Shown here: piece after piece, positions 1 to 64,000 of the stretch
How the letters are laid out: each line of letters starts with the position of its first letter
Position numbering within the stretch: position 1 is the stretch's first letter
Assembly (NCBI RefSeq): GCF_000757885.1
Contig: NZ_JQCR01000003.1
Span: 1,364,001 to 1,428,000 of the forward strand
Source: Paenibacillus wynnii
GTDB taxonomy: Bacteria > Bacillota > Bacilli > Paenibacillales > Paenibacillaceae
Reading direction: 5' to 3'
Length of the DNA: 64,000 nt
Made by a program: the position numbers and the translations under genes
The notes under the pieces: model-generated
Told to the model about the DNA's origin: nothing
The model's input: only the letters and a program-made list of their open reading frames with translations
The model's database searches: none

Positions 1-1
1 A

Positions 2-172
2 GTGCTCCATCACGGTGAAATTGTAGAACGCGGCAACCATGATGAGCTAATGGCCCTTGGCGGCAGGTACTTCCGTATGTATCAACTTCAGGTGGGTGCC
101 ATTACTGCAAGCAGCGGAGCTAATGACAAGCTTTCGCCAATTCTCCGTCCTTCTCCGGAAGGCAGCTTTTAA
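2..172 (+). CDS. ABC transporter ATP-binding protein, C-terminal end (partial)
   Basis: The frame is open from the left edge and ends at a TAA, giving 56 residues. It begins VLHHGEIVERGNHDEL, followed by GGRYFRMYQLQ. This is the typical end of the nucleotide-binding domain of fused exporter-type (MsbA/LmrA-like) ABC proteins, just after the Walker B/D-loop/H-loop region, where the phrase 'G.IVE.G.HDEL...G.Y..LY..Q' recurs in the family. A tail of about 25 residues (ITASSGANDKL to SF) follows. The membrane domain and Walker motifs lie outside the window, so substrate and start cannot be given. A strong terminator follows directly. Confidence 0.8.
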   Translation: MLHHGEIVERGNHDELMALGGRYFRMYQLQVGAITASSGANDKLSPILRPSPEGSF

Positions 173-192
173 TAGAACATAATTGAACTAAT

Positions 193-229
193 AGCCCTGA
201 CCCCCTAGTATATGGAGTCAGGGTTTTAT
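193..229 (+). terminator. Intrinsic terminator after the ABC transporter gene
   Basis: CCCTGAC (195-201) pairs with GTCAGGG (217-223) around a short AT-rich loop and is followed by TTTTATTATT. It ends the left-edge gene before the next promoter region. Confidence 0.85.
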
Positions 230-297
230 TATTATTGTAAGAGGAACATTCGTTCTGTATAATGTAAATTAATACATACGAGCGGAGTGATCAAACA

Positions 298-1584
298 TTG
301 ATCAACTATTTAATATCCAAACAACAGGCTAGATTGTTTCTACTGCGACATCAACATCTGAGTTCTTCCACCTTACAAGGGTCAAAGCAAAGCATTTACG
401 ATTATATCAGGCATGTGGGATGTATCCAATATGATCCGCTTAGCATTACCGGCCATAATCACGAACTCGTACTGCAGGCGCGCATCCCCGGTTTCACGCC
501 AGATCTGGTGCAGGAGCTCCTGTATCAGGATCGGCTATTAGTCGATGGCTGGGATAAGAACATGTCTATTTATTGCACAGAGGATTGGCCTTATTTCCAG
601 CGGAGCCGCGAACTGGCAGCAACACGATACGGAGGAAACAGTGAAATCATGGCCACCGTTGGCCGTGTACGCCAGGAACTTACGGAACGTGGTCCGCTCT
701 CTTCCCTGGATATGGAGGGTAAAGACAAAATCAACTGGGCCTGGGCCCCCGCAAGGCTTTCCCGGGCAGCGCTGGAAAGCATGTATTTCTGGGGAGAAAT
801 CGTCGTCCATCATCGAGTGCATACCCGCCGATATTATGACTTTACAGCCAAATTGCTGCCGGAGACTATCCTTAATGAGCAAGACCCTAATCAAACTGAA
901 GATCAGTATTATGACTGGTACGTACTGCGCCGTATCGGCAGTATTGGACTTCAATGGAATAGATCCGGCGATGGTTGGCTGGGGATTAACGGATTGAAGA
1001 GTAAAGAAAGAACAATGGCCATTCAGCGGTTGCTGCATACGGATAGGATTAGAGAGGTCAACGTAGAAGGAATCAAGTTACCCTTCTATATCAGAACCAT
1101 AGATACTCCTGTTCTGGAAGAACTTTTACGAGATACCAATGAACAAGGCGAAGATTGTATAAGCACATTCTCTGCCGCTGCACTCGCTCCTTTGGATAAC
1201 TTGCTATGGGACCGCGAGCTCATTAAACAGCTCTTTAATTTCGAATATCGTTGGGAGGTATATAAGCCAGCAGCGGAGCGGAAATTCGGGTATTATGTAC
1301 TCCCTCTACTTTATGGAGATCGATTCGTAGGCAGATTTGAGCCGGTCACGGATAAGAAAAGCGGAATATTAACCATCATCAACTGGTGGTGGGAGCCGGA
1401 GGAATCCTTAACCCCGGATCTGACCGCCGCACTCAAGGAGGCTCTGATTTCACTGGCACGCTGCGTGAGAGCAAACTCCGTGCAGTTCCTGCCCGAAGTC
1501 GTAACTAAATCAGGATTACAGGAGCTTGTGAAGAGTGTCCAGGATATAGCAGTGCGTGAGTGTAGTTTGGGATTGGGGGAGTAA
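298..1584 (+). CDS. YcaQ-like winged-helix DNA glycosylase family protein
   Basis: A 428-residue protein of the winged-helix family that includes Escherichia coli YcaQ (AlkX) and Streptomyces AlkZ, which excise bulky alkylated bases and unhook interstrand crosslinks. The N-terminal part (SKQQARLFLLRHQHL) and CIQYDPLS around residues 42-49 match the family. Residues Q44-Y45-D46 form a Q-hydrophobic-D triad, the form reported for the YcaQ-like branch rather than the QxQ of antibiotic-linked AlkZ. ARIPGF at 61-66 also fits. Length is close to the usual 400. The start is TTG at 298, with GGAG ten bases upstream; no ATG is placed near a ribosome site. It probably acts on DNA in the cytoplasm. The exact lesion is unknown. 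Confidence 0.75.
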   Translation: MINYLISKQQARLFLLRHQHLSSSTLQGSKQSIYDYIRHVGCIQYDPLSITGHNHELVLQARIPGFTPDLVQELLYQDRLLVDGWDKNMSIYCTEDWPYFQRSRELAATRYGGNSEIMATVGRVRQELTERGPLSSLDMEGKDKINWAWAPARLSRAALESMYFWGEIVVHHRVHTRRYYDFTAKLLPETILNEQDPNQTEDQYYDWYVLRRIGSIGLQWNRSGDGWLGINGLKSKERTMAIQRLLHTDRIREVNVEGIKLPFYIRTIDTPVLEELLRDTNEQGEDCISTFSAAALAPLDNLLWDRELIKQLFNFEYRWEVYKPAAERKFGYYVLPLLYGDRFVGRFEPVTDKKSGILTIINWWWEPEESLTPDLTAALKEALISLARCVRANSVQFLPEVVTKSGLQELVKSVQDIAVRECSLGLGE

Positions 1585-1585
1585 A

Positions 1586-2134
1586 GTGAATAAAAAAATA
1601 GCCATGGTTATTGTAATAACCGCCTTATGTTCCGTTGTAATAACGTCTTGTTCGAGTAAAGAAAGTATTGTGCAGGAGTCGGGCCTTTCAAAAGCCATGA
1701 GTGTAGCTATTGCCTACAAAAAACAAGAGCTTGAAGCCGTTCCACCCGATCATTCGAATGAGATTACACTGGAAGACATAACAAAAAAGGAAGCTATAAT
1801 AAAACCTTTAACCACAAAAGTCTTCTTTGAGGTTCAATCTGCCAGTCGTATGTATGCACGTGCCTTAAGAGTCGCATTAATTAAAAATAATGAGCTTAAA
1901 GTAACCTATATATCTTTTACAGAGAAAAGTGTAACAGCAGAATCCATAGATCTTACCTATACAGGCACTCTCCGTTTTGGAGATAGCAAAGAAGATAAAT
2001 TATTCTTGGATGGAACAATGACGCTTTTAAAAGAAGGTGATGTCTGGAAGGTTAATAATGACATCTATAACTCAGAGGATATTCTCAGCATCATCGAAGG
2101 CCAAATACTAAATGGATTAAGTGACTCCGAATAA
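1586..2134 (+). CDS. Putative lipoprotein of unknown function
   Basis: A 182-residue protein. The start is taken as GTG at 1586, two bases after the previous stop, with GGGGGA just upstream; an in-frame upstream start would run into the preceding gene. MNKKIAMVIVITALCSVVIT followed by SCSS is a lipoprotein signal peptide with the cleavage cysteine near residue 22, so the mature protein is predicted to be anchored outside the membrane. The rest is hydrophilic and ends in a beta-rich pattern (TYTGTLRFGD...LFLDGTMTLLKEGDVWKV), similar in feel to small DUF-type lipoproteins of Bacilli. I do not recognise the family. It is probably co-transcribed with the glycosylase-like gene. Confidence 0.65.
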   Translation: MNKKIAMVIVITALCSVVITSCSSKESIVQESGLSKAMSVAIAYKKQELEAVPPDHSNEITLEDITKKEAIIKPLTTKVFFEVQSASRMYARALRVALIKNNELKVTYISFTEKSVTAESIDLTYTGTLRFGDSKEDKLFLDGTMTLLKEGDVWKVNNDIYNSEDILSIIEGQILNGLSDSE

Positions 2135-2171
2135 TGATTTACAATTTACAGAAAAAAAAGAGTGAATGGCA

Positions 2172-2216
2172 AAAAAGCACTGCTTCCATTTTAGGAGCCG
2201 TGCTTTCTTTTTTTAT
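2172..2216. terminator. Bidirectional intrinsic terminator between convergent genes
   Basis: AAAAAAGCAC-TGCTTCC pairs with GGAGCC-GTGCTTT and has T-runs on both sides when read on either strand. It serves the plus-strand lipoprotein and the minus-strand methyltransferase. Confidence 0.85.
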
Positions 2217-2221
2217 TGGAG

Positions 2222-2833
2222 TTATATTTTCTTTACAATATAGTCTACAAAACCTTGCCGAATCCGCTCTCCATTAAATATCCGTTCCAAAACCCTATCT
2301 TCTTTGTACAATACCTCCATATCACTGAATAAAGAATCCGGTTCATCAGATCTATAATAAGAGTGAATAACAGGCTGATCATCGTCAAATTGTTCATATT
2401 GATTCTCACCTAAATCCGGTCCTTCCCCACAGCGGAAGTCATTAACCGTTAAGAAGTTCACAAACATTAATCCATTGGGCTTTAATACGCGTTTCATCTC
2501 TTCAACAGACTGTTTGACTTCACTTTTTCTCATATGAAACACGGTATTATAGGAATACACAAAAGGGATCGATTCATCATCAAAGGCCAGCTGGCGCATA
2601 TCTCCCTGACGGATATCCAGATACACACTATGCTCTTGTCCGTATGTATTCGCCAGGTTTATTTGCTCCATATCACAATCAATGCCATGCGTTATGTAAC
2701 CGTATTGTGCAAATAAGGCTAACGGCGGAGTGTCTCCTCCGGCTCCACAATCTAAGATGTTCTTGTCCATTTCAGTTTCATTGCAATACATCAAGTACCT
2801 GTATAAGGGAGTCTGTTTGAATATATCTACCAT
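2222..2833 (-). CDS. Class I SAM-dependent methyltransferase
   Basis: A 203-residue Rossmann-type methyltransferase. Motif I is ILDCGAGGDTPPLALFAQYG, followed by the acidic HGIDCD end of strand 2, then RQGDMRQLAFDDESIPFVYS (motifs II/III) and VLKPNGLMFVNFL. This is the Methyltransf_11/25 layout, and such enzymes usually modify small molecules. The ATG at 2831-2833 was chosen because GAAGGAG lies 7 bases upstream; longer readings overlap the upstream gene and lack a site. It follows the HEPN-like gene by 16 bp on the same strand, so the two probably form an operon. The substrate is unknown. Confidence 0.8.
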   Translation of the reverse strand: MVDIFKQTPLYRYLMYCNETEMDKNILDCGAGGDTPPLALFAQYGYITHGIDCDMEQINLANTYGQEHSVYLDIRQGDMRQLAFDDESIPFVYSYNTVFHMRKSEVKQSVEEMKRVLKPNGLMFVNFLTVNDFRCGEGPDLGENQYEQFDDDQPVIHSYYRSDEPDSLFSDMEVLYKEDRVLERIFNGERIRQGFVDYIVKKI

Positions 2834-2849
2834 ACGGAACACTCCTTCT

Positions 2850-3413
2850 CTATTTCTTCTGTTTCTTCCAACAGGAGGAATCTCGTTCTCTTTCAAACGA
2901 ATCTGTAGGCATTCCTCTATGTACAAGCTGCTTCTCATTCCAGTTTTGGGCCTCTTCATCAGTACTCTCAAGACCCAACTTGGTATACATCTCTGTACAG
3001 TATCCCTGTAATTTGATTTCTAGCCTGCTGGCTTTATTCTTGAATCTCTTTAGCTCACGGATAATATGGGCTCTCCCGGCAGGGGTGAACGTATCCTGAA
3101 TGCGCTCCTTGAAATAATCATGCACAATATAGTTGCGCTGCTTCCAAACCTCTTCCAACTGGGCTGTCTCTGCCTCAGAGAAAGGAAAATGATGCTGGAT
3201 TTCTTTGATGAGCTGGCCGAGTGAATTGCCAAGTTTACGCTGATACAGATCCGCAAGATCCGCTTCCGACGGTGTCTTCCCCTGAGACAGCTTTGTTAGC
3301 AGTAACAGGTTGGTCAGCTGCTGTTCCAGCGCTTGACCATAATAAACAGCCAGTCCGAAATAAGCGAATAACTCTTTGGAATGTTCACTCTCCGGTAATT
3401 GTGTGTCCTTCAT
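2850..3413 (-). CDS. HEPN-like alpha-helical protein
   Basis: A 187-residue, almost wholly helical protein. Residues 93-98 are R-N-Y-I-V-H, continuing DYF. This matches the Rx4-6H active-site motif of HEPN-fold RNases, usually written RN...H and followed by an aromatic stretch. The N-terminal part (FGLAVYYGQALEQQLTNLLLL) resembles the first HEPN helix pair. The C-terminal quarter is charged (FERERDSSCWKKQKK). The start is ATG at 3413, preceded by GGGAGGAAAG; an in-frame GTG four codons upstream lies inside that site. No MNT nucleotidyltransferase is adjacent. A methyltransferase follows 16 bp downstream. RNase activity is inferred from the motif only. Confidence 0.6.
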   Translation of the reverse strand: MKDTQLPESEHSKELFAYFGLAVYYGQALEQQLTNLLLLTKLSQGKTPSEADLADLYQRKLGNSLGQLIKEIQHHFPFSEAETAQLEEVWKQRNYIVHDYFKERIQDTFTPAGRAHIIRELKRFKNKASRLEIKLQGYCTEMYTKLGLESTDEEAQNWNEKQLVHRGMPTDSFERERDSSCWKKQKK

Positions 3414-3453
3414 CTTTCCTCCCACTGAAATTTTTTAATGAATTAAAGATACA

Positions 3454-4167
3454 TTATATTCTCGAATAATCCTTAGTACCAGATTTAAATACATAAATAC
3501 CTATTAATAGAACTATGTACAGGGATACATGAGCAAACGAAGTCAGCACCCCTGAAGTCGACAAGGTGTCCCCGTTCATCAAGGCATTCATGACCGGGGC
3601 AACCGGCGGCAGAAGAAATCGTAGGGGAATAAGTGGCCCCTCTAATAGACTGCTGATCTGAGTTCCACCGATCGATAAAATGATACTCGCCAGCATGAGC
3701 CCGACTGCATGACTCCTTTTAGCTACCCAAGACGATTGAAGAAACAATGAAATAGAGATTCCAAGTAGACCCAGCAGACCATGTCCAATTAAAGCCAGCA
3801 GAAATCGGTAGATACCGACCGGCTCGGGAAATCGTCCTGTAATCATTGGATACACCACTATCATAACATCTAACAATAGAGCAAGGAGGGTTAGACTAAG
3901 GATTCCGCCTATGTTGTAGATTCTAGCGCTCCTCAGATGAACAATAACCACTTGTCTCTGTACCGCTTGCTCATGATTCAAAAAGCTAAGCCCCATGGCT
4001 GCACACCCGATAAACAAAATTACAGCCGTTGCAGCATAGCTGTTCATTATAGGATTAGGCTTGTAAGAGTACAACACCAATACCGCTATAACAATACCGG
4101 ACAAAGAAGCGAAATACCGTTGTGAACGGGTGTAACTTCTCATTAGATAAGCAATCAATGCTATCAC
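3454..4167 (-). CDS. ABC-2 type transporter permease
   Basis: A protein of about 237 residues with six hydrophobic segments (IVIAVLVLYSY, AATAVILFIGCAAMGLSFL, LSLTLLALLLDVMIVV, FLLALIGHGLLGLLG, GLMLASIILSIG, SLYIVLLIGIYVF), as in single-subunit ABC-2 permeases. The GTG start overlaps the stop of the ATPase gene (GTGA), with a GGGGGG tract upstream, which indicates translational coupling. Together with that ATPase it would form a two-gene exporter or membrane-modifying complex. The substrate is unknown; such pairs in Bacilli often export peptides or antibiotics. Confidence 0.75.
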   Translation of the reverse strand: MIALIAYLMRSYTRSQRYFASLSGIVIAVLVLYSYKPNPIMNSYAATAVILFIGCAAMGLSFLNHEQAVQRQVVIVHLRSARIYNIGGILSLTLLALLLDVMIVVYPMITGRFPEPVGIYRFLLALIGHGLLGLLGISISLFLQSSWVAKRSHAVGLMLASIILSIGGTQISSLLEGPLIPLRFLLPPVAPVMNALMNGDTLSTSGVLTSFAHVSLYIVLLIGIYVFKSGTKDYSRI

Positions 4168-5105
4168 GACGCAGCCCCCCTCTTGGAAGCTTCTTGAGGG
4201 TTCATCCATAATTCCAGGCCAGAAAGTCCTCCTTTTCGCTCCACCGAGAGGATAGAACCACCAGCGCCCAGTATTGTCCGAAGGAACGTATCACACTCTA
4301 TAGCTTGAACTGATATTACGGGACAATCAGCGTCTTGCTGCTCTTTGGATAAGGCCATAGATAGAAAACCAGGCATCTGTTCCAAGGGAGTATCAAGAGG
4401 TTGTGAGACTCCTTTGAAGACAATTTTATAATAAATTGAGCTATGCAATTCTGTTCGGTTTACTGTACGTATTGTTCGGCCTGCGTGCAGAACATGTACT
4501 TCATCCGCTAATGCTTCGATCCATTGCGATTCATGAGCAGAAAAGACTAAAGCTGTCCCTTGGCGCTTCATTTCATGTACAAATTCAAGCAAGGAATCTT
4601 GTGCGTGAGCATCCAAACCCGACATGGGCTCATCAAGCAGCAGCAACGGAGGCCGATTCAGCATGCTTTGCATGAGATTCACCTTTTGCAGCATGCCCTT
4701 TGAGAAACTCTCCATAGACCGCGTACGATAGCTTTCCAGGCGAAAACAGACTAACAGTTCCGTTATCCGATGGTCAATCTCTTTCGGTGCTAGACCTTGG
4801 AAACGCCCAACACTCCTTAAAAATTCCTCAGGTGTAAACTTTAACGGAGGAAAAAATTCGGGTGCATACCCGATCTTCATTCTCTTGTCTTTGTGAAGTA
4901 ACCGTCCATTTGAAATCTGAATCAACCCGGCGAGTATGGATAACAGTGTGCTTTTACCAGAGCCGTTACGACCGATAATTGCCGTTGCTGAACCGGACTC
5001 AATCTTCATAGAAACCTCATCAAGCACCGTTACTCCGTTGTATATTTTCCCTACTTGTTCCAGCTCAATTAAGGGGGATTGGATGTTCTCACTGTTAAGC
5101 TTCAT
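4164..5105 (-). CDS. ABC transporter ATP-binding protein
   Basis: A 313-residue nucleotide-binding subunit. Walker A is GRNGSGKST, the signature region is SFSKGMLQKVNLMQSML, Walker B is LLLLDEPMSG, and the H-loop is FSAHES. After the ATPase core (about residues 10-220) there is a C-terminal extension of some 80 residues, as in ABC-2 drug and peptide exporters. The start is ATG at 5105 with GGGAG five bases upstream. It is coupled to the permease gene by a GTGA overlap. It acts at the cytoplasmic face of the membrane. Confidence 0.85.
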   Translation of the reverse strand: MKLNSENIQSPLIELEQVGKIYNGVTVLDEVSMKIESGSATAIIGRNGSGKSTLLSILAGLIQISNGRLLHKDKRMKIGYAPEFFPPLKFTPEEFLRSVGRFQGLAPKEIDHRITELLVCFRLESYRTRSMESFSKGMLQKVNLMQSMLNRPPLLLLDEPMSGLDAHAQDSLLEFVHEMKRQGTALVFSAHESQWIEALADEVHVLHAGRTIRTVNRTELHSSIYYKIVFKGVSQPLDTPLEQMPGFLSMALSKEQQDADCPVISVQAIECDTFLRTILGAGGSILSVERKGGLSGLELWMNPQEASKRGAAS

Positions 5106-5204
5106 AGTCACTCCCGTCAGCTAACATTGTAAAGTATCGTACGAACCTACATCCAAATTATTCGCCGTGTAAACCCCATTTTCCTGTTTTCTTATATATT
5201 AAAA

Positions 5205-5250
5205 TAGGACCAGGCCGGAGAGCAGTAACTCCTGCTCCAGCTTGGTCCTT
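5205..5250 (-). terminator. Intrinsic terminator after the Cys-rich protein gene
   Basis: AGGACCA pairs with TGGTCCT, and an inner GGAG/CTCC pairing extends the stem. Read on the minus strand it is followed by ATTTTAATATA. Confidence 0.7.
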
Positions 5251-5283
5251 ATAACAGAAACGCTAAATCTTTCAGACCTTTCT

Positions 5284-5631
5284 TTAGGCGTAAACCGCAA
5301 CAGCTTCACTAATCTGGCGGCAAGCTTCCGCACAATCTAAGCATGCTTGGATGCAGTTCTTGCATTGTATATGTACATTTCTGTTGCATACCTCTGCACA
5401 GGCTTCACATATTTCGGCGCATAAGCGGCAAATTTCAGCAACGAAAGGACTTTGACGAGTCATAGCCTGTATAGCATATCCACAAATATCAGCACATTCC
5501 CGATCCATACGAATCGTATCCCGCAGTAATGCAAGGTCGTACTCTTTCAGGCTTGAGACATAACTATAATTACAGGCATTCATACACTTGATGCATGCTT
5601 CAATGCACTCCTGATATTGAATTGGGGTCAT
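5284..5631 (-). CDS. Cys-rich four-helix-bundle copper-binding protein (DUF326, YhjQ-like)
   Basis: A 115-residue protein with 16 cysteines, mostly spaced CxxxC or CxxC along amphipathic helices (CIEACIKCMNAC, CRLCAEICEACAEVC, CKNCIQACLDCAEAC). This is the pattern of the DUF326/Csp copper-storage family, in which Cys residues line the core of a four-helix bundle and hold many Cu(I) ions. Bacillus subtilis YhjQ is a comparable protein. There is no signal peptide, so it is expected to be cytosolic. The start is ATG at 5631 with AGGAGG upstream. It sits 85 bp downstream of the CobW-type GTPase gene on the same strand, so a shared role in metal handling is plausible but not shown. Confidence 0.8.
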   Translation of the reverse strand: MTPIQYQECIEACIKCMNACNYSYVSSLKEYDLALLRDTIRMDRECADICGYAIQAMTRQSPFVAEICRLCAEICEACAEVCNRNVHIQCKNCIQACLDCAEACRQISEAVAVYA

Positions 5632-5715
5632 AGCCTTAACCTCCTGCTTTTTGATGGGTATGTCTTTGTATTAACCTGTTAGAATTGCCGCGAACCAAAC
5701 AATTATTGGATGGAT

Positions 5716-6702
5716 TTATAAACTTCTTTTCACCGTGCCCGGTCGGACCAGATTCCGTTTTTCCATTTGGAGCAGTTTATCTCGAAGCTCACGGGATGAG
5801 AAATGCTCCCCGATAAATACGGCAACATCAGGTACCTCTCCTTGTGGAGTGATTTTCATATAATCGGCTTCACGGTAAGCATATTGGAACAGAAACCGAC
5901 TTGACGTGTCGCTGAAGGTTAGAATTCCCTTGGCTCTATATACATCCCGTGGCAGTTCCTTGACAAATTCCTCAAATTCCATACTATCCACCGGACGCTT
6001 GAAATAATGGGTGTATGCCATGACATGATCGTGTGCGGTATGCATGGAGCCGGTCTCCTGCTTAGCGTCAGCTTCACCTTCTCGTAGAATCCCCCCAGAG
6101 TTGCTGAGCAGTTCCTCGGGATCCACCTCACATCGAACAGTAGACATTATGGGTGCAAAAGCATTCCATTTCCGCAGCACTGCAGAAACCTCGGTCACTT
6201 CATCCTCGGTCACGCGGTCGGTCTTGTTCAGGATCAGCACCGAAGCGCAGCGGATCTGCTCTTGCATCAGCCTGTAGGTCTTTCCTTGCTGTGAACGGTG
6301 AAGCTCCAGGATATGAGCAGCATCAACGACCGTTATTAGGCTTTTCAGCTCCACTTTGAGATATAGGGATGTTTCGGTCACACCATCGACAATCTCTAAC
6401 GGATTCGCTGCACCTGTAGCTTCGATAATCACTACATCTGGGGACTCCTTCTTCACAAGGGTAGCCAACTCAGTACTGAGATCCCCGCGAATGGAACAGC
6501 ATATGCAACCGCCAAGTAACTCCGCCATAGGTACCGATTGTTCAACCAATAAACCATCCAGGTTAACCTCACCCAGTTCATTCATAACGACTGCCGGGCG
6601 AAGTCCCTGAGCTTTCCAATATTCAAGTAAATGCTGCAGCAGTGTTGTTTTGCCGCTCCCCAAAAAACCAGATAATATATATACAGGTACAACCTGTTCC
6701 AT
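5716..6702 (-). CDS. CobW/G3E-family GTPase (putative metallochaperone)
   Basis: A 328-residue G3E P-loop GTPase. Walker A is GFLGSGKTT (residues 12-20), the ELGEVNLDG segment is at 42-50, the metal-binding CxCC motif is C66-I-C68-C69, and the guanine-specificity motif is NKTD. The C-terminal CobW_C domain begins around KRPVDSMEFEEF. Members hand zinc or cobalt to client enzymes. The neighbouring Cys-rich storage protein supports a metal-homeostasis role. No Zur box was recognised upstream. The start is ATG at 6702 with GAGG just upstream. Confidence 0.85.
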   Translation of the reverse strand: MEQVVPVYILSGFLGSGKTTLLQHLLEYWKAQGLRPAVVMNELGEVNLDGLLVEQSVPMAELLGGCICCSIRGDLSTELATLVKKESPDVVIIEATGAANPLEIVDGVTETSLYLKVELKSLITVVDAAHILELHRSQQGKTYRLMQEQIRCASVLILNKTDRVTEDEVTEVSAVLRKWNAFAPIMSTVRCEVDPEELLSNSGGILREGEADAKQETGSMHTAHDHVMAYTHYFKRPVDSMEFEEFVKELPRDVYRAKGILTFSDTSSRFLFQYAYREADYMKITPQGEVPDVAVFIGEHFSSRELRDKLLQMEKRNLVRPGTVKRSL

Positions 6703-6887
6703 TCCTCATCTCTCCCCAACATAAATCTTTATGCTAGCGAGTGTACTACATCCAGTCATGCGGATGCAACCTCATTGCTAACGCCAGACCTGTCACCTAA
6801 CAACCGTGGGTAACTTGTCTTTGCCTAAGTCATAGCCTATCATGAGAACATACCGAATACCTAATCCCTGCCAAGGAGTTGATTGAA

Positions 6888-7403
6888 TTGTCATCTGTCG
6901 AAGAACATCGACGGGAAGCGCCTAAATCCGTTTCCTGCTATATTATTACGGTTTCTGATACCCGAACGCCCGAGACCGATTCCGGTGGGGATCTTGTCCA
7001 AACTTTACTTGAAGAAGCTGGCTATATTATTAAAGGGCGAACGATTGTAAAGGACGATTATGAAGAGATTCGCGAGCTGGTTTATAAAAGATCCGTTCAT
7101 TCTGACATCGAGGCTGTTCTGCTCACCGGCGGCACCGGTATCTCTCCCCGAGATACGACTTATGAAGCCGTTGCATCCTTGCTGGACAAGTCATTACCGG
7201 GCTTTGGTGAGATTTTTCGTTATCTGAGCTTCACAGAGGATATCGGCTCGGCAGCGATTCTTAGCCGGGCAATAGCGGGTACTATCGGAAGTACCGCTGT
7301 CTTTTCGATGCCCGGATCAACGGGAGCTGTTAAATTAGCCATGAGCCGGATCATTATTCCCGAACTGCGCCACGTGATGAGGGAGATATATAAACGGACT
7401 TAG
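6888..7403 (+). CDS. moaB: Molybdenum cofactor biosynthesis protein MoaB
   Basis: A 171-residue MogA/MoaB-family protein that binds molybdopterin and adenylylates it for molybdate insertion. TVSDTRTPETDSGG (near the N terminus), LLTGGTGISPRDTT and SMPGSTGAVKLAM are the family's pterin- and nucleotide-binding motifs. The start is TTG at 6888, nine bases after AAGGAG; an upstream in-frame TTG abuts that site directly and is unlikely. The gene stands alone, divergent from the CobW-type gene. Confidence 0.85.
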   Translation: MSSVEEHRREAPKSVSCYIITVSDTRTPETDSGGDLVQTLLEEAGYIIKGRTIVKDDYEEIRELVYKRSVHSDIEAVLLTGGTGISPRDTTYEAVASLLDKSLPGFGEIFRYLSFTEDIGSAAILSRAIAGTIGSTAVFSMPGSTGAVKLAMSRIIIPELRHVMREIYKRT

Positions 7404-7440
7404 AACCATGTAAATCCAGGTGAACGGTATGTAGTCACAG

Positions 7441-7500
7441 AAAAGGGGTATCCCAGAAGCCATACAAACTGGCCTGTCTGCGGGACACCCCTCTACTTTT
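7441..7500. terminator. Bidirectional terminator between moaB and marR
   Basis: AAAAGGGGTATCCC pairs imperfectly with GGGACACCCCT, with inner CCA/TGG pairing. A-rich and T-rich flanks (AAAA left, CTACTTTT right) allow use on both strands. Confidence 0.75.
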
Positions 7501-7503
7501 GAA

Positions 7504-7959
7504 TCATGGTCGATTTTCCAGTGCGCCATAACCTATCTTTTTTAACAAATCAATAAGGAGAAGCTTCTCCGCATCGGTTACCGAGGATAAATTATTGGAT
7601 ATGGTTTGGGCATGCTTCGGAAATATTTCATCGAAATAAGCTCGCCCCTCGTCAGTTAACGTTACATCCGTCTTCCGCCGATCTCCCAGAGCCGGAGTTC
7701 TTTTCACAAGATTTTTATTCTCAAGCTTATCTACCACATAGGTAATACTGCCGCTCGGAATGGAAAGTCCCTCACTAATTTTTTGAATGGTCTGTGCGCC
7801 AGTGCTATAAATGAGCTCTAGAATTTGAAAGGTTTCCACACCGAGTCCGTGACTGTCAATGTCGCGTTTAATATTTTCAAACAGGGCTGTAGACATATTT
7901 CTAATCACACGAAAAAGTCTCAAATCTAGCTCCTGACGGTTAGCCTCACTTTCAATCAT
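7504..7959 (-). CDS. MarR family transcriptional regulator
   Basis: A 151-residue winged-helix regulator. The recognition region is IQKISEGLSIPSGSITYVVDKLENKNLVKR, followed by the wing TPALGDRRKTDVTLTDEG, a standard MarR core. The ATG at 7959 follows AAGGGGG. It lies 12 bp downstream of the remnant of a pirin-family gene on the same strand. MarR proteins next to pirin or quinone-related genes commonly sense phenolics or reactive electrophiles. With its partner gene destroyed, its remaining target is unclear. Confidence 0.85.
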   Translation of the reverse strand: MIESEANRQELDLRLFRVIRNMSTALFENIKRDIDSHGLGVETFQILELIYSTGAQTIQKISEGLSIPSGSITYVVDKLENKNLVKRTPALGDRRKTDVTLTDEGRAYFDEIFPKHAQTISNNLSSVTDAEKLLLIDLLKKIGYGALENRP

Positions 7960-7971
7960 ATGTTTTCCCCC

Positions 7972-8370
7972 TTATTTACGCTTCTGATACAAAGGATAAT
8001 CGATGTTGGTGGGCAGTTCTATTAGAGCAATTCTGAGCTTCTCTCCACCTGCTTGGAAAGTGATTTCATCCTCATCCTCCGTTTGGAAAATCAAAAAATC
8101 TTTATGACTGAATAAATCAGCCTTTTGCCCAATTGAAGCGTACATACCAGTGTATCCTTATGCATGCTTTGGCCTGATATCCATAGGTCATAATCTCAAA
8201 TCCTTGATGCGGATGCAGCCCAAGTTCTGCCTTTGTCTCTGCATGAGCCCACGCCCAATAGAATTAAGATCATAATCTAGTAATTACCGATCCTTCTCCG
8301 GAGAAGCCTATCGGCTTTTGTTCCTTGATTCTACCTCCGTCAAATTCTCCTTTGGCTTGATTCGTATTTG
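7972..8370 (-). pseudogene. Decayed pirin family gene
   Basis: On the minus strand one frame reads AKGEFDGGRIKEQKPIGF, then SGEGSVITRL, two in-frame stops (near 8264-8274), then FYWAWAHAETKAELGLHPHQ and GFEIMTYGYQ. HPHQGFE is the pirin metal-binding segment. The central part is then missing, and a different frame resumes at about 8145 (MYASIGQKADLFSHKDFLIF) and runs to a TAA at 7972 (IALIELPTNIDYPLYQKRK), which fits a YhhW/pirin C terminus. Two stops plus a deletion/frameshift make it non-functional. It was probably the first gene of an operon with the MarR gene. No other content was seen between this remnant and 8555, which is AT-rich. Confidence 0.7.
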
Positions 8371-8555
8371 CCCTATTTTTATTTATCTTTAATTTAAATA
8401 TCCTAAACATAGTATATAAATAACTTGGAGTGTTGTCAATCATTGACTAAACAACGCCAAAAAATCGCTTTTAATTAAAGGCAGTGGCAACAACCCTTAA
8501 AAAAACGATTTATTTTAGCGACACTATTTAGGTTTACAATATATAGAATTTACTA

Positions 8556-9104
8556 TTATTTAAATTGGGGACCTCTATTCTCAGACCCCTGAGGAAAATC
8601 CAAACGATCGAGTATTCTGGTGAATAAAATCTTTATTTTTTCTGAATACTTCCCCTTATTTTCCCCCATAGAAGTATAAACCAACGATGCATTGTTCTTA
8701 TTATAGATTTCTGTCAATGTGGTGGAGGTCTCCGCAACCTGATTAGTTCCATACCAGTGCGGCACCCGATTTAGGAGCTCAAGTTCACTTGAAAACACAT
8801 GAATAGTAATCAGCTGTGTAGGTTGGCTGTTAATAAGATACTGGTAACTGATATTTCCTCTCGCATCTTCTGAATAACGTTCATGGGTTAGATTGACCTG
8901 CTCACGTGCAAAAGCGAGACGCATTTGCTTCAAAAAACGTCCGTTCAGCCCTTTTCCTTGCGACTGTGCCCGCAATACCCCATCTTGTACAGTTTGCATG
9001 TTATACCTTCCGGCTTCCTTCTCAATTTGTTCATTACTGCAACCAGTCAACATTAATCCTAACGTTATTGCAGCAGCCAGCAAACCTGCTATACGGTGTT
9101 TCAT
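8556..9104 (-). CDS. Putative lipoprotein of unknown function
   Basis: A 182-residue protein with a lipoprotein signal (MKHRIAGLLAAAITLGLMLT then GCSN, cleavage Cys near residue 22). The mature part has a mixed alpha/beta pattern with a motif-poor core (YQYLINSQPTQLITIHVF; RVPHWYGTNQVAETSTTLTE). The family is not recognised. The ATG at 9104 follows AAGGGGTGG at good spacing; a GTG three codons earlier lies inside that site. It is monocistronic and located downstream of the ferredoxin-oxidoreductase operon terminator. Confidence 0.65.
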   Translation of the reverse strand: MKHRIAGLLAAAITLGLMLTGCSNEQIEKEAGRYNMQTVQDGVLRAQSQGKGLNGRFLKQMRLAFAREQVNLTHERYSEDARGNISYQYLINSQPTQLITIHVFSSELELLNRVPHWYGTNQVAETSTTLTEIYNKNNASLVYTSMGENKGKYSEKIKILFTRILDRLDFPQGSENRGPQFK

Positions 9105-9205
9105 GCCTGCCACCCCTTCTTTCTCACGGTTTTGATCCAGATAGGTATAGCATGTCTGAGAATAGAAAAACTATGCAGTGCAGATTCTGTAGGCTTAGAA
9201 GGATA

Positions 9206-9242
9206 AAGAAAAACCCGACAGAAGAAACCTGCCGGGTCTGCT
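9206..9242 (-). terminator. Intrinsic terminator of the 2-oxoacid oxidoreductase operon
   Basis: On the minus strand ACCCGGCAG pairs with CTGTCGGGT around a 7-base loop and is followed by TTTTCTTT. Confidence 0.8.
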
Positions 9243-9283
9243 TTTACATCTAACAATTAATATATAAATTCAAAAAAAGAATG

Positions 9284-11590
9284 TTATAGATCTGGATGCT
9301 CATGTTTTGCCTTCAGACGATTCCAACGTCGTTGAACCTCATCCTCAAAACTGCGTAGAGCCGGTTCATTCTCAGGCTTCAATAAATGGCGGGTTTTGCC
9401 CATGGTCTTGAGCCAATTGGACAGATCAACACGTTTTTCTTTGTCTTCCGGATTGTAAGTTATTGTCGTAATGCCTTGTTCAACCTCATACAGCGGGAAG
9501 AAGCAGGTTTCTACGGCTAGGGATACAATATTAGTGCCTTCTTTGTCATCAGACATCCAGTTAAGCGGACAGGCGGTTAAGATTTTACCATAAACCAGAC
9601 CCTCATTCTGAGCATACCATTGTGCTTTAGCCGCTTTTTTCACAAGATCCTGCGGAAAGGCTTCAGAACCCGTAAAGACATAAGAAATATTCGTAGCTGC
9701 CATAATTTGCGCGGTGTCCTTATGCTGTGTTGTTTTACCTTGCTGATGTTTACCGATGCTGGAGGTTGTTGTACGGTGGCCGAGCGGCGTAGAATACGTC
9801 TGTTGGGCACCCGTATTCATATATCCTTCATTATCGTACTCTATAATGATCATTTTGTGGCCGCGCAGAGCAGCACCGATAGCAGGACCCATACCAATGT
9901 CCATACCGCCATCTCCGGTAACCATTACAAATGTAAAATCTTCTTGCAATCCAAGATTGTCAAGCTCACCGCGGCGTTTACGCTCCCAGAACATTTCAAC
10001 CACACCGGAAAGTGTAGCTGCACCGTTCTGAAACAAGTTATGGATAAACGTTGATTTATGTGAGGAATACGGATAACCGGTAGTAGTAACCATTGCACAA
10101 CCCGTATGGTACAACGTTACGACATCACCTTCAATACCTTTGAAGAAGATCTCCAGCCCCGAGAATATTCCGCAGCCCGGGCATGCGCCATGTCCTGGCG
10201 ATATACGCTTAGGCTTCTTCGTCAAGCTTCGAAGCGGCGGAATCCTCACGCTCAGCTTTCCTGTAACCTCATCCTGCTTCACAGTAATCAAACCAGTTTT
10301 GAGAGATTCAAAGTCCATCGGCTTAAGTACTCGCTGAGGTGCTTTTTCCAGAGCACCTGCATGATGTCCGTAATAATCGAACGGCACCTCAACCCGGCCT
10401 GCGGCGACAGCATCCAAAGCCAACTGGAAGAAGTGATGTCCATCCTCTGCGTAAAAGTCCTTACCGCCTAGTCCGTAGATTCGGCTGATGACTTTGGTCG
10501 TAGTATTTCCATAAGTGAACAATGCAGCTTTAATCTCATTTACCATATTACCGCCGTGTCCGCCAACAGAATCCGCACGATCACCAACAGTAATGGCTTT
10601 GACATTCTTCAATGCTTCAGCGATTTGTCTCTGTGGAAACGGACGAATCATGTTAGGTGAAATGGAACCAGCCTTTATTCCTTGTAGACGAAGCTGGTCT
10701 ACTACATCCTTAATAATCTCTGAAGCAGAATTCATTAGGAATACAGCTACATCAGCATCCTCCATGCGATATTGTTCAACCATCGGATAGTGACGCCCGG
10801 TCATTTCACCGAACTCCTTGGCGATTTCCTCAAAAACATCACCGGCATTGTACATCGCTACCGATTGTTGATACCGGTTGTTGATGGTATCCGGCTCATT
10901 CATATAAGCCCCTACAGAAATCGGGTTATTGCGGTCTAAAGTATCTGCAAAACCTGTTGGCGGTTGTTCTCCAACAAATTTCTGCACATCTGCACGGTTC
11001 GCGATAGCTTGTACCCGACGTTTTTGGTGAGAGGTAAAATATCCGTCTGAAGCTACCATTACTGGAAGACGGACCTTAGCATGCTCAGCAAGCTTCAAAG
11101 CCATCAGGTTCATATCATACACGGACTGGGGATCACGACACATCAGAATCGGCCAGCCTGTATTGAGCGCATAATATAAATCAGAATGGTCACCGTGAAT
11201 GTTAAGCGGCCCTGATACTGCACGGCAGATCAGATTCATAACCATTGGCATACGTGTTCCCGATTGCACCGGCATTTGCTCCAACATGAACATATAACCT
11301 TGTGCGCTTGTCGCATTGAATACTCGTCCGCCCGCAGTAGAAGCTCCGTAACAAATACCGGCTGAGCTATGCTCGCCGTCCGATGGAATCAGCATGATGT
11401 CATGCTGTCCGTTAGCTTTCATTGTATCGAGAAACTGGGCAACCTCCGTCGAAGGAGAAATAGGAAAGTATCCCATAACATGATAATTGATCTGATGTGC
11501 AGCATAGGCTGCCATTTCATTACCGGATTCATATAGAAATTTCTGCTCTACCTTGGCAGAGCCTACTTCTTTTTCATAATCGATAGCCAT
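9284..11590 (-). CDS. 2-oxoacid:ferredoxin oxidoreductase, fused alpha-beta subunit
   Basis: A 768-residue fusion. Residues about 15-400 are the alpha (pyrimidine-binding/transketolase C) part, with FPISPSTEVA, GASTAGGRVFNATSAQG and GDRADSVGGHGG. Residues about 455-768 are the beta TPP-binding part, with GHGACPGCG (466-474), VTGDGGMDIG (557-566) and NEGYMNTG (587-594), including the Gx(D/G)-type thiamin diphosphate and Mg site. The enzyme oxidatively decarboxylates a 2-oxoacid to an acyl-CoA and reduces ferredoxin. The gamma and delta parts are encoded by the adjacent upstream gene. Substrate (pyruvate, branched-chain oxoacid or oxoglutarate) cannot be read from the motifs. The ATG at 11590 follows AAAGGTGG. 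Confidence 0.85.
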   Translation of the reverse strand: MAIDYEKEVGSAKVEQKFLYESGNEMAAYAAHQINYHVMGYFPISPSTEVAQFLDTMKANGQHDIMLIPSDGEHSSAGICYGASTAGGRVFNATSAQGYMFMLEQMPVQSGTRMPMVMNLICRAVSGPLNIHGDHSDLYYALNTGWPILMCRDPQSVYDMNLMALKLAEHAKVRLPVMVASDGYFTSHQKRRVQAIANRADVQKFVGEQPPTGFADTLDRNNPISVGAYMNEPDTINNRYQQSVAMYNAGDVFEEIAKEFGEMTGRHYPMVEQYRMEDADVAVFLMNSASEIIKDVVDQLRLQGIKAGSISPNMIRPFPQRQIAEALKNVKAITVGDRADSVGGHGGNMVNEIKAALFTYGNTTTKVISRIYGLGGKDFYAEDGHHFFQLALDAVAAGRVEVPFDYYGHHAGALEKAPQRVLKPMDFESLKTGLITVKQDEVTGKLSVRIPPLRSLTKKPKRISPGHGACPGCGIFSGLEIFFKGIEGDVVTLYHTGCAMVTTTGYPYSSHKSTFIHNLFQNGAATLSGVVEMFWERKRRGELDNLGLQEDFTFVMVTGDGGMDIGMGPAIGAALRGHKMIIIEYDNEGYMNTGAQQTYSTPLGHRTTTSSIGKHQQGKTTQHKDTAQIMAATNISYVFTGSEAFPQDLVKKAAKAQWYAQNEGLVYGKILTACPLNWMSDDKEGTNIVSLAVETCFFPLYEVEQGITTITYNPEDKEKRVDLSNWLKTMGKTRHLLKPENEPALRSFEDEVQRRWNRLKAKHEHPDL

Positions 11591-11614
11591 GTGTGTTCCA
11601 CCTTTCTCCCCATA

Positions 11615-12631
11615 TTAAGACTGTGTAATCAAATCAAATAGATGGTGAACGGTGTGGCTGTCGGCATAACCTTCCGTTTCACGCTGACTGGATAGAGCTG
11701 AAGTCGGGCAAGCTTCTATGCATTTCAGACAGCCCTTGCAATATTGATAATCAATGCCTTCTAAATACATCTGCGAACGGCCCTTCTTATCTATCCGCTC
11801 TTCCCATACAAAACACAGATCCGGACAAACCGTGTCACACTGCGCGCAGTTAATGCATGACTCTTTCTCAAAGGCAGGCAGCATTCCGGAACGGGAGATG
11901 CTTAAGTTCTTTAGGAAACTGTTACCCGGATTAGTTATGATGCCGCCGATAGGTTGTGTATTATATCCAAGCGACGAAATATCGGAACGAACGTACTGCG
12001 GCATGCTTTCCCCTGCCGGAAGCTCATAATGCAGAAACTTCACTTCATTATATCCACGATCAAAAGTAGTTAGGGCGGATTGAACAGCTTGCGGGTATTT
12101 TTTACCCAGTGACTGTTCAATAACACCTTTCATTATTTCAGGGTCAAGGAAATCACACAGACGGAACATCGCACCCAACATCGCCATGTTTACCCGGTTC
12201 TTCTCCTTCAACGCGATGCTCGATGCATCAATTACAGCAATTGTACCGGCTTTCATACCCAATACTTCTTTCAGTTCATCAGACGACTTGGTCGAATTAA
12301 TCAGCACGGTACTGTGTTCATAAATACCGCTAATTACGTTAACGGTCTTCGCTAATGATTCATGAAAAACTCCAACAACATGCGGTTGCTCAACGGGAGA
12401 GGTATCCCGTATTGGAGTGTTCAAATCACAAAACCGGATATTAGCTTTAACAGGTGAGCCTTTTTTCTCCGAACCATAGGATGAGAAGCTTACACCATTC
12501 ATCCCTGCGCCAACGACACCCGCTTCTGCAAGCATCTTACCAGCCAGGTTTGCACCCAGACCTCCTATAGACTCTAGACGAATCTCAAAAAAACCGAGTT
12601 CGTTCACTTTTGGCAACTTCACCACCGACAT
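11615..12631 (-). CDS. 2-oxoacid:ferredoxin oxidoreductase, fused gamma-delta subunit
   Basis: A 338-residue protein. Residues about 12-200 form the gamma domain (FFEIRLESIGGLGANLAGKM). The C terminus is a two-cluster ferredoxin: C259-x2-C262-x2-C265-x3-C269 and C298-x2-C301-x2-C304-x3-C308, each able to bind a [4Fe-4S] cluster. It is the first gene of a two-gene operon, 24 bp before the alpha-beta fusion, with AGAAAGGGGCT before its ATG. Electrons from the TPP site would pass through these clusters to a soluble ferredoxin. The four classical subunits are thus condensed into two chains. Confidence 0.85.
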   Translation of the reverse strand: MSVVKLPKVNELGFFEIRLESIGGLGANLAGKMLAEAGVVGAGMNGVSFSSYGSEKKGSPVKANIRFCDLNTPIRDTSPVEQPHVVGVFHESLAKTVNVISGIYEHSTVLINSTKSSDELKEVLGMKAGTIAVIDASSIALKEKNRVNMAMLGAMFRLCDFLDPEIMKGVIEQSLGKKYPQAVQSALTTFDRGYNEVKFLHYELPAGESMPQYVRSDISSLGYNTQPIGGIITNPGNSFLKNLSISRSGMLPAFEKESCINCAQCDTVCPDLCFVWEERIDKKGRSQMYLEGIDYQYCKGCLKCIEACPTSALSSQRETEGYADSHTVHHLFDLITQS

Positions 12632-12927
12632 AGCCCCTTTCTAAATGTCAACTAGAATAACATCCATACTGACTTTTTCACGATTGTAACTTGATTTCAC
12701 GGTACGCGAAGTGACAAATCTTGCATTTTCGGTGCTTTACGAATCACAATTATTTATTGAATTCTATTGATCTGTTTATACACTACAGAGTTGCGTTACC
12801 TCGATGAAAGAATGCCTGCCATCAAAATGACTACTTGTGTCTGATATGTGTATTTCGCGTTCTTTATGATGTTTTGCTTGTCCTATAACCTTAATTTAGC
12901 AATAAAATTAAAAATTAAGATGTTAAA

Positions 12928-12955
12928 TTTATCACATTAATCATGATAAAAATCA
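12928..12955. promoter_or_regulatory. Possible Fnr/Crp-type palindromes
   Basis: TGAT-AAAA-ATCA (12944-12955) and the overlapping TTTATCA-N9-TGATAAA (12928-12950) resemble Fnr/Crp half-site pairs. They lie about 300 bp upstream of the oxygen-sensitive ferredoxin oxidoreductase operon, far for a direct role. The rest of 12632-12927 is AT-rich spacer where no other element was recognised. Confidence 0.25.
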
Positions 12956-12995
12956 CACAAGGAGGATGTCCCGAAAGCCATGGCCTACTGGTGCG

Positions 12996-13146
12996 GAATC
13001 AAGTGTATTCTTACATTTGAATAGCTGGAATCGGCCTACTAGGGCTGAATCAAGTGTATTTTTACATTTGAATCGCAGGAATCGGCCTACTAGCGCTGAA
13101 TCAAGTGTATTTTTACATTTGAATCGCAGGAATCGGCCTACTAGAG
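12996..13146. repeat. Three 51-bp tandem repeats
   Basis: GAATCAAGTGTATT recurs at 12996, 13047 and 13098, an exact 51-bp period. Each unit continues with TACATTTGAAT and ends with GGCCTACTAG. Copies 2 and 3 are nearly identical and copy 1 is more divergent. Because 51 is a multiple of 3, one plus-strand frame stays open and would repeat ESSVFLHLN every 17 residues, but its start codon touches the ribosome-site-like AAGGAGG, so translation is doubtful. A spacer and a terminator follow up to pncB. Confidence 0.85.
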
Positions 13147-13249
13147 CGGGGAACTGATCGGCTGCAAGCTAGAAAGCAATAAATGCTTTAAGCCACCTTC
13201 ACTGTTTTGCGGAACGGAATACTGGCAGAGTCCAGCCACTAAGACCCAA

Positions 13250-13306
13250 AAAAGCAGAGCAACGACTCTCTAGTAACGAGAGAATCGCTGCTCTGCTGTC
13301 TTTTTA
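13250..13306. terminator. Strong bidirectional terminator next to pncB
   Basis: AGCAGAGCAACGACTCTC pairs with GAGAGAATCGCTGCTCTGCT around AGTAA, with TTTTT after it on the plus strand and TTTTTT on the minus strand. It ends the NAD-salvage operon, whose last stop is at 13333. Confidence 0.9.
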
Positions 13307-13332
13307 CGAGATTTTAAAATAAAAGAAAAAAT

Positions 13333-14790
13333 TTACTCCGAATCTGAATCCGGATGCATATGCTCCGCAATCAATTCCTGCTTGCGAGTCCATACCTGCT
13401 GACTTAAATTCACTCTGAACACCTCAGGGTTTAGCTTACGCAAGTATTCAGGCCAGAACAGATCAAGCTGTTCCTGATGGTAGCGCCGAATTTCATTCAG
13501 ATCCGGTAACGTATAGGTACGGAACCCGTTCACATAAATGGGCTCCAGCATCGGCAAGGCGTCGTAACGGTCTACATGCTTTTGCATATAGGGGTGAAGT
13601 GGATTGAACAACTTCAGTTTTTTGCCGCTACGAGGGGCCTCTTCTTCCGGGAAGCTGATATAATCAGCCAAAGCCTTGCCGTTGGTGCCTATAATACGGA
13701 ATACATCCTTTTTGCCCGGGGTGGATACCTTTTCGGGGTTTGAGGAGATTTTGATCGTAGGTACCATTTCACCAGTGGCAGACTCAATCTCCACCAGTTT
13801 ATAAACACCCCCAAGGGAGGGTTGATCAGACGCTGTAATCAGCTGTGTTCCCACGCCCCACGTATCGATAGCCGCACCTTGTGACTTTAAGTTCATGATT
13901 GTATTTTCGTCCAGATCATTGGAGGCAACAATCTTGACATACTGCAAACCCGCCGCGTCCAGCATCTTGCGCGCCTGTATGGATAAATAAGCAAGGTCAC
14001 CGCTATCCAGACGAATTCCATTCATCTGTTTGCCCTCTGCTTCCATCTTCTTGGCGGTACGAATGGCGTTAGGTACACCGCTCCGCAGCGTATCAAAGGT
14101 ATCGACCAATAGAGTCACACCGTCCGGCATCACCTTAGCATAGGCATCAAAAGCCTCCTGCTCGCTGGCAAAGCTCTGTACCCAGGAATGGGCATGTGTC
14201 CCTTTCGTAGGAATACCGAATAATTTACCGGCCAGCATGTTAGATGTCGCATCAAAACCTCCGATATAAGCCGCCCGTGCACCCCAGACCGCCGCATCCG
14301 CCTCCTGTGCCCGCCGCGTACCGAACTCCAAGAGGATATCGTTACCTGCTACTTGCTTGATTCTGGAGGCCTTTGTCGCAATCAGCGTCTGGAAATTCAT
14401 AAAGTTCAGAATAGCCGTCTCTACGAGCTGCGCTTCCATGATGGTTCCTTCAACGCGCACTAACGGTTCATCTGGGAATACTAAGGCGCCCTCTTTCATG
14501 GAATGGATACTGCCTTGGAAATGAAACTGCAGCAATTCTTCCAAGAAGGCCGGTGAATAATTCTCCTCCTGCTCCGATAAATAACGAATATCCTCCTCGG
14601 AAAAACGCAGGCTCTCAATATAACCGGCAATTCGCTCCAGACCTGCAAATACGGCAAAACCATTTCCGAAAGGCAGCTTCCGGAAATAGGCTTCAAATAC
14701 GGCCTTACGTCTATGACTTCCATTGACCCAGTGAGCATACATCATGTTGATTTGATATTTATCTGTATGTAAAGCAAGCTCCCTCTTCAA
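13333..14790 (-). CDS. pncB: Nicotinate phosphoribosyltransferase
   Basis: A 485-residue type II phosphoribosyltransferase that makes nicotinate mononucleotide from nicotinate and PRPP, the Preiss-Handler entry to NAD. TDKYQINMMYAHW at the N terminus, EFGTRRAQ, GTHAHSWVQSF, LVDTFDT, IRLDSGDLA and WGVGTQL are the conserved phosphate- and ring-binding motifs. AGGAG lies eight bases before the TTG at 14790, so that start is preferred over a TTG six codons upstream. It is the last gene of an operon with a nicotinamidase and an NrtR-like protein, which supports nicotinamide-to-NAD salvage. Confidence 0.88.
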   Translation of the reverse strand: MKRELALHTDKYQINMMYAHWVNGSHRRKAVFEAYFRKLPFGNGFAVFAGLERIAGYIESLRFSEEDIRYLSEQEENYSPAFLEELLQFHFQGSIHSMKEGALVFPDEPLVRVEGTIMEAQLVETAILNFMNFQTLIATKASRIKQVAGNDILLEFGTRRAQEADAAVWGARAAYIGGFDATSNMLAGKLFGIPTKGTHAHSWVQSFASEQEAFDAYAKVMPDGVTLLVDTFDTLRSGVPNAIRTAKKMEAEGKQMNGIRLDSGDLAYLSIQARKMLDAAGLQYVKIVASNDLDENTIMNLKSQGAAIDTWGVGTQLITASDQPSLGGVYKLVEIESATGEMVPTIKISSNPEKVSTPGKKDVFRIIGTNGKALADYISFPEEEAPRSGKKLKLFNPLHPYMQKHVDRYDALPMLEPIYVNGFRTYTLPDLNEIRRYHQEQLDLFWPEYLRKLNPEVFRVNLSQQVWTRKQELIAEHMHPDSDSE

Positions 14791-14836
14791 GTCCTCATCT
14801 CCTGTCAAGCTGTATCTGTAAGCACTGGCGTGCCTC

Positions 14837-15379
14837 TTATTGTCCCTTCACAACCTTTGCACCCAAGCTGCCTTGAAAATGTCCAAGCGCCCAGATGTGT
14901 CCTTCAGGGTTAAAGCTGGCCACGGCATCTTCATGCACGAATATCGTAAAGCCTCTATTATAAGCATCCACCGCAGTATGCAGCACACATATATCTGTGC
15001 ATACACCAATCAGATGAACTTCCGTGATTCCGCGTTCCCGCAACTTCAACTCCAGATCCGTTCCGGAAAAAGCGCTGTAACGGGTTTTATCCATCCAATA
15101 TATAGCCTCGTAGTTATTTTCATATATAGCGTTAAGTTGTCCGTATAGCTCCCGTCCCTCGGTGCCCCGCAGGTTATGGGGTGGAAACAGCTTACTTTCG
15201 GGGTGATACTCATCATTCTTCTCATGAAGATCCACTGCCATAACCACATAATCCTCATTATCTACAAATTGCTTCGTCAATTGACAGACTTTGGATTCAA
15301 TATCGATTCCCGGTTGACCCACCGGCAGACTGCCTACTACAAAATCATTCGTATAATCAATTACGATCAAGGCTCTCAT
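14837..15379 (-). CDS. pncA: Nicotinamidase / isochorismatase-family hydrolase
   Basis: A 180-residue cysteine hydrolase. VIDYTNDFV holds the catalytic Asp8, YWMDKTRYSAF the Lys98, and GVCTDICVLHTA the nucleophile Cys131, giving the D-K-C triad of nicotinamidases. VDLHEKNDEYHPES supplies the metal-binding acidic/His residues. It would convert nicotinamide to nicotinate, the substrate of the next gene product. The ATG at 15379 follows GAGGAGG with a 10-base gap; longer readings overlap the upstream Nudix gene. Confidence 0.85.
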   Translation of the reverse strand: MRALIVIDYTNDFVVGSLPVGQPGIDIESKVCQLTKQFVDNEDYVVMAVDLHEKNDEYHPESKLFPPHNLRGTEGRELYGQLNAIYENNYEAIYWMDKTRYSAFSGTDLELKLRERGITEVHLIGVCTDICVLHTAVDAYNRGFTIFVHEDAVASFNPEGHIWALGHFQGSLGAKVVKGQ

Positions 15380-15404
15380 AAGAATATGACCTCCTCGGTT
15401 AAGG

Positions 15405-16175
15405 CTAAGTATATATTGACAAAAGCGGCTCGTGATCGGTGAACATATACAGTTGCGCCGGGCGTTGCGAGTACTGATTGGAGCTGAGTGTATTTCCCGC
15501 CTCATCCCGCACATCCTGCAAAATACCTTGGCGACTGCGAGTCGAAGTGATTTTACGAATAAAATTGGGCTCCTTAAACTCTGGAACTACCGTCTGGATG
15601 ACTTGATATAACTCACTTAAAGTAAAATGATTCGGTAGGAATTGTCTGGCGATTGTTGTCTGCAGCATTTGCTGTTGAATACGTAGATACGCATCTCTGA
15701 TAATCTTATGATGGTCAAAAGCGAGTTCAAGCTCTTCCAATGCTTCCTGCAGGGTGAAAAGGCCGACCTCACCTGCATCATCCGAAGCCTGTCTGTGCTC
15801 CAGCATCCACTCCTCCACCAAGGCGAAAAAAGCATGGCTGATGATCCATCCACGCGGATCACGTCCCGGCGTACTGTAGACACCAAGATACTCCAGATGC
15901 CCGCCATCTACACCCGTTTCCTCTTTGAGCTCCCGAGTGGCTGCATCATAAATAGACTCATCCTCCTGGCAAAAGCCGCCCGGCAGAGCCCACATGCCTG
16001 CATAAGGCCACTTTTTACGTCGGATCAGCATTACTTTTAGTTCGCGCAGTGGAAGTGTCTTGGTCACTGTTTTCCGCTCACGTTTCGTCAATGTAAACAT
16101 CACAATGTCAGCCGGTACACCATCCGGTGTGCGGTACTTTTTGACGTTATAGTTTTGTTCCTCGTTGTCGCTCAC
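15405..16175 (-). CDS. NrtR-like Nudix protein with C-terminal winged helix
   Basis: A 256-residue protein. Residues about 66-89 carry an intact Nudix box: G, five residues, E, seven residues, REL, one residue, EE, one residue, GV. After about residue 165 comes FLPNHFTLSELYQVIQTVVP and IRKITSTRSRQGIL, the winged-helix extension typical of NrtR, a repressor of NAD biosynthesis whose Nudix domain senses ADP-ribose. The start is GTG at 16175 after AAAGGATGG. It is the first gene of the NAD-salvage operon, so autoregulation is plausible. The intact box leaves open that it is also, or only, an ADP-ribose pyrophosphatase. Confidence 0.8.
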   Translation of the reverse strand: MSDNEEQNYNVKKYRTPDGVPADIVMFTLTKRERKTVTKTLPLRELKVMLIRRKKWPYAGMWALPGGFCQEDESIYDAATRELKEETGVDGGHLEYLGVYSTPGRDPRGWIISHAFFALVEEWMLEHRQASDDAGEVGLFTLQEALEELELAFDHHKIIRDAYLRIQQQMLQTTIARQFLPNHFTLSELYQVIQTVVPEFKEPNFIRKITSTRSRQGILQDVRDEAGNTLSSNQYSQRPAQLYMFTDHEPLLSIYT

Positions 16176-16360
16176 TCTTAATCCATCCTTTGCCGCAGCT
16201 ATAATTTGCTATTGTACCTTTTAATGTACCAAACCTGAACTTCTAAAATCAACATTCTTTCACAACAAGAAGAAACGGTTTCGCCGTCCTAATAGAGAAG
16301 GCACCCGTTTCTCCGAGAAATATAAGGATATAGTATAATGTGGAACTTATTCTATATTTA

Positions 16361-16390
16361 AATAAAGGGCGGATGAATATCCGCCCTTGG
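16361..16390 (-). terminator. Intrinsic terminator after ricA
   Basis: AAGGGCGGAT (16365-16374) and ATCCGCCCTT (16379-16388) form a perfect 10-bp stem with a 4-base loop, followed on the minus strand by TATTTAAATA. Confidence 0.88.
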
Positions 16391-16399
16391 CTTATACGG

Positions 16400-16852
16400 T
16401 TAATCTCCGCATGTGGAAGGAGGTGCTTCTGTACCGGCCTCTACATTGATTTTTTCGGAGACGGTATCTCGGATCACGGAAATTACAAGCTGCAGCAGAT
16501 AATTGATATCTGTCTGACTTTGCTGAAACTCATTCACGACAGGAATTCCATCGATCTCATCTTGCAGCTCTTCGATTTCACGCTCAATCTTAGCTACCAT
16601 ATCTTTATTCTTAAAGCTCTCGAAAGCAACAATCTCTTTCTGCTTCTTCTTAATCGTTGCTATAAGTCCCTGTACCCGTTCATGCGCCAGGATTTTCTGT
16701 TCGGCCTGTTGGAAGTGCCTTACTTCATCACTGGTTGAAATGAGAGAGGCGAGTTCTTTGGCTTTTCCTATAATGTCATCGCGCACGATTAAATCACGGC
16801 TGTTGTAGGTCGGCATTCCGTATTTGTTCAAACGTCCTTCTTCCATTGCCAC
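16400..16852 (-). CDS. ricA: RicA/YmcA-like protein (YlbF/YmcA family)
   Basis: A 150-residue helical protein of the Com_YlbF family. VRDDIIGKAKELASLISTS and the coiled-coil-rich centre (IKKKQKEIVAFESFKNKDMV) match YmcA. In B. subtilis RicA (YmcA), RicF (YlbF) and RicT (YaaT) form a complex needed for RNase Y-dependent mRNA processing, competence, sporulation and biofilm formation. The gene lies 24 bp after miaB, the same order as ymcB-ymcA in Bacillus. Only one cysteine is present, close to the C terminus (STCGD). The start is GTG at 16852, six bases after GGGGAG. Confidence 0.82.
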   Translation of the reverse strand: MAMEEGRLNKYGMPTYNSRDLIVRDDIIGKAKELASLISTSDEVRHFQQAEQKILAHERVQGLIATIKKKQKEIVAFESFKNKDMVAKIEREIEELQDEIDGIPVVNEFQQSQTDINYLLQLVISVIRDTVSEKINVEAGTEAPPSTCGD

Positions 16853-16876
16853 TTGAATCTCCCCATTCTATATGAT

Positions 16877-18463
16877 TTAAACGACTACAGCAGCTTCCTT
16901 GACGTAATCACCTTTGATATACCATGTTTTGGTGTCTGTAATTCTAACGTGAACAAAGGTGCCAATGAGCTCCTTCGAACCTTCAAAATGAACCAGCTTG
17001 TTGCTGCTGGAACGTCCAGAAAGCATTTCTGTGTTATTCTTACTTTCGCCTTCTACCAACACTTCTACTACTTCACCTAACATACGGTCATTACTAATAC
17101 GGCTGTTCTCTTTAATGAGATCATTCAAACGTTGCAGTCGCGCGCTCTTGACCTCCATCGGCACATTGTCCTCCATGCTTGCGGCTGGTGTGCCTTCACG
17201 AGGAGAATATATGAATGTATAGGCCATATCAAAGCCTACTTCTCGAACCAAGGACAACGTATCTTCGAACTGCTCCTCAGTTTCACCGGGGAACCCGACA
17301 ATAATATCAGTGGTTAGGACCGGATTCTTCACAACTGCCTTAATTTTGTCCACAAGCTCCAAATAGCGCTCACGCGTATATTTTCGACTCATCTTCTTAA
17401 GTACTTCAGTGCTGCCTGATTGTACTGGTAAATGGATATGCTCTGACAGATTGCCGCCCTTAGCCAGTACTTCGATCAAACGGTCGTCAAAATCACGCGG
17501 ATGGGAGGTCATGAAACGAATACGGGGAATATCAATTAACCTCATATCATCCATTAAATCCCCGAAGGTATAGTTAATGTCCGTAAAATCCTTGCCATAG
17601 GCGTTCACATTCTGTCCAAGCAGCGTCACTTCCTTGAAGCCCTGCCGTGCTAGGTCACGCACCTCTGCAATAACATCCTCCGGTCGACGGCTTCTCTCCT
17701 TGCCTCGGGTGAAGGGTACAATGCAATACGTACAGAATTTATCACAGCCGTACATAATATTAACCCAAGCACGCATTCCCTCACGCTTTTTAGGCAGGTT
17801 CTCTATAATGTCGCCTTCCTTAGACCAAACCTCTATGACAAGTTCCTTACTGAACATGGCTTCCTTAATTAAGTGAGGCAGACGGTGAATATTGTGCGTA
17901 CCGAATATCATATCGACGAAACTGTGCTTCGACATGATCCGGTTCACAACCCCTTCTTCCTGAGACATACAACCGCAGATTCCCAGTAGAAGTCCCGGCT
18001 TCTCAATCTTCAGATGCTTCAAGTGACCCAATTCCCCAAACACCTTATCCTCTGCATTCTCCCGAATGGCACAGGTATTCAGCAAAATAATATCGGCCTC
18101 ATTACGATCATCCACGCTGCGATATCCCATTTGTTCGAGCATACCCTTCATAGTTTCCGTGTCATGCTCATTCATTTGGCAACCGTAGGTGGTGATATGG
18201 TAGAACTTATCCACTCCAAAGCTCATCATATCCTCTGGAATGACAAAATCATAATGAACTTCTATGTCTTCCTTGCCGCGCCGTTTACCATCTTTATAGT
18301 CCGGCTGGCTATTAATTTGAACATTTCTACCTTTAATACGGTAAGTGGTTTTGCCTTCTTCTTCGGAAATCACTTTGGCATCCGAAAAATCGAAATACTT
18401 GGCATAATTTTTCGCACCCTTGCCGGATTTTAAGTCCGGTGAGTTGTTGTTCCCCTTAGTCAT
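16877..18463 (-). CDS. miaB: tRNA-2-methylthio-N6-dimethylallyladenosine synthase MiaB
   Basis: A 528-residue radical-SAM methylthiotransferase that converts i6A37 to ms2i6A37 in tRNAs reading UNN codons. The N-terminal domain holds the auxiliary-cluster cysteines ([36 protein letters not shown]). The radical-SAM triad is [17 protein letters not shown]-terminal TRAM domain ([11 protein letters not shown] onward) binds tRNA. An N-terminal extension of about 65 residues before the MTTase domain is usual in Bacilli. The ATG at 18463 is preferred, with AAAGGAT upstream; an in-frame GTG three codons earlier overlaps the site. Confidence 0.92.
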
Positions 18464-18565
18464 GCTGTACACATCCTTTATGATAAAGCTTTTATATTAT
18501 TTTTAGATACTGCTAATTTAAAATTATAGCATAACTGGCCTGAACCTATCCATTGCAAACCAACA

Positions 18566-18620
18566 CAAATGACCTGAAGAGGCCACTTTTTTCAAAGCAT
18601 CCATCTTGCAGGTCATTGTT
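18566..18620 (-). terminator. Probable terminator after the Old Yellow Enzyme gene
   Basis: AATGACCTG (18568-18576) and CAGGTCATT (18609-18617) form a perfect 9-bp outer stem with extra inner pairing. The downstream T-tract on the minus strand is short. Confidence 0.55.
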
Positions 18621-18648
18621 CGTTCGTAAATAATATGATTAGAAACCT

Positions 18649-19743
18649 TTAAAACAAAGTTTTAGTCGCTGCTGGGGTAAAAGGAATGATCTCATCCGTT
18701 CTACCGCTTTGCACTTTAGCCGGCCAGGCCGGGTCAACGATGAGCGCTCTGCCTACGGCAACAAGATCAAATTCCTCTTTCTCCAGCTTTTCCAGCAAAC
18801 GCCCGATATTATCCTCATCATTCTTCTCGGCTTCTCCTCCGACAAAATCACTGTTCAGACCCACCGAACCCACTGTAATACTTGGTTTGCCGGTTATTTT
18901 TTGGGTCCAGCCCGCTAGGTTCAGCTCGGAGCCTTCGAATTCAGGCAGCCAGAAGCGGCGAGTCGAGCAATGAAAGATATCAACCCCTGCTTCGCTGAGC
19001 GGAGCCAGGAACTGAGCCAACTCTTCAGGACTCTTCGCGAGCTTACCGTTATAATCCCCCGATTTCCACTGCGAGAACCGAAGTACTATCGGAAATTCAG
19101 GTCCGACCGCGCGGCGGCACGCCTCAATAATCTCCACAGCAAAAGTAGTACGTGCTACGAAATCTCCACCGTAACGATCCGTGCGTTTATTGGTTTTTTC
19201 CCAGAAAAACTGGTCGATAAGGTACCCATGGGCGCCATGCAACTCTATGCCATCAAACCCAATGCGCTTAGCATCAGCAGCAGCTTGGGCAAATGCTGCG
19301 ACAATTCCGGCGATTTCAGTTTGTGTCATGGGCTCTGTAACGGGCTCACCAGAAAGGTTCAGACCGGAAGGTCCAATAGGGAGAGCTTCGGCATTGGGTA
19401 GATCGCCTTTTGAACGAGCCATACCGACATGCCACAGTTGCGGCATTATTTTACCTCCTGCAGCATGAACCTCAGTGACTACCTGCTCCCAACCCTTGAG
19501 CGATTCTTCCCCGTGAAAATTAGGTATATTAGGATGGCTTACCGCGGATGGATGGTTAATGGCCGTACCTTCTGTAATAATCAGCCCTACTCCACCCTCT
19601 GCACGGCGGCGGTAATAGGCTGCCACATCGCTACCGGGAATGCCATTCGGAGAAAATGCACGAGTCATCGGAGCCATAACGACGCGATTGGAAAGTTTAA
19701 GATTACCTGCTTCAAAAGGTTTAAATAATGAATCTGTTGTCAT
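18649..19743 (-). CDS. NADH:flavin oxidoreductase, Old Yellow Enzyme family
   Basis: A 364-residue FMN-dependent ene-reductase. LFKPFEAGNLKLSNRVVMAPMTR, GLIITEGTAINHP, MPQLWHVGMAR, FDGIELHGAHGYLIDQFFW, TDRYGG and FDLVAVGRALIVDP are the barrel and FMN/substrate-binding motifs. The HGAH pair is the usual anion-binding His/His-like site. It reduces activated C=C bonds of quinones, enals or nitro compounds. The ATG at 19743 follows CGGAGG. It is divergent from a MarR gene and shares a 168-bp control region with it, so MarR-controlled electrophile response is likely. Confidence 0.87.
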   Translation of the reverse strand: MTTDSLFKPFEAGNLKLSNRVVMAPMTRAFSPNGIPGSDVAAYYRRRAEGGVGLIITEGTAINHPSAVSHPNIPNFHGEESLKGWEQVVTEVHAAGGKIMPQLWHVGMARSKGDLPNAEALPIGPSGLNLSGEPVTEPMTQTEIAGIVAAFAQAAADAKRIGFDGIELHGAHGYLIDQFFWEKTNKRTDRYGGDFVARTTFAVEIIEACRRAVGPEFPIVLRFSQWKSGDYNGKLAKSPEELAQFLAPLSEAGVDIFHCSTRRFWLPEFEGSELNLAGWTQKITGKPSITVGSVGLNSDFVGGEAEKNDEDNIGRLLEKLEKEEFDLVAVGRALIVDPAWPAKVQSGRTDEIIPFTPAATKTLF

Positions 19744-19864
19744 ATGTAACCTCCGTTTAATTATTAAATTACTTTTTGTAAGCATTATTATGAGCCTTCT
19801 ACTTCCAAATTGCAACTTTTAGGAAATAGATAAGAAATGTAAAAATTACGGTTGCGAATTTACT

Positions 19865-19891
19865 TCAATGACTATATAGTTTAGTTATTGA
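19865..19891. promoter_or_regulatory. Candidate MarR operator
   Basis: TCAATGACTA (19865-19874) and TAGTTATTGA (19882-19891) form an inverted repeat with 9 of 10 positions matching and a 7-base spacer. It lies 20 bp before the GTG of the MarR gene, between it and the divergent reductase gene. The size and symmetry suit a MarR dimer. Confidence 0.6.
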
Positions 19892-19911
19892 AATATTTTA
19901 GGAGGAAAACA

Positions 19912-20358
19912 GTGAACTCTTACGAGCAATTAATCATAGGTATCAAGCAGCTATACGAACTTTCATCCGAGGTCACCAAACCTACAGCGAAGGAGGATAT
20001 TCCGGATAATTATGTGTTTTTGCTCTTTATGATTTACCGTAAAGGGAAGGTGAAAACTACGGAAATCTCTGATTATTTCTCCATTACCCCCGGGGCAGCA
20101 ACGGCAATAGCAGATAAGCTCGAAAGAATGGAATTGATTGCTCGGAACCGGGATCAGAAAGATCGCAGAATTATTCATATTGAACTGACCGAGAACGGTT
20201 TGAAGTATGTTGAACAAAGAAAGAAGGAGCATATCGCGTTATTCCAAGATATTTTGCAGGATTATAATCCAGAAGAATTAGAGACTGCCATCAAGACCTT
20301 GAATCGGCTATCTGAATCCATTGTCTCGTATCAGCAAAAAGGGGGATCATCTAAATGA
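19912..20358 (+). CDS. MarR family transcriptional regulator
   Basis: A 148-residue winged-helix protein. VKTTEISDYFSITPGAATAI is the recognition helix-turn-helix, followed by ADKLERMELIARNRDQKDRR and the wing IIHIELTENG. The GTG at 19912 follows AGGAGG with six bases; an earlier TTG is within the operator. Its stop overlaps the ATG of the NmrA-like gene (ATGA). It likely represses itself, the NmrA-like gene and the divergent ene-reductase. Confidence 0.87.
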   Translation: MNSYEQLIIGIKQLYELSSEVTKPTAKEDIPDNYVFLLFMIYRKGKVKTTEISDYFSITPGAATAIADKLERMELIARNRDQKDRRIIHIELTENGLKYVEQRKKEHIALFQDILQDYNPEELETAIKTLNRLSESIVSYQQKGGSSK

Positions 20359-21206
20359 GTATATTAGTTACGGGTTTTACCGGAAACACCGGCCAAGAGG
20401 TGGCCAAAAAGCTTGTTAATATAGGGGCGTCTATTGTATGTGCGGTACGAAACCCGGAAAAGGCAAGAAGTCTATTCGGCGCTGACTACAAATATGTAGA
20501 ACTGGATTATACCCGCCACGAAACCTTTGATATAGCCTTGGAGGGAATCGAGCGAATCTTTCTAATGTTTCCGCCAGAAACGCAGTTTTCAGACTTCCAT
20601 GCCTTTATCCGCAAAGCTAAAGAAAAGAATATCCGCCATATTGCGTACCTTTCGGTAAAGGACGTACAATTTATGCCTTTCATCCCACACTACAAAAATG
20701 AGAAAGAAATTATCAAATGCGGCATACCGTATACTTTTCTACGAGCCGGTTATTTTATGCAGAACCTGAACTTGTTTCTATTAGATGAGATTCTCCAGAA
20801 CGATCGTATTTATGTACCTGCCGGCAAAGGGAAAACCAGCTTCACAGACGTGAGAGATATTGCTGAGATTGCAGCCCGCTCTCTAACGGAGGAAGACAAT
20901 CATTTCGGTAAAAAGTATCCGATCACCGGAATTCAGGCCATTGACTTCTACGAGGTTGCCCGATTGATGACTTCAGAGTTAGGACGTCCCATCCAGTATA
21001 GCAATCCTACTGCCAAAGAGTTCAAAGCTTATATGCTGGCAAAAGGACTGGATTCCAAATACATAAATGTAGTTACCATGCTTCATATGGTCACCAAAAT
21101 CGGGCTGGCAAAAGGCATAACCGATATTTATCATCAAGTCACAAATGAGCAACCGACAGGAATTATAACTTACATTAATGATTATAGGGACACCTTCATG
21201 AAATGA
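20355..21206 (+). CDS. NmrA-like NAD(P)-binding protein (atypical SDR)
   Basis: A 283-residue Rossmann protein. ILVTGFTGNTGQEVAKKL at the N terminus is the GxxGxxG dinucleotide motif; AVRNPEKARSL, LMFPPETQ and IAYLSVKDVQF follow the NmrA/QOR2 pattern, and LRAGYFMQNL replaces the SDR active site. Relatives are quinone reductases or redox sensors. It is translationally coupled to the MarR gene by an ATGA overlap and, with the ene-reductase, completes a small electrophile/quinone-response unit. Confidence 0.82.
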   Translation: MSILVTGFTGNTGQEVAKKLVNIGASIVCAVRNPEKARSLFGADYKYVELDYTRHETFDIALEGIERIFLMFPPETQFSDFHAFIRKAKEKNIRHIAYLSVKDVQFMPFIPHYKNEKEIIKCGIPYTFLRAGYFMQNLNLFLLDEILQNDRIYVPAGKGKTSFTDVRDIAEIAARSLTEEDNHFGKKYPITGIQAIDFYEVARLMTSELGRPIQYSNPTAKEFKAYMLAKGLDSKYINVVTMLHMVTKIGLAKGITDIYHQVTNEQPTGIITYINDYRDTFMK

Positions 21207-21223
21207 CACCTCGAAATCAGTAT

Positions 21224-21247
21224 TAAAGGCTGGGAATCGCCTTATTT
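21224..21247. terminator. Short hairpin between convergent genes
   Basis: AAGGC (21226-21230) and GCCTT (21239-21243) flank a GC-containing loop; TTATTTAT follows on the plus strand. It is weak and overlaps the rhaM stop. Confidence 0.35.
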
Positions 21248-21559
21248 ATGAAGGTAGAATACTTCTTTTAAATCAAAAGATACCGGACTGTTGTCAGCAT
21301 TAGTCTCCATGATGTCTTTCATATAACTCCACCATTTCCGGCATATTTCCGTATCTGCTGTTTTAGCCCAGAGCTCTTCATCGGCAATCTCCAAATAAGC
21401 AAATAAAGTATGGGTAGCCTCATCCAGAAAAATAGAGTAGGTGTGCATGCCGTGCTCTATCAGCATCTCTTCCATCTCAGGCCAAAGCTCATCATGGCGT
21501 TTGCGGTATTCCTCATGGCAGCCCTCAAATACTTTCATCGTTACGGCTTTACGGATCAT
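21242..21559 (-). CDS. rhaM: L-rhamnose mutarotase
   Basis: A 105-residue dimeric alpha-beta barrel protein, the usual RhaM length (104). [21 protein letters not shown] contains the catalytic His, and the aromatic pair in [12 protein letters not shown] is also conserved. It interconverts alpha- and beta-L-rhamnose to feed the isomerase. The ATG at 21559 follows AAAGGAG with seven bases; another ATG two codons earlier is too close to the site. It is the most distal rhamnose gene and is separated from rhaD by a terminator, so it may have its own promoter. Confidence 0.9.
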
Positions 21560-21648
21560 TGTCATTCTCCTTTGATTTGGGATTCTATAAAAATCATATA
21601 AGGAGTCAGCCGTAACTACGGTGAATATTTGGACTTTCGGCCGCTGTT

Positions 21649-21699
21649 GTCTCCAGATTTCTTGGATTATACCGCTGTTCACGGATGAAATCCGGAGAC
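21649..21699. repeat. Intergenic inverted repeat
   Basis: GTCTCCAGATTTC (21649-21661) and GAAATCCGGAGAC (21687-21699) match at 12 of 13 positions around a 25-base loop. The surrounding sequence (21610-21740) is GC-richer than the flanks and has no gene. It looks like a dispersed palindromic intergenic element; only one copy is in this window. Confidence 0.5.
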
Positions 21700-21807
21700 A
21701 AAGGCGGACTCTATCGCTCCTACAGCTCCAAACTTCCCCTTCGTTACTCTGCCTATAATGTTATTTACTAGTCCATCTTATATAGCCGTGCTTATATAAT
21801 AATATTA

Positions 21808-21848
21808 AAAACCGGGCACTGCAGTACAAACTGCCAGTGCCCGGCATG
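21808..21848 (-). terminator. Intrinsic terminator of the rhamnose operon
   Basis: CCGGGCACTG (21812-21821) pairs perfectly with CAGTGCCCGG (21835-21844), followed on the minus strand by TTTTTAATATTATT. Confidence 0.9.
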
Positions 21849-21882
21849 TACCGAGAATTTTATAAAGATAAGATAAGTGCTG

Positions 21883-22728
21883 CTAAACCTCCAAAATCCC
21901 AGCCTTAGGCGTTACATTAAACGCTTTTGCCAAATCACTCAACTGTTGGTCTGTGATTCTTTGTTTGATTTCCTTGCCGGCTACCAAATTGTAGACAATT
22001 GCAGCTTTTTCCACAGTCTCAATCAGGCCAAAGGTGGAATCCATTGTCGACCCTGTGCCAAAAATACCGTGATGCGGCCAAATTACAATGCGGTGATCCT
22101 TCATTTTATTAGCCGTTTTACGTCCGATTTCGCTGCTGCCTGGAACGATCCATGGAATTACACTCACTCCATCCGGGAAAACAACGATGCATTCCGTACA
22201 CATTTCCCATAATGTTTTGGTGAATTTTAGCTCATCTAGGTCGTGCGTAAAGGTCATCGCAATCACATTCGTAGCATGGGTGTGAAGTACGATACGGTGA
22301 GTAGGATCAACCTTTAGACGCTCAATATGACTCATAAAATGCGACGCAAGCTCACTTGTAGGCACGGCTCCGTTCCGTAAGCCCCACAGGACTTCAACAC
22401 TATCGCCATTGCCGCTAACACGCAATACACCTAGATTAGCTTCAGGGTCTTTAATAACATTGCGGAAATACTTTCCTGATCCTGTAACAATGAAGTATTT
22501 ACCTGCCAATTCTGTTACCGGAAAGTTCAGATTAATCGTGCGAAGCGGCTTCAAAACATTGATATACTTGGCCACTTCCTCTTCATCCAATAGGTAACTG
22601 ATGTTTCCACCGTTCAGCTCATCCCAACCCTGCATCCACATATGGTGGGTAATTTCCGACATTTCCTTAATAAAAGGGGCCTCAACACTGGAAATATATC
22701 CAGCAGATTCAATCATTTTTGTAGCCAT
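21883..22728 (-). CDS. rhaD: L-rhamnulose-1-phosphate aldolase
   Basis: A 281-residue class II (zinc) aldolase. [13 protein letters not shown], the substrate-phosphate loop [29 protein letters not shown] with zinc-binding His-x-His, and [14 protein letters not shown] with a further zinc His match RhaD. It splits L-rhamnulose 1-phosphate into dihydroxyacetone phosphate and L-lactaldehyde; the lactaldehyde is reduced by the fucO product of the same operon. AAAGGAG precedes the ATG. Confidence 0.92.
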
Positions 22729-22778
22729 TGTTTTTTTCTCTCCTTTATATATGTTAATACATGATGGTTATTCAGTTG

Positions 22779-24035
22779 TTATCTTTTTAAAAGCACTTCT
22801 TGCTCATAGGCTTTCACTTCTGCCAGCCATTGCTCCCGCACTGGTGTTCCTTGCGATGCGCAGTAATAATCCCATACGGCACCGAACGGATATGACTTAA
22901 ATTCTTCTACAAGGGCTAAGCGGGAGGTATAATCGCCCTCTTGTTCAATTCTCTTCAATTCTTCGATAGGCTCCAGCATTGCACGCAGCAGTGCTTTGAT
23001 AGTGTTGCGCGTACCAATAACCCATGCGGCAATGTGATTGATACTTCCGTCAAAGAAGTCCAAACCAATATTTGTCCGGGGCAGCAGGTCACCGCGCACC
23101 AGTTCACGAGCAATATCCATTAGCTCATCATCCATAGTTACGACATGGTCACTATCCCAACGCACCGGTCTACTCACATGCAGCAGCAGTTGCTCACTGA
23201 ACATCAGGATGGAGGATAGTTTATTCGAGATGACTTCTGTCGGGTGGAAGTGTCCGGCGTCGAGACAGATTGCTTTGCCTCGGGTTAGTCCGTAGCCCAT
23301 ATAGAATTCGTGGGAACCTACGACATAACTCTCAGATCCTATACCGAACAATTTGCTCTCTACGGCGTCTATGTTGTATTGAGGATCTATTTCCTCACTA
23401 AATATCTCATCCAAAGACTCCTTCAAACGGACTCTAGGTGAAAGGCGGTCAACCGGAGTGTCCTTGTAACCATCCGGAACCCAGAAATTAGTTACACAGG
23501 GCTGTCCCAGCTCCCGTCCGAAGTGCTCGGCAATTTTGCGGGAAGCCTTGCAGTGAGTAATCCAAAAGCGGCGGATCTCCTCGTCGGAATGACTTAAGGT
23601 AAAACCGTCAGCAGCTTTAGGATGAGAGAAGCAAGTAGGATTGAAGTCGAGTCCCAACCCTTGATCCTTGGCCCAATCCACCCAACCTTGAAAATGCTTA
23701 GGCTCCAATTCATCTAAATCTACTTTCTCATCAGTATCAGCATAGATCGCATGAAGATTCACTTTGTGTTTGCCTGGAATCAGCGACAAGGCTTTTTCTA
23801 GGTCTTTGCGGAGTTCATCCGGCGTGCCGGCGCGCCCCGGATAACTACCGGTAACGGCAATACCTCCGCTGAGCTCTTTATCCTTGAATAAGAATCCGCG
23901 AACATCGTCTCCCTGCCAGCAGTGCAGCGAGATTTTGATTTGGGACAGTTTTTCGAGTACTTCATCCACATTAATTCCATGCGCAGCATAGAGTTTTTTG
24001 GCTTCGTTATAAGTGTTGGTAACGGTCTGATCCAT
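22779..24035 (-). CDS. rhaA: L-rhamnose isomerase
   Basis: A 418-residue metal-dependent isomerase of RhaA length. [62 protein letters not shown] (metal ligands), VRWDSDHVV and [16 protein letters not shown] are family motifs. It converts L-rhamnose to L-rhamnulose. TTAGGAGG precedes the ATG. It lies between rhaB (upstream) and rhaD (downstream) in the operon. Confidence 0.93.
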
Positions 24036-24059
24036 GGATTAAATCCTCCTAATGCTTAA

Positions 24060-25529
24060 TTAATTTTCTCGTGTTGAAACGAAATGGAGATGATTCCATC
24101 TGGAGATGATTTCATTCAGCTGCGGAAGCGGCTGAGGATGGTAGGATTTGATCTCAGTAGAATTCTTGATTAGTTTTCTTGCTTCCGCAATATCCGGAAT
24201 ATCCCCTGCTCTAATAAGCTGAACCGCCAGGTTACCCAGCGCGGTAGATTCTGTAGGTCCGGCGAGTACCTCTCTACCAATTACATCTGCTGTCAGCTGG
24301 CACAGCAGTACGTTGTTGGCACCGCCGCCGCCAATCTGAAGAACTTCAACCGCTCTGCCAGTCAATATTTCCAACTCATTCAGATAAGTAAGATAGGATA
24401 ATGCGAGACTGTCAAAGATACAACGGGCCAGTTGACCGGTTGTTTCAGGCACCGGTTCTCCGCTTTCCATACAGGCCTTACGGATTTCCTGAATCATGTT
24501 GTCCGGATTCAGGAATCTGGGGTCATTGCACGGAATCAGGCTGCGGAAGGCTTCCGTTTCTTCAGCCAGCTTAGCCAGCTCCGCGAAGCTGTGACGGTTG
24601 TCTTCCAACCTGCGGACTTCCTGTATGAGCCATAAGCCCATAATATTTTTCAGGAACCGGTAAGTCCCGAAAGCGCCCCACTCATTGGTATAGTTGGCTT
24701 CCATCGCTTGTTGGTTGTTAATCGGCTCACTTAGCTCCATGCCAAGCAGTGACCAAGTTCCGCTGCTGATGTAGGCTGAAGTGCGGTCAGTGCTAAGTGG
24801 AATTCCTAGTACGGCCGATGCTGTGTCATGTGTTGCAGCACAGATGAGCAGACACTCCGGAAGATCATACTGCTGCACAAGAGATTCGCTAACGTAGCCA
24901 ATGACTTCTCCCGGTTCTGTCAGTTCAGCGAACTGTTCTCTTCTTATATGAAGGAAATTCAGCAGATCTGTGTCATATTCACGGGTTGCAAGGTTCAAGA
25001 GCTGGGTTGTGGAAGCATTGGTGACCTCGTTAATCTTACGTCCGCTTAGTCTGTAATAGAGGTAATCCGGCACAAGCAGAATTTGATCCGCCTGAGCCAG
25101 TTCCTCCTTATCATGCGCATACAGCTGATATAACGTATTAAAGGTGAGCTGCTGTATGCCCGTCTTCTGATAAACGACTGCAGGAGAAATGTGCTTAGCA
25201 ACCTCTTCCATGACATGATCCGTACGCCGGTCGCGGTAAGCATACACGTCCTGAAGGCGATTCCCTTCCGCATTCAGCAGTACATAATCCACGGCCCATG
25301 TATCAATGCCGAGCGTACATTTGGTTATCCCTCTGGCACGGGCCTTCTGCAGGCCGGCTATGATCTGATCAAACAGATAATCAATATCCCAGAAGCACGA
25401 ACCGTCTCGTTCCGTAAAGCCATTGCTAAACCGGTGAATTTCTTCCATAGAGAGAACGCCATCCATTACTGTTCCAAGTAGAAGCCGTCCACTGGAGGCG
25501 CCAATATCGACGGCGATATGATTGGTCAT
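24060..25529 (-). CDS. rhaB: Rhamnulokinase
   Basis: A 489-residue FGGY-family sugar kinase. HIAVDIGASSGRLLLG is the N-terminal phosphate-1 motif, GIDTWAVDYVLL and HDTASAVLGIP hold the catalytic Asp, SSGTWSLLG is phosphate 2 and IGGGGANNVLLCQLTADV is the adenosine motif. It phosphorylates L-rhamnulose at C1. The ATG at 25529 follows AAGGAG; longer readings run into fucO. Confidence 0.93.
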   Translation of the reverse strand: MTNHIAVDIGASSGRLLLGTVMDGVLSMEEIHRFSNGFTERDGSCFWDIDYLFDQIIAGLQKARARGITKCTLGIDTWAVDYVLLNAEGNRLQDVYAYRDRRTDHVMEEVAKHISPAVVYQKTGIQQLTFNTLYQLYAHDKEELAQADQILLVPDYLYYRLSGRKINEVTNASTTQLLNLATREYDTDLLNFLHIRREQFAELTEPGEVIGYVSESLVQQYDLPECLLICAATHDTASAVLGIPLSTDRTSAYISSGTWSLLGMELSEPINNQQAMEANYTNEWGAFGTYRFLKNIMGLWLIQEVRRLEDNRHSFAELAKLAEETEAFRSLIPCNDPRFLNPDNMIQEIRKACMESGEPVPETTGQLARCIFDSLALSYLTYLNELEILTGRAVEVLQIGGGGANNVLLCQLTADVIGREVLAGPTESTALGNLAVQLIRAGDIPDIAEARKLIKNSTEIKSYHPQPLPQLNEIISRWNHLHFVSTREN

Positions 25530-25554
25530 AGGAAGTCTCCTTAATGAATGACTT

Positions 25555-26712
25555 TTAGAGTATTTTTTTGAACATGGCGATGACTTCTTCTTTCGTAGGG
25601 ATAAAAGGGTTCCCCGGAGCGCAGGCATCTTTCATAGAATTCTCTGCAAGCAGGTCCAGATCAACCTCATCTACACCGAGTTCCGATAGCTTGGAAGGTA
25701 TGTCCACTTCAGCCGACAGCTTCTTGAGCGATTCAACTACATAGTCGGCACATCCCTTATCACTTTTTCCATTAACGTCAAAACCTATGACCTTCGCAAT
25801 AGATCTGAATTTCTCAGGCACATATTTGGCGTTCTCTTCTTCCACGATCGGCAGCAGCATTGCATTGCATACGCCGTGCGGAAGATCATACACTCCGCCA
25901 AGCTGATGGGCCATAGCATGAACATAACCAAGTCCCGCATTATTAAAGGCTAAACCACCGAGGAAAATCGCATAGACCATTTGCTCACGCGCCTCAATAT
26001 CATGGCCATTCTTCACCGTGCGAGCCAGATTATTAAAGATAAGCTCAACTGCTGCCAACGCCGTAGCATCGGTTACAGGATAAGCGCCCGGAGTCACCAA
26101 TGCTTCAATCGCATGGGTCAATGCATCCATACCCGTTGCAGCTGTAAGTGCAGCCGGTTTATCGACCATCAGCTCGGGATCATTTACAGAGAGAGTTGCG
26201 ATACTATTTTTATCAACCATAACCATTTTCACTTTGCGTTCTTCATCTGTAATAACATAGTTGATTGTCATTGTCACTTCACTTGAAGTTCCTGCAGTCG
26301 TGTTAACCGCTACAATCGGCAATGACTTATTCTTGGATTTGTGAACGCCTTCATACTTTACAATATGACCGCCGTTTGTAGCGATGATACCGATCGCTTT
26401 GGCTGTATCCTGTGGTGAACCTCCGCCGATAGAGATCAGATAGTCACATTCATGAGCCTTTAGAAATTCCACACCATCGTGTACATTTTTACAAGTTGGA
26501 TTTGGTTTAATTTCATCATATACGACATATTCAATTCCAGCATCATCCAATACCGTCAGCAGTTTACCGGCTATACCGCTCTTCACCAAAAACTTATCCG
26601 TAACCACCAAAGCTTTCTTCAAATTCAACTCCTGGATATAAGGACCCAAATCCTTCAGGCAACCTTTACCCATAATGTTGATGGACGGCACATAGTACAC
26701 ACGAGTACTCAT
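25555..26712 (-). CDS. fucO: Lactaldehyde reductase, iron-containing alcohol dehydrogenase
   Basis: A 385-residue group III Fe-dependent dehydrogenase. SIGGGSPQDTAKAIGI is the NAD-binding GGGS loop, and HAIEALVTPGAYPVTDA and GYVHAMAHQLGGVYDLPHG hold the metal-binding Asp/His set. In the rhamnose context it reduces L-lactaldehyde to L-1,2-propanediol, regenerating NAD under low oxygen. It is the first gene of the operon fucO-rhaB-rhaA-rhaD. AGGAGG lies 13 bases before the ATG. Confidence 0.9.
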   Translation of the reverse strand: MSTRVYYVPSINIMGKGCLKDLGPYIQELNLKKALVVTDKFLVKSGIAGKLLTVLDDAGIEYVVYDEIKPNPTCKNVHDGVEFLKAHECDYLISIGGGSPQDTAKAIGIIATNGGHIVKYEGVHKSKNKSLPIVAVNTTAGTSSEVTMTINYVITDEERKVKMVMVDKNSIATLSVNDPELMVDKPAALTAATGMDALTHAIEALVTPGAYPVTDATALAAVELIFNNLARTVKNGHDIEAREQMVYAIFLGGLAFNNAGLGYVHAMAHQLGGVYDLPHGVCNAMLLPIVEEENAKYVPEKFRSIAKVIGFDVNGKSDKGCADYVVESLKKLSAEVDIPSKLSELGVDEVDLDLLAENSMKDACAPGNPFIPTKEEVIAMFKKIL

Positions 26713-26843
26713 GAATAGACCAACCTCCTATTAATTTTTAAAAAGTATGTAGTCCATAACGATTCATCATCTGCTATATTTTCAATCTCATCGTAGCCCG
26801 ATAAATCTGTATTGTCAACTAAAATAAATATAAATAATGTTGT

Positions 26844-26911
26844 TTTTGTTTGTTTACTGTTTGTTTTGAGAGGTTTATACTTAAATAAAAGCAGATTTAC
26901 CTTTGTTTGTT
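26844..26911. promoter_or_regulatory. TTTGTTTGTT direct repeats, candidate DeoR-type operator
   Basis: TTTGTTTGTT or close variants occur at about 26845, 26859 and 26902, between the divergent fucO and DeoR genes. DeoR-family regulators such as GlpR and FruR often bind TGTTTGTTT-like direct repeats. The remaining AT-rich spacer (26713-27035) should hold both promoters. Confidence 0.45.
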
Positions 26912-27035
26912 GCAAAACACAGATTTCCATGGTTAGCTTAGTTAAAGAAGAATTCAAGTAGAAATCAAGAAGAATTCAGAAAAAATAAATCTTACATTAT
27001 TAAGTATTCTATAGTCCCTCAGGAAAGGTGATCCT

Positions 27036-27791
27036 ATGTTAGCTGGTGAAAGACGTAAAAAGATAATAGACCTCATACATCAGGACAAGCGTGTTCTGGT
27101 CTCAGATTTGAGTCGAATGTTCGAAGTGACGGAGGAAACGATCCGCAGGGATCTGGAGAAATTAGAGAAAGATGGCATCCTGAGCCGTACGTATGGCGGA
27201 GCGATGCTGAATCGTCATACCAATGAGGATTTACCTTTTGTAACACGCAATGCCCTCAATACGGATATCAAACGCAATATCGCGCTTAAGGCACTCGATC
27301 TAATCAACGACGGCGATACTCTAATGGTAGATCCAAGCTCCACCTCCTTCGAGTTCCTGAAGCTGGTGGGTAATAAAAACAACCTGACGATCATAACCAA
27401 CTCCATTAATATTCTGCATGAGTTTGCGAATTCAACGATGAACATCATCTCCACAGGAGGCTCTCTCCGCTACCGTTCCTTATCTCTTGTAGGTCCTGTA
27501 GCTCATGACACTATTCAACGTTACAATGTGGACACGGCAGTGATTAGCTGCAAAGGTGTAGATGCGGAGAATGGCGTGACGGATTCCAATGAACCGGAGT
27601 GTGAGTTGAAGAAATATATGCTACGGCAGGCTAACAAGGTCATTTTACTCGCTGATCATACTAAGTTTGATAAAACAGCCTTCACCAAGCTGGTGGAGTT
27701 AAACCGAATTGACTATTTGATTACAGACCGCAAGCCTTCTGAGGCATGGCTGAAACGGTTAAATGAGGCTAATATCGAGGTAATGTACTAG
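27036..27791 (+). CDS. DeoR family regulator of rhamnose genes
   Basis: A 251-residue regulator. The N-terminal helix-turn-helix is VSDLSRMFEVTEETIRRDLE, followed by KDGILSRTYGGA, the DeoR signature. The C-terminal sugar-phosphate sensor (MVDPSSTSFEFLKLVG, ISTGGSLRYRSLSLVGP, ILLADHTKFDKTAF) is the DeoRC fold. It is divergent from the rhamnose operon, so it most likely represses it, with rhamnulose 1-phosphate the expected effector by analogy with other DeoR-type rhamnose regulators. AGGAAAGG precedes the ATG. Confidence 0.85.
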   Translation: MLAGERRKKIIDLIHQDKRVLVSDLSRMFEVTEETIRRDLEKLEKDGILSRTYGGAMLNRHTNEDLPFVTRNALNTDIKRNIALKALDLINDGDTLMVDPSSTSFEFLKLVGNKNNLTIITNSINILHEFANSTMNIISTGGSLRYRSLSLVGPVAHDTIQRYNVDTAVISCKGVDAENGVTDSNEPECELKKYMLRQANKVILLADHTKFDKTAFTKLVELNRIDYLITDRKPSEAWLKRLNEANIEVMY

Positions 27792-27914
27792 AAAAGTTGG
27801 ATGAATATACTATTGTGACCACTGCGGACTCCACACGGACCCCTCTATAGTGGGATTGCCGGATTTCACCTTCCTAATGTGGGACTTCGACACTCCTATG
27901 GTAGGATTACAGTT

Positions 27915-28110
27915 TACTTGCACTTTCTACAACTATATCGATTTCTTGAAGCATGCGGAGGATTTTAGTTGTAGTTTCTGCAATTAAAAACCACCAAAAC
28001 CCGATTTGCAGTCCAAAAAAGTAATTATAGTTGCAGAAAATACAATTAAGCGATCAAAATTGACGTTACAAGCTGTTTTAATTGTACAAAGTGCAATTAA
28101 AGTTAGAGAT
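27915..28110. repeat. Cluster of short palindromic intergenic repeats (copy 1)
   Basis: Several related segments recur: TTTAGTTGTAGTTTCTGCAA, ATAGTTGCAGAAAATACA and TTTAATTGTACAAAGTGCAA. The last one with its flank is an almost perfect palindrome. A second cluster with the same segments in the same order lies at 43615-43815. The 27792-27914 part between the regulator stop and this cluster has no recognised feature. Confidence 0.7.
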
Positions 28111-28112
28111 TA

Positions 28113-28180
28113 AGTTAGTTTGAGTTAGTTTGAGTTAGTTTGAGTTGGAGTTGGAGTGAGTTGTTTTTGAGTTAGTTTGC
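28113..28180. repeat. 10-bp tandem repeat tract
   Basis: The unit GAGTTAGTTT is repeated about three times in direct succession and then degenerates (GAGTTGGAGTTGGAGTGAGT, GAGTTAGTTTGC). It is non-coding. Confidence 0.75.
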
Positions 28181-28230
28181 GTTTCAATTAGAGTTGGTTG
28201 TGTATGCTTAGAATCGCTACATGTAACACT

Positions 28231-28270
28231 AAAGGCCGTCTCCCTTTTTTATGGGAAACGGCCTTTTTTT
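28231..28270 (+). terminator. Intrinsic terminator
   Basis: AAAGGCCGTCTCCC pairs with GGGAAACGGCCTTT and is followed by TTTT on the plus strand. It may also stop minus-strand transcripts from the kinase gene ending at 28341. Confidence 0.8.
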
Positions 28271-28340
28271 AAATGAATAAGAGATTTCCACCCTCAGATT
28301 AAACCCAAATGGATTCTCTGTATGAACCGGAGATCGGATA

Positions 28341-29723
28341 TTACGATTCGGGCGTGGAATAAATCAGGGGAAGTTGAACCGATACGGTTGTTCCTTTCCC
28401 CAATGCGCTTGTAACTTCAATATGACCGTGATGTAGATCAACAACTCGCTTAACAATAGACAACCCTATACCACTGCCGCCAACTTCTCGGCTTCTGGCT
28501 TTATCCACTTTGTAAAAAGGCTTGAATATATTCCTGATCTCCTCTTCAGGCATTCCCACCCCGTTGTCCGCAATCTGAATACTCACTCGATCTCCCTCTT
28601 CGATGGCTGTAATCGAGATTAACCCGTCCTCACCCGTAAATTTGATGCTGTTGCTTAAGATGTTGCTCCAGATCTGACTTAGTCGATCCTCATCGGCTAC
28701 GATGGTTATGGAGGGCAGTTCAAGCTCAAGATTAACTTTTTTTGCTGACCACTGCGGTTCCAGAGCAATCACAATTTTTCGAAGCTGCTCATCCAAAGAA
28801 AAGCTCTCCGGCACTAGTTGAAGATGCTCGTATTCAAGCGTAGACAATTGTAGTAAATTACCGCATAACCTGGAGAGACGGTCACTCTCTTCCTCAATAA
28901 TATTCAATAATCGCATCCGACTGGCCTCGTCCATATCTTTACGCTTTAAGGCTTGGGTGAACCCTTTGATCGAGGTTAGTGGAGACTGAAATTCATGGGA
29001 GACGTCAGAGACGAACTGCTTGCGGATTCCCTCAAGCGTCCCTAACTCCTGAGCCATAACATTGAAGCTTCTTGTCAGTTGCCCAATTTCATCATTTCGT
29101 TTCGTGTGCAGGCTGACGCTGAAATCTCCCTTTGCCATTCTACGTGTCGCCCGCGTCAATTGTTGTAAGGGAAGTACGATATATCTTGCTGCAAAAAGAA
29201 TTAAAATGCTTCCGCAGCCCAGCACGATCAGTAATTGGGACTTCATGAAATTTGCAACCTTATTTAGTAATTTACTAATTTCAGGCGATATAAAAAGCGC
29301 TCTAGGTGACCCGTCAATCGAAAACGGAATGCCCACCGTCAACCCTTCCTTTCTACCTCCTTTGTTCAGATCGCTGCGGAATACCTCTCCCTTCAGGACG
29401 GGTTGAAGATTTGCTTCATCCTTACTTGCTTGATCACCGATTTCATTGCTGCTTGTATACAGTTGTTTACCTTCATTGTCATACATCCGCACTGAATATA
29501 GCGGCAGGGAAGTAACCCCCTTCATCAAGGCGTCGAGATTTTCACCTTTTTCCTCTTGATACGACTTGATAATAATTTTGCCGCTCTGAATCATATCGTC
29601 CTGAACCATAGTCTTTACTTGCCCTATGTATAGACTATTGATGAGCAGTGAACCAATGATTCCACTGATAACAATAGCTCCTAGGAAAGTTAGGACCACT
29701 CGAACATACAGCGATTTAATCAC
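28341..29723 (-). CDS. Sensor histidine kinase (OmpR-type partner)
   Basis: A 460-residue membrane kinase. TM1 is about residues 9-30 and TM2 about 164-184, enclosing an extracellular sensor of some 130 residues. HAMP (IVLPLQQLTRATRRMAKGDF) follows, then HisKA with His243 in VSDVSHEFQSPLTS, and HATPase with WSNILSNSIKFTG (N box), IADNGVGMPEE (G1) and GGSGIGLSIVKRVV (G2). It overlaps the response-regulator gene by 8 bp, so the two are co-translated. The signal is unknown. Confidence 0.9.
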   Translation of the reverse strand: MIKSLYVRVVLTFLGAIVISGIIGSLLINSLYIGQVKTMVQDDMIQSGKIIIKSYQEEKGENLDALMKGVTSLPLYSVRMYDNEGKQLYTSSNEIGDQASKDEANLQPVLKGEVFRSDLNKGGRKEGLTVGIPFSIDGSPRALFISPEISKLLNKVANFMKSQLLIVLGCGSILILFAARYIVLPLQQLTRATRRMAKGDFSVSLHTKRNDEIGQLTRSFNVMAQELGTLEGIRKQFVSDVSHEFQSPLTSIKGFTQALKRKDMDEASRMRLLNIIEEESDRLSRLCGNLLQLSTLEYEHLQLVPESFSLDEQLRKIVIALEPQWSAKKVNLELELPSITIVADEDRLSQIWSNILSNSIKFTGEDGLISITAIEEGDRVSIQIADNGVGMPEEEIRNIFKPFYKVDKARSREVGGSGIGLSIVKRVVDLHHGHIEVTSALGKGTTVSVQLPLIYSTPES

Positions 29724-30399
29724 GGTGAACCTCCAACCGGTAGCCCATCCCTCTGAGTGTAACTATTTTGAAATCATCGCTATACTTCTGGAACCGTTCC
29801 CGCAGTCGTTTGATATGGGTATCCACTGTTCGCTCATCTCCGTCATATTCATAACCCCAGATCTCGCGAATCAACATGTCCCTTGTAAAGATTTGACCGG
29901 GATAGCTTGCCAGCTTGCACAGCAGTTCAAATTCCTTAAGCGGGAGTGTTGCCGACACGCCTGAATCTGTAAAAAGGACCTGATAGTTCTTTTTGTCCAG
30001 TGTCACATCCCCCAGCTTAATGGTGTGTGAGGTCGAGATACCGTAACGCTTTAGCAGCGCCTTTACCCGCATGACCAGTTCCATCGGATCAAATGGCTTC
30101 ACCAGATAATCATCCGTCCCCAGCCGAAAACCTTTGATTTTGTCCGCAGGCTCACCTTTTGCTGTGATCATCAGTATGGGCTTATCCCCTGATTCCCGGA
30201 GTCTCCTACATAGCTCCCAGCCATCCATTCCCGGCATCATGATATCGATAATAGCCAGATCCACCGGATTATTCTCGTAGTACTCCCAAGCCTCCGTACC
30301 GTTACTTTTCTCTATAATTTCCATGCCCTCGTCTTCCAAAAACAACCTCACCAGCTCACGAATATGAGCTTCATCATCTACAACCAATATCGTTGTCAT
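29716..30399 (-). CDS. OmpR/PhoB-family response regulator
   Basis: A 227-residue regulator. The receiver domain has the acidic pair in LVVDDEAHIREL, phospho-acceptor Asp52 in IIDIMMPGMDG, and Lys in DDYLVKPFDP. The C-terminal winged helix is clear (LPLKEFELLCKLASYPGQIF, ERTVDTHIKRLRERF, TLRGMGYRLE). It is the first gene of the pair with the kinase. The start is ATG at 30399 after GAGGCGG. Confidence 0.92.
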   Translation of the reverse strand: MTTILVVDDEAHIRELVRLFLEDEGMEIIEKSNGTEAWEYYENNPVDLAIIDIMMPGMDGWELCRRLRESGDKPILMITAKGEPADKIKGFRLGTDDYLVKPFDPMELVMRVKALLKRYGISTSHTIKLGDVTLDKKNYQVLFTDSGVSATLPLKEFELLCKLASYPGQIFTRDMLIREIWGYEYDGDERTVDTHIKRLRERFQKYSDDFKIVTLRGMGYRLEVHRD

Positions 30400-30610
30400 C
30401 CATACCGCCTCACTTCATTGTCTAAATTACTTAGGATCTGTTCATTATATTCTCTCCATTTGAACTCCACGTGAACTGAATATTACAATTGTACCATTAA
30501 CATTACCTCTGAAAGATAGTTGCCTTTGGACGCGAGCATTCCGCCTAATCAGGTCCGCCTTACCAACCCCAAAAATCCGCCGGCAAAGTGAATAAACAAC
30601 TTTTAAAAAA

Positions 30611-30654
30611 ACAAAAGGTCTGCCTCCGAAGATAACTTCAGAGACAGACCTTTA
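30611..30654 (-). terminator. Intrinsic terminator after the RNA helicase gene
   Basis: AAAGGTCTGTCTCTGAA pairs with TTCGGAGGCAGACCTTT on the minus strand, followed by TGTTTTTTT. The stretch 30400-30610 to its left holds the response-regulator promoter region; nothing else was recognised. Confidence 0.87.
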
Positions 30655-30680
30655 TAAATAGTTCTCATGTGCAGCTAGTG

Positions 30681-32084
30681 TTATCTGCTTGCTTTGCTTT
30701 CTTTCTTGAACCACTCGGACTTAGGCTTCCGAGGCGGATTAGCCTTTGCTTTAGTCTGGAGACTAGGCTTAGGTTGCTCAGATCTTGCACTAGCTGGTCT
30801 TGAGCCTGCTGGTTTTGTGCTTGCAGCAGCTTTGGAGCTTGCAGGTCTTGATGAGCTTGCAGGTCTTGAACCCGAAGGTCTTGAGCTTGCCGGCTTTGAG
30901 TTGGATGACTTCGACGGTTGTCCGGACTTAAAGGATTGAGGAATTCTCTTCATCGGATAAGGATGATCCTTTACTTCAGGAATCGTCTTACCGATTAATT
31001 TCTCAATATCCTTAAGGAATGGAAGCTCGTCTACTTCACAAAAAGAGATCGCCGTTCCGCTAAGCCCTGCTCTACCGGTACGTCCAATGCGGTGAACATA
31101 GGTTTCAGGAATATTAGGCAGGTTGAAGTTGATAACGTGTGAAAGCTCATCAATATCGATCCCTCTAGCCGCGATATCCGTTGCTACCAATACCCGTGTT
31201 GCTCCGCTTTTGAAATTTCTCAAAGCATTCTGGCGGTCATTTTGAGATTTATTCCCATGAATAGCTTGCGCTGAAACATTAATTTTAGCCAGATCTTTAG
31301 TTACACGGTCCGCTCCACGTTTGGTACGGGTAAACACCAGAGCCGATACTATGGATTTATCCTCCAAAAGAAGATTTAATTGATTTTGCTTGTTGCCCAT
31401 TTCTAACAAATAAATGGATTGCTCTATCCGATCCACTGTAGAGGATACAGGAGTAATCTCTACTTTCACTGGATTAACCAGCAAAGATTTAACCATTTTA
31501 TCTATTTCCGGCGGCATCGTTGCCGAGAAGAACAGTGTTTGTTTTTTAACTGGCATCTTAGTGATGATTCTCTTCACATCATGAATAAAGCCCATATCAA
31601 GCATTCTGTCGGCTTCATCCAGCACTAAGATTTTGACAAACTGCAAATCCACACGTTTTTGGTTCATTAGATCCAGAAGTCGACCTGGAGTGGCAATCAG
31701 AATATCTGCGCCTTGATGCAAAGCACGCTCCTGCGCTTTCTGAGACACACCGCCAACGATAGCCGTACAACGAATACTCGTGAATTGGCTGTACGCTTTA
31801 ATATTTTCATCAATCTGGAGAGCAAGCTCTCTTGTAGGTGTTAGTATCAAAGAGCGAATCCGGCGGCCTGCGCTGACGCTGCTCGTCTGTTCGCTTAAGA
31901 GCTGAATAATCGGCAGTGAAAATGCAGCCGTTTTACCTGTTCCAGTCTGAGCACAGCCCAGCAAATCTCTGCCATCCAGTACTGCAGGGATTGATTGCTC
32001 TTGGATAGGTGTCGGTGAAGTATAGCCCTCTTTGCTTAAAGCTTTTAAAATCGGGGGTATAATGTTTAATTCTTTAAATGTCAT
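30681..32084 (-). CDS. DEAD-box ATP-dependent RNA helicase
   Basis: A 467-residue RhlE/CshA-like helicase. Q motif YTSPTPIQEQSIP, motif I AQTGTGKT, Ia PTRELALQI, Ib TPGRLLD, II LDEADRMLD, III FFSATMP, V ATDIAARGID and VI HRIGRTGRAG are all present. After about residue 375 comes a low-complexity basic/Ser-Pro-Ala tail built from PASSRPSGSRPASS-like repeats and ending KSEWFKKESKASR, which likely binds RNA. It acts in ribosome assembly or mRNA decay, often at low temperature. AAGGAG precedes the ATG. Confidence 0.92.
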   Translation of the reverse strand: MTFKELNIIPPILKALSKEGYTSPTPIQEQSIPAVLDGRDLLGCAQTGTGKTAAFSLPIIQLLSEQTSSVSAGRRIRSLILTPTRELALQIDENIKAYSQFTSIRCTAIVGGVSQKAQERALHQGADILIATPGRLLDLMNQKRVDLQFVKILVLDEADRMLDMGFIHDVKRIITKMPVKKQTLFFSATMPPEIDKMVKSLLVNPVKVEITPVSSTVDRIEQSIYLLEMGNKQNQLNLLLEDKSIVSALVFTRTKRGADRVTKDLAKINVSAQAIHGNKSQNDRQNALRNFKSGATRVLVATDIAARGIDIDELSHVINFNLPNIPETYVHRIGRTGRAGLSGTAISFCEVDELPFLKDIEKLIGKTIPEVKDHPYPMKRIPQSFKSGQPSKSSNSKPASSRPSGSRPASSSRPASSKAAASTKPAGSRPASARSEQPKPSLQTKAKANPPRKPKSEWFKKESKASR

Positions 32085-32434
32085 TTTGTCTCCTTAATTA
32101 TAAACACATATATTATTAATCATCGAACTTTTATGTCATAACGAATAATGATAACATAAATAATTAGAAAATAGAAGAAAAATGTTGTTTAAACCCAGGG
32201 AAATTATTTCATGCACTAACGTAAACTAACAACATAATTAATCACGATAACTTTTAATAACCATAAAGGCCTGTATACATCTTCCGATTGCTGTCACATA
32301 ATTTTTTTGTTATTAGAATAATATCGTTATACAAAAACATTTTTTATTGTGTTATGTTGGATATATATGGATAAAGGGGGGTGAAAGTACGCACAGCTAG
32401 GCGTCAACCCAATTCCCTGAAGGAGGAACTATTC

Positions 32435-34015
32435 ATGAAATCAGGTAAACGTACTTCGTTCCGAATCATTAGTCTTTTGGCTTTATCCTGTGTTCTTCTC
32501 CTCTCCCTCTCTTTTCCTCAGAAGCAAGTGGCAGCAGCAGGCACCTCGGTTAAGGGCTTCTATGTAAGCGGTTCCACCCTGTATGATGCAACTGGCAGCC
32601 CTTTTGTTATGAGAGGCATTAATCATGCACATACCTGGTACAAAAACGACTTGGCAACGGCCATTCCGGCAATTGCAGCAACCGGCTCCAATGTAGTACG
32701 TATCGCACTTTCCAGTGGAAGTAAATGGTCCATTGACAGCATGGCAGATGTGCAGAAAATTCTCGCCCTTTGCGACCAATACAAACTGATTGCCATGCTA
32801 GAGGTGCATGATGCAACGGGATCAGATAATACTTCTGACCTGAACGCCGCTGTGAACTATTGGATCAGCATTAAGGATGCCCTAATTGGTAAAGAGGATC
32901 GGGTCATCGTCAACATCGCAAATGAATGGTTCGGTTCATGGAGCACTGCAACCTGGGCCAGTGGTTACCAATCCGCCATTTCTTCCCTCAGGGATGCAGG
33001 AATCAAAAACACACTAGTTGTTGATTCCGCCGGCTGGGGACAATATCCAACCTCCGTTTTTACAAGCGGCAACGCAGTCTTCAATTCCGACCCACTTCAT
33101 AATACGATATTCTCCATTCATATGTATGAATATGCCGGTGGAACAGCGGCAACGGTAAAGAGCAATATCGACAGCGCCTTGGCCATTGGTGTACCGGTCA
33201 TTATTGGCGAATTCGGTTACAAGCATACAGGCGGAGATGTCGACGAAGCTACCATTATGAGCTACTCGCAGCAAAAAGGAGTAGGTTGGCTCGCCTGGTC
33301 CTGGTATGGAAACGGCGGCGGTGTCGAATATCTCGATTTGGCCAACGGACCGGCGGGCAGCCTCTCGGAATGGGGCAAATCAGTTGTGAATGGCTCATAT
33401 GGTACAATGGCAACCTCTGTACTCAACAAAATCTATACTACTACCGGTTATGTTCCTGTTCCGGACAACGGTGCTAATCCTTCTCCTACAGCAACCCCAA
33501 CACCCACAGCAACCCCAACACCTACGGCAACGGTTGCGCCAACTGCGACACCATCGACAGCTCCCGGCAATCTTATGCTTTATTACCGTGCCGGGGAAAC
33601 GAATGTGACTGACAACCAGATCAAACCCCATTTCAATATCAAGAATAACGGCACCTCCGCCGTGAACTTAAGCGGGTTGAAAATACGATACTACTTCACT
33701 AAAGAAGGATCACCATCGCTTAATTGCGCCATTGATTGGGCACAACTCGGTGCAGTCAACCTTACGACTTCGTTTGGCAGCTTAAACACTACCAACACTG
33801 ATTCCTACCTTGAAATCGCCTTTACGTCAGGAGCGGGCAGCATCCCGGCCGGCGGGCAAACTGGTGATATCCAACTACTCATTTACAAAAGCGACTGGAG
33901 TAATTTTAATGAAGCGAATGATTATTCCTTTGATGCAACCAAAAATGCTTTTAGCTCCTGGAATCATGTAACACTGTTCCAAAACGGCAGCTTGGTATCG
34001 GGTATAGAGCCTTAA
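32435..34015 (+). CDS. Secreted GH5 beta-mannanase with carbohydrate-binding module
   Basis: A 526-residue exo-enzyme. A signal peptide ends near residue 35 (KQVAAA then GTS). The GH5 catalytic domain spans about 36-340 and closely follows the GH5 subfamily 8 bacterial mannanase pattern (GFYVSGSTLYDATGSPFVMR, GINHAHTWYKNDL). The acid/base is Glu164 in NIANEWFG and the nucleophile Glu259 in IIGEFGYKH. A Thr-Pro linker (about 344-378) leads to a CBM3-like beta-sandwich (LMLYYRAGETNVTDNQIKPH). It hydrolyses beta-1,4-mannan outside the cell. The ATG at 32435 follows AAGGAGG. The 350 bp between it and the helicase gene is AT-rich and should hold both divergent promoters. Confidence 0.9.
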   Translation: MKSGKRTSFRIISLLALSCVLLLSLSFPQKQVAAAGTSVKGFYVSGSTLYDATGSPFVMRGINHAHTWYKNDLATAIPAIAATGSNVVRIALSSGSKWSIDSMADVQKILALCDQYKLIAMLEVHDATGSDNTSDLNAAVNYWISIKDALIGKEDRVIVNIANEWFGSWSTATWASGYQSAISSLRDAGIKNTLVVDSAGWGQYPTSVFTSGNAVFNSDPLHNTIFSIHMYEYAGGTAATVKSNIDSALAIGVPVIIGEFGYKHTGGDVDEATIMSYSQQKGVGWLAWSWYGNGGGVEYLDLANGPAGSLSEWGKSVVNGSYGTMATSVLNKIYTTTGYVPVPDNGANPSPTATPTPTATPTPTATVAPTATPSTAPGNLMLYYRAGETNVTDNQIKPHFNIKNNGTSAVNLSGLKIRYYFTKEGSPSLNCAIDWAQLGAVNLTTSFGSLNTTNTDSYLEIAFTSGAGSIPAGGQTGDIQLLIYKSDWSNFNEANDYSFDATKNAFSSWNHVTLFQNGSLVSGIEP

Positions 34016-34096
34016 GCACGAAAGATGACCGTCTCCGTCCTATCGCCAATTTGAATGGGTGGAAGCATTTCCTGTTATACTCAAGTAGTTAACTCA

Positions 34097-34149
34097 TGAA
34101 AAAGGCTGTCCAATCCGCAAGGTGATATGCGAAATGGACAGCTTTTTAA
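34097..34149. terminator. Terminator between mannanase and GH76 genes
   Basis: AAAAAGGCTGTCCA pairs with TGGACAGCTTTTT around a long loop, with T-runs on both strands. It serves the convergent mannanase and alpha-mannan operons. Confidence 0.75.
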
Positions 34150-34193
34150 TGTATCATTATAAACTCCTGAAAATATAGCTTACATTCGGATAT

Positions 34194-35252
34194 TTATTCC
34201 TCTTGGGCTTGCAGTAACGCAGCCCCTTCCAGCAGCATAAGTCCGCTGAGCTGGACACTTAATTGCACAGGAAGCTGCTGCGGTTCCTTCTCCCATGATG
34301 GGCCGCATAGACCTAGCTGCTTATTAAGGTCCACCTCCCAAAGTCGCTGAGCATTAATCATGATCACCTCGCGCACCCGTACATTCTCGGGAACATGCCG
34401 ATACAGTTGCACCAAATATCGGATCAGGATTCCTTTGAATAAACCGGTGTCGTCAATACCTTCTTCAGGAAGCATCAGTGTACCCGGATCACAAAGTCGA
34501 TCTATACAGACTTTGGTGGTTCGGAGTGCATCTTCCATGTACTCGCGGTTACCCGTATTCAGGTAGAGCTCCAATCCGGCACCCAAAAACACGCCTTGGC
34601 AATAAGTGAATTCCCAGTCGTAATCAATTCGTCCATCGCCGAGTCTATTTATTCCGTCCCATACAAAACCATTGGCAGGATCAACCAAGTTGGTTTTATT
34701 CCAATCGTAAATGCGTATCGCCCAATCTAAGTATTCCTCTTCCTGAAGAATTCCATATAACCGAGCGGCAAGGATAGCAGCGGGTGCGTTTGCCGGAGTG
34801 TTTTTATAATCGAGCTGATCCTTCTTCCACGCCATCCCGCCCCCGAAGTTGTCATTCCAGGCCGTTACGATGTCAGCCCACAATTCTAGCACAGCTCTCA
34901 TATATTCATCATTGTCTGTAGCTACATAAGCTCGCAGCAGCGCAAGCGCTGTCCACTCCATGTCGTCATAATAATTATGGGAGAACGTCCCTCCGTTATA
35001 GACCCGAAGATTGCGGCTGAGTTCCTGAATTCTCAGAGCATATACCGAATTACCGGTTCGCTCATAAGCATCGACCAAAGTATCAATGACATGGGCCTGC
35101 CACCAGTAATAGAAGTTATCTTCAGCTTGGTTGTTCTCCCGAGGGTACCATTGATTCATAATACCTGTTGACAGGTTATAAAAATTCTCATGCAAGCATT
35201 GATGGAACCATTCTGCCCGCTCACTCCAGCTTTTCATTTCGAATGTCTTCAT
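34194..35252 (-). CDS. Cytoplasmic GH76 family glycosidase (alpha-1,6-mannanase-like), copy 2
   Basis: A 352-residue (alpha/alpha)6-barrel enzyme. The adjacent catalytic aspartates of GH76 are D96-D97 in NYYDDMEWTALALLRAY. FGGGMAWKKDQLDYKNTPAN and EFTYCQGVFLGAGLELY are further barrel motifs. There is no signal peptide, unlike most characterised GH76 endo-mannanases, so it should act on imported oligosaccharides. It is the last gene of the alpha-mannan operon and a paralogue of the gene before it. The ATG at 35252 is 20 bases from GGGAGG, while an in-frame CTG four codons earlier is 8 bases from it, so the true start may be the CTG. Confidence 0.85.
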   Translation of the reverse strand: MKTFEMKSWSERAEWFHQCLHENFYNLSTGIMNQWYPRENNQAEDNFYYWWQAHVIDTLVDAYERTGNSVYALRIQELSRNLRVYNGGTFSHNYYDDMEWTALALLRAYVATDNDEYMRAVLELWADIVTAWNDNFGGGMAWKKDQLDYKNTPANAPAAILAARLYGILQEEEYLDWAIRIYDWNKTNLVDPANGFVWDGINRLGDGRIDYDWEFTYCQGVFLGAGLELYLNTGNREYMEDALRTTKVCIDRLCDPGTLMLPEEGIDDTGLFKGILIRYLVQLYRHVPENVRVREVIMINAQRLWEVDLNKQLGLCGPSWEKEPQQLPVQLSVQLSGLMLLEGAALLQAQEE

Positions 35253-35279
35253 AGTATCAGTCAGAATAATTACCTCCCT

Positions 35280-36323
35280 TCACCCAAGCTTAGCCATCAC
35301 CTCCAGCAGCTTAATGCCGCTTAATTGGGAACTTAAGGATACGACACCTATTGGACTCTCGGTCCAACGGGTTCCGAACAGCGCCTCATCCGCGGACTTC
35401 CCTTTTTCCCAGAGAAGATCGGCATTATTACGAAGGAATGAAGCAGCCTCAGTTGCTGAGGGATCAACTCTCACTAACTCACCAATATAACGAATAAGAA
35501 TCCCTTTAAAAAGTCCTCCATCTCCATTACCTTCATCCGGCAAAACACCCGTACGGGTGTCAGCCAACTCTTTTACAGCCGCAGTAAATGTCCGTCCGGC
35601 ATCTTCCAGATACATCGGATCCTTCGTAATTTGATACAGCTCAACAGCTGCTCCGATAAACACCCCTTGGTTATAAGTGTATTTCCAGTCCTTATCGATA
35701 GAGCCATCTCCGGTACGGTTCATTCCATCCCATACAAATCCAGTCTCGGCGTCCACTAGATGTACCTTTAACCAAGTGTAAATTTGAAGGGCCCACTTTA
35801 GATCCTCAGGGTTCCCAAACGCCAGATACAGACGGGCTGCCAAAATAACAGCCGGAGCATTAGCGGGTGTATTCTTATAATCCAGTTGAGACTTTTGCCA
35901 CGCGATTCCTCCGCCCATATGTGTATTCCAGCCGGTCTGGATATCCTTCCATAGAACAAGCGCCGTTTCTTTATAGACTTCCTCTTTCGTTGCCTGATGC
36001 GCACGAAGCCATGCAAGAGCCATCCATTCCATGTCATCATACAGTTCGTTCGGCCACACGCCCCCATTTCGTTGAAGGAGGCCTTTGTGAAGGGTACCTA
36101 GACGTGTTGCATAACGATCATCCCCCGTACGCAGCAAGCCGTCCACAAGAACATCTACCGCATGAGCCATCCACCAATAATGAAAGATCGTATTGCACTC
36201 TCCGTTTGGACAAGGAGTTTCGATGTTATACATCTCCAGAGACTCATTCCAAAATAAAGCGTCTAACGCTTCCTGGGCTTGGTCTGCCCTTTCCTCCCAA
36301 ATACCAAGCTTATATGGGTTCAT
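35280..36323 (-). CDS. Cytoplasmic GH76 family glycosidase (alpha-1,6-mannanase-like), copy 1
   Basis: A 347-residue GH76 enzyme with the Asp pair at D96-D97 (NELYDDMEWMALAWLRAH), the same positions as in the downstream paralogue, and the shared IAWQKSQLDYKNTPANAP and TYNQGVFIGAAVELY segments. No signal peptide is present. The family cleaves alpha-1,6-mannosidic bonds of fungal or yeast mannan backbones. It is co-transcribed with ABC-transporter and GH125 genes. AGGAG lies 9 bases before the ATG. The two copies have diverged clearly, so they may differ in chain-length preference. Confidence 0.85.
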   Translation of the reverse strand: MNPYKLGIWEERADQAQEALDALFWNESLEMYNIETPCPNGECNTIFHYWWMAHAVDVLVDGLLRTGDDRYATRLGTLHKGLLQRNGGVWPNELYDDMEWMALAWLRAHQATKEEVYKETALVLWKDIQTGWNTHMGGGIAWQKSQLDYKNTPANAPAVILAARLYLAFGNPEDLKWALQIYTWLKVHLVDAETGFVWDGMNRTGDGSIDKDWKYTYNQGVFIGAAVELYQITKDPMYLEDAGRTFTAAVKELADTRTGVLPDEGNGDGGLFKGILIRYIGELVRVDPSATEAASFLRNNADLLWEKGKSADEALFGTRWTESPIGVVSLSSQLSGIKLLEVMAKLG

Positions 36324-36356
36324 ATTACTTCTCTCCTAGTTTGTAAAATAAGGTTC

Positions 36357-37244
36357 CTATCCTTTGATCCCACTGAATGCAATTCCCTGTACAAAGTAAC
36401 GCTGTAAAGCCAGGAATAACACTAGAATCGGCAGAATCGCCACAAGTGCACCCGCCATCATCGGACCGTAATCGGTCTGAAAATTATAAGAGAACGCTTG
36501 AAGACCCATCTGGATCGTTGCCTTTTCAGGATCGTTAAGCACAATCATCGGCCACAAAAAACTGTTCCAGCCGGCTTGAAAGGTAAAGATACTGAGCGTT
36601 GCAAGTGCGGGCTTCGTCAGCGGCAAATAGATCCGCCAGAAAATCATAAATTCTCTGCATCCCTCAATTCGGGCCATTTCCATCATGTCACTAGGCAGAG
36701 TCAGAAAAAACTGACGCATAAAGAATACGGCAAACGTCCCCGAAGCTCCTGGCAAAATAATGCCCCAGAACGAATTCATCAGTCCCATGCCTCCACCGCC
36801 TAAGAGATCATTGCCTCCTGCGAGCGGAATATGGCGCAGAACAAAAACGGTCGGGATCATCGTAACAATGCCGGGAATCATCATCGCCGCCAGCAGGATA
36901 CGAAAAATCGGTTTATTCATTTTGAATTTCAATTTTGCAAAGGCGTATCCGCTGAGCGAACCGAAAAATAAGTTGGCTAACACACCAGCTACAGCTAATA
37001 CCAGCGAGTTCCAAAAAAACAAACCAAAGGGAACAGTCGTAAACGCCTTATGGTAATGTTCAAATGTGATATGGGACGGAAACCATTGAATCGGCATCGC
37101 GAATATTTCCTCGTCCGGCTTCAGGGACGTAAGTACACTCCAATAAAAGGGCAGAAACATTATGATTGCGATTGCAGTACAAGCCAAGTAATAAATAGTT
37201 TTGCCAAGCCCCCGCTTCAGAGCGGAATTGCCGTTAGTATTCAT
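36357..37244 (-). CDS. Carbohydrate ABC transporter permease (MalG type)
   Basis: A 295-residue CUT1 permease with six membrane segments. The N-terminal TM is followed by PFYWSVLTSLKPDEEIFAMP, the usual MalG opening. The EAA loop that docks the ATPase is MEMARIEGCREFMIFWRIYLPLTKPAL. The C terminus AFSGIKG is typical. It pairs with the upstream MalF-type permease. No ATPase gene lies in this operon; CUT1 systems of Bacilli generally use a shared MsmX-like ATPase encoded elsewhere. Confidence 0.9.
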   Translation of the reverse strand: MNTNGNSALKRGLGKTIYYLACTAIAIIMFLPFYWSVLTSLKPDEEIFAMPIQWFPSHITFEHYHKAFTTVPFGLFFWNSLVLAVAGVLANLFFGSLSGYAFAKLKFKMNKPIFRILLAAMMIPGIVTMIPTVFVLRHIPLAGGNDLLGGGGMGLMNSFWGIILPGASGTFAVFFMRQFFLTLPSDMMEMARIEGCREFMIFWRIYLPLTKPALATLSIFTFQAGWNSFLWPMIVLNDPEKATIQMGLQAFSYNFQTDYGPMMAGALVAILPILVLFLALQRYFVQGIAFSGIKG

Positions 37245-37277
37245 TCCACCTTTGCCTCCTTCTCCATGGGCAGCCCT

Positions 37278-38165
37278 TTATACGATCGGCTCTTCCGCCT
37301 TCGATATCCGCATATTGATCAGCGAGAAGATCAGAATGGCCATAGCAAGCACAAACGCCTGTGCGGATGCATAGCCCATTTGAAGCTGATTAAAACCCTG
37401 CTGATAGATCAGGTATACAGGGGTTTTGGTCATATTAGCCGGCCCGCCCTGTGTGAGAACAAAAGCCTGATCAAACAACTGCAGCGCACCGATAATGGAC
37501 ATTGTACTGACCAGAAAGGTAGTCGGGCGAAGTTGCGGCCATGTAATATACCGAAAACAATCCAGCTTATTCGCACCGTCGAGCCGTGCAGATTCATAGA
37601 GATAATCCGGTACTCCCTGTAGTCCGGCTAGATAAATGATCATATTGGAGCCGACGGACTGCCAGAGGGTAAGCATTATAATAGACAGCATCGCCGTATT
37701 AGTCTGGGAAAGCCAAGCTGGGCCTGTGATTCCGACATAGGAGAGCAATCCATTGACCAAGCCGAATTCCGGGTGGAGCAGCCAAATCCATACAGTAGCG
37801 GCAGCGACCGCAGATGTTAGTGTCGGGAGATAATTAAGCGTTCGGAACAGCTTTACACCGCGCCACGTCCGGCTAAGCAATACTGCTAAGAGCAGCGAAA
37901 TTAGAATATTAAGCGGAACAAAAATGACCGCATATAGAAACACATTACGGAACGTCTTCCACAGCAGACTATCTTCAATGAGACGCCGGTAATTATCCAA
38001 GCCGATCCAATCGTTTTTACTTAGGACATCATAATTGGTAAAGCTTAAATATAAAGCCATTACAACGGGGATGACCGTAAATACAACAAACAGCAGCACC
38101 GTGGGTGTAATGAATAAATAAGCTGTTCTGGCCTGATGTTTCTCTATCCTTCTGACGGAAGCCAT
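37278..38165 (-). CDS. Carbohydrate ABC transporter permease (MalF type)
   Basis: A 295-residue CUT1 permease. AYLFITPTVLLFVVFTVIPV and YLSFTNYDVLSKNDWIGLDNY open the protein in the standard way, and the EAA loop is YESARLDGANKLDCFRYITWPQL. Six hydrophobic segments are visible. GGGGGAG precedes the ATG. It lies after the binding-protein gene, with a hairpin in the 71-bp gap. Confidence 0.9.
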   Translation of the reverse strand: MASVRRIEKHQARTAYLFITPTVLLFVVFTVIPVVMALYLSFTNYDVLSKNDWIGLDNYRRLIEDSLLWKTFRNVFLYAVIFVPLNILISLLLAVLLSRTWRGVKLFRTLNYLPTLTSAVAAATVWIWLLHPEFGLVNGLLSYVGITGPAWLSQTNTAMLSIIMLTLWQSVGSNMIIYLAGLQGVPDYLYESARLDGANKLDCFRYITWPQLRPTTFLVSTMSIIGALQLFDQAFVLTQGGPANMTKTPVYLIYQQGFNQLQMGYASAQAFVLAMAILIFSLINMRISKAEEPIV

Positions 38166-38196
38166 CCAACTCCCCCTTTTTTATCTTCTATCACTT

Positions 38197-38227
38197 ATAA
38201 AAGGGAGGGGAACCCTCCCTTTTTGCT
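38197..38227 (-). terminator. Intercistronic hairpin between binding protein and permease genes
   Basis: AAAGGGAGGG pairs with CCCTCCCTTT around a 3-4 base loop, with TTTT on one side and TTTTATAAG on the other. It lies between the malF-type start and the binding-protein stop, where such stems in ABC operons protect the upstream mRNA and partly terminate, so the binding protein is made in excess. Confidence 0.75.
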
Positions 38228-38236
38228 ACCCGTGTA

Positions 38237-39538
38237 TTATTTTACAACCTCATTATCCTTGAGCATTTTGTCGCCCTCGGTTTGGGCTTTCTTCAGCGTT
38301 TCTTCAATACTTTGTTTATTTTGTTGATTTAGTTGTAGATTCGGTGCAAGAGCATCGGTTTCCATTACGGAATAACCAGGGTGGGCAGGACGTATTTTTG
38401 CGAATTCCAAAGTATCCATAAACGGTTTCCACTTCGGATCATCCTTGAAGAAAGGATCTTCCAAGGAAGGTTTGTAGCCCGGCAAGTTAAGACTTGTTTT
38501 GGCCCATAACAGAGCATTATCTTTGTTAGCCGTCCACCATTTAATGAATTCCCACGCTTCATCCTGATGCTTGGAGCCTTCTGGAATAACCAGCCCGAAA
38601 CCGCCCATCACACTGCCTTTATCGCCATTCGGACCTGCTGGAGGGGGAACGATCCCATAATCCAAGTCCTTGCCGTATTTATTGTAGGTACTGAGCATCC
38701 AAGGGCCGGAATACAGCATGGCAACCTTGCCTGTTACAAAAGCATCCTGGCCTTCGCCAAGCCCCAGCTCAAAACCAACCTTATACACCTTTTCCTTGTT
38801 CATCAGACGATCCCAGAACTCCAGTACCTGCTTACCTTGCTCATTATTAAAGTTAGTCTTACCGTCCTCCGTCAGCATCGAACCGCCTGCCTGTTGAAGG
38901 TACATATTGAACAAACCGAGATCACCCATAGAGAACCCTGCTACCTCGAGTTTATTGCCGTTCCACTTGGTCAGCTTTGCAGCTGCGGCCTCAAGCTCAT
39001 CCCAGGTTGTTGGCGGCTGGAGTCCGGCTTCATCCAGTAGCTTTTTATTGTAGAAAAGAGCCCGGGCGTCAACAGTTAGCGGTAATCCGTATAATTTATT
39101 ATCATAGGATAGCTCAGTCAGCGATTCACTATAAAAGTCATCCTTTGAAATTCCGTCCCGGGTTAAATATTCATCCACAGGGTGAAGGACGTTCTTGGGT
39201 GCGTAAAGCGAAGTCCGCCAGCGGTCCCAGAACAGCACATCCGGAGAGCCTCCATTAGTGGCAGCCGTTAAGAACTTAGTGATCATGTCCTGTTGAAGCA
39301 CATATTTAACATGTATTTTATCCTGTGATTTATTAAAAGCATTGACCATGGTCTCGAACTGTTTCTGTCCTTCTCCACCCCAGTCACCCCAAAATGTGAG
39401 TTCCGTCTTTTTCCCGCTGTTGCCGCTCCCCGCATCACCGGTCTTTCCCTTATTAGAAGGGTCATTGTTGCCCCCGCAGCCCGCTGCAAGAATAGTAACC
39501 AGTATCAGTGAAATCACTGTAGCCAACCATTTTTTCAT
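38237..39538 (-). CDS. Sugar ABC transporter substrate-binding lipoprotein
   Basis: A 433-residue SBP_bac_1-type protein. The lipoprotein signal MKKWLATVISLILVTILAAG has its Cys at residue 21 (AAGCGGN). LTFWGDWGGEGQKQFETMVN, LYGLPLTVDARALFYNKKLL and MYSGPWMLSTYN are family motifs, and PEGSKHQDEAWEFIKWW lies towards the C terminus. By context it captures alpha-mannooligosaccharides for the two permeases downstream. AGGGGAT precedes the ATG. Confidence 0.9.
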   Translation of the reverse strand: MKKWLATVISLILVTILAAGCGGNNDPSNKGKTGDAGSGNSGKKTELTFWGDWGGEGQKQFETMVNAFNKSQDKIHVKYVLQQDMITKFLTAATNGGSPDVLFWDRWRTSLYAPKNVLHPVDEYLTRDGISKDDFYSESLTELSYDNKLYGLPLTVDARALFYNKKLLDEAGLQPPTTWDELEAAAAKLTKWNGNKLEVAGFSMGDLGLFNMYLQQAGGSMLTEDGKTNFNNEQGKQVLEFWDRLMNKEKVYKVGFELGLGEGQDAFVTGKVAMLYSGPWMLSTYNKYGKDLDYGIVPPPAGPNGDKGSVMGGFGLVIPEGSKHQDEAWEFIKWWTANKDNALLWAKTSLNLPGYKPSLEDPFFKDDPKWKPFMDTLEFAKIRPAHPGYSVMETDALAPNLQLNQQNKQSIEETLKKAQTEGDKMLKDNEVVK

Positions 39539-39571
39539 TTTTCTATCCCCTTTGGAGTGGTTTTGCGAATC

Positions 39572-40837
39572 TCAGCCTCTCTTCACTTTAATACCACAAC
39601 GCATCAGCAAGAACTCACAGAACATCATATTGGCCCAGGAGAACCAAGGTCTTGTATATTCTCCCGGATCATCGACGTGAAATCCTTCATGCATAAAATC
39701 AGTCCCCGCATCGGTCTGTTCCATTAAGGAAAGCAGATCCTTCTGTTCTTCCTCATTAATAGAAGTCATTCCTTGAATCGCTAAGGCAATGTGCCAAATG
39801 TACCTGCTGGGTGTATGAGGACTGCCGATTCCTGAAGCTGCCTTCCCTTCATAAAAATAAGGGTTAGTGCTGCTTAAAATAAGCCTGCGGGTATTCGCGT
39901 AAACAGGGTCATCCGCTCCGGTATAATCCAGATAAGGAATAGAGAGCAGACTTGGAACGTTGGCATCATCCATTATATTGAACTGTCCCAGCCCATCTGC
40001 CTCATAGACGTATACCGTCCCGAATTCCGGATGATCCACGATACCGTATCGGCGAATCCCTTCATCAATCTGCTCCGAAAGCTGCTTCGCTGATGCCTCC
40101 AGCTTCGTATCCCCAAGAATCCCGCTAGCGATTTCACATACATACCGTAGGACAACTACTGCAAACATATTACTAGGTATAAGATAGCCGTATTCACAGG
40201 CATCATCGCTTGGACGGAAACCAGACCACGTCATTCCTGTGTAGGCGGTTAATGCGCCTTTTCCTTGACGGCCCAACGTATCTGAAATAGGACAGTTGAC
40301 TCGTTGGAAGCGATAGTTGGAATGGCTTTCGTGATTCTGTTCCAGCGTCCATAAATCAATAATTTGATTTACCCCTTTAACAAAACTCTCGTTAAAATGA
40401 TCGGTGCGGCCGGTGTTTTTCCAGAGCAGATAACTTAGCTGGATGGGATAACAAAGGGAATCGATCTCATATTTACGTTCCCATATCCAGGGGTTCATCT
40501 CCGTCTGATCCTCCTGATGCCCCTGTCCGCTCGCAGTCTCATTGAATGCGTTGGCATAAGGATCCAGCTCAATATAAGCAAACTGGCGCTCCACAAGACC
40601 TTGTATCATATCCGCAATCTGTTCATCCTCTGAGGCTAACATCAGATAAGGCCTGACCTGTGCCGTTGAATCCCGAAGCCACATCGCCGGAATGTCTCCG
40701 GTAATCACAAAAGTTGTGCCATCCGGCTTGCGTTTTATAGTCGTATTCCATGTATTGGATAAGCACTTCTCAAACATCCTGGCTAATTTCGGACGATCCG
40801 CCATCTTTTCATGAACAAGAGCCGTCAGAGCATTCAT
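39572..40837 (-). CDS. GH125 exo-alpha-1,6-mannosidase
   Basis: A 421-residue (alpha/alpha)6 glycosidase. TGDIPAMWLRDSTAQVRPYL (residues 46-65) holds the GH125 W-x-R-D-S-x-x-Q motif, followed by EMNPWIWERKYEIDSLCYPI, DDACEYGYLIPSNMFAVV and HTPSRYIWHIALAIQGMTS. The enzyme releases mannose from non-reducing alpha-1,6 ends. It lacks a signal peptide, so it would finish what the GH76 enzymes start in the cytoplasm. It is the first gene of the operon. The ATG at 40837 has only a weak GAGAG site; a stronger GGGGAGG lies further up but its frame meets a stop. Confidence 0.9.
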   Translation of the reverse strand: MNALTALVHEKMADRPKLARMFEKCLSNTWNTTIKRKPDGTTFVITGDIPAMWLRDSTAQVRPYLMLASEDEQIADMIQGLVERQFAYIELDPYANAFNETASGQGHQEDQTEMNPWIWERKYEIDSLCYPIQLSYLLWKNTGRTDHFNESFVKGVNQIIDLWTLEQNHESHSNYRFQRVNCPISDTLGRQGKGALTAYTGMTWSGFRPSDDACEYGYLIPSNMFAVVVLRYVCEIASGILGDTKLEASAKQLSEQIDEGIRRYGIVDHPEFGTVYVYEADGLGQFNIMDDANVPSLLSIPYLDYTGADDPVYANTRRLILSSTNPYFYEGKAASGIGSPHTPSRYIWHIALAIQGMTSINEEEQKDLLSLMEQTDAGTDFMHEGFHVDDPGEYTRPWFSWANMMFCEFLLMRCGIKVKRG

Positions 40838-40898
40838 AGAAACAGGGATCTCTCTAATTGAATTCAGCTGAAGTACACCTCCCCTTTTCCGCTTAATC

Positions 40899-40913
40899 TA
40901 AAGCGCTTTCATA
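40899..40913 (-). promoter_or_regulatory. Candidate cre (CcpA) site
   Basis: On the minus strand ATGAAAGCGCTTTAG matches the catabolite-response consensus TGWAANCGNTNNCA at all but the last two positions. It sits about 65 bp before the GH125 start, so glucose repression of the alpha-mannan operon is likely. Confidence 0.55.
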
Positions 40914-40963
40914 AAACTAGTATATTAGTATGTAATTCATATGTCAATATGTTTATTTTATAA

Positions 40964-40981
40964 ATAATGATATACTATTAT
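40964..40981. promoter_or_regulatory. Candidate operator upstream of the alpha-mannan operon
   Basis: ATAATGATATACTATTAT is an imperfect palindrome whose reverse complement shares TATATCAT with the perfect palindrome before the regulator gene (42339-42360). It may be the binding site of the GntR/LacI-type regulator. Confidence 0.4.
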
Positions 40982-41018
40982 GCGGCAATTAGCGGTTTAG
41001 AACTCACCTATGAAACAG

Positions 41019-41048
41019 AAAAAACCTATCGATGGGGACAGGTTTTTT
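41019..41048 (-). terminator. Intrinsic terminator after the GntR/LacI regulator gene
   Basis: AACCTGTCCCC pairs with the complementary GATAGGTT on the minus strand and TTTTTT follows. It separates the regulator from the mannan operon promoter. Confidence 0.75.
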
Positions 41049-41122
41049 TGTAGATGACAAATACGGCCTACTCTAATCTAGGGGAATTAAGGGATTAAAC
41101 TAACCAATGGATGAGGAACCTA

Positions 41123-42301
41123 TTACAGCTTAGCTGATCCTGTTGATTCTCCGGGAATCAGCCGGGCTTCCAGCATCACTTTGTTGGGAACGGTATGCCC
41201 GCCCATAATACTAAGTACATTTTCCACGGCAATCCGGCCCATCTCTTCTTCATTCTGCTGCATATGAGTAAAGGAATACCCACCACCGAGATGAGTCGGC
41301 GGACTGTCGAAGCAAATGATGGAAATATCCTCCGGTATTCGCAGACCTACCCGCTCCACTGCTGTTTTGGCAAGCAATGCAATGTTGTATTCAATAGCAA
41401 ACAAGGCCGTTATAGCTGGGTTATTCTTCAAATGGGATACCAGTCGTGAGATATCACGCTCAATATTCTCCTCATTGAAGGAGTTGGGAAGCGTAGAGGT
41501 CAGATCACTGACCCAAAGACCTTTATCAACTACAATCCCCCGCTGGGCATGAGCCTGAATAAAGCCTTCAATACGGTCCTCAACCGCAGTCGTATCGACT
41601 GGAGGGGGTGAAAGAAAGGATATATGCTTATGTCCTAGATCGAATAAGTACTCTGTACCCTTAAGTGCTGCCTGCATATTATCGGTGCTAATCGAAGCCG
41701 CTGCGACTCCCTTCAAATGCCGGTCTACAAGAACAAGCGGGAATTTCCCAATAACCAGCTTCAAGATTTCCGCACTGAAATATTCGCCCTGAGCCGGAAA
41801 CACAATCAGACCATCCACACCCAGATTGAGCAGCTTTTGAATGGATTGTTCCTCATTATCAGGATTGCCGAAGGTTCTTCTCAGCACCAGGAAGCAGTCA
41901 TTATCACGGGCAGCCTGCTCCATCCCATAGATCAAACCCGTCCCATAGCTGTTGCCAAAGTCGGTAATAATCAGACCAATCGTCTTCTCATCATGATTGA
42001 TTGCATTTGAAGCGTAACCCTCAGAACCCGCGGCTACATTAGCCCCTGATTCCAAATAATCAATTACAGGATCAGCCACAAATGAGCCTCTTCCCGGTTT
42101 TCGAATGATTAATTGCTCTGCTGCGAGCATTTCAAGTGCTTTCTTGCTGGTGATACGGCTTACACTGTAAGCGTCAGCCAGCTCTTTCTCGGAGGGAACA
42201 CGCTCTCCAAGCTGATAGTCCTTGGTAACAATACGCTGCTTCAGTTCGTCAAATATTTTCTCATACATGGGCTTAGATGAAGTTGTTTCACTCATAACCA
42301 T
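41123..42301 (-). CDS. GntR-type DNA-binding / LacI-type sensor transcriptional regulator (AraR-like)
   Basis: A 392-residue regulator. Residues about 10-80 are a GntR winged helix (IVTKDYQLGERVPSEKELAD, AYSVSRITSKKALEML, IRKPGRGSFVAD). Residues about 105-390 are a periplasmic-binding-like sugar sensor (TIGLIITDFGNSYGTGLIYG, VDGLIVFPAQGEYF, FDLGHKHISFLSPP, ISIICFDSPPTHLGGG). This architecture is that of AraR. It lies directly upstream of the alpha-mannan operon, which it probably represses until a mannooligosaccharide binds. Two ATGs six bases apart both suit the GGAG site. Confidence 0.85.
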   Translation of the reverse strand: MVMSETTSSKPMYEKIFDELKQRIVTKDYQLGERVPSEKELADAYSVSRITSKKALEMLAAEQLIIRKPGRGSFVADPVIDYLESGANVAAGSEGYASNAINHDEKTIGLIITDFGNSYGTGLIYGMEQAARDNDCFLVLRRTFGNPDNEEQSIQKLLNLGVDGLIVFPAQGEYFSAEILKLVIGKFPLVLVDRHLKGVAAASISTDNMQAALKGTEYLFDLGHKHISFLSPPPVDTTAVEDRIEGFIQAHAQRGIVVDKGLWVSDLTSTLPNSFNEENIERDISRLVSHLKNNPAITALFAIEYNIALLAKTAVERVGLRIPEDISIICFDSPPTHLGGGYSFTHMQQNEEEMGRIAVENVLSIMGGHTVPNKVMLEARLIPGESTGSAKL

Positions 42302-42338
42302 CTATCTCCTGACTCTAGATTATTTCAGTTTATACATA

Positions 42339-42360
42339 ATAATATATCATGATATATTAT
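42339..42360. promoter_or_regulatory. Perfect 22-bp palindrome before the regulator gene
   Basis: ATAATATATCA is followed directly by its reverse complement TGATATATTAT, about 40 bp upstream of the regulator's start. It is the best candidate for an autoregulatory operator. Confidence 0.6.
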
Positions 42361-42377
42361 AGTTGTCGATATGTCTA

Positions 42378-42424
42378 AATAAAGACCCAAGCGTTGGGGT
42401 GAGTCCCCTTTCGCTTGGGCCTTT
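42378..42424 (-). terminator. Intrinsic terminator after the orphan binding-protein gene
   Basis: GGCCCAAGCG-AAA-GGGG pairs with CCCC-AA-CGCTTGGGTC on the minus strand, followed by TTTATTTAG. Confidence 0.85.
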
Positions 42425-42434
42425 GATGTATCAT

Positions 42435-43481
42435 CTAATATTTGCGATCCTGCGCTTCTACAGCAGCTGTTTCTTGTGTAAAGATGTCCTCAGGGGGAAC
42501 CATCCGCTTAGGAAGTGTTCGACCCGTCATTATTTCTTTGGTGGCCTGCATAAGCAGAGGTCCTAGCAACGGATTGCATTCCACTACTGCATTAATTTTG
42601 CCCTGGATCATACTATCGACTGCCCGCCGAGTGCCATCTATAGAGATGATAATGATATCCTGCCCAGGTGTAAGACCGGCTTCCTCGATGGCTTCAACCG
42701 CTCCAAGTGCCATATCATCATTATGGGAATACAGGACCTGAGGCCACTCTTCCCTCGGTTTCTCTAAAAAGGCCTTCATAACCGCACGTCCCTGCACTTC
42801 GGTGAAATTGGCAGGTAGAATCTGAGTGATTTGAAAACGGGAATTGGCCTTTATTGTGTCACGAAACCCTCGCCCGCGATCTATTGAGGGGGTGGATCCA
42901 ATAGTTCCCTCTAGTTCAGCAATGGTTACAGGACCGGGAAGATGTCGCATCTTATCTAGCATGTATTTGGCTGCCTTTACCCCTTCTTCATAGAAATCGG
43001 AGCCGATAAATGTTACATACAGAGAACCATCATCCACATTGACGGATCGGTCCAGTACGATGACCGGAATCCCCGCTTTTTTGACCTCCTGCAGGATAGG
43101 CTCCCAACCCTTTTGCACTACAGGAGCTATGGCTATAACGTCAACCTTTTTGCGGATAAAGGAGCGGATCGCCTCAAATTGTTTTTCCTGCGACTGCTCA
43201 GCGTTCTCCATAATAAGGGTAATCCCTGATTCCTTGGCTGCATCTACAATGGAGAGGGTATTCGCATTCCGCCAATTACTCTCCGATCCAAGCTGAGAGA
43301 AGCCGAGTACTATGGGATCGGTCGGTGAATCGTCAAGCGGCGGGATCCAGCCCAACTGCTGGGTCTCACTCGCTGAAGCAGGTTCAATAGTAGCTTGGCC
43401 TGACCCGGAACCACTACTCATACAGCCAGCAAGGAGCAGTAACATTGTCAAAACCAACATCACTTTAGTCAGTTTCCCCAT
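42435..43481 (-). CDS. Sugar-binding lipoprotein, YtfQ-like (orphan copy)
   Basis: A 348-residue Peripla_BP_4 protein. The lipoprotein signal is MGKLTKVMLVLTMLLLLAG then CMSS. The mature part, PIVLGFSQLGSESNWRNANT, FIRKKVDVIAIAPVVQKGWE, LYVTFIGSDFYEEG and VLYSHNDDMALGAVEAIEEAG, runs parallel to the binding protein at 47567-48625, so the two are paralogues. It follows the transporter operon after a 470-bp gap with its own terminators. ATG at 43481 follows GGGGGAG. It could widen substrate range or serve sensing. Substrate is probably a furanose or ribose-like sugar. Confidence 0.85.
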   Translation of the reverse strand: MGKLTKVMLVLTMLLLLAGCMSSGSGSGQATIEPASASETQQLGWIPPLDDSPTDPIVLGFSQLGSESNWRNANTLSIVDAAKESGITLIMENAEQSQEKQFEAIRSFIRKKVDVIAIAPVVQKGWEPILQEVKKAGIPVIVLDRSVNVDDGSLYVTFIGSDFYEEGVKAAKYMLDKMRHLPGPVTIAELEGTIGSTPSIDRGRGFRDTIKANSRFQITQILPANFTEVQGRAVMKAFLEKPREEWPQVLYSHNDDMALGAVEAIEEAGLTPGQDIIIISIDGTRRAVDSMIQGKINAVVECNPLLGPLLMQATKEIMTGRTLPKRMVPPEDIFTQETAAVEAQDRKY

Positions 43482-43614
43482 AATCTCCCCCTGTATCTGC
43501 ATTGGTATGGCTTACAATTTCTCAAGTAAATATGATGGACGGTCTGTGTTATATCGCAAAAGTATGTCTGAGCTGGTTCTAAATTGAATGTGATTTGAGA
43601 AATTAAAACTCCAG

Positions 43615-43815
43615 ATTAATTTTAATTGCACTTTCTGCACTTATTCTAGGATTTCCCTACTACTAGTTTGATTTAGTTGTATTAAATACATTTAAAATCC
43701 AATAAAATAGGGGATTTCGGAGTATTCGGTCCAAATAGTTGCAGAAAATACACCTATATAACGTTAAAGGCAAAAAAGATGGATTTTAAGTGTACAAAGT
43801 ACATCTAAAGTTAAT
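43615..43815. repeat. Cluster of short palindromic intergenic repeats (copy 2)
   Basis: Contains TTAATTGCACTTTCTGCACT, TTTAGTTGTATTAAATACAT, AATAGTTGCAGAAAATACA and TGTACAAAGTACATCTAAAG, in the same order as the cluster at 27915-28110. No gene is present between 43482 and 43898. Confidence 0.7.
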
Positions 43816-43898
43816 TAAGTAAGATATTCCCCGCGAAAAAATCATCAAGTGATACTAGCATTACATTATACTAAGCTTCACACGACACTATCACAACA

Positions 43899-43935
43899 AA
43901 ACATTGGAGGACAAAAGCTTTGTCTTCCAATGTTG
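43899..43935 (-). terminator. Intrinsic terminator of the YtfQRT-type transporter operon
   Basis: AACATTGGAGGACAAA pairs with TTTGTCTTCCAATGTT with one mismatch and a 3-base loop, followed on the minus strand by TTGTTGTG. Confidence 0.75.
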
Positions 43936-43951
43936 ATGTGATGTTAAATCA

Positions 43952-44920
43952 TTATAGCTTTAGGGTCGAACGCCTTGCAATCAGCAATCGCTGAAGGAGA
44001 ATAAAGAAGAATAGCAGCAATCCGATAACGATTTTGGTCCACCACGAACTCAGTGTTCCTTCAAAACTGATGATGGTCTGTATAATCCCCTGAATCATAA
44101 CTCCGAAAAAGGTTCCGATGACATACCCTACTCCTCCGGTCAACAACGTCCCTCCGATAACTACTGCGGCGATGGTATCCAGCTCCAGACCCACTGCGTG
44201 TAGTCCATAACCTGACAGCATATAGAAGGTAAAAACTACACCGGCGAGCGCTGAACAGAAACCGCTGAGCGTATAGACCAGAATTTTCGTTCTTGCTACA
44301 GGAAGACCCATGAGTAGCGCGGATTGCTCACTTCCACCCAAAGCGTACACATTGCGCCCAAAGCGCGTGTAATGTGCAATATAAATGGCTGCCGCGATAA
44401 CAACGAGGGCAATGATAACACTAATGGATACAAAGCTTCCTCCAGGCAAGTGGATTTTGGTCTGGGCGACACTTGTGTAAAAAGCGTTATCAATAGTTAT
44501 GGTATCAATACTAATTACATAACAAAGCCCTCTGGCTAGGAACATACCCGCTAACGTGACGATAAACGGCTGGATTTTGAAATAGTGTATAATCGCACCC
44601 ATCCCATATCCAAAAACAGCACCCATAACAAGTACCAGCGGAATAACCACAACGGGTGGCCACCCCTGCTGTTGAACAAGGCTTGCAGAGACCATTGTAG
44701 TCAGGGCTATAATGGATCCCACGGATAGATCAATGCCGCCAGAGAGGATAACGAAGGACATGCCGACAGCAGTAATTAGTAGAAAAGCGTTATCGATAAG
44801 CAGATTCATCAGCACCTGCAGGGAGAAAAATCCGGTGTAACGGAAAGATCCCGCTGCAAACATGACGACGAACAAGCCGAACGTAACCAGTATGGGAATG
44901 AATTTGCGGTTAAGGGACAT
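43952..44920 (-). CDS. Sugar ABC transporter permease (YjfF-like)
   Basis: A 322-residue BPD_transp_2 permease with about eight to ten membrane segments. AVGMSFVILSGGIDLSVGSI is the family signature, and LAGMFLARGLCYVISID and VVIGGTLLTGGVGYVIGTFF are further conserved parts. It is closest in pattern to YjfF of the galactofuranose importer. The ATG at 44920 follows GGAGG and lies within the end of the other permease gene, indicating coupling. Confidence 0.85.
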   Translation of the reverse strand: MSLNRKFIPILVTFGLFVVMFAAGSFRYTGFFSLQVLMNLLIDNAFLLITAVGMSFVILSGGIDLSVGSIIALTTMVSASLVQQQGWPPVVVIPLVLVMGAVFGYGMGAIIHYFKIQPFIVTLAGMFLARGLCYVISIDTITIDNAFYTSVAQTKIHLPGGSFVSISVIIALVVIAAAIYIAHYTRFGRNVYALGGSEQSALLMGLPVARTKILVYTLSGFCSALAGVVFTFYMLSGYGLHAVGLELDTIAAVVIGGTLLTGGVGYVIGTFFGVMIQGIIQTIISFEGTLSSWWTKIVIGLLLFFFILLQRLLIARRSTLKL

Positions 44921-45950
44921 GACGGACAACCTCCTTCTCTCCGGGATAATTCCGGGTCTTCCAACGGGTCATAATTGTGCTGCGGAATGTCTCCGATTGG
45001 ATCAGACATACAGCCAGTACAACTACCGACTTCACAACGAGCGTAATCTCAGGCGGTACGCCAATCATGTAGATCGTAGTCGTCAACGTTTGAATGATAA
45101 GAGCTCCAATCACAGTACCCATCAGATAAAAGCGCCCGCCGTTCAAGGAGGTGCCACCGATGACCACCGCAAGGATGGCATCCAGCTCATACCATAGACC
45201 GGCGTTATTGCCATCGGCGCTAGATACATTGGAGCTCAGCAGCAGTCCGGCAATACCTGCACATAATCCGCAGAATATATAGACAGACATAATGACCATA
45301 TTGGATCGTATCCCTGCCAGCCGACTGGCAGTAGGGTTGCTTCCAACCGATTCAATGAATAAGCCAAGAGCAGTCTTTCGTGTCAGCAGCAGCGCAACAA
45401 TCAGCATTGCAGCCACGATGAAAATCGAAAAGGGCAATGTCGCAAGTGATCCTGCTCCAATATATTCATAGGTTGAACTATCCACAGTAATAATCTGCCC
45501 ACTAGTCACAAGCTGAGCGATTCCCCGTCCCGCCACCATCAGGATCAGGGTAGCAATAATAGGTTGAATGCCCGCTCCAGCAACCAAGAATCCGTTCCAA
45601 AGTCCGAGCACCAACGACAAGGCTAGTGAGGACAGGATCGCTGTCATAACCAGACCCAGTGAGCTCTGATCCGAACCTTTACTGATTGACAGGCAAGCGA
45701 TCGCACCGGAAATAGCCACGATGGAGCCGACGGATAAATCTATTCCTTTTGTAGCAATGACCAGTGTCATCCCTATAGCTACCAGAACTAAAGGTGCTCC
45801 AAAGTTCAAGATATCGATTAGACTTCCATATAGATGGCCGTCTCTCAGAACAATGGAAAAGAAATCCGGTGAATAGAGTAAGTTAAAGAGCAGCAGTGCT
45901 CCAAGTACGCACAAGGGCCAAAAAAGATAATGTCTCATCATTCGATTCAT
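44910..45950 (-). CDS. Sugar ABC transporter permease (YtfT-like)
   Basis: A 346-residue BPD_transp_2 permease. AIGMTLVIATKGIDLSVGSI, NGFLVAGAGIQPIIATLILM and AVVIGGTSLNGGRFYLMGTV identify the family. It forms the heterodimeric channel with the next permease. GGGAGG precedes its ATG, and only 6 bp separate it from the ATPase stop. Confidence 0.87.
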   Translation of the reverse strand: MNRMMRHYLFWPLCVLGALLLFNLLYSPDFFSIVLRDGHLYGSLIDILNFGAPLVLVAIGMTLVIATKGIDLSVGSIVAISGAIACLSISKGSDQSSLGLVMTAILSSLALSLVLGLWNGFLVAGAGIQPIIATLILMVAGRGIAQLVTSGQIITVDSSTYEYIGAGSLATLPFSIFIVAAMLIVALLLTRKTALGLFIESVGSNPTASRLAGIRSNMVIMSVYIFCGLCAGIAGLLLSSNVSSADGNNAGLWYELDAILAVVIGGTSLNGGRFYLMGTVIGALIIQTLTTTIYMIGVPPEITLVVKSVVVLAVCLIQSETFRSTIMTRWKTRNYPGEKEVVRHVP

Positions 45951-45956
45951 TTAAGT

Positions 45957-47468
45957 TCAACCTCCCGCTATCGCCTGCATGATTTCATGCGGGTTCATTT
46001 CTTCACCTGATATTTCCTTCACCATGTTCCGGTCACGCAGTACGGCGATTCGGTCGCTGACGCGCAGCACTTCTTCTAGCTCGGAAGAGATAAAGAGGAA
46101 GGACATTCCTTGGCGGGAAAGCGACAGTACCAGCTTTTGAATTTCTGCCTTTGCTCCAACGTCAATACCGCGCGTGGGTTCGTCCAGGATCAGCAGTCTG
46201 GGCTCCGTGAGCAGCCAACGGGCGAGCAGAACCTTCTGCTGGTTGCCTCCGCTCAAGTTTTTGATTAAATGCTCTGGATTAGGCGGATTGATATTCATTA
46301 ATTGGATATACTCATCGGCCAATTCATCCTGACGTTTTCGGGAGATGGTTCTGAACCAGCCCCGTGACGCCTGAAGAGCAAGAATTATATTCTCTCTGAC
46401 CGTCAAGTCGTCAATAATCCCTTCAGCCTTCCGATTCTCGGAGCAAAAGGCAATTTTTCGCTTAATGGCGTCTCTCGGTGAATGAATTCCTCCCTCTATC
46501 CCCGGGCTCGTGATTCCGCCTTGATCGGGCTTATCTGCACCAAAGAACAAACGGGCAACCTCTGTTCGTCCTGAGCCGAGCAGACCTGCCAAGCCGACCA
46601 CCTCTCCTTTGTGAAGAGTCAAGTCAAAGGGTTCGATAGAGCCCTTACGCCCGAGACCGGATGCGGTAAGCAATACTTCTCCAGAGGAGTCTTTATACTC
46701 CTGAGACAGTTGCGGCAGTTCTTCTAATAGATTCAGCTCTTTACCGATCATTTTGAGCACAAGGTCAATGCGGCTTAACTCGTTCACCTTATATTCACCG
46801 ACAAATTCTCCGTTTCGAAGAATAGTGATCCGGTCAGAACTTTCATATACCTGGTCTAGAAAATGCGTAACGAATAGAATCGCCAGACCATCGCTTTTCA
46901 GCTTCCGCATAATCCCGAATAACTGCTGCACTTCATTTCGATCAAGACTGGAAGTCGGTTCATCGAGGATCAGCACTTTTGCAGAAATATTAAGCGCCCG
47001 AGCGATAGCTACAAGCTGCTGGATCGCTACCGAATAGTAATGAAGCGGCTGGGTAACGTCTATGTCCAGGTTAAGTCGCTCCTTCAACAAAACGGCAGCA
47101 TTCCGGTTCATTTCCTTCCATAAAATCCGTCCAAACTTCCTCGGCTCCCTGCCAATAAAAATATTCTCCGCAACCGTCAGATTGGGGCACAGGTTCACTT
47201 CCTGGTATACGGTGCTTATGCCGGCCGCCTGAGATTCCTGGGGACTAGTAACTGAGATGGGCTTGCCCTCCATATCAACGGTACCTTCATCAATGGAGTA
47301 CACTCCGGTGAGAACCTTAATTAGGGTTGATTTGCCCGCTCCGTTCTCGCCCATCAGAGCATGAACCTCACCCGGGAATAGGCGAAAGTCTACATTCGAT
47401 AATGCCTTAACACCTGGAAATCGCTTATGAATCCCCCTCATCTGAAGAATCGGGTCTTGATCGCTCAC
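45957..47468 (-). CDS. Sugar ABC transporter ATP-binding protein, two-domain (YtfR-like)
   Basis: A 503-residue CUT2 ATPase with two tandem domains. The first has GENGAGKST, a VAIQQLVAIARAL signature region and LILDEPTSSLD; the second has GLLGSGRTEVARLFFG as a degenerate Walker A, LSGGNQQKVLLARWL and LILDEPTRGIDVGAK. This asymmetry is typical of RbsA/MglA/YtfR. The start is GTG at 47468 after AAAGGAG. It lies downstream of the binding-protein gene. Confidence 0.9.
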   Translation of the reverse strand: MSDQDPILQMRGIHKRFPGVKALSNVDFRLFPGEVHALMGENGAGKSTLIKVLTGVYSIDEGTVDMEGKPISVTSPQESQAAGISTVYQEVNLCPNLTVAENIFIGREPRKFGRILWKEMNRNAAVLLKERLNLDIDVTQPLHYYSVAIQQLVAIARALNISAKVLILDEPTSSLDRNEVQQLFGIMRKLKSDGLAILFVTHFLDQVYESSDRITILRNGEFVGEYKVNELSRIDLVLKMIGKELNLLEELPQLSQEYKDSSGEVLLTASGLGRKGSIEPFDLTLHKGEVVGLAGLLGSGRTEVARLFFGADKPDQGGITSPGIEGGIHSPRDAIKRKIAFCSENRKAEGIIDDLTVRENIILALQASRGWFRTISRKRQDELADEYIQLMNINPPNPEHLIKNLSGGNQQKVLLARWLLTEPRLLILDEPTRGIDVGAKAEIQKLVLSLSRQGMSFLFISSELEEVLRVSDRIAVLRDRNMVKEISGEEMNPHEIMQAIAGG

Positions 47469-47490
47469 TGTTCCCCACTCCTTTTTGGAG

Positions 47491-47537
47491 CGAAAAAGCC
47501 ACTCCGGTGGCGATAAATTAGCCGGATGGAGTGACTT
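47491..47537 (-). terminator. Intercistronic hairpin between binding protein and ATPase genes
   Basis: GTCACTCCATCCGG pairs with CCGGAGTGGC across a 14-base loop on the minus strand, followed by TTTTTCG. It is placed as a partial terminator that would favour binding-protein expression. Confidence 0.65.
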
Positions 47538-47566
47538 TCTCACTGTTCTATCGTTATAGGTGTCTA

Positions 47567-48625
47567 TTAATATTGACGGCTCGCGAGTACTTCCTTCGCT
47601 TGCTCGGAGGTGAATGTGGATTCAATAGTAACGATCCGAGGTTCAAGAGTTTTACCATCTACGATGCTCTGTGCGGCTTCCATTAATTGAGGTCCCAGCA
47701 ATGGGTTACACTCTACGATGAAGTTGATTTTACCTTCGCTTGCAGCCTGCATACCGTCCTTGACTGCATCCACCGAAATGATTTTGATATCAACACCCGG
47801 TTTAAGGCCTGCAGCTTCAATCGCTTGAATAGCACCAAGGGCCATGTCATCGTTATGGGCATACAGTACATCTATGTTCTTGTTGGATTTAAGGAAGGCC
47901 TGCATAACTTCTTTTCCTTTGGCACGTGTGAAGTCACCGGTCTGGGAGGCTACCACCTTCAGATGCGGATTGCTGGCGATTACTTCAGCGAAGCCGGATT
48001 TACGGTCATTAGCAGGTGCGGATCCTGTAGTTCCCTGAAGTTCAACAATATTTACATCTTCCGCCGCATCCTTGTATTGGTCACTCAGCCATTGACCCGC
48101 TTTACGTCCCTCTTCCACAAAGTCAGAACCGATAAAGGTTACATATAACGACTTATCCTTGGAATCTACTGCACGGTCGGTCAACACGACTGGGATTCCT
48201 GCATCTTTTGCTTCTTTAAGTACGGTATCCCATCCAGATTCAACCACTGGGGAAAAAGCGATCACGTCTACCTTTTGCTGGATGAAAGAACGAAGGGCTT
48301 TGATTTGATTCTCCTGCTTCTGCTGTGCATCTGAGAATTTCAGATCATAACCTGCCTCTTTTGCAGATTCCTGAATGGATTTCGTATTGGCACTGCGCCA
48401 GCCGCTCTCCGCACCCACCTGAGAGAATCCCAACACTAGAGGTTTGCCTGCTTCTTTATCGTTGCCAGTTGTATCCGTCTCTGCTGCTGCCGTAGCTTCA
48501 GCTTTGTTATTTCCCGAACCGGCAGCTGCATTGCCGTTGTTGCCATTACCGTTCCCACAGGCTGAGATCATAATCATCATCAACGATAGTGTAAGGGCTG
48601 CGCCTACTTTACCTATTTTTTTCAT
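47567..48625 (-). CDS. Sugar ABC transporter substrate-binding lipoprotein (YtfQ-like)
   Basis: A 352-residue Peripla_BP_4 protein. MKKIGKVGAALTLSLMMIMI then SACGNG is the lipoprotein signal, followed by a Gly/Asn/Ala-rich tether. VLGFSQVGAESGWRSANTKS, FIQQKVDVIAFSPVVESGWD, VLTDRAVDSKDKSLYVTFIG and VLYAHNDDMALGAIQAIEAA resemble galactofuranose-binding YtfQ. It is the first gene of the transporter operon. ATG at 48625 after GGGGGAG was chosen. It is divergent from a kinase/regulator operon likely to control it. Confidence 0.88.
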   Translation of the reverse strand: MKKIGKVGAALTLSLMMIMISACGNGNGNNGNAAAGSGNNKAEATAAAETDTTGNDKEAGKPLVLGFSQVGAESGWRSANTKSIQESAKEAGYDLKFSDAQQKQENQIKALRSFIQQKVDVIAFSPVVESGWDTVLKEAKDAGIPVVLTDRAVDSKDKSLYVTFIGSDFVEEGRKAGQWLSDQYKDAAEDVNIVELQGTTGSAPANDRKSGFAEVIASNPHLKVVASQTGDFTRAKGKEVMQAFLKSNKNIDVLYAHNDDMALGAIQAIEAAGLKPGVDIKIISVDAVKDGMQAASEGKINFIVECNPLLGPQLMEAAQSIVDGKTLEPRIVTIESTFTSEQAKEVLASRQY

Positions 48626-48676
48626 GTATTGTTTCTCCCCCTTCAAGATCACCAGTCATTTGGTGTTGGCCTCATT

Positions 48677-48690
48677 ATAAACCGCTTACA
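48677..48690 (-). promoter_or_regulatory. Candidate cre (CcpA) site before the transporter operon
   Basis: On the minus strand TGTAAGCGGTTTAT fits TGWAANCGNTNNCA except at the last two bases. It lies about 50 bp before the binding-protein start. Confidence 0.4.
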
Positions 48691-48886
48691 AAACCCGTTT
48701 ATACGGCCCTATTTGGGTATAGTTTTCATTTTTTTGTGCAAAGGGAAGAACTGAACTTATTAAGGTGTAGTTTTTTATTCAAAAGTTGTATTTTATGATT
48801 ACGCTTTCTTTTAAGCCTCTCTTTTCCACTATTTTGAGTTATGATGGATAAGTAAAACCTGATTAACCCATGAGGGGACCGATTCT

Positions 48887-50689
48887 ATGAGATTGACACG
48901 CTGGATCTCCTCCAGCCTGCGGGCGAAGCTGCTGACCATGTTCATTATCCTTACCTCTATTCCGCTCATCGCTGTGGGACTTGTATCTTACCAGAAGTCG
49001 TATCACTCGATTTCAGACCATAGCAAGGCGTCCAGTATGCTGGCGGCAGATTTGCTCGTTCGTAATATTGATTTTCTGTTCGATGATACAGAGCGGCTGC
49101 TGGAGTTAAGCAAGAACCCTGAAGTTATCCATTTTCTCTTCTCTCAATCGGAGACCTATAATGAAGCCAAAGAAATACTGCAAACCTTCGAGCTCTACCG
49201 GGAAACGTATAAATACGAGAATGTCCTTAACATCTCATTGATCAATCTCTACGGCAAAGGCATCAGCGAACGCAAGGGTGTCTTCCAACAGAGCCGCAAT
49301 CCGCTGCGAAACCCGCATTTTCAGGATTTAACCAATAACCCGGATCTTGTGCTCAAAATCCCGCCATCAGGGGCTTCTGATTATGACCGACTGGACGGAT
49401 TCACTTATCCGGAACGAAACGTCATTTCCATTATGGCTGCGGTGAAGCAGCGAATTACGCACGAAGTCATTGGCTTCATCGTTATTGATCTGGACGATTC
49501 CTTTATAGAACAATTCTGCGACAAGGTAACGATTGGCAAGACGGGTTTCTTTTATATTTTAGATCAGAAGAATATACCGATTTTTGTACCCTCGATTAGC
49601 TCTAAAGACAGTGAACTCGTCCATCAGACGGATTTGCCGCAGTGGCAGAAATCGAATCGTGACAGCTTTGTTCTACCTACAGATAGCAAACCCAAGTTTG
49701 TCGTATATACGACCTCTCAGTCTACGGGTTGGAAAATCATCGGCATGGCACCTCTGCAAGAAATTGTGGCTGAAGCCAATCGAATCCGGCAGTTGATTAT
49801 CGTCAGTGTTATACTTAGCGCCATTTTTGCACTTACCCTCTATTTCTTCCTTACGCAGCGAATCACTCGGCCCATGCAGTTGCTGCAGAACAAGATGCGT
49901 CTAGCGGCAAGCGGATATCTGGAGGCTAAGGTGAAGCCTACGGGTCAGGATGAAATTGCAGATCTCGGCAAGAGCTTTAACATCATGCTAGAGAAGATTA
50001 AGATGCTGCTTGAAAAGAGTATCCGAGAGCAGGAACAGGTACAGAAAGCGGAACTGCGTACTCTACAGGCGCAAATCAACCCGCATTTTTTATACAACAC
50101 CCTCGATTCCATCATTTGGATGAGTGAAGCCGGGAAAAGTGACAGCGTAGTCAATATGGTAAAGGCATTATCCCGTTTCTTCCGGATCAGCTTGAACAAA
50201 GGCCGGGATTGGATTTCCATCAAAACCGAGCTGGAGCATGCGGAAAGTTACCTGGTCATTCAACAGATGCGATACCGGGATATCCTTGACTATGAAATGA
50301 GAGTGCCGCTGGAGCTTCAGGTCTACCCTATTTTGAAAATGACCCTCCAGCCGTTAATTGAGAATGCCATCTATCATGGGATTAAAAACAAGCGGGGAAA
50401 AGGTCTAATTACCATAGACGGCCATATAGAAGACAACAATGTAATCGTCCTAACCGTGACGGATAACGGAATTGGAATAAAGCCGCAGCAGCTTGAATTC
50501 CTTCGTGAGCATTTGAACACACCTATCGAAATCGATGCCGGTGCTAAGGAAGACAGTATGGAAGGCGGCTTCGGGCTGCAGAATGTTCATCAGCGGCTTC
50601 GCCTCTATTTCGGAGACGGATTCGGTGTTCATCTGGAGAGCACAGACGGAGAAGGTACGCAAATTTCAATTCGGATACCTAAAAAGTAA
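48887..50689 (+). CDS. YesM-type sensor histidine kinase
   Basis: A 600-residue membrane kinase. TM1 is about residues 14-35, a Cache-like extracellular domain follows, TM2 is about 302-322 and HAMP about 323-375 (RITRPMQLLQNKMRLAASGY). The His_kinase domain has phospho-acceptor His400 in TLQAQINPHFLYNTLDSII, and the ATPase lobe has PLIENAIYHGIKN, VTDNGIGI and GGFGLQNVHQRL. It is the first gene of an operon with an AraC-type regulator and a binding lipoprotein, divergent from the sugar importer, so it probably senses sugar availability. Confidence 0.92.
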   Translation: MRLTRWISSSLRAKLLTMFIILTSIPLIAVGLVSYQKSYHSISDHSKASSMLAADLLVRNIDFLFDDTERLLELSKNPEVIHFLFSQSETYNEAKEILQTFELYRETYKYENVLNISLINLYGKGISERKGVFQQSRNPLRNPHFQDLTNNPDLVLKIPPSGASDYDRLDGFTYPERNVISIMAAVKQRITHEVIGFIVIDLDDSFIEQFCDKVTIGKTGFFYILDQKNIPIFVPSISSKDSELVHQTDLPQWQKSNRDSFVLPTDSKPKFVVYTTSQSTGWKIIGMAPLQEIVAEANRIRQLIIVSVILSAIFALTLYFFLTQRITRPMQLLQNKMRLAASGYLEAKVKPTGQDEIADLGKSFNIMLEKIKMLLEKSIREQEQVQKAELRTLQAQINPHFLYNTLDSIIWMSEAGKSDSVVNMVKALSRFFRISLNKGRDWISIKTELEHAESYLVIQQMRYRDILDYEMRVPLELQVYPILKMTLQPLIENAIYHGIKNKRGKGLITIDGHIEDNNVIVLTVTDNGIGIKPQQLEFLREHLNTPIEIDAGAKEDSMEGGFGLQNVHQRLRLYFGDGFGVHLESTDGEGTQISIRIPKK

Positions 50690-50701
50690 GGGGGTTAACC
50701 C

Positions 50702-52324
50702 ATGAAGAAAGTCATGCTCGTGGATGATGAAATTCTAATCCGTGAAAATATTCGTGCTTGTGTGGACTGGGAAAAAGAAGGCTTTATCTATTGCGGTGAC
50801 GCTTCAGACGGTGAGGTGGCCCTCCCTCTTATAGAGCAGTGGATGCCGGATATTCTAATTACAGATATCAAAATGCCTTTTATGAACGGGCTGGAGCTCA
50901 GCTCCATTGTCAGGCAGCAAATGCCGGATATCAAAATCATTATTTTAAGCGGACACGACGAATTTCATTACGCTCAATCTGCGCTGCGCCTTGGTGTGGA
51001 AGATTACTGCCTAAAGCCTGTCAGTTCAGCCGACCTGATCCAGCTTTTGCAGGGTGTCAGTGAGCGAATTGATCAAGAGCAGCGGGCTAAGAAGAAATTC
51101 TCCTATACTGGAGAGAAACTTCTCTCCGATCTATGCGGGGGGTTAATCAGTACAGCCCAAGCGATAGAAACTGCAAGCTGTATGAATCTTAATCTGTCTG
51201 CCAATTATTATTCGGTAGTAGTGTTTGACCTTCGGTTCCCTAATACAGCCCCAGTGGTGGAGGATAACCTATTGTTAACAAAAATAGACTCCTTGTTAAA
51301 TGACCAGTTGTCGCAGTTAGCGGACAGTTTTTCCTTCAAACGAAGCCGCACGGAGACCGTATGGATACTCAAAGGCAACCAAGTTGAAACACTCAGGGAA
51401 AAAGTGGTCCAATATGTCAACACCATTCATGATAGGATTGAACAGAATTTCCAGCTTGATATCCCGATCGGTATCGGAAATGTCCATGAACGCCTTCAGG
51501 GCATACATCCCTCATATCTTGAAGCCGAAGAAGGCAAGAATAGACAGCGTATTTCGGGCTTACACCGAACATTCTTGAGTGATGCTCCATTTGACGGAGT
51601 TGTGGACAGTGTACTCCTTGATCGCAACCAAATTATTGAATTTTTAAAAATAGGCTCCCCTTCGGAGGCACCTTCTTTTATAAGCGAATTTGCTGCGGGT
51701 CTGGTTCAGATGAATTGGAAAAGCTCCATGTACGGTTATTATTTGCTGAATGATCTGTCGATGGAGATGATTCGAACCGCCAAACAAAGCTTTCAAACGT
51801 CACAGGACCCTACTGAGCTAATCGAGGAACTTCAGCAGTCCATTAAGCACATTTCTGACTTTGAGGACTGCCTGAATTATTTGACATTCCTGCTCGACAA
51901 ACTGTGGAAATGGCGCTCCGAAGGCTCTGACAAATATGGCGATCTGATCAGCAAGGTCAAGCAATATATCTCCGAATCCTACAACGATGATCAGCTGTCC
52001 CTGCAAGATATCTCCAGACAAATCGGTGTGAGTCCAAGCCATATGAGCAAGGTATTTAGCCAGGTAACAGGCCAGACCATGACCGAATATCTCACGGGGA
52101 CCCGAATCCGTAAAGCGATGGAACTTCTAAAGACCACTCGCCACAAAACATTCGAGATTGCCTTTGAGGTAGGATACAACGATCAGCATTACTTCTCGAA
52201 TCAGTTCAAAAAAGTGACCGGCATGACTCCAATGGAATATCGCAAACAAGGAACTGCCGACGAGAAAGGCCTCATAGATCAGGATCGGCATGGGAGGAAG
52301 AATCATGAACGTCAAAAAGCGTAA
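50702..52324 (+). CDS. YesN-type response regulator with AraC DNA-binding domain
   Basis: A 540-residue regulator. The receiver domain has VMLVDDEILIREN, phospho-acceptor Asp55 in ILITDIKMPFMNG, and Lys in EDYCLKPVSSADL. A middle region of about 300 residues has no clear motif. The C-terminal AraC domain (about 425-525) carries LSLQDISRQIGVSPSHMSKV and TFEIAFEVGYNDQHYFSNQF. It likely activates the divergent importer genes. GGGGG lies seven bases before the ATG. Confidence 0.92.
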   Translation: MKKVMLVDDEILIRENIRACVDWEKEGFIYCGDASDGEVALPLIEQWMPDILITDIKMPFMNGLELSSIVRQQMPDIKIIILSGHDEFHYAQSALRLGVEDYCLKPVSSADLIQLLQGVSERIDQEQRAKKKFSYTGEKLLSDLCGGLISTAQAIETASCMNLNLSANYYSVVVFDLRFPNTAPVVEDNLLLTKIDSLLNDQLSQLADSFSFKRSRTETVWILKGNQVETLREKVVQYVNTIHDRIEQNFQLDIPIGIGNVHERLQGIHPSYLEAEEGKNRQRISGLHRTFLSDAPFDGVVDSVLLDRNQIIEFLKIGSPSEAPSFISEFAAGLVQMNWKSSMYGYYLLNDLSMEMIRTAKQSFQTSQDPTELIEELQQSIKHISDFEDCLNYLTFLLDKLWKWRSEGSDKYGDLISKVKQYISESYNDDQLSLQDISRQIGVSPSHMSKVFSQVTGQTMTEYLTGTRIRKAMELLKTTRHKTFEIAFEVGYNDQHYFSNQFKKVTGMTPMEYRKQGTADEKGLIDQDRHGRKNHERQKA

Positions 52325-53276
52325 CCGACTCTTCTGCTTACTGTTGACTGTTGGAATGCTGATCTCCGGCTGCCAATCGGCGCCTTCAGATGGTGACCAG
52401 AACCTAACGGCGCAGGATAGCAACGTGCAGAAGGCGTCCAGTCAGCAAAATGACCCCCCTCGTACTTACGGAATTATATATCCTATGGTGAACCCCACCT
52501 ATGAGGTTATTACACAGAATGCAGAAGAAGCAGCGAAAGACCATAATATTAAACTAATGGTGCAAGCTCCTGACGAAGCCAATCTGGAACAGCAGATTCG
52601 GATCATGGAAACCATGATCAAGCAAAAGCTGAATGGAATTGCCATAGATCCCGTAGATGCTAAAGCGCTCATTCCCGTGATCAATAAAGCGGTTGCCAGC
52701 GGCATCCCTGTGGTCTGTTTTGAATCTGACGCCCCCGGCAGCAACCGACTTAGCTTCATTGGAGCGGACAACTACGAAACAGGTGTAACCATGGGCAAAG
52801 CAGTAAGCCGGCTTTTAAAAGGTAGAGGTATGATCCTTGTGGAAGCCGGTATGTCCCAAATGTACGGACTCAGCCAAAGGCTGGACGGCCTTCTTCATTA
52901 TTTAGACACGGAGACAACCATTGATGTACTGGAGGTTCGCTTCAACGAGGGCAGTGAGACTCGGGCCACAACGGAGCTGGAAGAAATGATTGATGCCCAT
53001 CCTCACTTTAATGCTTTTATCGGCTTAGATTTCGTCTCCGGCTCAACCTCCACCCTAATCTGGAAAGCCAAGGGCTTGAAACGGTATGCGCTGACCCTGG
53101 GAATGACACCCACCGTAAAAGAAGCCCTGCGAAACGGCCAACTGACCTCTGTCATTTCACAGAACGAAGATCACTGGGGCGAAAGCATTATCTATACCTT
53201 GCTTCAGGCAAATACGGGAAAGAAAGTGCCGGAGTTTGTGGATTCGGGGATTACGGAGATAGGAGCGGGGTTATGA
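52305..53276 (+). CDS. Sugar-binding lipoprotein of the sensor operon
   Basis: A 323-residue Peripla_BP_4 protein with lipoprotein signal MNVKKRNRLFCLLLTVGMLI then SGCQSA. YGIIYPMVNPTYEVITQNAE, KLNGIAIDPVDAKALIPVIN, VVCFESDAPGSNRLSFIGAD and ITEIGAGL at the end are its main segments. The ATG at 52305 follows GGGAGG and lies inside the end of the regulator gene. It is much less like the two transporter binding proteins than they are like each other. By position it probably presents sugar to the YesM-type kinase, forming a three-component sensor. Confidence 0.85.
   Translation: MNVKKRNRLFCLLLTVGMLISGCQSAPSDGDQNLTAQDSNVQKASSQQNDPPRTYGIIYPMVNPTYEVITQNAEEAAKDHNIKLMVQAPDEANLEQQIRIMETMIKQKLNGIAIDPVDAKALIPVINKAVASGIPVVCFESDAPGSNRLSFIGADNYETGVTMGKAVSRLLKGRGMILVEAGMSQMYGLSQRLDGLLHYLDTETTIDVLEVRFNEGSETRATTELEEMIDAHPHFNAFIGLDFVSGSTSTLIWKAKGLKRYALTLGMTPTVKEALRNGQLTSVISQNEDHWGESIIYTLLQANTGKKVPEFVDSGITEIGAGL
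53247..53268. repeat. 22-bp direct repeat, left copy
   Basis: GGGATT, then A, then CGGAGATAGGAGCGG, at the 3' end of the sensor lipoprotein gene. The copy at 55858-55879 differs only at the seventh base. Confidence 0.8.
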
Positions 53277-53290
53277 TGGTAAGTGCAGAA

Positions 53291-53313
53291 GAAAAAGCGC
53301 CTCATAGGCGCTC
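53291..53313 (-). terminator. Terminator after the FIMAH-type protein gene
   Basis: AGCGCCT (53296-53302) pairs with AGGCGCT (53306-53312), followed on the minus strand by TTTTTCTTC. The plus-strand side has a weaker GATCTTTT tract and may also stop the sensor operon. Confidence 0.75.
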
Positions 53314-53354
53314 GATCTTTTGACTTTGACTCTTAACATTTGAAGCCAATTGCA

Positions 53355-55193
53355 TTATTGTAATGCTTTCACATCTCTAAGCAGAAAACCAGCTGCCTTA
53401 TTGTCGATGGCTTTACCTCGATGAGCCTCAATAAGACTGATGAAGGGTTTCAGCTGGTTCTGTTCCAGTTTCTTCTGCAACGTATTAGCAACAGATGATG
53501 TGATTTTACCTTCATCTGTAAAACGTTGAACTAGAGCCCTTAATGAATCCATGTCTGAATAGGTTACAAATTCAACCTCAAAAGTGGCTTCATTCCCTGC
53601 AATGTCAGCCGTCTTAATTTTAAAAGAATGGGTACCTAGGGGAAGCATATATAACGGAATTGGAACACCGTTTTGTGCCTTTTGTCCATCGACTGTAATT
53701 AAGGTTTTTGTCAAGTTCACCCCCGAAACTAAGTCTTCAATCGTAAAATTCGGGACCAAGTTCCCCACACTTCGATAACGCCCTTCTATTGGTTCAGCCA
53801 TATGGATTGTGGGAGCTGTCCCATCCAAGTTAAAAGTGAGCATCTTAATTGCTTCAGAATTACCGGCCTTGTCTATAGAGCGATATAAGACAGAATAGTG
53901 GCCATCTGCTACAAAAGTAGTGGGACTGGTGTAAAGTTTCCAAGTCTGTCCGCCATCGAGACTGTACTCGGTTTCTGACACTCCAGATAAACTATCTTTA
54001 GGGGACAATACCATCGTTGCGGAATTTAACCAATTAGTCGAAGTGGCTGGAGTAATGATAGCAGTGGTAATAGGTGTGGTTTTATCCAAATTTATTATTA
54101 TTGATCCATAACCTGTGAGGCCCTCTTCATCAGTTGCAGATCCTGTTATTACCTGATTTTCTCCTTCAGAGGTAATGACTTTGGGTAGATCGACTTTTAA
54201 CTCTTGATACCAATTGTTATCGCTAGCTTCAAACGAAACAGTTACATTACGGTTGTACCATCCGTTTCGATCTGGAGCTCTATCGGAAATTGCTTGCACG
54301 TTAGGCGGAAAACTTTTAAAATCTAATTGGATATAATAGGGTCCCCCCGATCCTAGTTCGGTCTCGTAAGGAACAAATCCCTCAGATGTAAATTTAACGT
54401 GATGTTTATTAGAATCACCAAGATTAATCACAAATCCACTGGTGCCAACATATTGAGAGATTCCATCAATTTGAATAGTACCATCAATAGAATCGCCATT
54501 AATTAACTGTAAATATCCGTATATGGTAGTTGGCGCTACCGGAAATGCTGTTTTGTAATCATAAGTGCGATCATTTTTCGTCTCTTGGCTAGTAACAATT
54601 ACACGGCCTTCTTCATCATAGGTCTTAAAGTCTGCAGGAATATAGTCCATGGCATAATGTCCATGTTCATCAGTAATCGTAGAGGACAGCTCATAGAGAT
54701 CGCGTTTTGTCATACGCATGCCAGCCACTACAGGAAGTCCGGGATTCGGAAAATTAGTTCCCTCAATCGTAACGGTTCCTTCTACATGGTTTAACAATTT
54801 AGGAAATTGAAAACTAAATGTTGTGCCCATACCTAAATAACGAATAACGGGGTATCCTTTTACAGTGAAAGTGATGTATGCGCTATAATAACTTGTGTCA
54901 TCAATGAAGTACCTTGAGAAAGGTTCCATACTAAAATGACCATTTTCATCCGTTATAGCACTACCAAGGTCTTTGTACCCACCAGAATATCCAAGAATAC
55001 GAGGAGATACTACCGATAACTCAATCCCTTTCATAGGATTTCCATACTCATCCGTAAGAGTCCCTTGTAACGGTAGCGGTGTATCATAGGGATAATCTGC
55101 GTGCACTAGACTCACGGGTAGATACGTTAAAAATGAAATCATAAGAAAAAAAACAAGAACAAGCTTTGTTACCATCCATTTTCTCAAATCCAA
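53355..55193 (-). CDS. Secreted multidomain beta-sandwich protein with C-terminal FIMAH-like domain
   Basis: A 612-residue exported protein. The signal peptide is about residues 1-32 (LVLVFFLMISFLTYLPVSLV, then HADYP). Residues about 35-290 hold carboxypeptidase-regulatory-like beta-sandwiches (LQGTLTDEYGNPMKGIELSV; ITDENGHFSMEPF; ITDEHGHYAMDYIPAD). Residues about 300-520 hold Ig/OmpL47-like repeats (SGVSETEYSLDGGQTWK; LYRSIDKAGNSEAIK). The last 65 residues (LRALVQRFTDEGKITSSVAN, TLQKKLEQNQLKPF) match the FIMAH helical domain of Paenibacillus surface proteins. No enzyme motif is visible. TTG at 55193 follows AAGGAG. A role in wall or polysaccharide attachment is only inferred. Confidence 0.75.
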   Translation of the reverse strand: MDLRKWMVTKLVLVFFLMISFLTYLPVSLVHADYPYDTPLPLQGTLTDEYGNPMKGIELSVVSPRILGYSGGYKDLGSAITDENGHFSMEPFSRYFIDDTSYYSAYITFTVKGYPVIRYLGMGTTFSFQFPKLLNHVEGTVTIEGTNFPNPGLPVVAGMRMTKRDLYELSSTITDEHGHYAMDYIPADFKTYDEEGRVIVTSQETKNDRTYDYKTAFPVAPTTIYGYLQLINGDSIDGTIQIDGISQYVGTSGFVINLGDSNKHHVKFTSEGFVPYETELGSGGPYYIQLDFKSFPPNVQAISDRAPDRNGWYNRNVTVSFEASDNNWYQELKVDLPKVITSEGENQVITGSATDEEGLTGYGSIIINLDKTTPITTAIITPATSTNWLNSATMVLSPKDSLSGVSETEYSLDGGQTWKLYTSPTTFVADGHYSVLYRSIDKAGNSEAIKMLTFNLDGTAPTIHMAEPIEGRYRSVGNLVPNFTIEDLVSGVNLTKTLITVDGQKAQNGVPIPLYMLPLGTHSFKIKTADIAGNEATFEVEFVTYSDMDSLRALVQRFTDEGKITSSVANTLQKKLEQNQLKPFISLIEAHRGKAIDNKAAGFLLRDVKALQ

Positions 55194-55212
55194 ACATCTC
55201 CTTATTCGTTAT

Positions 55213-55242
55213 AAAGAACAGTATAAGGATACCATGTTCTTT
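55213..55242. promoter_or_regulatory. Inverted repeat upstream of the FIMAH-type gene
   Basis: AAAGAACA (55213-55220) and TGTTCTTT (55235-55242) are exact inverted repeats 20 bp before the TTG start. They may be an operator or a 5' UTR hairpin. Confidence 0.4.
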
Positions 55243-55380
55243 AGTTCATTATCTATAGCGTGTAAATTCAATTGTACATATTCAGCTAGAAAATTTTATC
55301 CTTGGATAAAATCCTATTTTCACATCTTTAAGCATATTGACTCCATAAATGCAGACAATTTACGAGACTATAGAACTATT

Positions 55381-55759
55381 TCATCTTCAGTACCCAACCT
55401 TTATTAGCTGCTGGAAAAACTGAGAAAGTAAAAGTTACCTTTGTGAGTGCAGATTTAGTGGAGAATAATCATGTAGGTAACGAATGGTGGTGGGGGGGAT
55501 TTGTAAACGGTACAGAACTTGCAGATGGAGAATCCATTAATTAAACGTGAGTTCAACTGGTACAATAAAATTGCACGCTGAAGCACAAGAGCAGGATAGT
55601 ATTCCTGATGATGGTGAAGCAACCACAACTCTAAAGGTCTCCTCACTTAAATCATCCCAAAATAAATCTATGACGGTGCAGGTTGTTGAAAATCGTGGTA
55701 GATACTCTGGCAATACGGCTTCATGGAAATTTATATTTAAAATTGATAAAATAAAATAA
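55381..55759 (+). pseudogene. Remnant of a small secreted or structural protein gene
   Basis: One frame reads LLAAGKTEKVKVTFVSADLV then ENNHVGNEWWWGGFVNGTEL, and stops (TAA) at about 55541. A second frame continues at once with SSTGTIKLHAEAQEQDSIPD then DGEATTTLKV and KFIFKIDKIK to a TAA at 55759. The two halves read as one beta-rich protein broken by a single-base frameshift. No start codon with ribosome site was found. The family is not recognised. A terminator follows. Confidence 0.5.
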
Positions 55760-55773
55760 CCGCAACAGATCAT

Positions 55774-55812
55774 ACAACCAGTCACAGTGCACTTTTGGCT
55801 GGTTTTTTTTCG
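55774..55812 (+). terminator. Intrinsic terminator after the gene remnant
   Basis: AACCAG pairs with CTGGTT around CACAGTG-containing sequence, followed by TTTTTT. Confidence 0.75.
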
Positions 55813-55857
55813 TTTTTTTTGTAAAAATATCATTGAGCATTTTAAGAGGGAGATACC

Positions 55858-55879
55858 GGGATTTCGGAGATAGGAGCGG
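55858..55879. repeat. 22-bp direct repeat, right copy
   Basis: GGGATT, then T, then CGGAGATAGGAGCGG. In the frame of the upstream lipoprotein gene this region reads PGISEIGAVLK before a stop, echoing the lipoprotein end SGITEIGAGL. It also supplies the AGGAG site of the next gene. Confidence 0.8.
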
Positions 55880-55886
55880 TACTTAA

Positions 55887-56204
55887 ATGATTAATAAGAA
55901 GTTTTTAATTATTGTTATTATTATTTTAGGAGTAGGTTTGTTGACTATCCACTCTTACAAGAATAATTTAAATGAAGAAATTGTAAAATATTTGGCTGAA
56001 AAGGGTTATAGTCAAAATGAAATTTTAAAAGTGTACACAGAATTCGGAAAACTACCACTTGTTAGTACCACAGTAATTTTCCAGGATGAAGTAAATGCTA
56101 GATACTTCTACCGTAAAGAGAACGGCCGAATTTATCAATATAGTTGTGCGCCTTTAAGGGGCGTTGATCCTGAATATAAGTACAAACACGAAGAAAAGTA
56201 TTAA
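55887..56204 (+). CDS. DUF3139-like small membrane protein
   Basis: A 105-residue protein with one N-terminal membrane segment (FLIIVIIILGVGLLTIH). It is followed by EEIVKYLAEKGYSQNEILKV and a beta-rich end (VIFQDEVNARYFYRKENGRI), the pattern of DUF3139 proteins of Bacilli, which are of unknown function. AGGAG lies ten bases before the ATG. The site is contained in the right copy of the 22-bp repeat, so expression may depend on that duplicated sequence. Confidence 0.65.
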   Translation: MINKKFLIIVIIILGVGLLTIHSYKNNLNEEIVKYLAEKGYSQNEILKVYTEFGKLPLVSTTVIFQDEVNARYFYRKENGRIYQYSCAPLRGVDPEYKYKHEEKY

Positions 56205-56267
56205 TCTTGGGCGTTTAGAGTTGAAGTCTTTTATGTTTGAGAAACGAAATGTTTCCTGGGTAAAAGA

Positions 56268-56298
56268 AAAACGCCTCAGTGGGCGTTTAAGTTTTTTA
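56268..56298 (+). terminator. Intrinsic terminator after the DUF3139-like gene
   Basis: AAACGCC pairs with GGCGTTT around TCAGT and is followed by AAGTTTTTT. Confidence 0.75.
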
Positions 56299-56365
56299 GA
56301 TATTAGTTATATGCAAAACTCGAAGTATGAATTTATAAGATATCAGCTAATTATTTAATTTATTT

Positions 56366-56734
56366 TTAAGATATTCTCTCCATTATATTTCTATGAACGT
56401 CTTTTGATCTCTTACCATGAATAGCTTTTATTTTGAGGCTTTGATGGTCTGTTTTGATTTCCATCTTCCCAGCAAGGCTATTTAGAGAAACTGAAATAAT
56501 TTCTTCATAAGTCAATTGTTTGAAATTATGCGTATTTAGTATTTTAAAAGCAAAATATATCCTCTTATCTGTTACTACTAAGATCCCAGGACCTTTATCT
56601 AAATTAACAATTTCAACGTTTAGCACTTGTTCATCAGGCTTAAGATAACCCTCTGCTTCATTTATAGATCCTTTGTTCATAAACTTTGTCATTGTACCCA
56701 TATGGTTAATAGCGCTTTCAAAATCACTTCTCAT
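56366..56734 (-). CDS. PH-domain-like cytoplasmic protein
   Basis: A 122-residue protein. After a helical start (FESAINHMGTMTKFMNKGSI) the chain YLKPDEQVLNVEIVNL, GILVVTDKRIYFAFKIL, LTYEEIISVSLNSLAGKMEI and LKIKAIHGKR follows the strand pattern of bacterial PH (YokE/bPH_9-like) domains, with 'LVVTDKRIYF' the most typical part. AGGAGGG precedes the ATG. It is a lone gene with no known partner. These domains occur in many small proteins of unknown role. Confidence 0.7.
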   Translation of the reverse strand: MRSDFESAINHMGTMTKFMNKGSINEAEGYLKPDEQVLNVEIVNLDKGPGILVVTDKRIYFAFKILNTHNFKQLTYEEIISVSLNSLAGKMEIKTDHQSLKIKAIHGKRSKDVHRNIMERIS

Positions 56735-57063
56735 TTAATCCCCTCCTGCCTATTATTGTAATCATTTAGAAGAATGGATTCAATCCAAAATATTACATAA
56801 AGAGACAACCTTTTGACTTTTTCTGAGTGTACCACCACAACTTTATTAAGATGATGCTGAGATGCGGTATGAATGCCCGTCGCAGTATTCCGCAACCAGA
56901 AATGGATTGTTCCAGAAGCCTCTTGCTTCTTTGTCTTTATTATATTTTTCGACTGTGCTATCACGCCACGGATTTTACCATAACATTTCATAACATATAG
57001 CATTGGAATTCATAATAACGACAACTATGGACTAAAAAATAAAGTGCTAGATTGTCATTGTTT
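56735..57063. other. Stretch without a supported gene
   Basis: A 90-codon minus-strand reading frame covers 56731-57003 but has no ribosome site, unusual composition and no recognisable family. It may be a remnant. Nothing else was seen here. Confidence 0.4.
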
Positions 57064-57094
57064 TATTGAGCTAACGTTCCCAGATAGCTTAATC
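57064..57094. repeat. Cassette-boundary element, degenerate single-core copy (A)
   Basis: TATTGAGCTAACG-TTCCC-AGATAGCTTAAT matches the core palindrome ATTGAGCTAGCG...CGTTAGCGCAAT seen in the copy at 60889-60917. It directly abuts the 3' end of the GNAT gene. The hairpin part found in other copies is missing. Confidence 0.55.
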
Positions 57095-57099
57095 GTCAT

Positions 57100-57666
57100 T
57101 TACTTTATAGAGAAGTCCGACTTCAAAATAGAATACAATTTAACATCAATAAACTCATCTCTTAGTTTGATGTACTGTCTTAATACACCGTCTAATCTCA
57201 TCCCTGATTTCTCCATTAATCGCCAAGAACCAATATTAGCAGGTTTACATGTTGCTTCAATTCGATTGAGTTCCATCCTTGTAAACCCAAATTCAATCAC
57301 TTTGTTAATTGCTTCTGTCATAAGTCCAAGACCCCAATATCTTGGATTCAATACATATCCAATCTCAGCTTTTGAATGCTCGATACTCCACCAAGCAAAG
57401 CCACAACTACCAATAAATTTTTGTGAATCTTTATGAACCAATCCCCAATTTGTTACTTTCTTCTTCTTATAGCAATCCATAATATACTCAATCCATTTTC
57501 TTGTTTCATCAATGGTTTTATGATGATCCCATGATGTATGTTTCGTAACTATATGGTCTGAAGTATACTCATACATATCAATCAAATCCTCGATTTTAAT
57601 CTTTCGCAAAATCAAGCGCTCTGTTTCAAGACTCGGTAAATCGCTAAATACATCTTCAATCTGCAT
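57100..57666 (-). CDS. GNAT family N-acetyltransferase (RimJ/RimL-like)
   Basis: A 188-residue acetyltransferase. LETERLILRKIKIEDLIDMY is the usual RimJ/RimL-type opening. The acetyl-CoA loop is GYVLNPRYWGLGLMTEAI, followed by NRIEATCKPANIGSWRLMEK (motif B with the conserved Asn). Such enzymes acetylate ribosomal proteins, amino-acid-like toxins or amines. ATG at 57666 follows AAGGAGG with eight bases. Its mRNA begins with a T-box leader, so expression should rise when a tRNA is uncharged, which suggests a link to an amino acid or to an antibiotic that blocks charging. The substrate is unknown. Confidence 0.87.
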   Translation of the reverse strand: MQIEDVFSDLPSLETERLILRKIKIEDLIDMYEYTSDHIVTKHTSWDHHKTIDETRKWIEYIMDCYKKKKVTNWGLVHKDSQKFIGSCGFAWWSIEHSKAEIGYVLNPRYWGLGLMTEAINKVIEFGFTRMELNRIEATCKPANIGSWRLMEKSGMRLDGVLRQYIKLRDEFIDVKLYSILKSDFSIK

Positions 57667-57689
57667 AACATCAACCTCCTTATGATTAA

Positions 57690-57990
57690 TTAGGAAATAC
57701 AAAAACTCCCGCCCCAAAAGGGACGAGAGTTTTATCCTCACGTGTTACCACCCAAATTTATCAATACCTCACGATATTGAACTTTTCAGGTACGACACCA
57801 ATTCATTGATGGTTATACCCTAGCACAATAATGGGTGCACCCAGCACAACCTACTTCCTATAAAGGGTTCGATGTGCAGCTCAGAGACCATGTTCGAAAG
57901 ACATTTCTTTACCCCTTTTCAGCTAACGGGGTTCTCTGTGAAAGAAATAATTTAACTACTCTTTCTCTTCATAGCAATTTCCAATATATA
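57690..57990 (-). promoter_or_regulatory. T-box riboswitch leader with terminator
   Basis: On the minus strand the leader has GAAAGAGTAGTTAA, then ATTTCTTT pairing with AAAGAAAT around AGAGAACCCC-GTTAGCTGAA-AAGGGGT (Stem I with the AG-bulge/GCTG apical motifs), then GAACATGGTCTCTGAGC (3' side of the specifier region, plus coordinates 57879-57895). Next comes the T-box GGGTGGTAACACG (57741-57753) and a terminator ACTCTCGTCCC / GGGGCGGGAGT with TTTTT (57701-57733). The specifier codon could not be fixed by eye; GTC (Val) and neighbouring triplets are candidates. It controls the GNAT gene. Confidence 0.85.
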
Positions 57991-57994
57991 GAAT

Positions 57995-58023
57995 ATAATA
58001 CACCTGTCCCTATTAACGGTCAA
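57995..58023 (-). promoter_or_regulatory. SigA-type promoter of the T-box/GNAT transcript
   Basis: On the minus strand TTGACC (58018-58023) and TATTAT (57995-58000) are separated by 17 bases, giving an expected start near 57988, just before the T-box Stem I. Confidence 0.75.
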
Positions 58024-58112
58024 TTAAATTTTTCAGGAATTATTGCCATTTGCAGAGTCTGGATGTTTGCCTCTACCAGGTTTTATAGAAACCCATTTCC
58101 CGCGATTAGCAA

Positions 58113-58141
58113 TTAGCGTAAACTGCACGTTAGTTGAATGA
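58113..58141. repeat. Cassette-boundary element, partial copy (E)
   Basis: GCGTAAACTGCACGTTAGTT then GAATGA matches the left end of the complete copies (AACTAAACTGCCCGTTACTT then CAATGA). It lies between the GNAT promoter and the rsgA leader. The stretch 58142-58340 contains a GAGAT/ATCTC hairpin but no gene. Confidence 0.6.
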
Positions 58142-58346
58142 TTAACTAGAGTATTCATTGAGATTTTTTTTCGATCTCTGCAATCAGCAGGTACTTTCTC
58201 TCGCACTCCACTACGATTAAAGAATGTGTTATCGGAGCATCTAGAGAGTTGTAAATAAGCTAATTCTAAGTGATGAATTGTATTGATTTTTTTTCCAGAA
58301 AAGGTTATTTTATAGACAGCTTAGCGATAAGCAAGTTCCTGACACG

Positions 58347-58580
58347 AAGGGAGATGTTTTTTAATGGCAACTACTTATAGGGTGGTTTGGTCTTAAAACT
58401 GAATAGCAGGCATATGCGAAAAAGCGGGAGAACGCCCGTATTATTTGATATGCCCTCAAAGTAACCTTTCGTGAATATTGCTGTTTGCAGATACGATGAA
58501 GGTCGTATCTTTTTTGCGTCCTGATGCCGCGCGACAGCAGCTTCTTTAGAGGCTGCTTGTCCGTGGCATTTTTGCGTCCA
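58347..58580 (+). promoter_or_regulatory. Leader-peptide attenuator upstream of rsgA
   Basis: An AAGGGAG site and a 10-codon peptide gene are followed by a GGCATAT/ATATGCC hairpin with an inner CGGG/CCCG stem (58409-58453). Next comes terminator 1, AGATACGA/TCGTATCT plus TTTTTT (58489-58515). Terminator 2, GATGCC...GACAGCAGC/GCTGCTTGTC...GGCAT plus TTTTT (58522-58573), follows. The tract TTTTTGCGTCC occurs after both terminators. This layout is typical of ribosome-stalling attenuators that open when an antibiotic stalls the leader. Confidence 0.7.
58364..58396 (+). CDS. Putative leader peptide MATTYRVVWS
   Basis: A 10-residue peptide gene starting with ATG ten bases after AAGGGAG and ending in TAA, upstream of the hairpins and two terminators of the rsgA leader. 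Its likely role is as a sensor of ribosome stalling, not as a product. No known leader was recognised. Confidence 0.55.
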   Translation: MATTYRVVWS

Positions 58581-58611
58581 AAAACAACATTAAAGGAGCT
58601 AACAAAAAAAC

Positions 58612-59685
58612 ATGATGAATTTGAAAAGCTATGGTTTCACAGAAATAGAAACAAATCCCGACGGATTATTGCCCGGTAGGGTGACGGAGCTTCGGCGTGA
58701 GCGCTTCACGATCATGACCGAGCGTGGCGAAGTAACGGCGGTACTCAAAGGCGCGTTCTATCACAGCGCGGAAACGCGCGTAGACTTTCCGTGTGTCGGT
58801 GACTTTGTCTTGCTGCACTACAACGAGAACGGAGATTCTCTCATCGTTACGGTACTGCCCCGCCGCTCCAAGTTCTCACGTGCAGATTACTCAGGGCATG
58901 CCATAGGCTATGCCAAAACCGTGCGGGAACAGGTCGTTGCAACCAACTTTGACTATGTGTTTATCCTTTCTTCTCTGAATTGGGATTTCAGCATTACCCG
59001 CATCATGCGGTACCTGACACAAGCCAGGCAGAGCGGCGGGCAGCCGGTCGTCATTCTGACCAAGGCCGATCTCATTGAAGATTATAATCTCCCGCTCGCA
59101 GAGGTCACACAAAGCATTCCTGATGTCCCGATTCACGCGATCAGCAGCCATACAGGCCTGGGGCTGAGCGAACTCGATCCCTACTTGATGCCTGGTAAAA
59201 CAGTCGTCTTTCTTGGTATGTCCGGCGTCGGTAAATCGTCTCTGCTCAATGCATTGATAGAACAGGCCGTAATGAAGGTTCAGGCCATCCGAGAGGTCGA
59301 CAGCCGGGGGCGGCATACGACAACGCACCGTCAGCTGTTTATGCTCCCCTCCGGTGCGATGGTTATCGATACGCCAGGTATGCGTGAGCTTGGGCTTTTT
59401 GATGCCAACGAAGGCATACGCGCAAGCTTTACCGATGTGGAGGAATGGTTCCCGAAATGCCGATTTACGGATTGCCGCCATCAGGCCGAGCCGGGCTGTG
59501 CCGTTCTCGCCGCGCTGGAGGGCGGTTCGTTGCCGCGTGAAAGGTGGGAGCATTATGTTGCTCAGCAGCATGAAAATAGGTATGTCCAGGATAAAACAAG
59601 CTATCTTATCGATAAGAGGGCTCGAAACAAAACGATCGCCATGTGGAGCAAGCAAACGAAGAAAAACGGAGGATGGAAGAAATGA
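58612..59685 (+). CDS. rsgA: RsgA-type circularly permuted ribosome GTPase
   Basis: A 357-residue GTPase, longer than standard RsgA (about 300). An N-terminal OB fold (PGRVTELRRERFTIMTERGE) leads to a permuted G domain in the order G4 (ILTKADLI), G5 (HAISSHTGLG), G1 (GMSGVGKSSLLNAL), G2 (GRHTTTHR) and G3 (DTPGMREL). A zinc knuckle (CRFTDCRHQAEPGCAV) follows. RsgA matures the 30S subunit and binds near the decoding centre. This copy lies in an accessory region with an attenuator leader and is coupled by ATGA to a phosphotransferase gene, so it is probably a second, specialised paralogue. AAAGGAG precedes the ATG. Confidence 0.88.
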   Translation: MMNLKSYGFTEIETNPDGLLPGRVTELRRERFTIMTERGEVTAVLKGAFYHSAETRVDFPCVGDFVLLHYNENGDSLIVTVLPRRSKFSRADYSGHAIGYAKTVREQVVATNFDYVFILSSLNWDFSITRIMRYLTQARQSGGQPVVILTKADLIEDYNLPLAEVTQSIPDVPIHAISSHTGLGLSELDPYLMPGKTVVFLGMSGVGKSSLLNALIEQAVMKVQAIREVDSRGRHTTTHRQLFMLPSGAMVIDTPGMRELGLFDANEGIRASFTDVEEWFPKCRFTDCRHQAEPGCAVLAALEGGSLPRERWEHYVAQQHENRYVQDKTSYLIDKRARNKTIAMWSKQTKKNGGWKK

Positions 59686-60702
59686 ATATTAAAATCGAAA
59701 CGCTAATCTATGTCTTAAGCCAACGGTTCAAGAAGGATATCATATCGGCCGACTACCAAACCATGCCATTACAAGGCGGAACTATGGGAAATGTGTCCCT
59801 GGTAACGGGAATCGCCGAAACCGCAGATGGCCAAAAAATGCCGTACCGTATCGTGCTGAAAATTCAAAAGAAATGGGAACGTTACAACGATCCGAATTCC
59901 TGGCGCCGGGAATTTGATCTCTATATGTCTGACTTGGGAATGACATTCTCGGCTGCCTTCCGCTGGCCGACATGTTATTACGCCGAGATCAATGCCGAAG
60001 AAAATGAATTCCTGTGGCTAGAATATATCGATGGCGTAACCGGTTTAGACTTGACCGGAGAGATGTGTGAACAGGCCGCGCTGGAGTTGGGACGCTATCA
60101 AGGCAAGCTGTATGCGGAGCAGCCCGCTATGCTACAGAGCCTGACTAACCTGAGCCATGCTGATCTCATGAAGAATACGTATCTGCATTACCGGTCATGG
60201 CCGGTCGTCTATGATTATATACGCTCGGAGGACTGCAAATTCCCGCAACATGTGCGGCAAATGCTCATCGACATCGATGAGCACGCAGTCGAGATATTCG
60301 CCCGCATTGAGCAATTACCCCTCGTGCTGTGCCACCGCGACTTCTGGGTGACCAACCTGTTCTATGCCAACGGAAAAATCGTGCTTATCGACTGGGATAC
60401 TTCCGGATGGGGCTACCTGGGCGAGGATATCGCAAGCCTGATTGCAGATGAAGTGGATATCGATCTCGAACATATGGTCGAATACTACCGGCGGTGTGTT
60501 CCCGCGTATTACAAAGGTTTTTCGGAATATGCAGATGCCCCCCCCTGTTGCCGACCATTGCGTCTACGAGATGATCCTTCTCATATTCGGATACAGACTT
60601 GTGGAGGGGTATCTCCTCACAGAAGACGATAACGAGAAGACGAAGTGTGGAGATATGCTCCAAAAAATCTATGAAATGAAGACCAGCCCTGTGCAGGGTT
60701 GA
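59682..60702 (+). pseudogene. APH-like phosphotransferase, frameshifted at a C8 tract
   Basis: The gene starts at the ATG overlapping the rsgA stop, after GGAGG. The kinase-like fold shows GGTMGNVSLVTG (nucleotide loop), YRIVLKIQKKWER (Lys), FLWLEYIDGVTGLDL (hinge), LVLCHRDFWVTNLFYANGKI (catalytic H-x-D-x4-N) and IVLIDWDTSGWGY (Mg-binding Asp). At 60538-60545 a run of eight C shifts the frame, and the current frame ends at 60632 in an unrelated basic tail. Removing one C restores PPVADHCVYEMILLIFGYRL and a TGA at 60702. It is either an inactivating error or a slippery tract giving on/off expression. Confidence 0.75.
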
Positions 60703-60706
60703 CTCT

Positions 60707-60760
60707 AAAAAAAGAAATCCGCAAACCCATGAATGAAGTGGGTTTGCGGATTTCTTTTCA
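60707..60760 (+). terminator. Strong intrinsic terminator of the rsgA unit
   Basis: AAAGAAATCCGCAAACCCA pairs perfectly with TGGGTTTGCGGATTTCTTT across a 9-base loop. It can act on both strands. Confidence 0.92.
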
Positions 60761-60825
60761 TACTCCCATGCAATCGTCGCCGGCAGCTTGATCCGTATCT
60801 TATTTTCAAATATTATGGCTGCGCC

Positions 60826-60917
60826 AATCTGCCCGTTAGTTGAACAAAAGCAGCGAATGACGTTGATCGGCTGCTTTCTTGTTTTTATTGAGCTAGCGTG
60901 TCCCGTTAGCGCAATGA
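60826..60917. repeat. Cassette-boundary element, divergent complete copy (B)
   Basis: CTGCCCGTTAGTTGAA at the left is followed by AAGCAGC/GCTGCTTT as a hairpin and, at the right, ATTGAGCTAGCG-TGTC-CCGTTAGCGCAAT as the palindromic core. It lies between the phosphotransferase terminator and the 3' end of the methyltransferase gene, where its hairpin would also terminate the minus-strand transcript. Confidence 0.75.
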
Positions 60918-60957
60918 TGTCTCGTGGGAATTACCTAGGCGGTTTGCAAATAGTAAT

Positions 60958-61707
60958 CTATTTTATAGCTACAATTAAGAACCTTTTGGAATTTGTGCAA
61001 ATTCCCTTTGGCGTTCGATTGTTTTCAATGAAATCATTTAGAATTTGAAAGTCATTGTCCTCATGACCGAAGTGGGGAATAATTGGTGTGTGTTTAAGTA
61101 AGAACAAAAGGTCTTCGGGTCTGTGATAGTAGTCTACGGCATTGTAATCGAAGGATTCTACTGATTGAAAACCTGCTTCATTAAGTTCCCTTACATATGT
61201 CTCTTTTAATGTTCCATCCACAACTCCAATCGCCTGCCCGCGACCAAAAGCGGTTTTTAAATTTAGCTTATCCGCTTCACTTACTTGTTGCGTCAAGAAA
61301 ATTCCACCATTCTTTAACACCTTAGCCACTTCATTTGAGAAAAATGGCGCGTGACAACACGAAACTACATCAATCAAATCAATGGGAAATTTCAAATTAT
61401 CAGAAGACATCTGTTTAAATTGAACGTTAGAAACATTCGCTTTATCCAGATTTGATTTTGCAGTATCCATCATTCCACTCGATAAATCAATCCCAAACAC
61501 AGAATGAAATGAAGAAGCGATGGATATTACATTTTCTCCCCCACCTGTTCCTACGTCTAAAAGAACATCTGTGCTTTTAGACCTTCTTATCACTTCCTCA
61601 TAAAAATTCCACTCTATCCCTTCTGACGTTACCTGCAATTTACTAAAGTCCCAACCATTAATTTTGCCGACTTTATCATAAAAATTCTTATATTCTAATT
61701 CATTCAT
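60958..61707 (-). CDS. SAM-dependent methyltransferase of an accessory cassette
   Basis: A 249-residue class I methyltransferase. Motif I is VLLDVGTGGGENVISIAS, followed by FGIDLSSGMMDTAK, FKQMSSDNLKFPIDLIDVVS and VLKNGGIFLTQQVSEADK. The C-terminal third (YHRPEDLLFLLKHTPIIPHF) is common to small-molecule methyltransferases of the Methyltransf_11 group. ATG at 61707 follows AAAGGTGG. Its long leader has attenuator features. It is bracketed by boundary elements B and C. The substrate is unknown; an antibiotic or rRNA target is possible only by context. Confidence 0.82.
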   Translation of the reverse strand: MNELEYKNFYDKVGKINGWDFSKLQVTSEGIEWNFYEEVIRRSKSTDVLLDVGTGGGENVISIASSFHSVFGIDLSSGMMDTAKSNLDKANVSNVQFKQMSSDNLKFPIDLIDVVSCCHAPFFSNEVAKVLKNGGIFLTQQVSEADKLNLKTAFGRGQAIGVVDGTLKETYVRELNEAGFQSVESFDYNAVDYYHRPEDLLFLLKHTPIIPHFGHEDNDFQILNDFIENNRTPKGICTNSKRFLIVAIK

Positions 61708-61729
61708 GTAGAAACCACCTTTCAAATTA

Positions 61730-61905
61730 TAAAAGCCAAAACACAGTATCAGTGTTTTGGCTTCACTTTAATGAATGACAAACACACTGTTCGAAATATT
61801 AGTTTTATAAAAGGGCATACTTCCCCCTTTACAGCTGGTACGCGTTTTTTCCAGCCCGGAAACTAATTACTTCGAATAATGCGAAACGCCAATTTCATTC
61901 ACCCC
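61730..61905 (-). promoter_or_regulatory. Attenuator-like leader of the methyltransferase gene
   Basis: In transcript order there is a short peptide gene (61898-61863) whose last codons lie in AAACTAATTACTTCGAA (61860-61876). That segment can pair with TTCGAAATATTAGTTT (61790-61805). A GCTGG/CCAGC hairpin (61834-61855) lies between. Then comes a perfect 12-bp stem AAGCCAAAACAC/GTGTTTTGGCTT (61733-61763) followed by TTATAATTT just before the ribosome site. The arrangement suits stalling-induced anti-termination or unmasking of translation. Confidence 0.6.
61863..61898 (-). CDS. Putative leader peptide MKLAFRIIRSN
   Basis: An 11-residue reading frame starting with ATG three bases after GGGG and ending in TAG, placed so that its 3' codons form one arm of the long leader hairpin. 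The ribosome site is suboptimally close. The IRSN stretch is reminiscent of ribosome-stalling leaders, but no known leader is matched. Confidence 0.4.
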   Translation of the reverse strand: MKLAFRIIRSN

Positions 61906-62004
61906 ATTTGAAAGAATATTACAATTGTAATATGTGGAAGAGTTAATAACAAGCTAAACCCCTTAGTACCAGTTATTCTACCCATTAGTATCCATATCGC
62001 ATGT

Positions 62005-62087
62005 AACTAAACTGCCCGTTACTTCAATGAAAAAAGCAGACTGCCGTTGCAATCTGCTCACTCAGCTATCGTTTCCCGTTAGTTGAA
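62005..62087. repeat. Cassette-boundary element, complete copy (C)
   Basis: An 83-bp copy: AACTAAACTGCCCGTTACTT, CAATGAAAAAAGCAGACTGC, CGTTGCAATCTGCTCACT, then CAGCTATCGT-TTCCCGTTAGTTGAA. The centre is an AGCAGA/TCTGCT stem with an A/T-run. It matches the copy at 63124-63206 at 81 of 83 positions. The sequence from 62088 to 62213 contains only the hydrolase promoter region. Confidence 0.88.
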
Positions 62088-62213
62088 CAAGCACGCTTTC
62101 TTTTATTACACAATATCGTCGTACTGCGTAATAAATAACCAATTGAATATTTAAAGATTCTATTTTACATGGTAAAATTTGAAAGCAGTTCAATATAGAA
62201 AGGAAGTTTATTA

Positions 62214-62993
62214 ATGAAAGAGTTTTTTGTTAAAACAGCGAATTGTATGCTTCGTTATAATGATTTCCCTGGTGAGCAAACACCCATTTTATTTATTCAC
62301 GGTCTTGGATGTGCTAGCTCGTTTGATTATCCGCAAGTAGCAACTCAGGAAGTACTAAGAAATCACCGTTGTATTTTAGTTGACCTTTTAGGTGCTGGTT
62401 ATAGTGATAAACCAGATAACTCTGACTTCAATTACACAGTCAGCGATCATGCAGAATATCTTGCGGAATTTGTTACATCCATAGGACTGGAATCTTTTGT
62501 CTTATTCGGTCACAGTCTAGGAGGAGCCGTAGCACTGTCTTTAGCAACTAAATGCCGAGAACATATCGATAGAATAATTTTGAGTGAAGCAAATTTAGAC
62601 AGAAGCAGCATAGGCTCAACCAGCAAGTATATTGCAGATTTTGATATGCACGATTTTCTAGAAAATGAATTTAGCAAATTGGTACAAGATAGCCGGACAA
62701 GCGGAAACCAAATGTGGGCAGCAGCCTTATCTTCTTGGTCATCAAAAGCAGCCTATCTCATATCTAAATCAGCGGTAAAAGGAGAAGAACCATCATGGAG
62801 AGAGAAACTGTACTCTCTCGATTGTCCTAAAACCTTTATCTTTGGAGAAAACTCATTACCAGATTCAGATATGGAGGTACTTAGCACACACAATATTAAT
62901 ATCGAAATTGTAAAAAATGCTGGGCACTCTATGGCTTGGGAGAACCCAAAAGGATTAGCTAAAGCAATTGAAAAAGGCTTACAAACAAAATGA
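62214..62993 (+). CDS. Alpha/beta hydrolase
   Basis: A 259-residue hydrolase. ILFIHGLGCASSFDY contains the oxyanion-hole HG, VDLLGAGYSDKPDN is the typical strand/loop, VLFGHSLGGAVALSLA carries the nucleophile Ser (G-H-S-L-G-G), the acid lies near TFIFGENSLPDSD, and the catalytic His is in KNAGHSMAWENPK. There is no signal peptide. GAAAGGAAG precedes the ATG. It is flanked by two nearly identical 83-bp elements, so it forms a discrete unit. The substrate (ester, lactone or other) is unknown. Confidence 0.87.
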   Translation: MKEFFVKTANCMLRYNDFPGEQTPILFIHGLGCASSFDYPQVATQEVLRNHRCILVDLLGAGYSDKPDNSDFNYTVSDHAEYLAEFVTSIGLESFVLFGHSLGGAVALSLATKCREHIDRIILSEANLDRSSIGSTSKYIADFDMHDFLENEFSKLVQDSRTSGNQMWAAALSSWSSKAAYLISKSAVKGEEPSWREKLYSLDCPKTFIFGENSLPDSDMEVLSTHNINIEIVKNAGHSMAWENPKGLAKAIEKGLQTK

Positions 62994-63042
62994 ACATACA
63001 TAACAGTTGATTTTGAAACAGCTAATTATAGGCATTGATTAA

Positions 63043-63077
63043 ATCAAAAGCCTAAAGGCTGTTTTTCTCTTTTGATG
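63043..63077 (+). terminator. Terminator after the alpha/beta hydrolase gene
   Basis: AAAAGCCT pairs with AGGCT and a T-rich tract GTTTTTCTCTTTT follows; an outer TCAAAAG/CTTTTGA pairing adds support. Confidence 0.6.
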
Positions 63078-63123
63078 CACAGTTTGTGTCAAATGCGACA
63101 TAAAACCTCCACTTATCTTGTTC

Positions 63124-63206
63124 AACTAAACTGCCCGTTACTTCAATGAAAAAAGCAGACTGCCGTTGCAATCTGCTCACTCAGCTATCGTGTCCCGTTA
63201 GTTTAA
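63124..63206. repeat. Cassette-boundary element, complete copy (D)
   Basis: An 83-bp copy, 81 of 83 identical to copy C. The right end CCCGTTAGTTTAA overlaps the last codon and stop (63203-63205) of the minus-strand ketopantoate-reductase-like gene. Read on that strand, GCAGATTGCAACGGCAGTCTGC then TTTTTTC makes a strong terminator. Confidence 0.88.
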
Positions 63207-64000
63207 TGATTATTTGAAATAAACTTGGAAATCGCTTGTTTCTCAAGTTCGTCCCAATGGGGTGTCGCAATGTTTAATTGTTGTTTCAACTTATCGAACG
63301 AATCAAACAAAGCTGCAATTTCGCCGTAAGATCCATTCACCAATTTCATAAACGGTAATTTATGCATTATTTTTAGACCATAGTATACACTCTGTCTGTG
63401 TTTTCGAATAAAGTTAACTTGATTTGCAGGAGTGATAGTATAACCTAATTTTTCTAATATTTGAAACCCCTCGTCCATTACTGATATAGCTTGCTTTAAT
63501 AGCTTCTTGTCCTTAGATACTTTTTTTAAATCACCATCGTAAAGATAACCAACAGAATTCAAAGCTACTATTGAGACGATATGACTTTTGAGCCAAGCAT
63601 CCATATCATCATGATAAGCTAATTTAAACTTAACATGTTTAAACGCATTTTCTAGTAAAGGCTTTATTGTGATCTCGCCGTCAAGACTGCCAAGTAGCAG
63701 TTGTCCACCTCCGCGTAGGCAAATAATGCGGCCGCTCTCTTCTCGGAGTCCTCCGCTAAGCTGAAATCCGAAGATTACATTTTTTGTCATGGCGCTCTTT
63801 TCCTGAAGAATATTTCGCATCCCATGTGCATCGGCATTATTACCGACAAGAACAATATTCTGACTCTGATTCTCAGCTAGAATAGGCAGCACGGATGGGA
63901 AATCATTGTATTTCATTACAACAAAAATGAGATCATAAAGATCATCAGGTTGAAGCTCATGGATGACTTTTACTTCATCGATAGTGTTTTTATGCTGGAA
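63203..64000 (-). CDS. Ketopantoate reductase (ApbA/PanE)-like protein, partial
   Basis: The frame is open to the right edge, giving 265 residues of the C-terminal part. DDLYDLIFVVMKYNDFPSVL followed by QNIVLVGNNADAHGMRNIL matches the ApbA/PanE N-domain end (usually 'VKAYDL...L.....G.NG.G'), with the usual NG replaced by NNADA. The rest (DMDAWLKSHIVSIVALNSVG) follows the helical ApbA_C region. It may reduce a ketopantoate-like 2-oxoacid with NADPH, but the N-terminal nucleotide motif is off the edge and the altered loop makes a non-standard substrate likely. It ends inside boundary element D. Confidence 0.7.
   Translation of the reverse strand, partial: FQHKNTIDEVKVIHELQPDDLYDLIFVVMKYNDFPSVLPILAENQSQNIVLVGNNADAHGMRNILQEKSAMTKNVIFGFQLSGGLREESGRIICLRGGGQLLLGSLDGEITIKPLLENAFKHVKFKLAYHDDMDAWLKSHIVSIVALNSVGYLYDGDLKKVSKDKKLLKQAISVMDEGFQILEKLGYTITPANQVNFIRKHRQSVYYGLKIMHKLPFMKLVNGSYGEIAALFDSFDKLKQQLNIATPHWDELEKQAISKFISNNH

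Follow-up and report, generated by a model that had tools for sequence, protein, structure and literature searches.

A translated leader and two terminators before an extra rsgA gene

What would a short translated leader followed by two consecutive intrinsic terminators control in front of a surplus copy of rsgA, and to what signal would it respond? The locus lies on the forward strand of a 64,000-nucleotide stretch of the Paenibacillus wynnii genome (contig NZ_JQCR01000003.1), here called the window, to which all coordinates refer. The original prediction, made from the sequence, was that of an antibiotic-inducible, ribosome-stalling attenuator. We consider it likely that the locus encodes a ribosome-mediated transcription attenuator that would silence a resistance-like cassette until translation is disturbed, a reading that draws on comparative support and in which a drug would be the inducer. 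The architectural side of the prediction held up, with mutually exclusive pairings, a conserved translated leader, and acetyltransferase, phosphotransferase, and methyltransferase targets in other Firmicutes.

The putative RNA switch spans ~300 bases ahead of the rsgA2-kinase cassette and combines a tiny translated peptide, long-range RNA pairing, and two back-to-back terminators; with its promoter it occupies 58283-58611 and precedes an intact extra rsgA gene. The leader peptide with its own Shine-Dalgarno (SD) sequence, the hairpin, and the two terminators were all located where they had been placed by the original prediction. A sigma-A-like promoter (TTGATT-17-TATTTT; 58283-58311), recognized from the sequence, is kept in all close relatives and marks the start of cassette homology, and the transcription start is predicted at ~58316-58319. 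The leader SD sequence (GAAGGGAG, 58347-58353) is followed by an open reading frame encoding MATTYRVVWS (ATG GCA ACT ACT TAT AGG GTG GTT TGG TCT TAA; 58364-58396). Folding and comparison place a hairpin, P2 (58409-58454), between the leader stop codon and a nearly invariant bipartite switch strand (AACCUUUCGUGAAUAUUGCUGUUUGC, 58463-58488), the alternative partners of which are the leader 5' arm, the T1 5' arm, or the T2 5' arm. Intrinsic terminator T1 (58490-58515), supported by sequence and fold, consists of a stem at 58490-58509 followed by T6, and T2 (58523-58573; -33 kcal/mol) of a stem at 58523-58569 followed by T5. The SD sequence of rsgA lies at 58592-58598.

The leader has a folding z-score of -4.49, and 0 of 100 shuffles were as stable. 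As judged from sequence, this is not a chance arrangement, because 20 loci from several genera share the block at 90% identity and the frame is kept in 42 close leaders. In the window, TTTTTGCGTCC follows both terminators, as had been claimed; the repeated GCGTCC after T1 is confined to the close cluster, diverged leaders having none at that position, and a functional role for the duplicated TTTTTGCGTCC was dropped on account of these diverged leaders without a copy after T1. No description of the present leader was found in the literature searched, a search outside of which lay preprints and most subscription journals.

Conservation of the leader frame and a rule linked to the stop codon

Conservation of the peptide in homologous leaders, on which the original prediction had staked itself, is borne out in every close homologue. 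Start, stop, and frame are kept in all 42 distinct close leaders (start codons: 37 ATG, three TTG, and two GTG), in which the length of the reading frame changes only by -3, 0, or +3 nt while the stretch after the stop codon varies by single bases. A short reading frame with an SD sequence is also present in 48 diverged leaders, with frame and starts retained. On this comparative evidence, the leader is translated.

Conservation within the frame follows an NNG-GTG-RTT rule (AGG GTG GTT in the window, 58379-58387) in which GTG is codon -4 relative to the stop codon and which forms an internal SD match. GTG occupies codon -4 in 45 of the 48 diverged leaders and is preceded by G in 47, and the other codons vary freely. 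Across the same leaders, the duplex between the octamer at -15 and the 16S anti-SD averages -9.1 kcal/mol, making this the strongest position from -45 to +14 around the stop codon. We infer that this distance would fit a ribosome whose A site contains the stop codon or lies directly beside it. As an alternative, GGUG might pair with the switch strand (GGU:ACC); we rejected this because the match of the conserved GGUGRU to 16S AUCACC is longer than that to the switch strand. In the literature searched, there was no report of NNG-GTG exactly four codons before a stop codon.

One switch strand with alternative partners

Mutually exclusive anti-antiterminator (P1), antiterminator (AT1 and AT2), and terminator pairings are present, as examined by folding and permutation tests. 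Without a ribosome the OFF fold is strongly favoured. In this fold, P1 forms between the leader SD region and the switch strand: its 5' arm (CACGAAGGG, 58343-58351) overlaps the leader SD sequence and pairs with 58465-58473 (pair probability 1.00), and a 5' extension, P1ext (GCGAuaAGCAA, 58324-58334), pairs with 58478-58488 (0.95). P1 is supported by co-variation, C-G being replaced by U-A on both sides in four loci (L060, L124, L128, and L129), and 42 of 5000 full-arm permutations were as good.

AT2 is formed by the second half of the switch strand and the T2 5' arm (GCGACAGCAG, 58531-58540). In 22 diverged leaders, the cognate AT2 duplexes reach -8.6 kcal/mol versus -6.6 kcal/mol for non-cognate ones, and only 2 of 5000 permutations were as good; the pairs that co-vary differ greatly in sequence, being UUGCUGUUUGC:GCGACAGCAG in the window and CUGUAAACU:AGUUUGCAG and AGCUGCUGUUU:AAACAGUAGCU elsewhere. 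AT1 is formed by the first half of the switch strand and the T1 5' arm and loop (ACGAUGAAGGU, 58493-58503). T1 stems are unrelated between subtypes, yet CGA...AGGU is retained. The permutation test for AT1 was not significant (3294 of 5000) because the switch strand hardly varies, and compared with shuffled partners the pairing is moderate only (mean z -1.4); support for AT1 is weaker than for AT2. AT1 and AT2 formed at once would create a pseudoknot. Natural variants fit the two-terminator scheme, one locus having T1 only (L020) and another T2 only (L144).

To place the ribosome, we considered the transcript with its 3' end at 58504, the decision point, at which the probability of AT1 is 0.20 without a ribosome; with a ribosome masked at successive positions, the values are 0.85 (start codon), 0.12 (codon 3), 0.42 (codon 5), 0.87 (codon 8), and 0.61 (stop codon). 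Because only a ribosome at the start codon covers the P1 5' arm, we favour the start codon as the probable stall site; masking codon 8 or the stop codon also raises AT1, and computation does not fix the site. At equilibrium, both terminators are preferred in the complete leader whether or not a ribosome is masked, and completed T1 wins at every ribosome position; therefore, the ON state must be kinetic.

A mobile cassette encoding RsgA2 and an APH-like kinase

The gene directly behind the leader, rsgA2 (58612-59685), encodes an extra RsgA-type circularly permuted GTPase of 357 aa with intact G motifs (TKxD, GMSGVGKS, and DTPGM) and an intact C-terminal zinc motif (C-x4-C-x-H-x5-C); it matches PF03193 (E=2.5e-46) and TIGR00157 (157.7 bits versus a cut-off of 100). 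It is one of three rsgA genes in the 6-Mb genome, the other two sharing 43% and 33% identity with it. The tree groups the leader-linked RsgAs in a long-form subfamily (DTPGM), which is separated from canonical RsgA (DTPGF) by a branch with 100% support and also has leaderless members. RsgA2 thus lies outside the canonical, one-per-genome clade, and the genome has its own canonical copy elsewhere. A canonical RsgA is likewise present in all 15 of the other genomes examined with the leader before rsgA, and in two genomes in which the leader precedes other genes the canonical copy is the only one. In three loci (L142, L112, and L155), the RsgA2 behind the leader is fused to a C-terminal RNHCP zinc domain (PF12647).

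The second gene (59682-60702) overlaps the rsgA2 stop codon (ATGA) and encodes a kinase of the APH family (PF01636), in which HRDFWVTN and IDWD, corresponding to the HxDxxxxN and DxD-type motifs, are invariant or nearly so. In the window, a run of eight C (60538-60545) shifts the frame ~50 residues before the end relative to 338-aa relatives and may be a real mutation, a phase-variable tract, or a sequencing error. The structure model of the kinase is of low confidence (pLDDT 64), and its Foldseek matches (a macrolide phosphotransferase as the top PDB match, the AmiN amicoumacin kinase, and APH(3')-Ia; E ~2e-3 to 1e-2, TM ~0.25) are too weak for naming a substrate. An intrinsic terminator (60713-60760) ends the operon.

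The promoter, leader, rsgA2, and kinase form a sharply bounded cassette of ~2.5 kb (about 58281 to about 60793) that recurs at 82-97% DNA identity with unrelated flanks in Paenibacillus, Brevibacillus, Bacillus, Neobacillus, and Psychrobacillus. A protein scan of GTDB genomes yielded 30 loci, many of them 81-93% identical and from the same five genera. The leader motif is patchily distributed, occurring in 26 of 150 Paenibacillaceae genomes. By sequence comparison, we conclude that the cassette is mobile. Searches of plasmids, viral contigs, and DNA similarity returned neither leader nor cassette; in the plasmid collection, rsgA-like genes had less than 56% identity, and one of these, in Acetoanaerobium noterae, has the leader. 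Beside the cassette promoter of one locus (L025, 2290-2649, reverse strand), a stretch looks, by eye, like the coiled-coil region at the C-terminus of a large serine recombinase, and similar flanks occur in L004, L006, L007, and L016; these may be remnants of the process that moved the cassette.

About a dozen loci have a deleted or broken rsgA, and wherever their downstream sequence is long enough to judge, the kinase has a single intact frame; one locus (L055) has lost the kinase alone and another (L054) both genes. The original prediction of a switch "before rsgA" was therefore too narrow, the cassette comprising rsgA and the kinase, and because rsgA is repeatedly lost while the kinase stays intact, the kinase is the steadier output of the cassette, though it is frameshifted in the window itself. 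Leaders are nearly unchanged in five loci (L054, L056, L034, L036, and L037) despite deletion of rsgA or, in L054, of the whole operon.

A wider leader family in Firmicutes

The family was extended with two covariance models, the E-values of which are rough and the related matches of which are not independent, giving 8 carriers among 398 Bacillota, 13 among 349 genomes from the window's class, and 24 among 391 from another Firmicute class (that of G521). Carriers outside Bacilli include Clostridiales, Defluviitaleaceae, and Oscillospiraceae MAGs (L020, L024, and L028) and Acetoanaerobium noterae (L108). The usual first gene, present in 25 of 39 covariance-model loci, is rsgA-like and of the same long subfamily; first genes of the remaining loci include those for a GNAT protein, a 555-aa GNAT-APH fusion, an APH, methyltransferases, and an ABC ATPase. 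Four weak matches with distant first genes (L124, L132, L135, and L137) were left out as evidence on targets. The APH, GNAT, GNAT-APH, and methyltransferase families encoded downstream of the leader are without a match among named resistance models. The fusions (555-591 aa; L140, L141, and L144) join a GNAT acetyltransferase to an APH-like kinase in a layout resembling that of bifunctional AAC-APH enzymes.

Proposed mechanism and alternatives

An antibiotic that jams ribosomes probably turns on the downstream genes, because the leader recurs across Firmicutes before genes for a GTPase and for enzymes of drug-modifying types. In our model, transcription would begin at ~58317 and the leader would then be translated. 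Upon normal completion of the leader, the SD region and the upstream GCGA..AGCAA would pair with the switch strand (P1), and T1 and then T2 would form, keeping the cassette OFF. A ribosome held on the leader by a drug, particularly at the start codon, with the P1 5' arm under its footprint, would free the switch strand, so that its first half could capture the T1 5' arm and loop and its second half the T2 5' arm, allowing read-through into rsgA2 and the kinase (ON). The internal SD match probably detains the ribosome at the stop codon as it finishes, which would leave P1 free, block re-initiation, and make the OFF state sharper. Of the two proteins, the kinase would inactivate the drug, for which we prefer a 30S-directed one, and RsgA2 would act on drug-struck 30S subunits.

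A macrolide-type arrest of the nascent chain, in which V-V/I at codons 7-9 of the peptide would stall a drug-bound ribosome near the end of the leader and so reshape the RNA, is in our view unlikely. The ermC and ermA leader peptides, which are drug-induced and act by translation attenuation of rRNA methylase genes, are likewise short with V-V or V-I near codon 8, and IAVV in ErmAL1 and IFVI in ErmCL are arrest-peptide motifs; V followed by V, I, or A is conserved near codon 8 here, AT1 reaches up to 0.87 with a ribosome on that codon, and the best PDB match of the low-confidence kinase model would suit a macrolide. However, unlike in ermC and ermA, the rule in the present leader is anchored at the stop codon rather than at the start and concerns nucleotides (G as the third base of the codon preceding GTG); the residue before V varies (E, M, R, K, T, or G), the peptide ranges from 8 to 13 residues, a ribosome on codon 8 leaves the P1 5' arm uncovered, and the genes found behind the leader include no erm, ABC-F, or macrolide esterase gene.

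Sensing of general translation capacity (free ribosomes or amino acids) rather than of a drug, by an amino-acid-starvation attenuator or a ribosome-homeostasis switch, could be argued from the ribosome-assembly type of the rsgA2 product and from the pairing of the leader SD sequence with an RNA-encoded anti-SD-like strand. We regard it as improbable: the leader contains no run of regulatory codons, its neighbouring or alternative targets are of drug-modifying-enzyme rather than biosynthetic types, and its distribution is patchy and mobile. Still more remote is a small-molecule riboswitch or protein-binding leader with an incidental reading frame, which would agree with a large conserved RNA containing nearly invariant segments but not with three-base length changes in a frame kept in 42 of 42 close leaders, nor with an alternative pairing that explains the most conserved strand; moreover, Rfam gave no covariance-model match in the leader at any threshold worth noting.

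Returning to the drug-responsive attenuator, its fullest version, to which we give somewhat less than even credence, would be an uncatalogued, widespread Firmicute RNA family that senses initiation-arrested ribosomes (30S-directed antibiotics), in which one bipartite strand disarms two terminators and an internal SD match holds the finishing ribosome, and which drives RsgA2 as a new resistance or ribosome-protection GTPase.

Relation to known systems

By analogy, HflXr and VmlR illustrate the same logic applied to other genes by unrelated leaders. The hflXr (lmo0762)/rli80 attenuator of Listeria monocytogenes, for which a role in resistance was shown, likewise precedes a surplus gene for a GTPase that acts on the ribosome and comprises a short leader reading frame with anti-antiterminator, antiterminator, and terminator; it differs in encoding HflX (70S splitting) and in having one terminator and an RLR peptide (PMC6310831), whereas the present system has RsgA2, two terminators, the NNG-GTG rule, a kinase partner, and an unrelated leader sequence. 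In the vmlR leader of Bacillus subtilis, a ribosome on a uORF that lies in the anti-antiterminator helix prevents this helix, again by transcription attenuation, but the uORF encodes a tripeptide, the target is an ABC-F protein, a single terminator is combined with an SD-sequestering hairpin, and there is no shared sequence family (PMC9226507). An antibiotic-responsive extra RsgA is also known from the WblC/WhiB7 regulon of Streptomyces coelicolor, in which the second RsgA/EngC, SCO6149, is antibiotic-induced and SCO5211 is not; control there is by a transcription factor rather than an RNA leader (PMC7157823). In a survey of producers of protein-synthesis inhibitors, rsgA was among the marker genes (PMC9290621).

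If our reading is correct, the leader would be a searchable tag for candidate resistance genes (RsgA2, kinases, acetyltransferases, and methyltransferases) answering the same drug stress, many unannotated Firmicute genes would become testable, RsgA would join the short list of ribosome GTPases recruited against antibiotics (TetM and HflXr), and the locus would provide a clear case of one switch strand controlling two terminators.

The only Rfam match near the leader, upstream and on the other strand, is a T-box leader (RF00230, 109 bits; 57716-57981, reverse strand); the gene immediately behind it encodes a GNAT acetyltransferase, not a usual T-box target.
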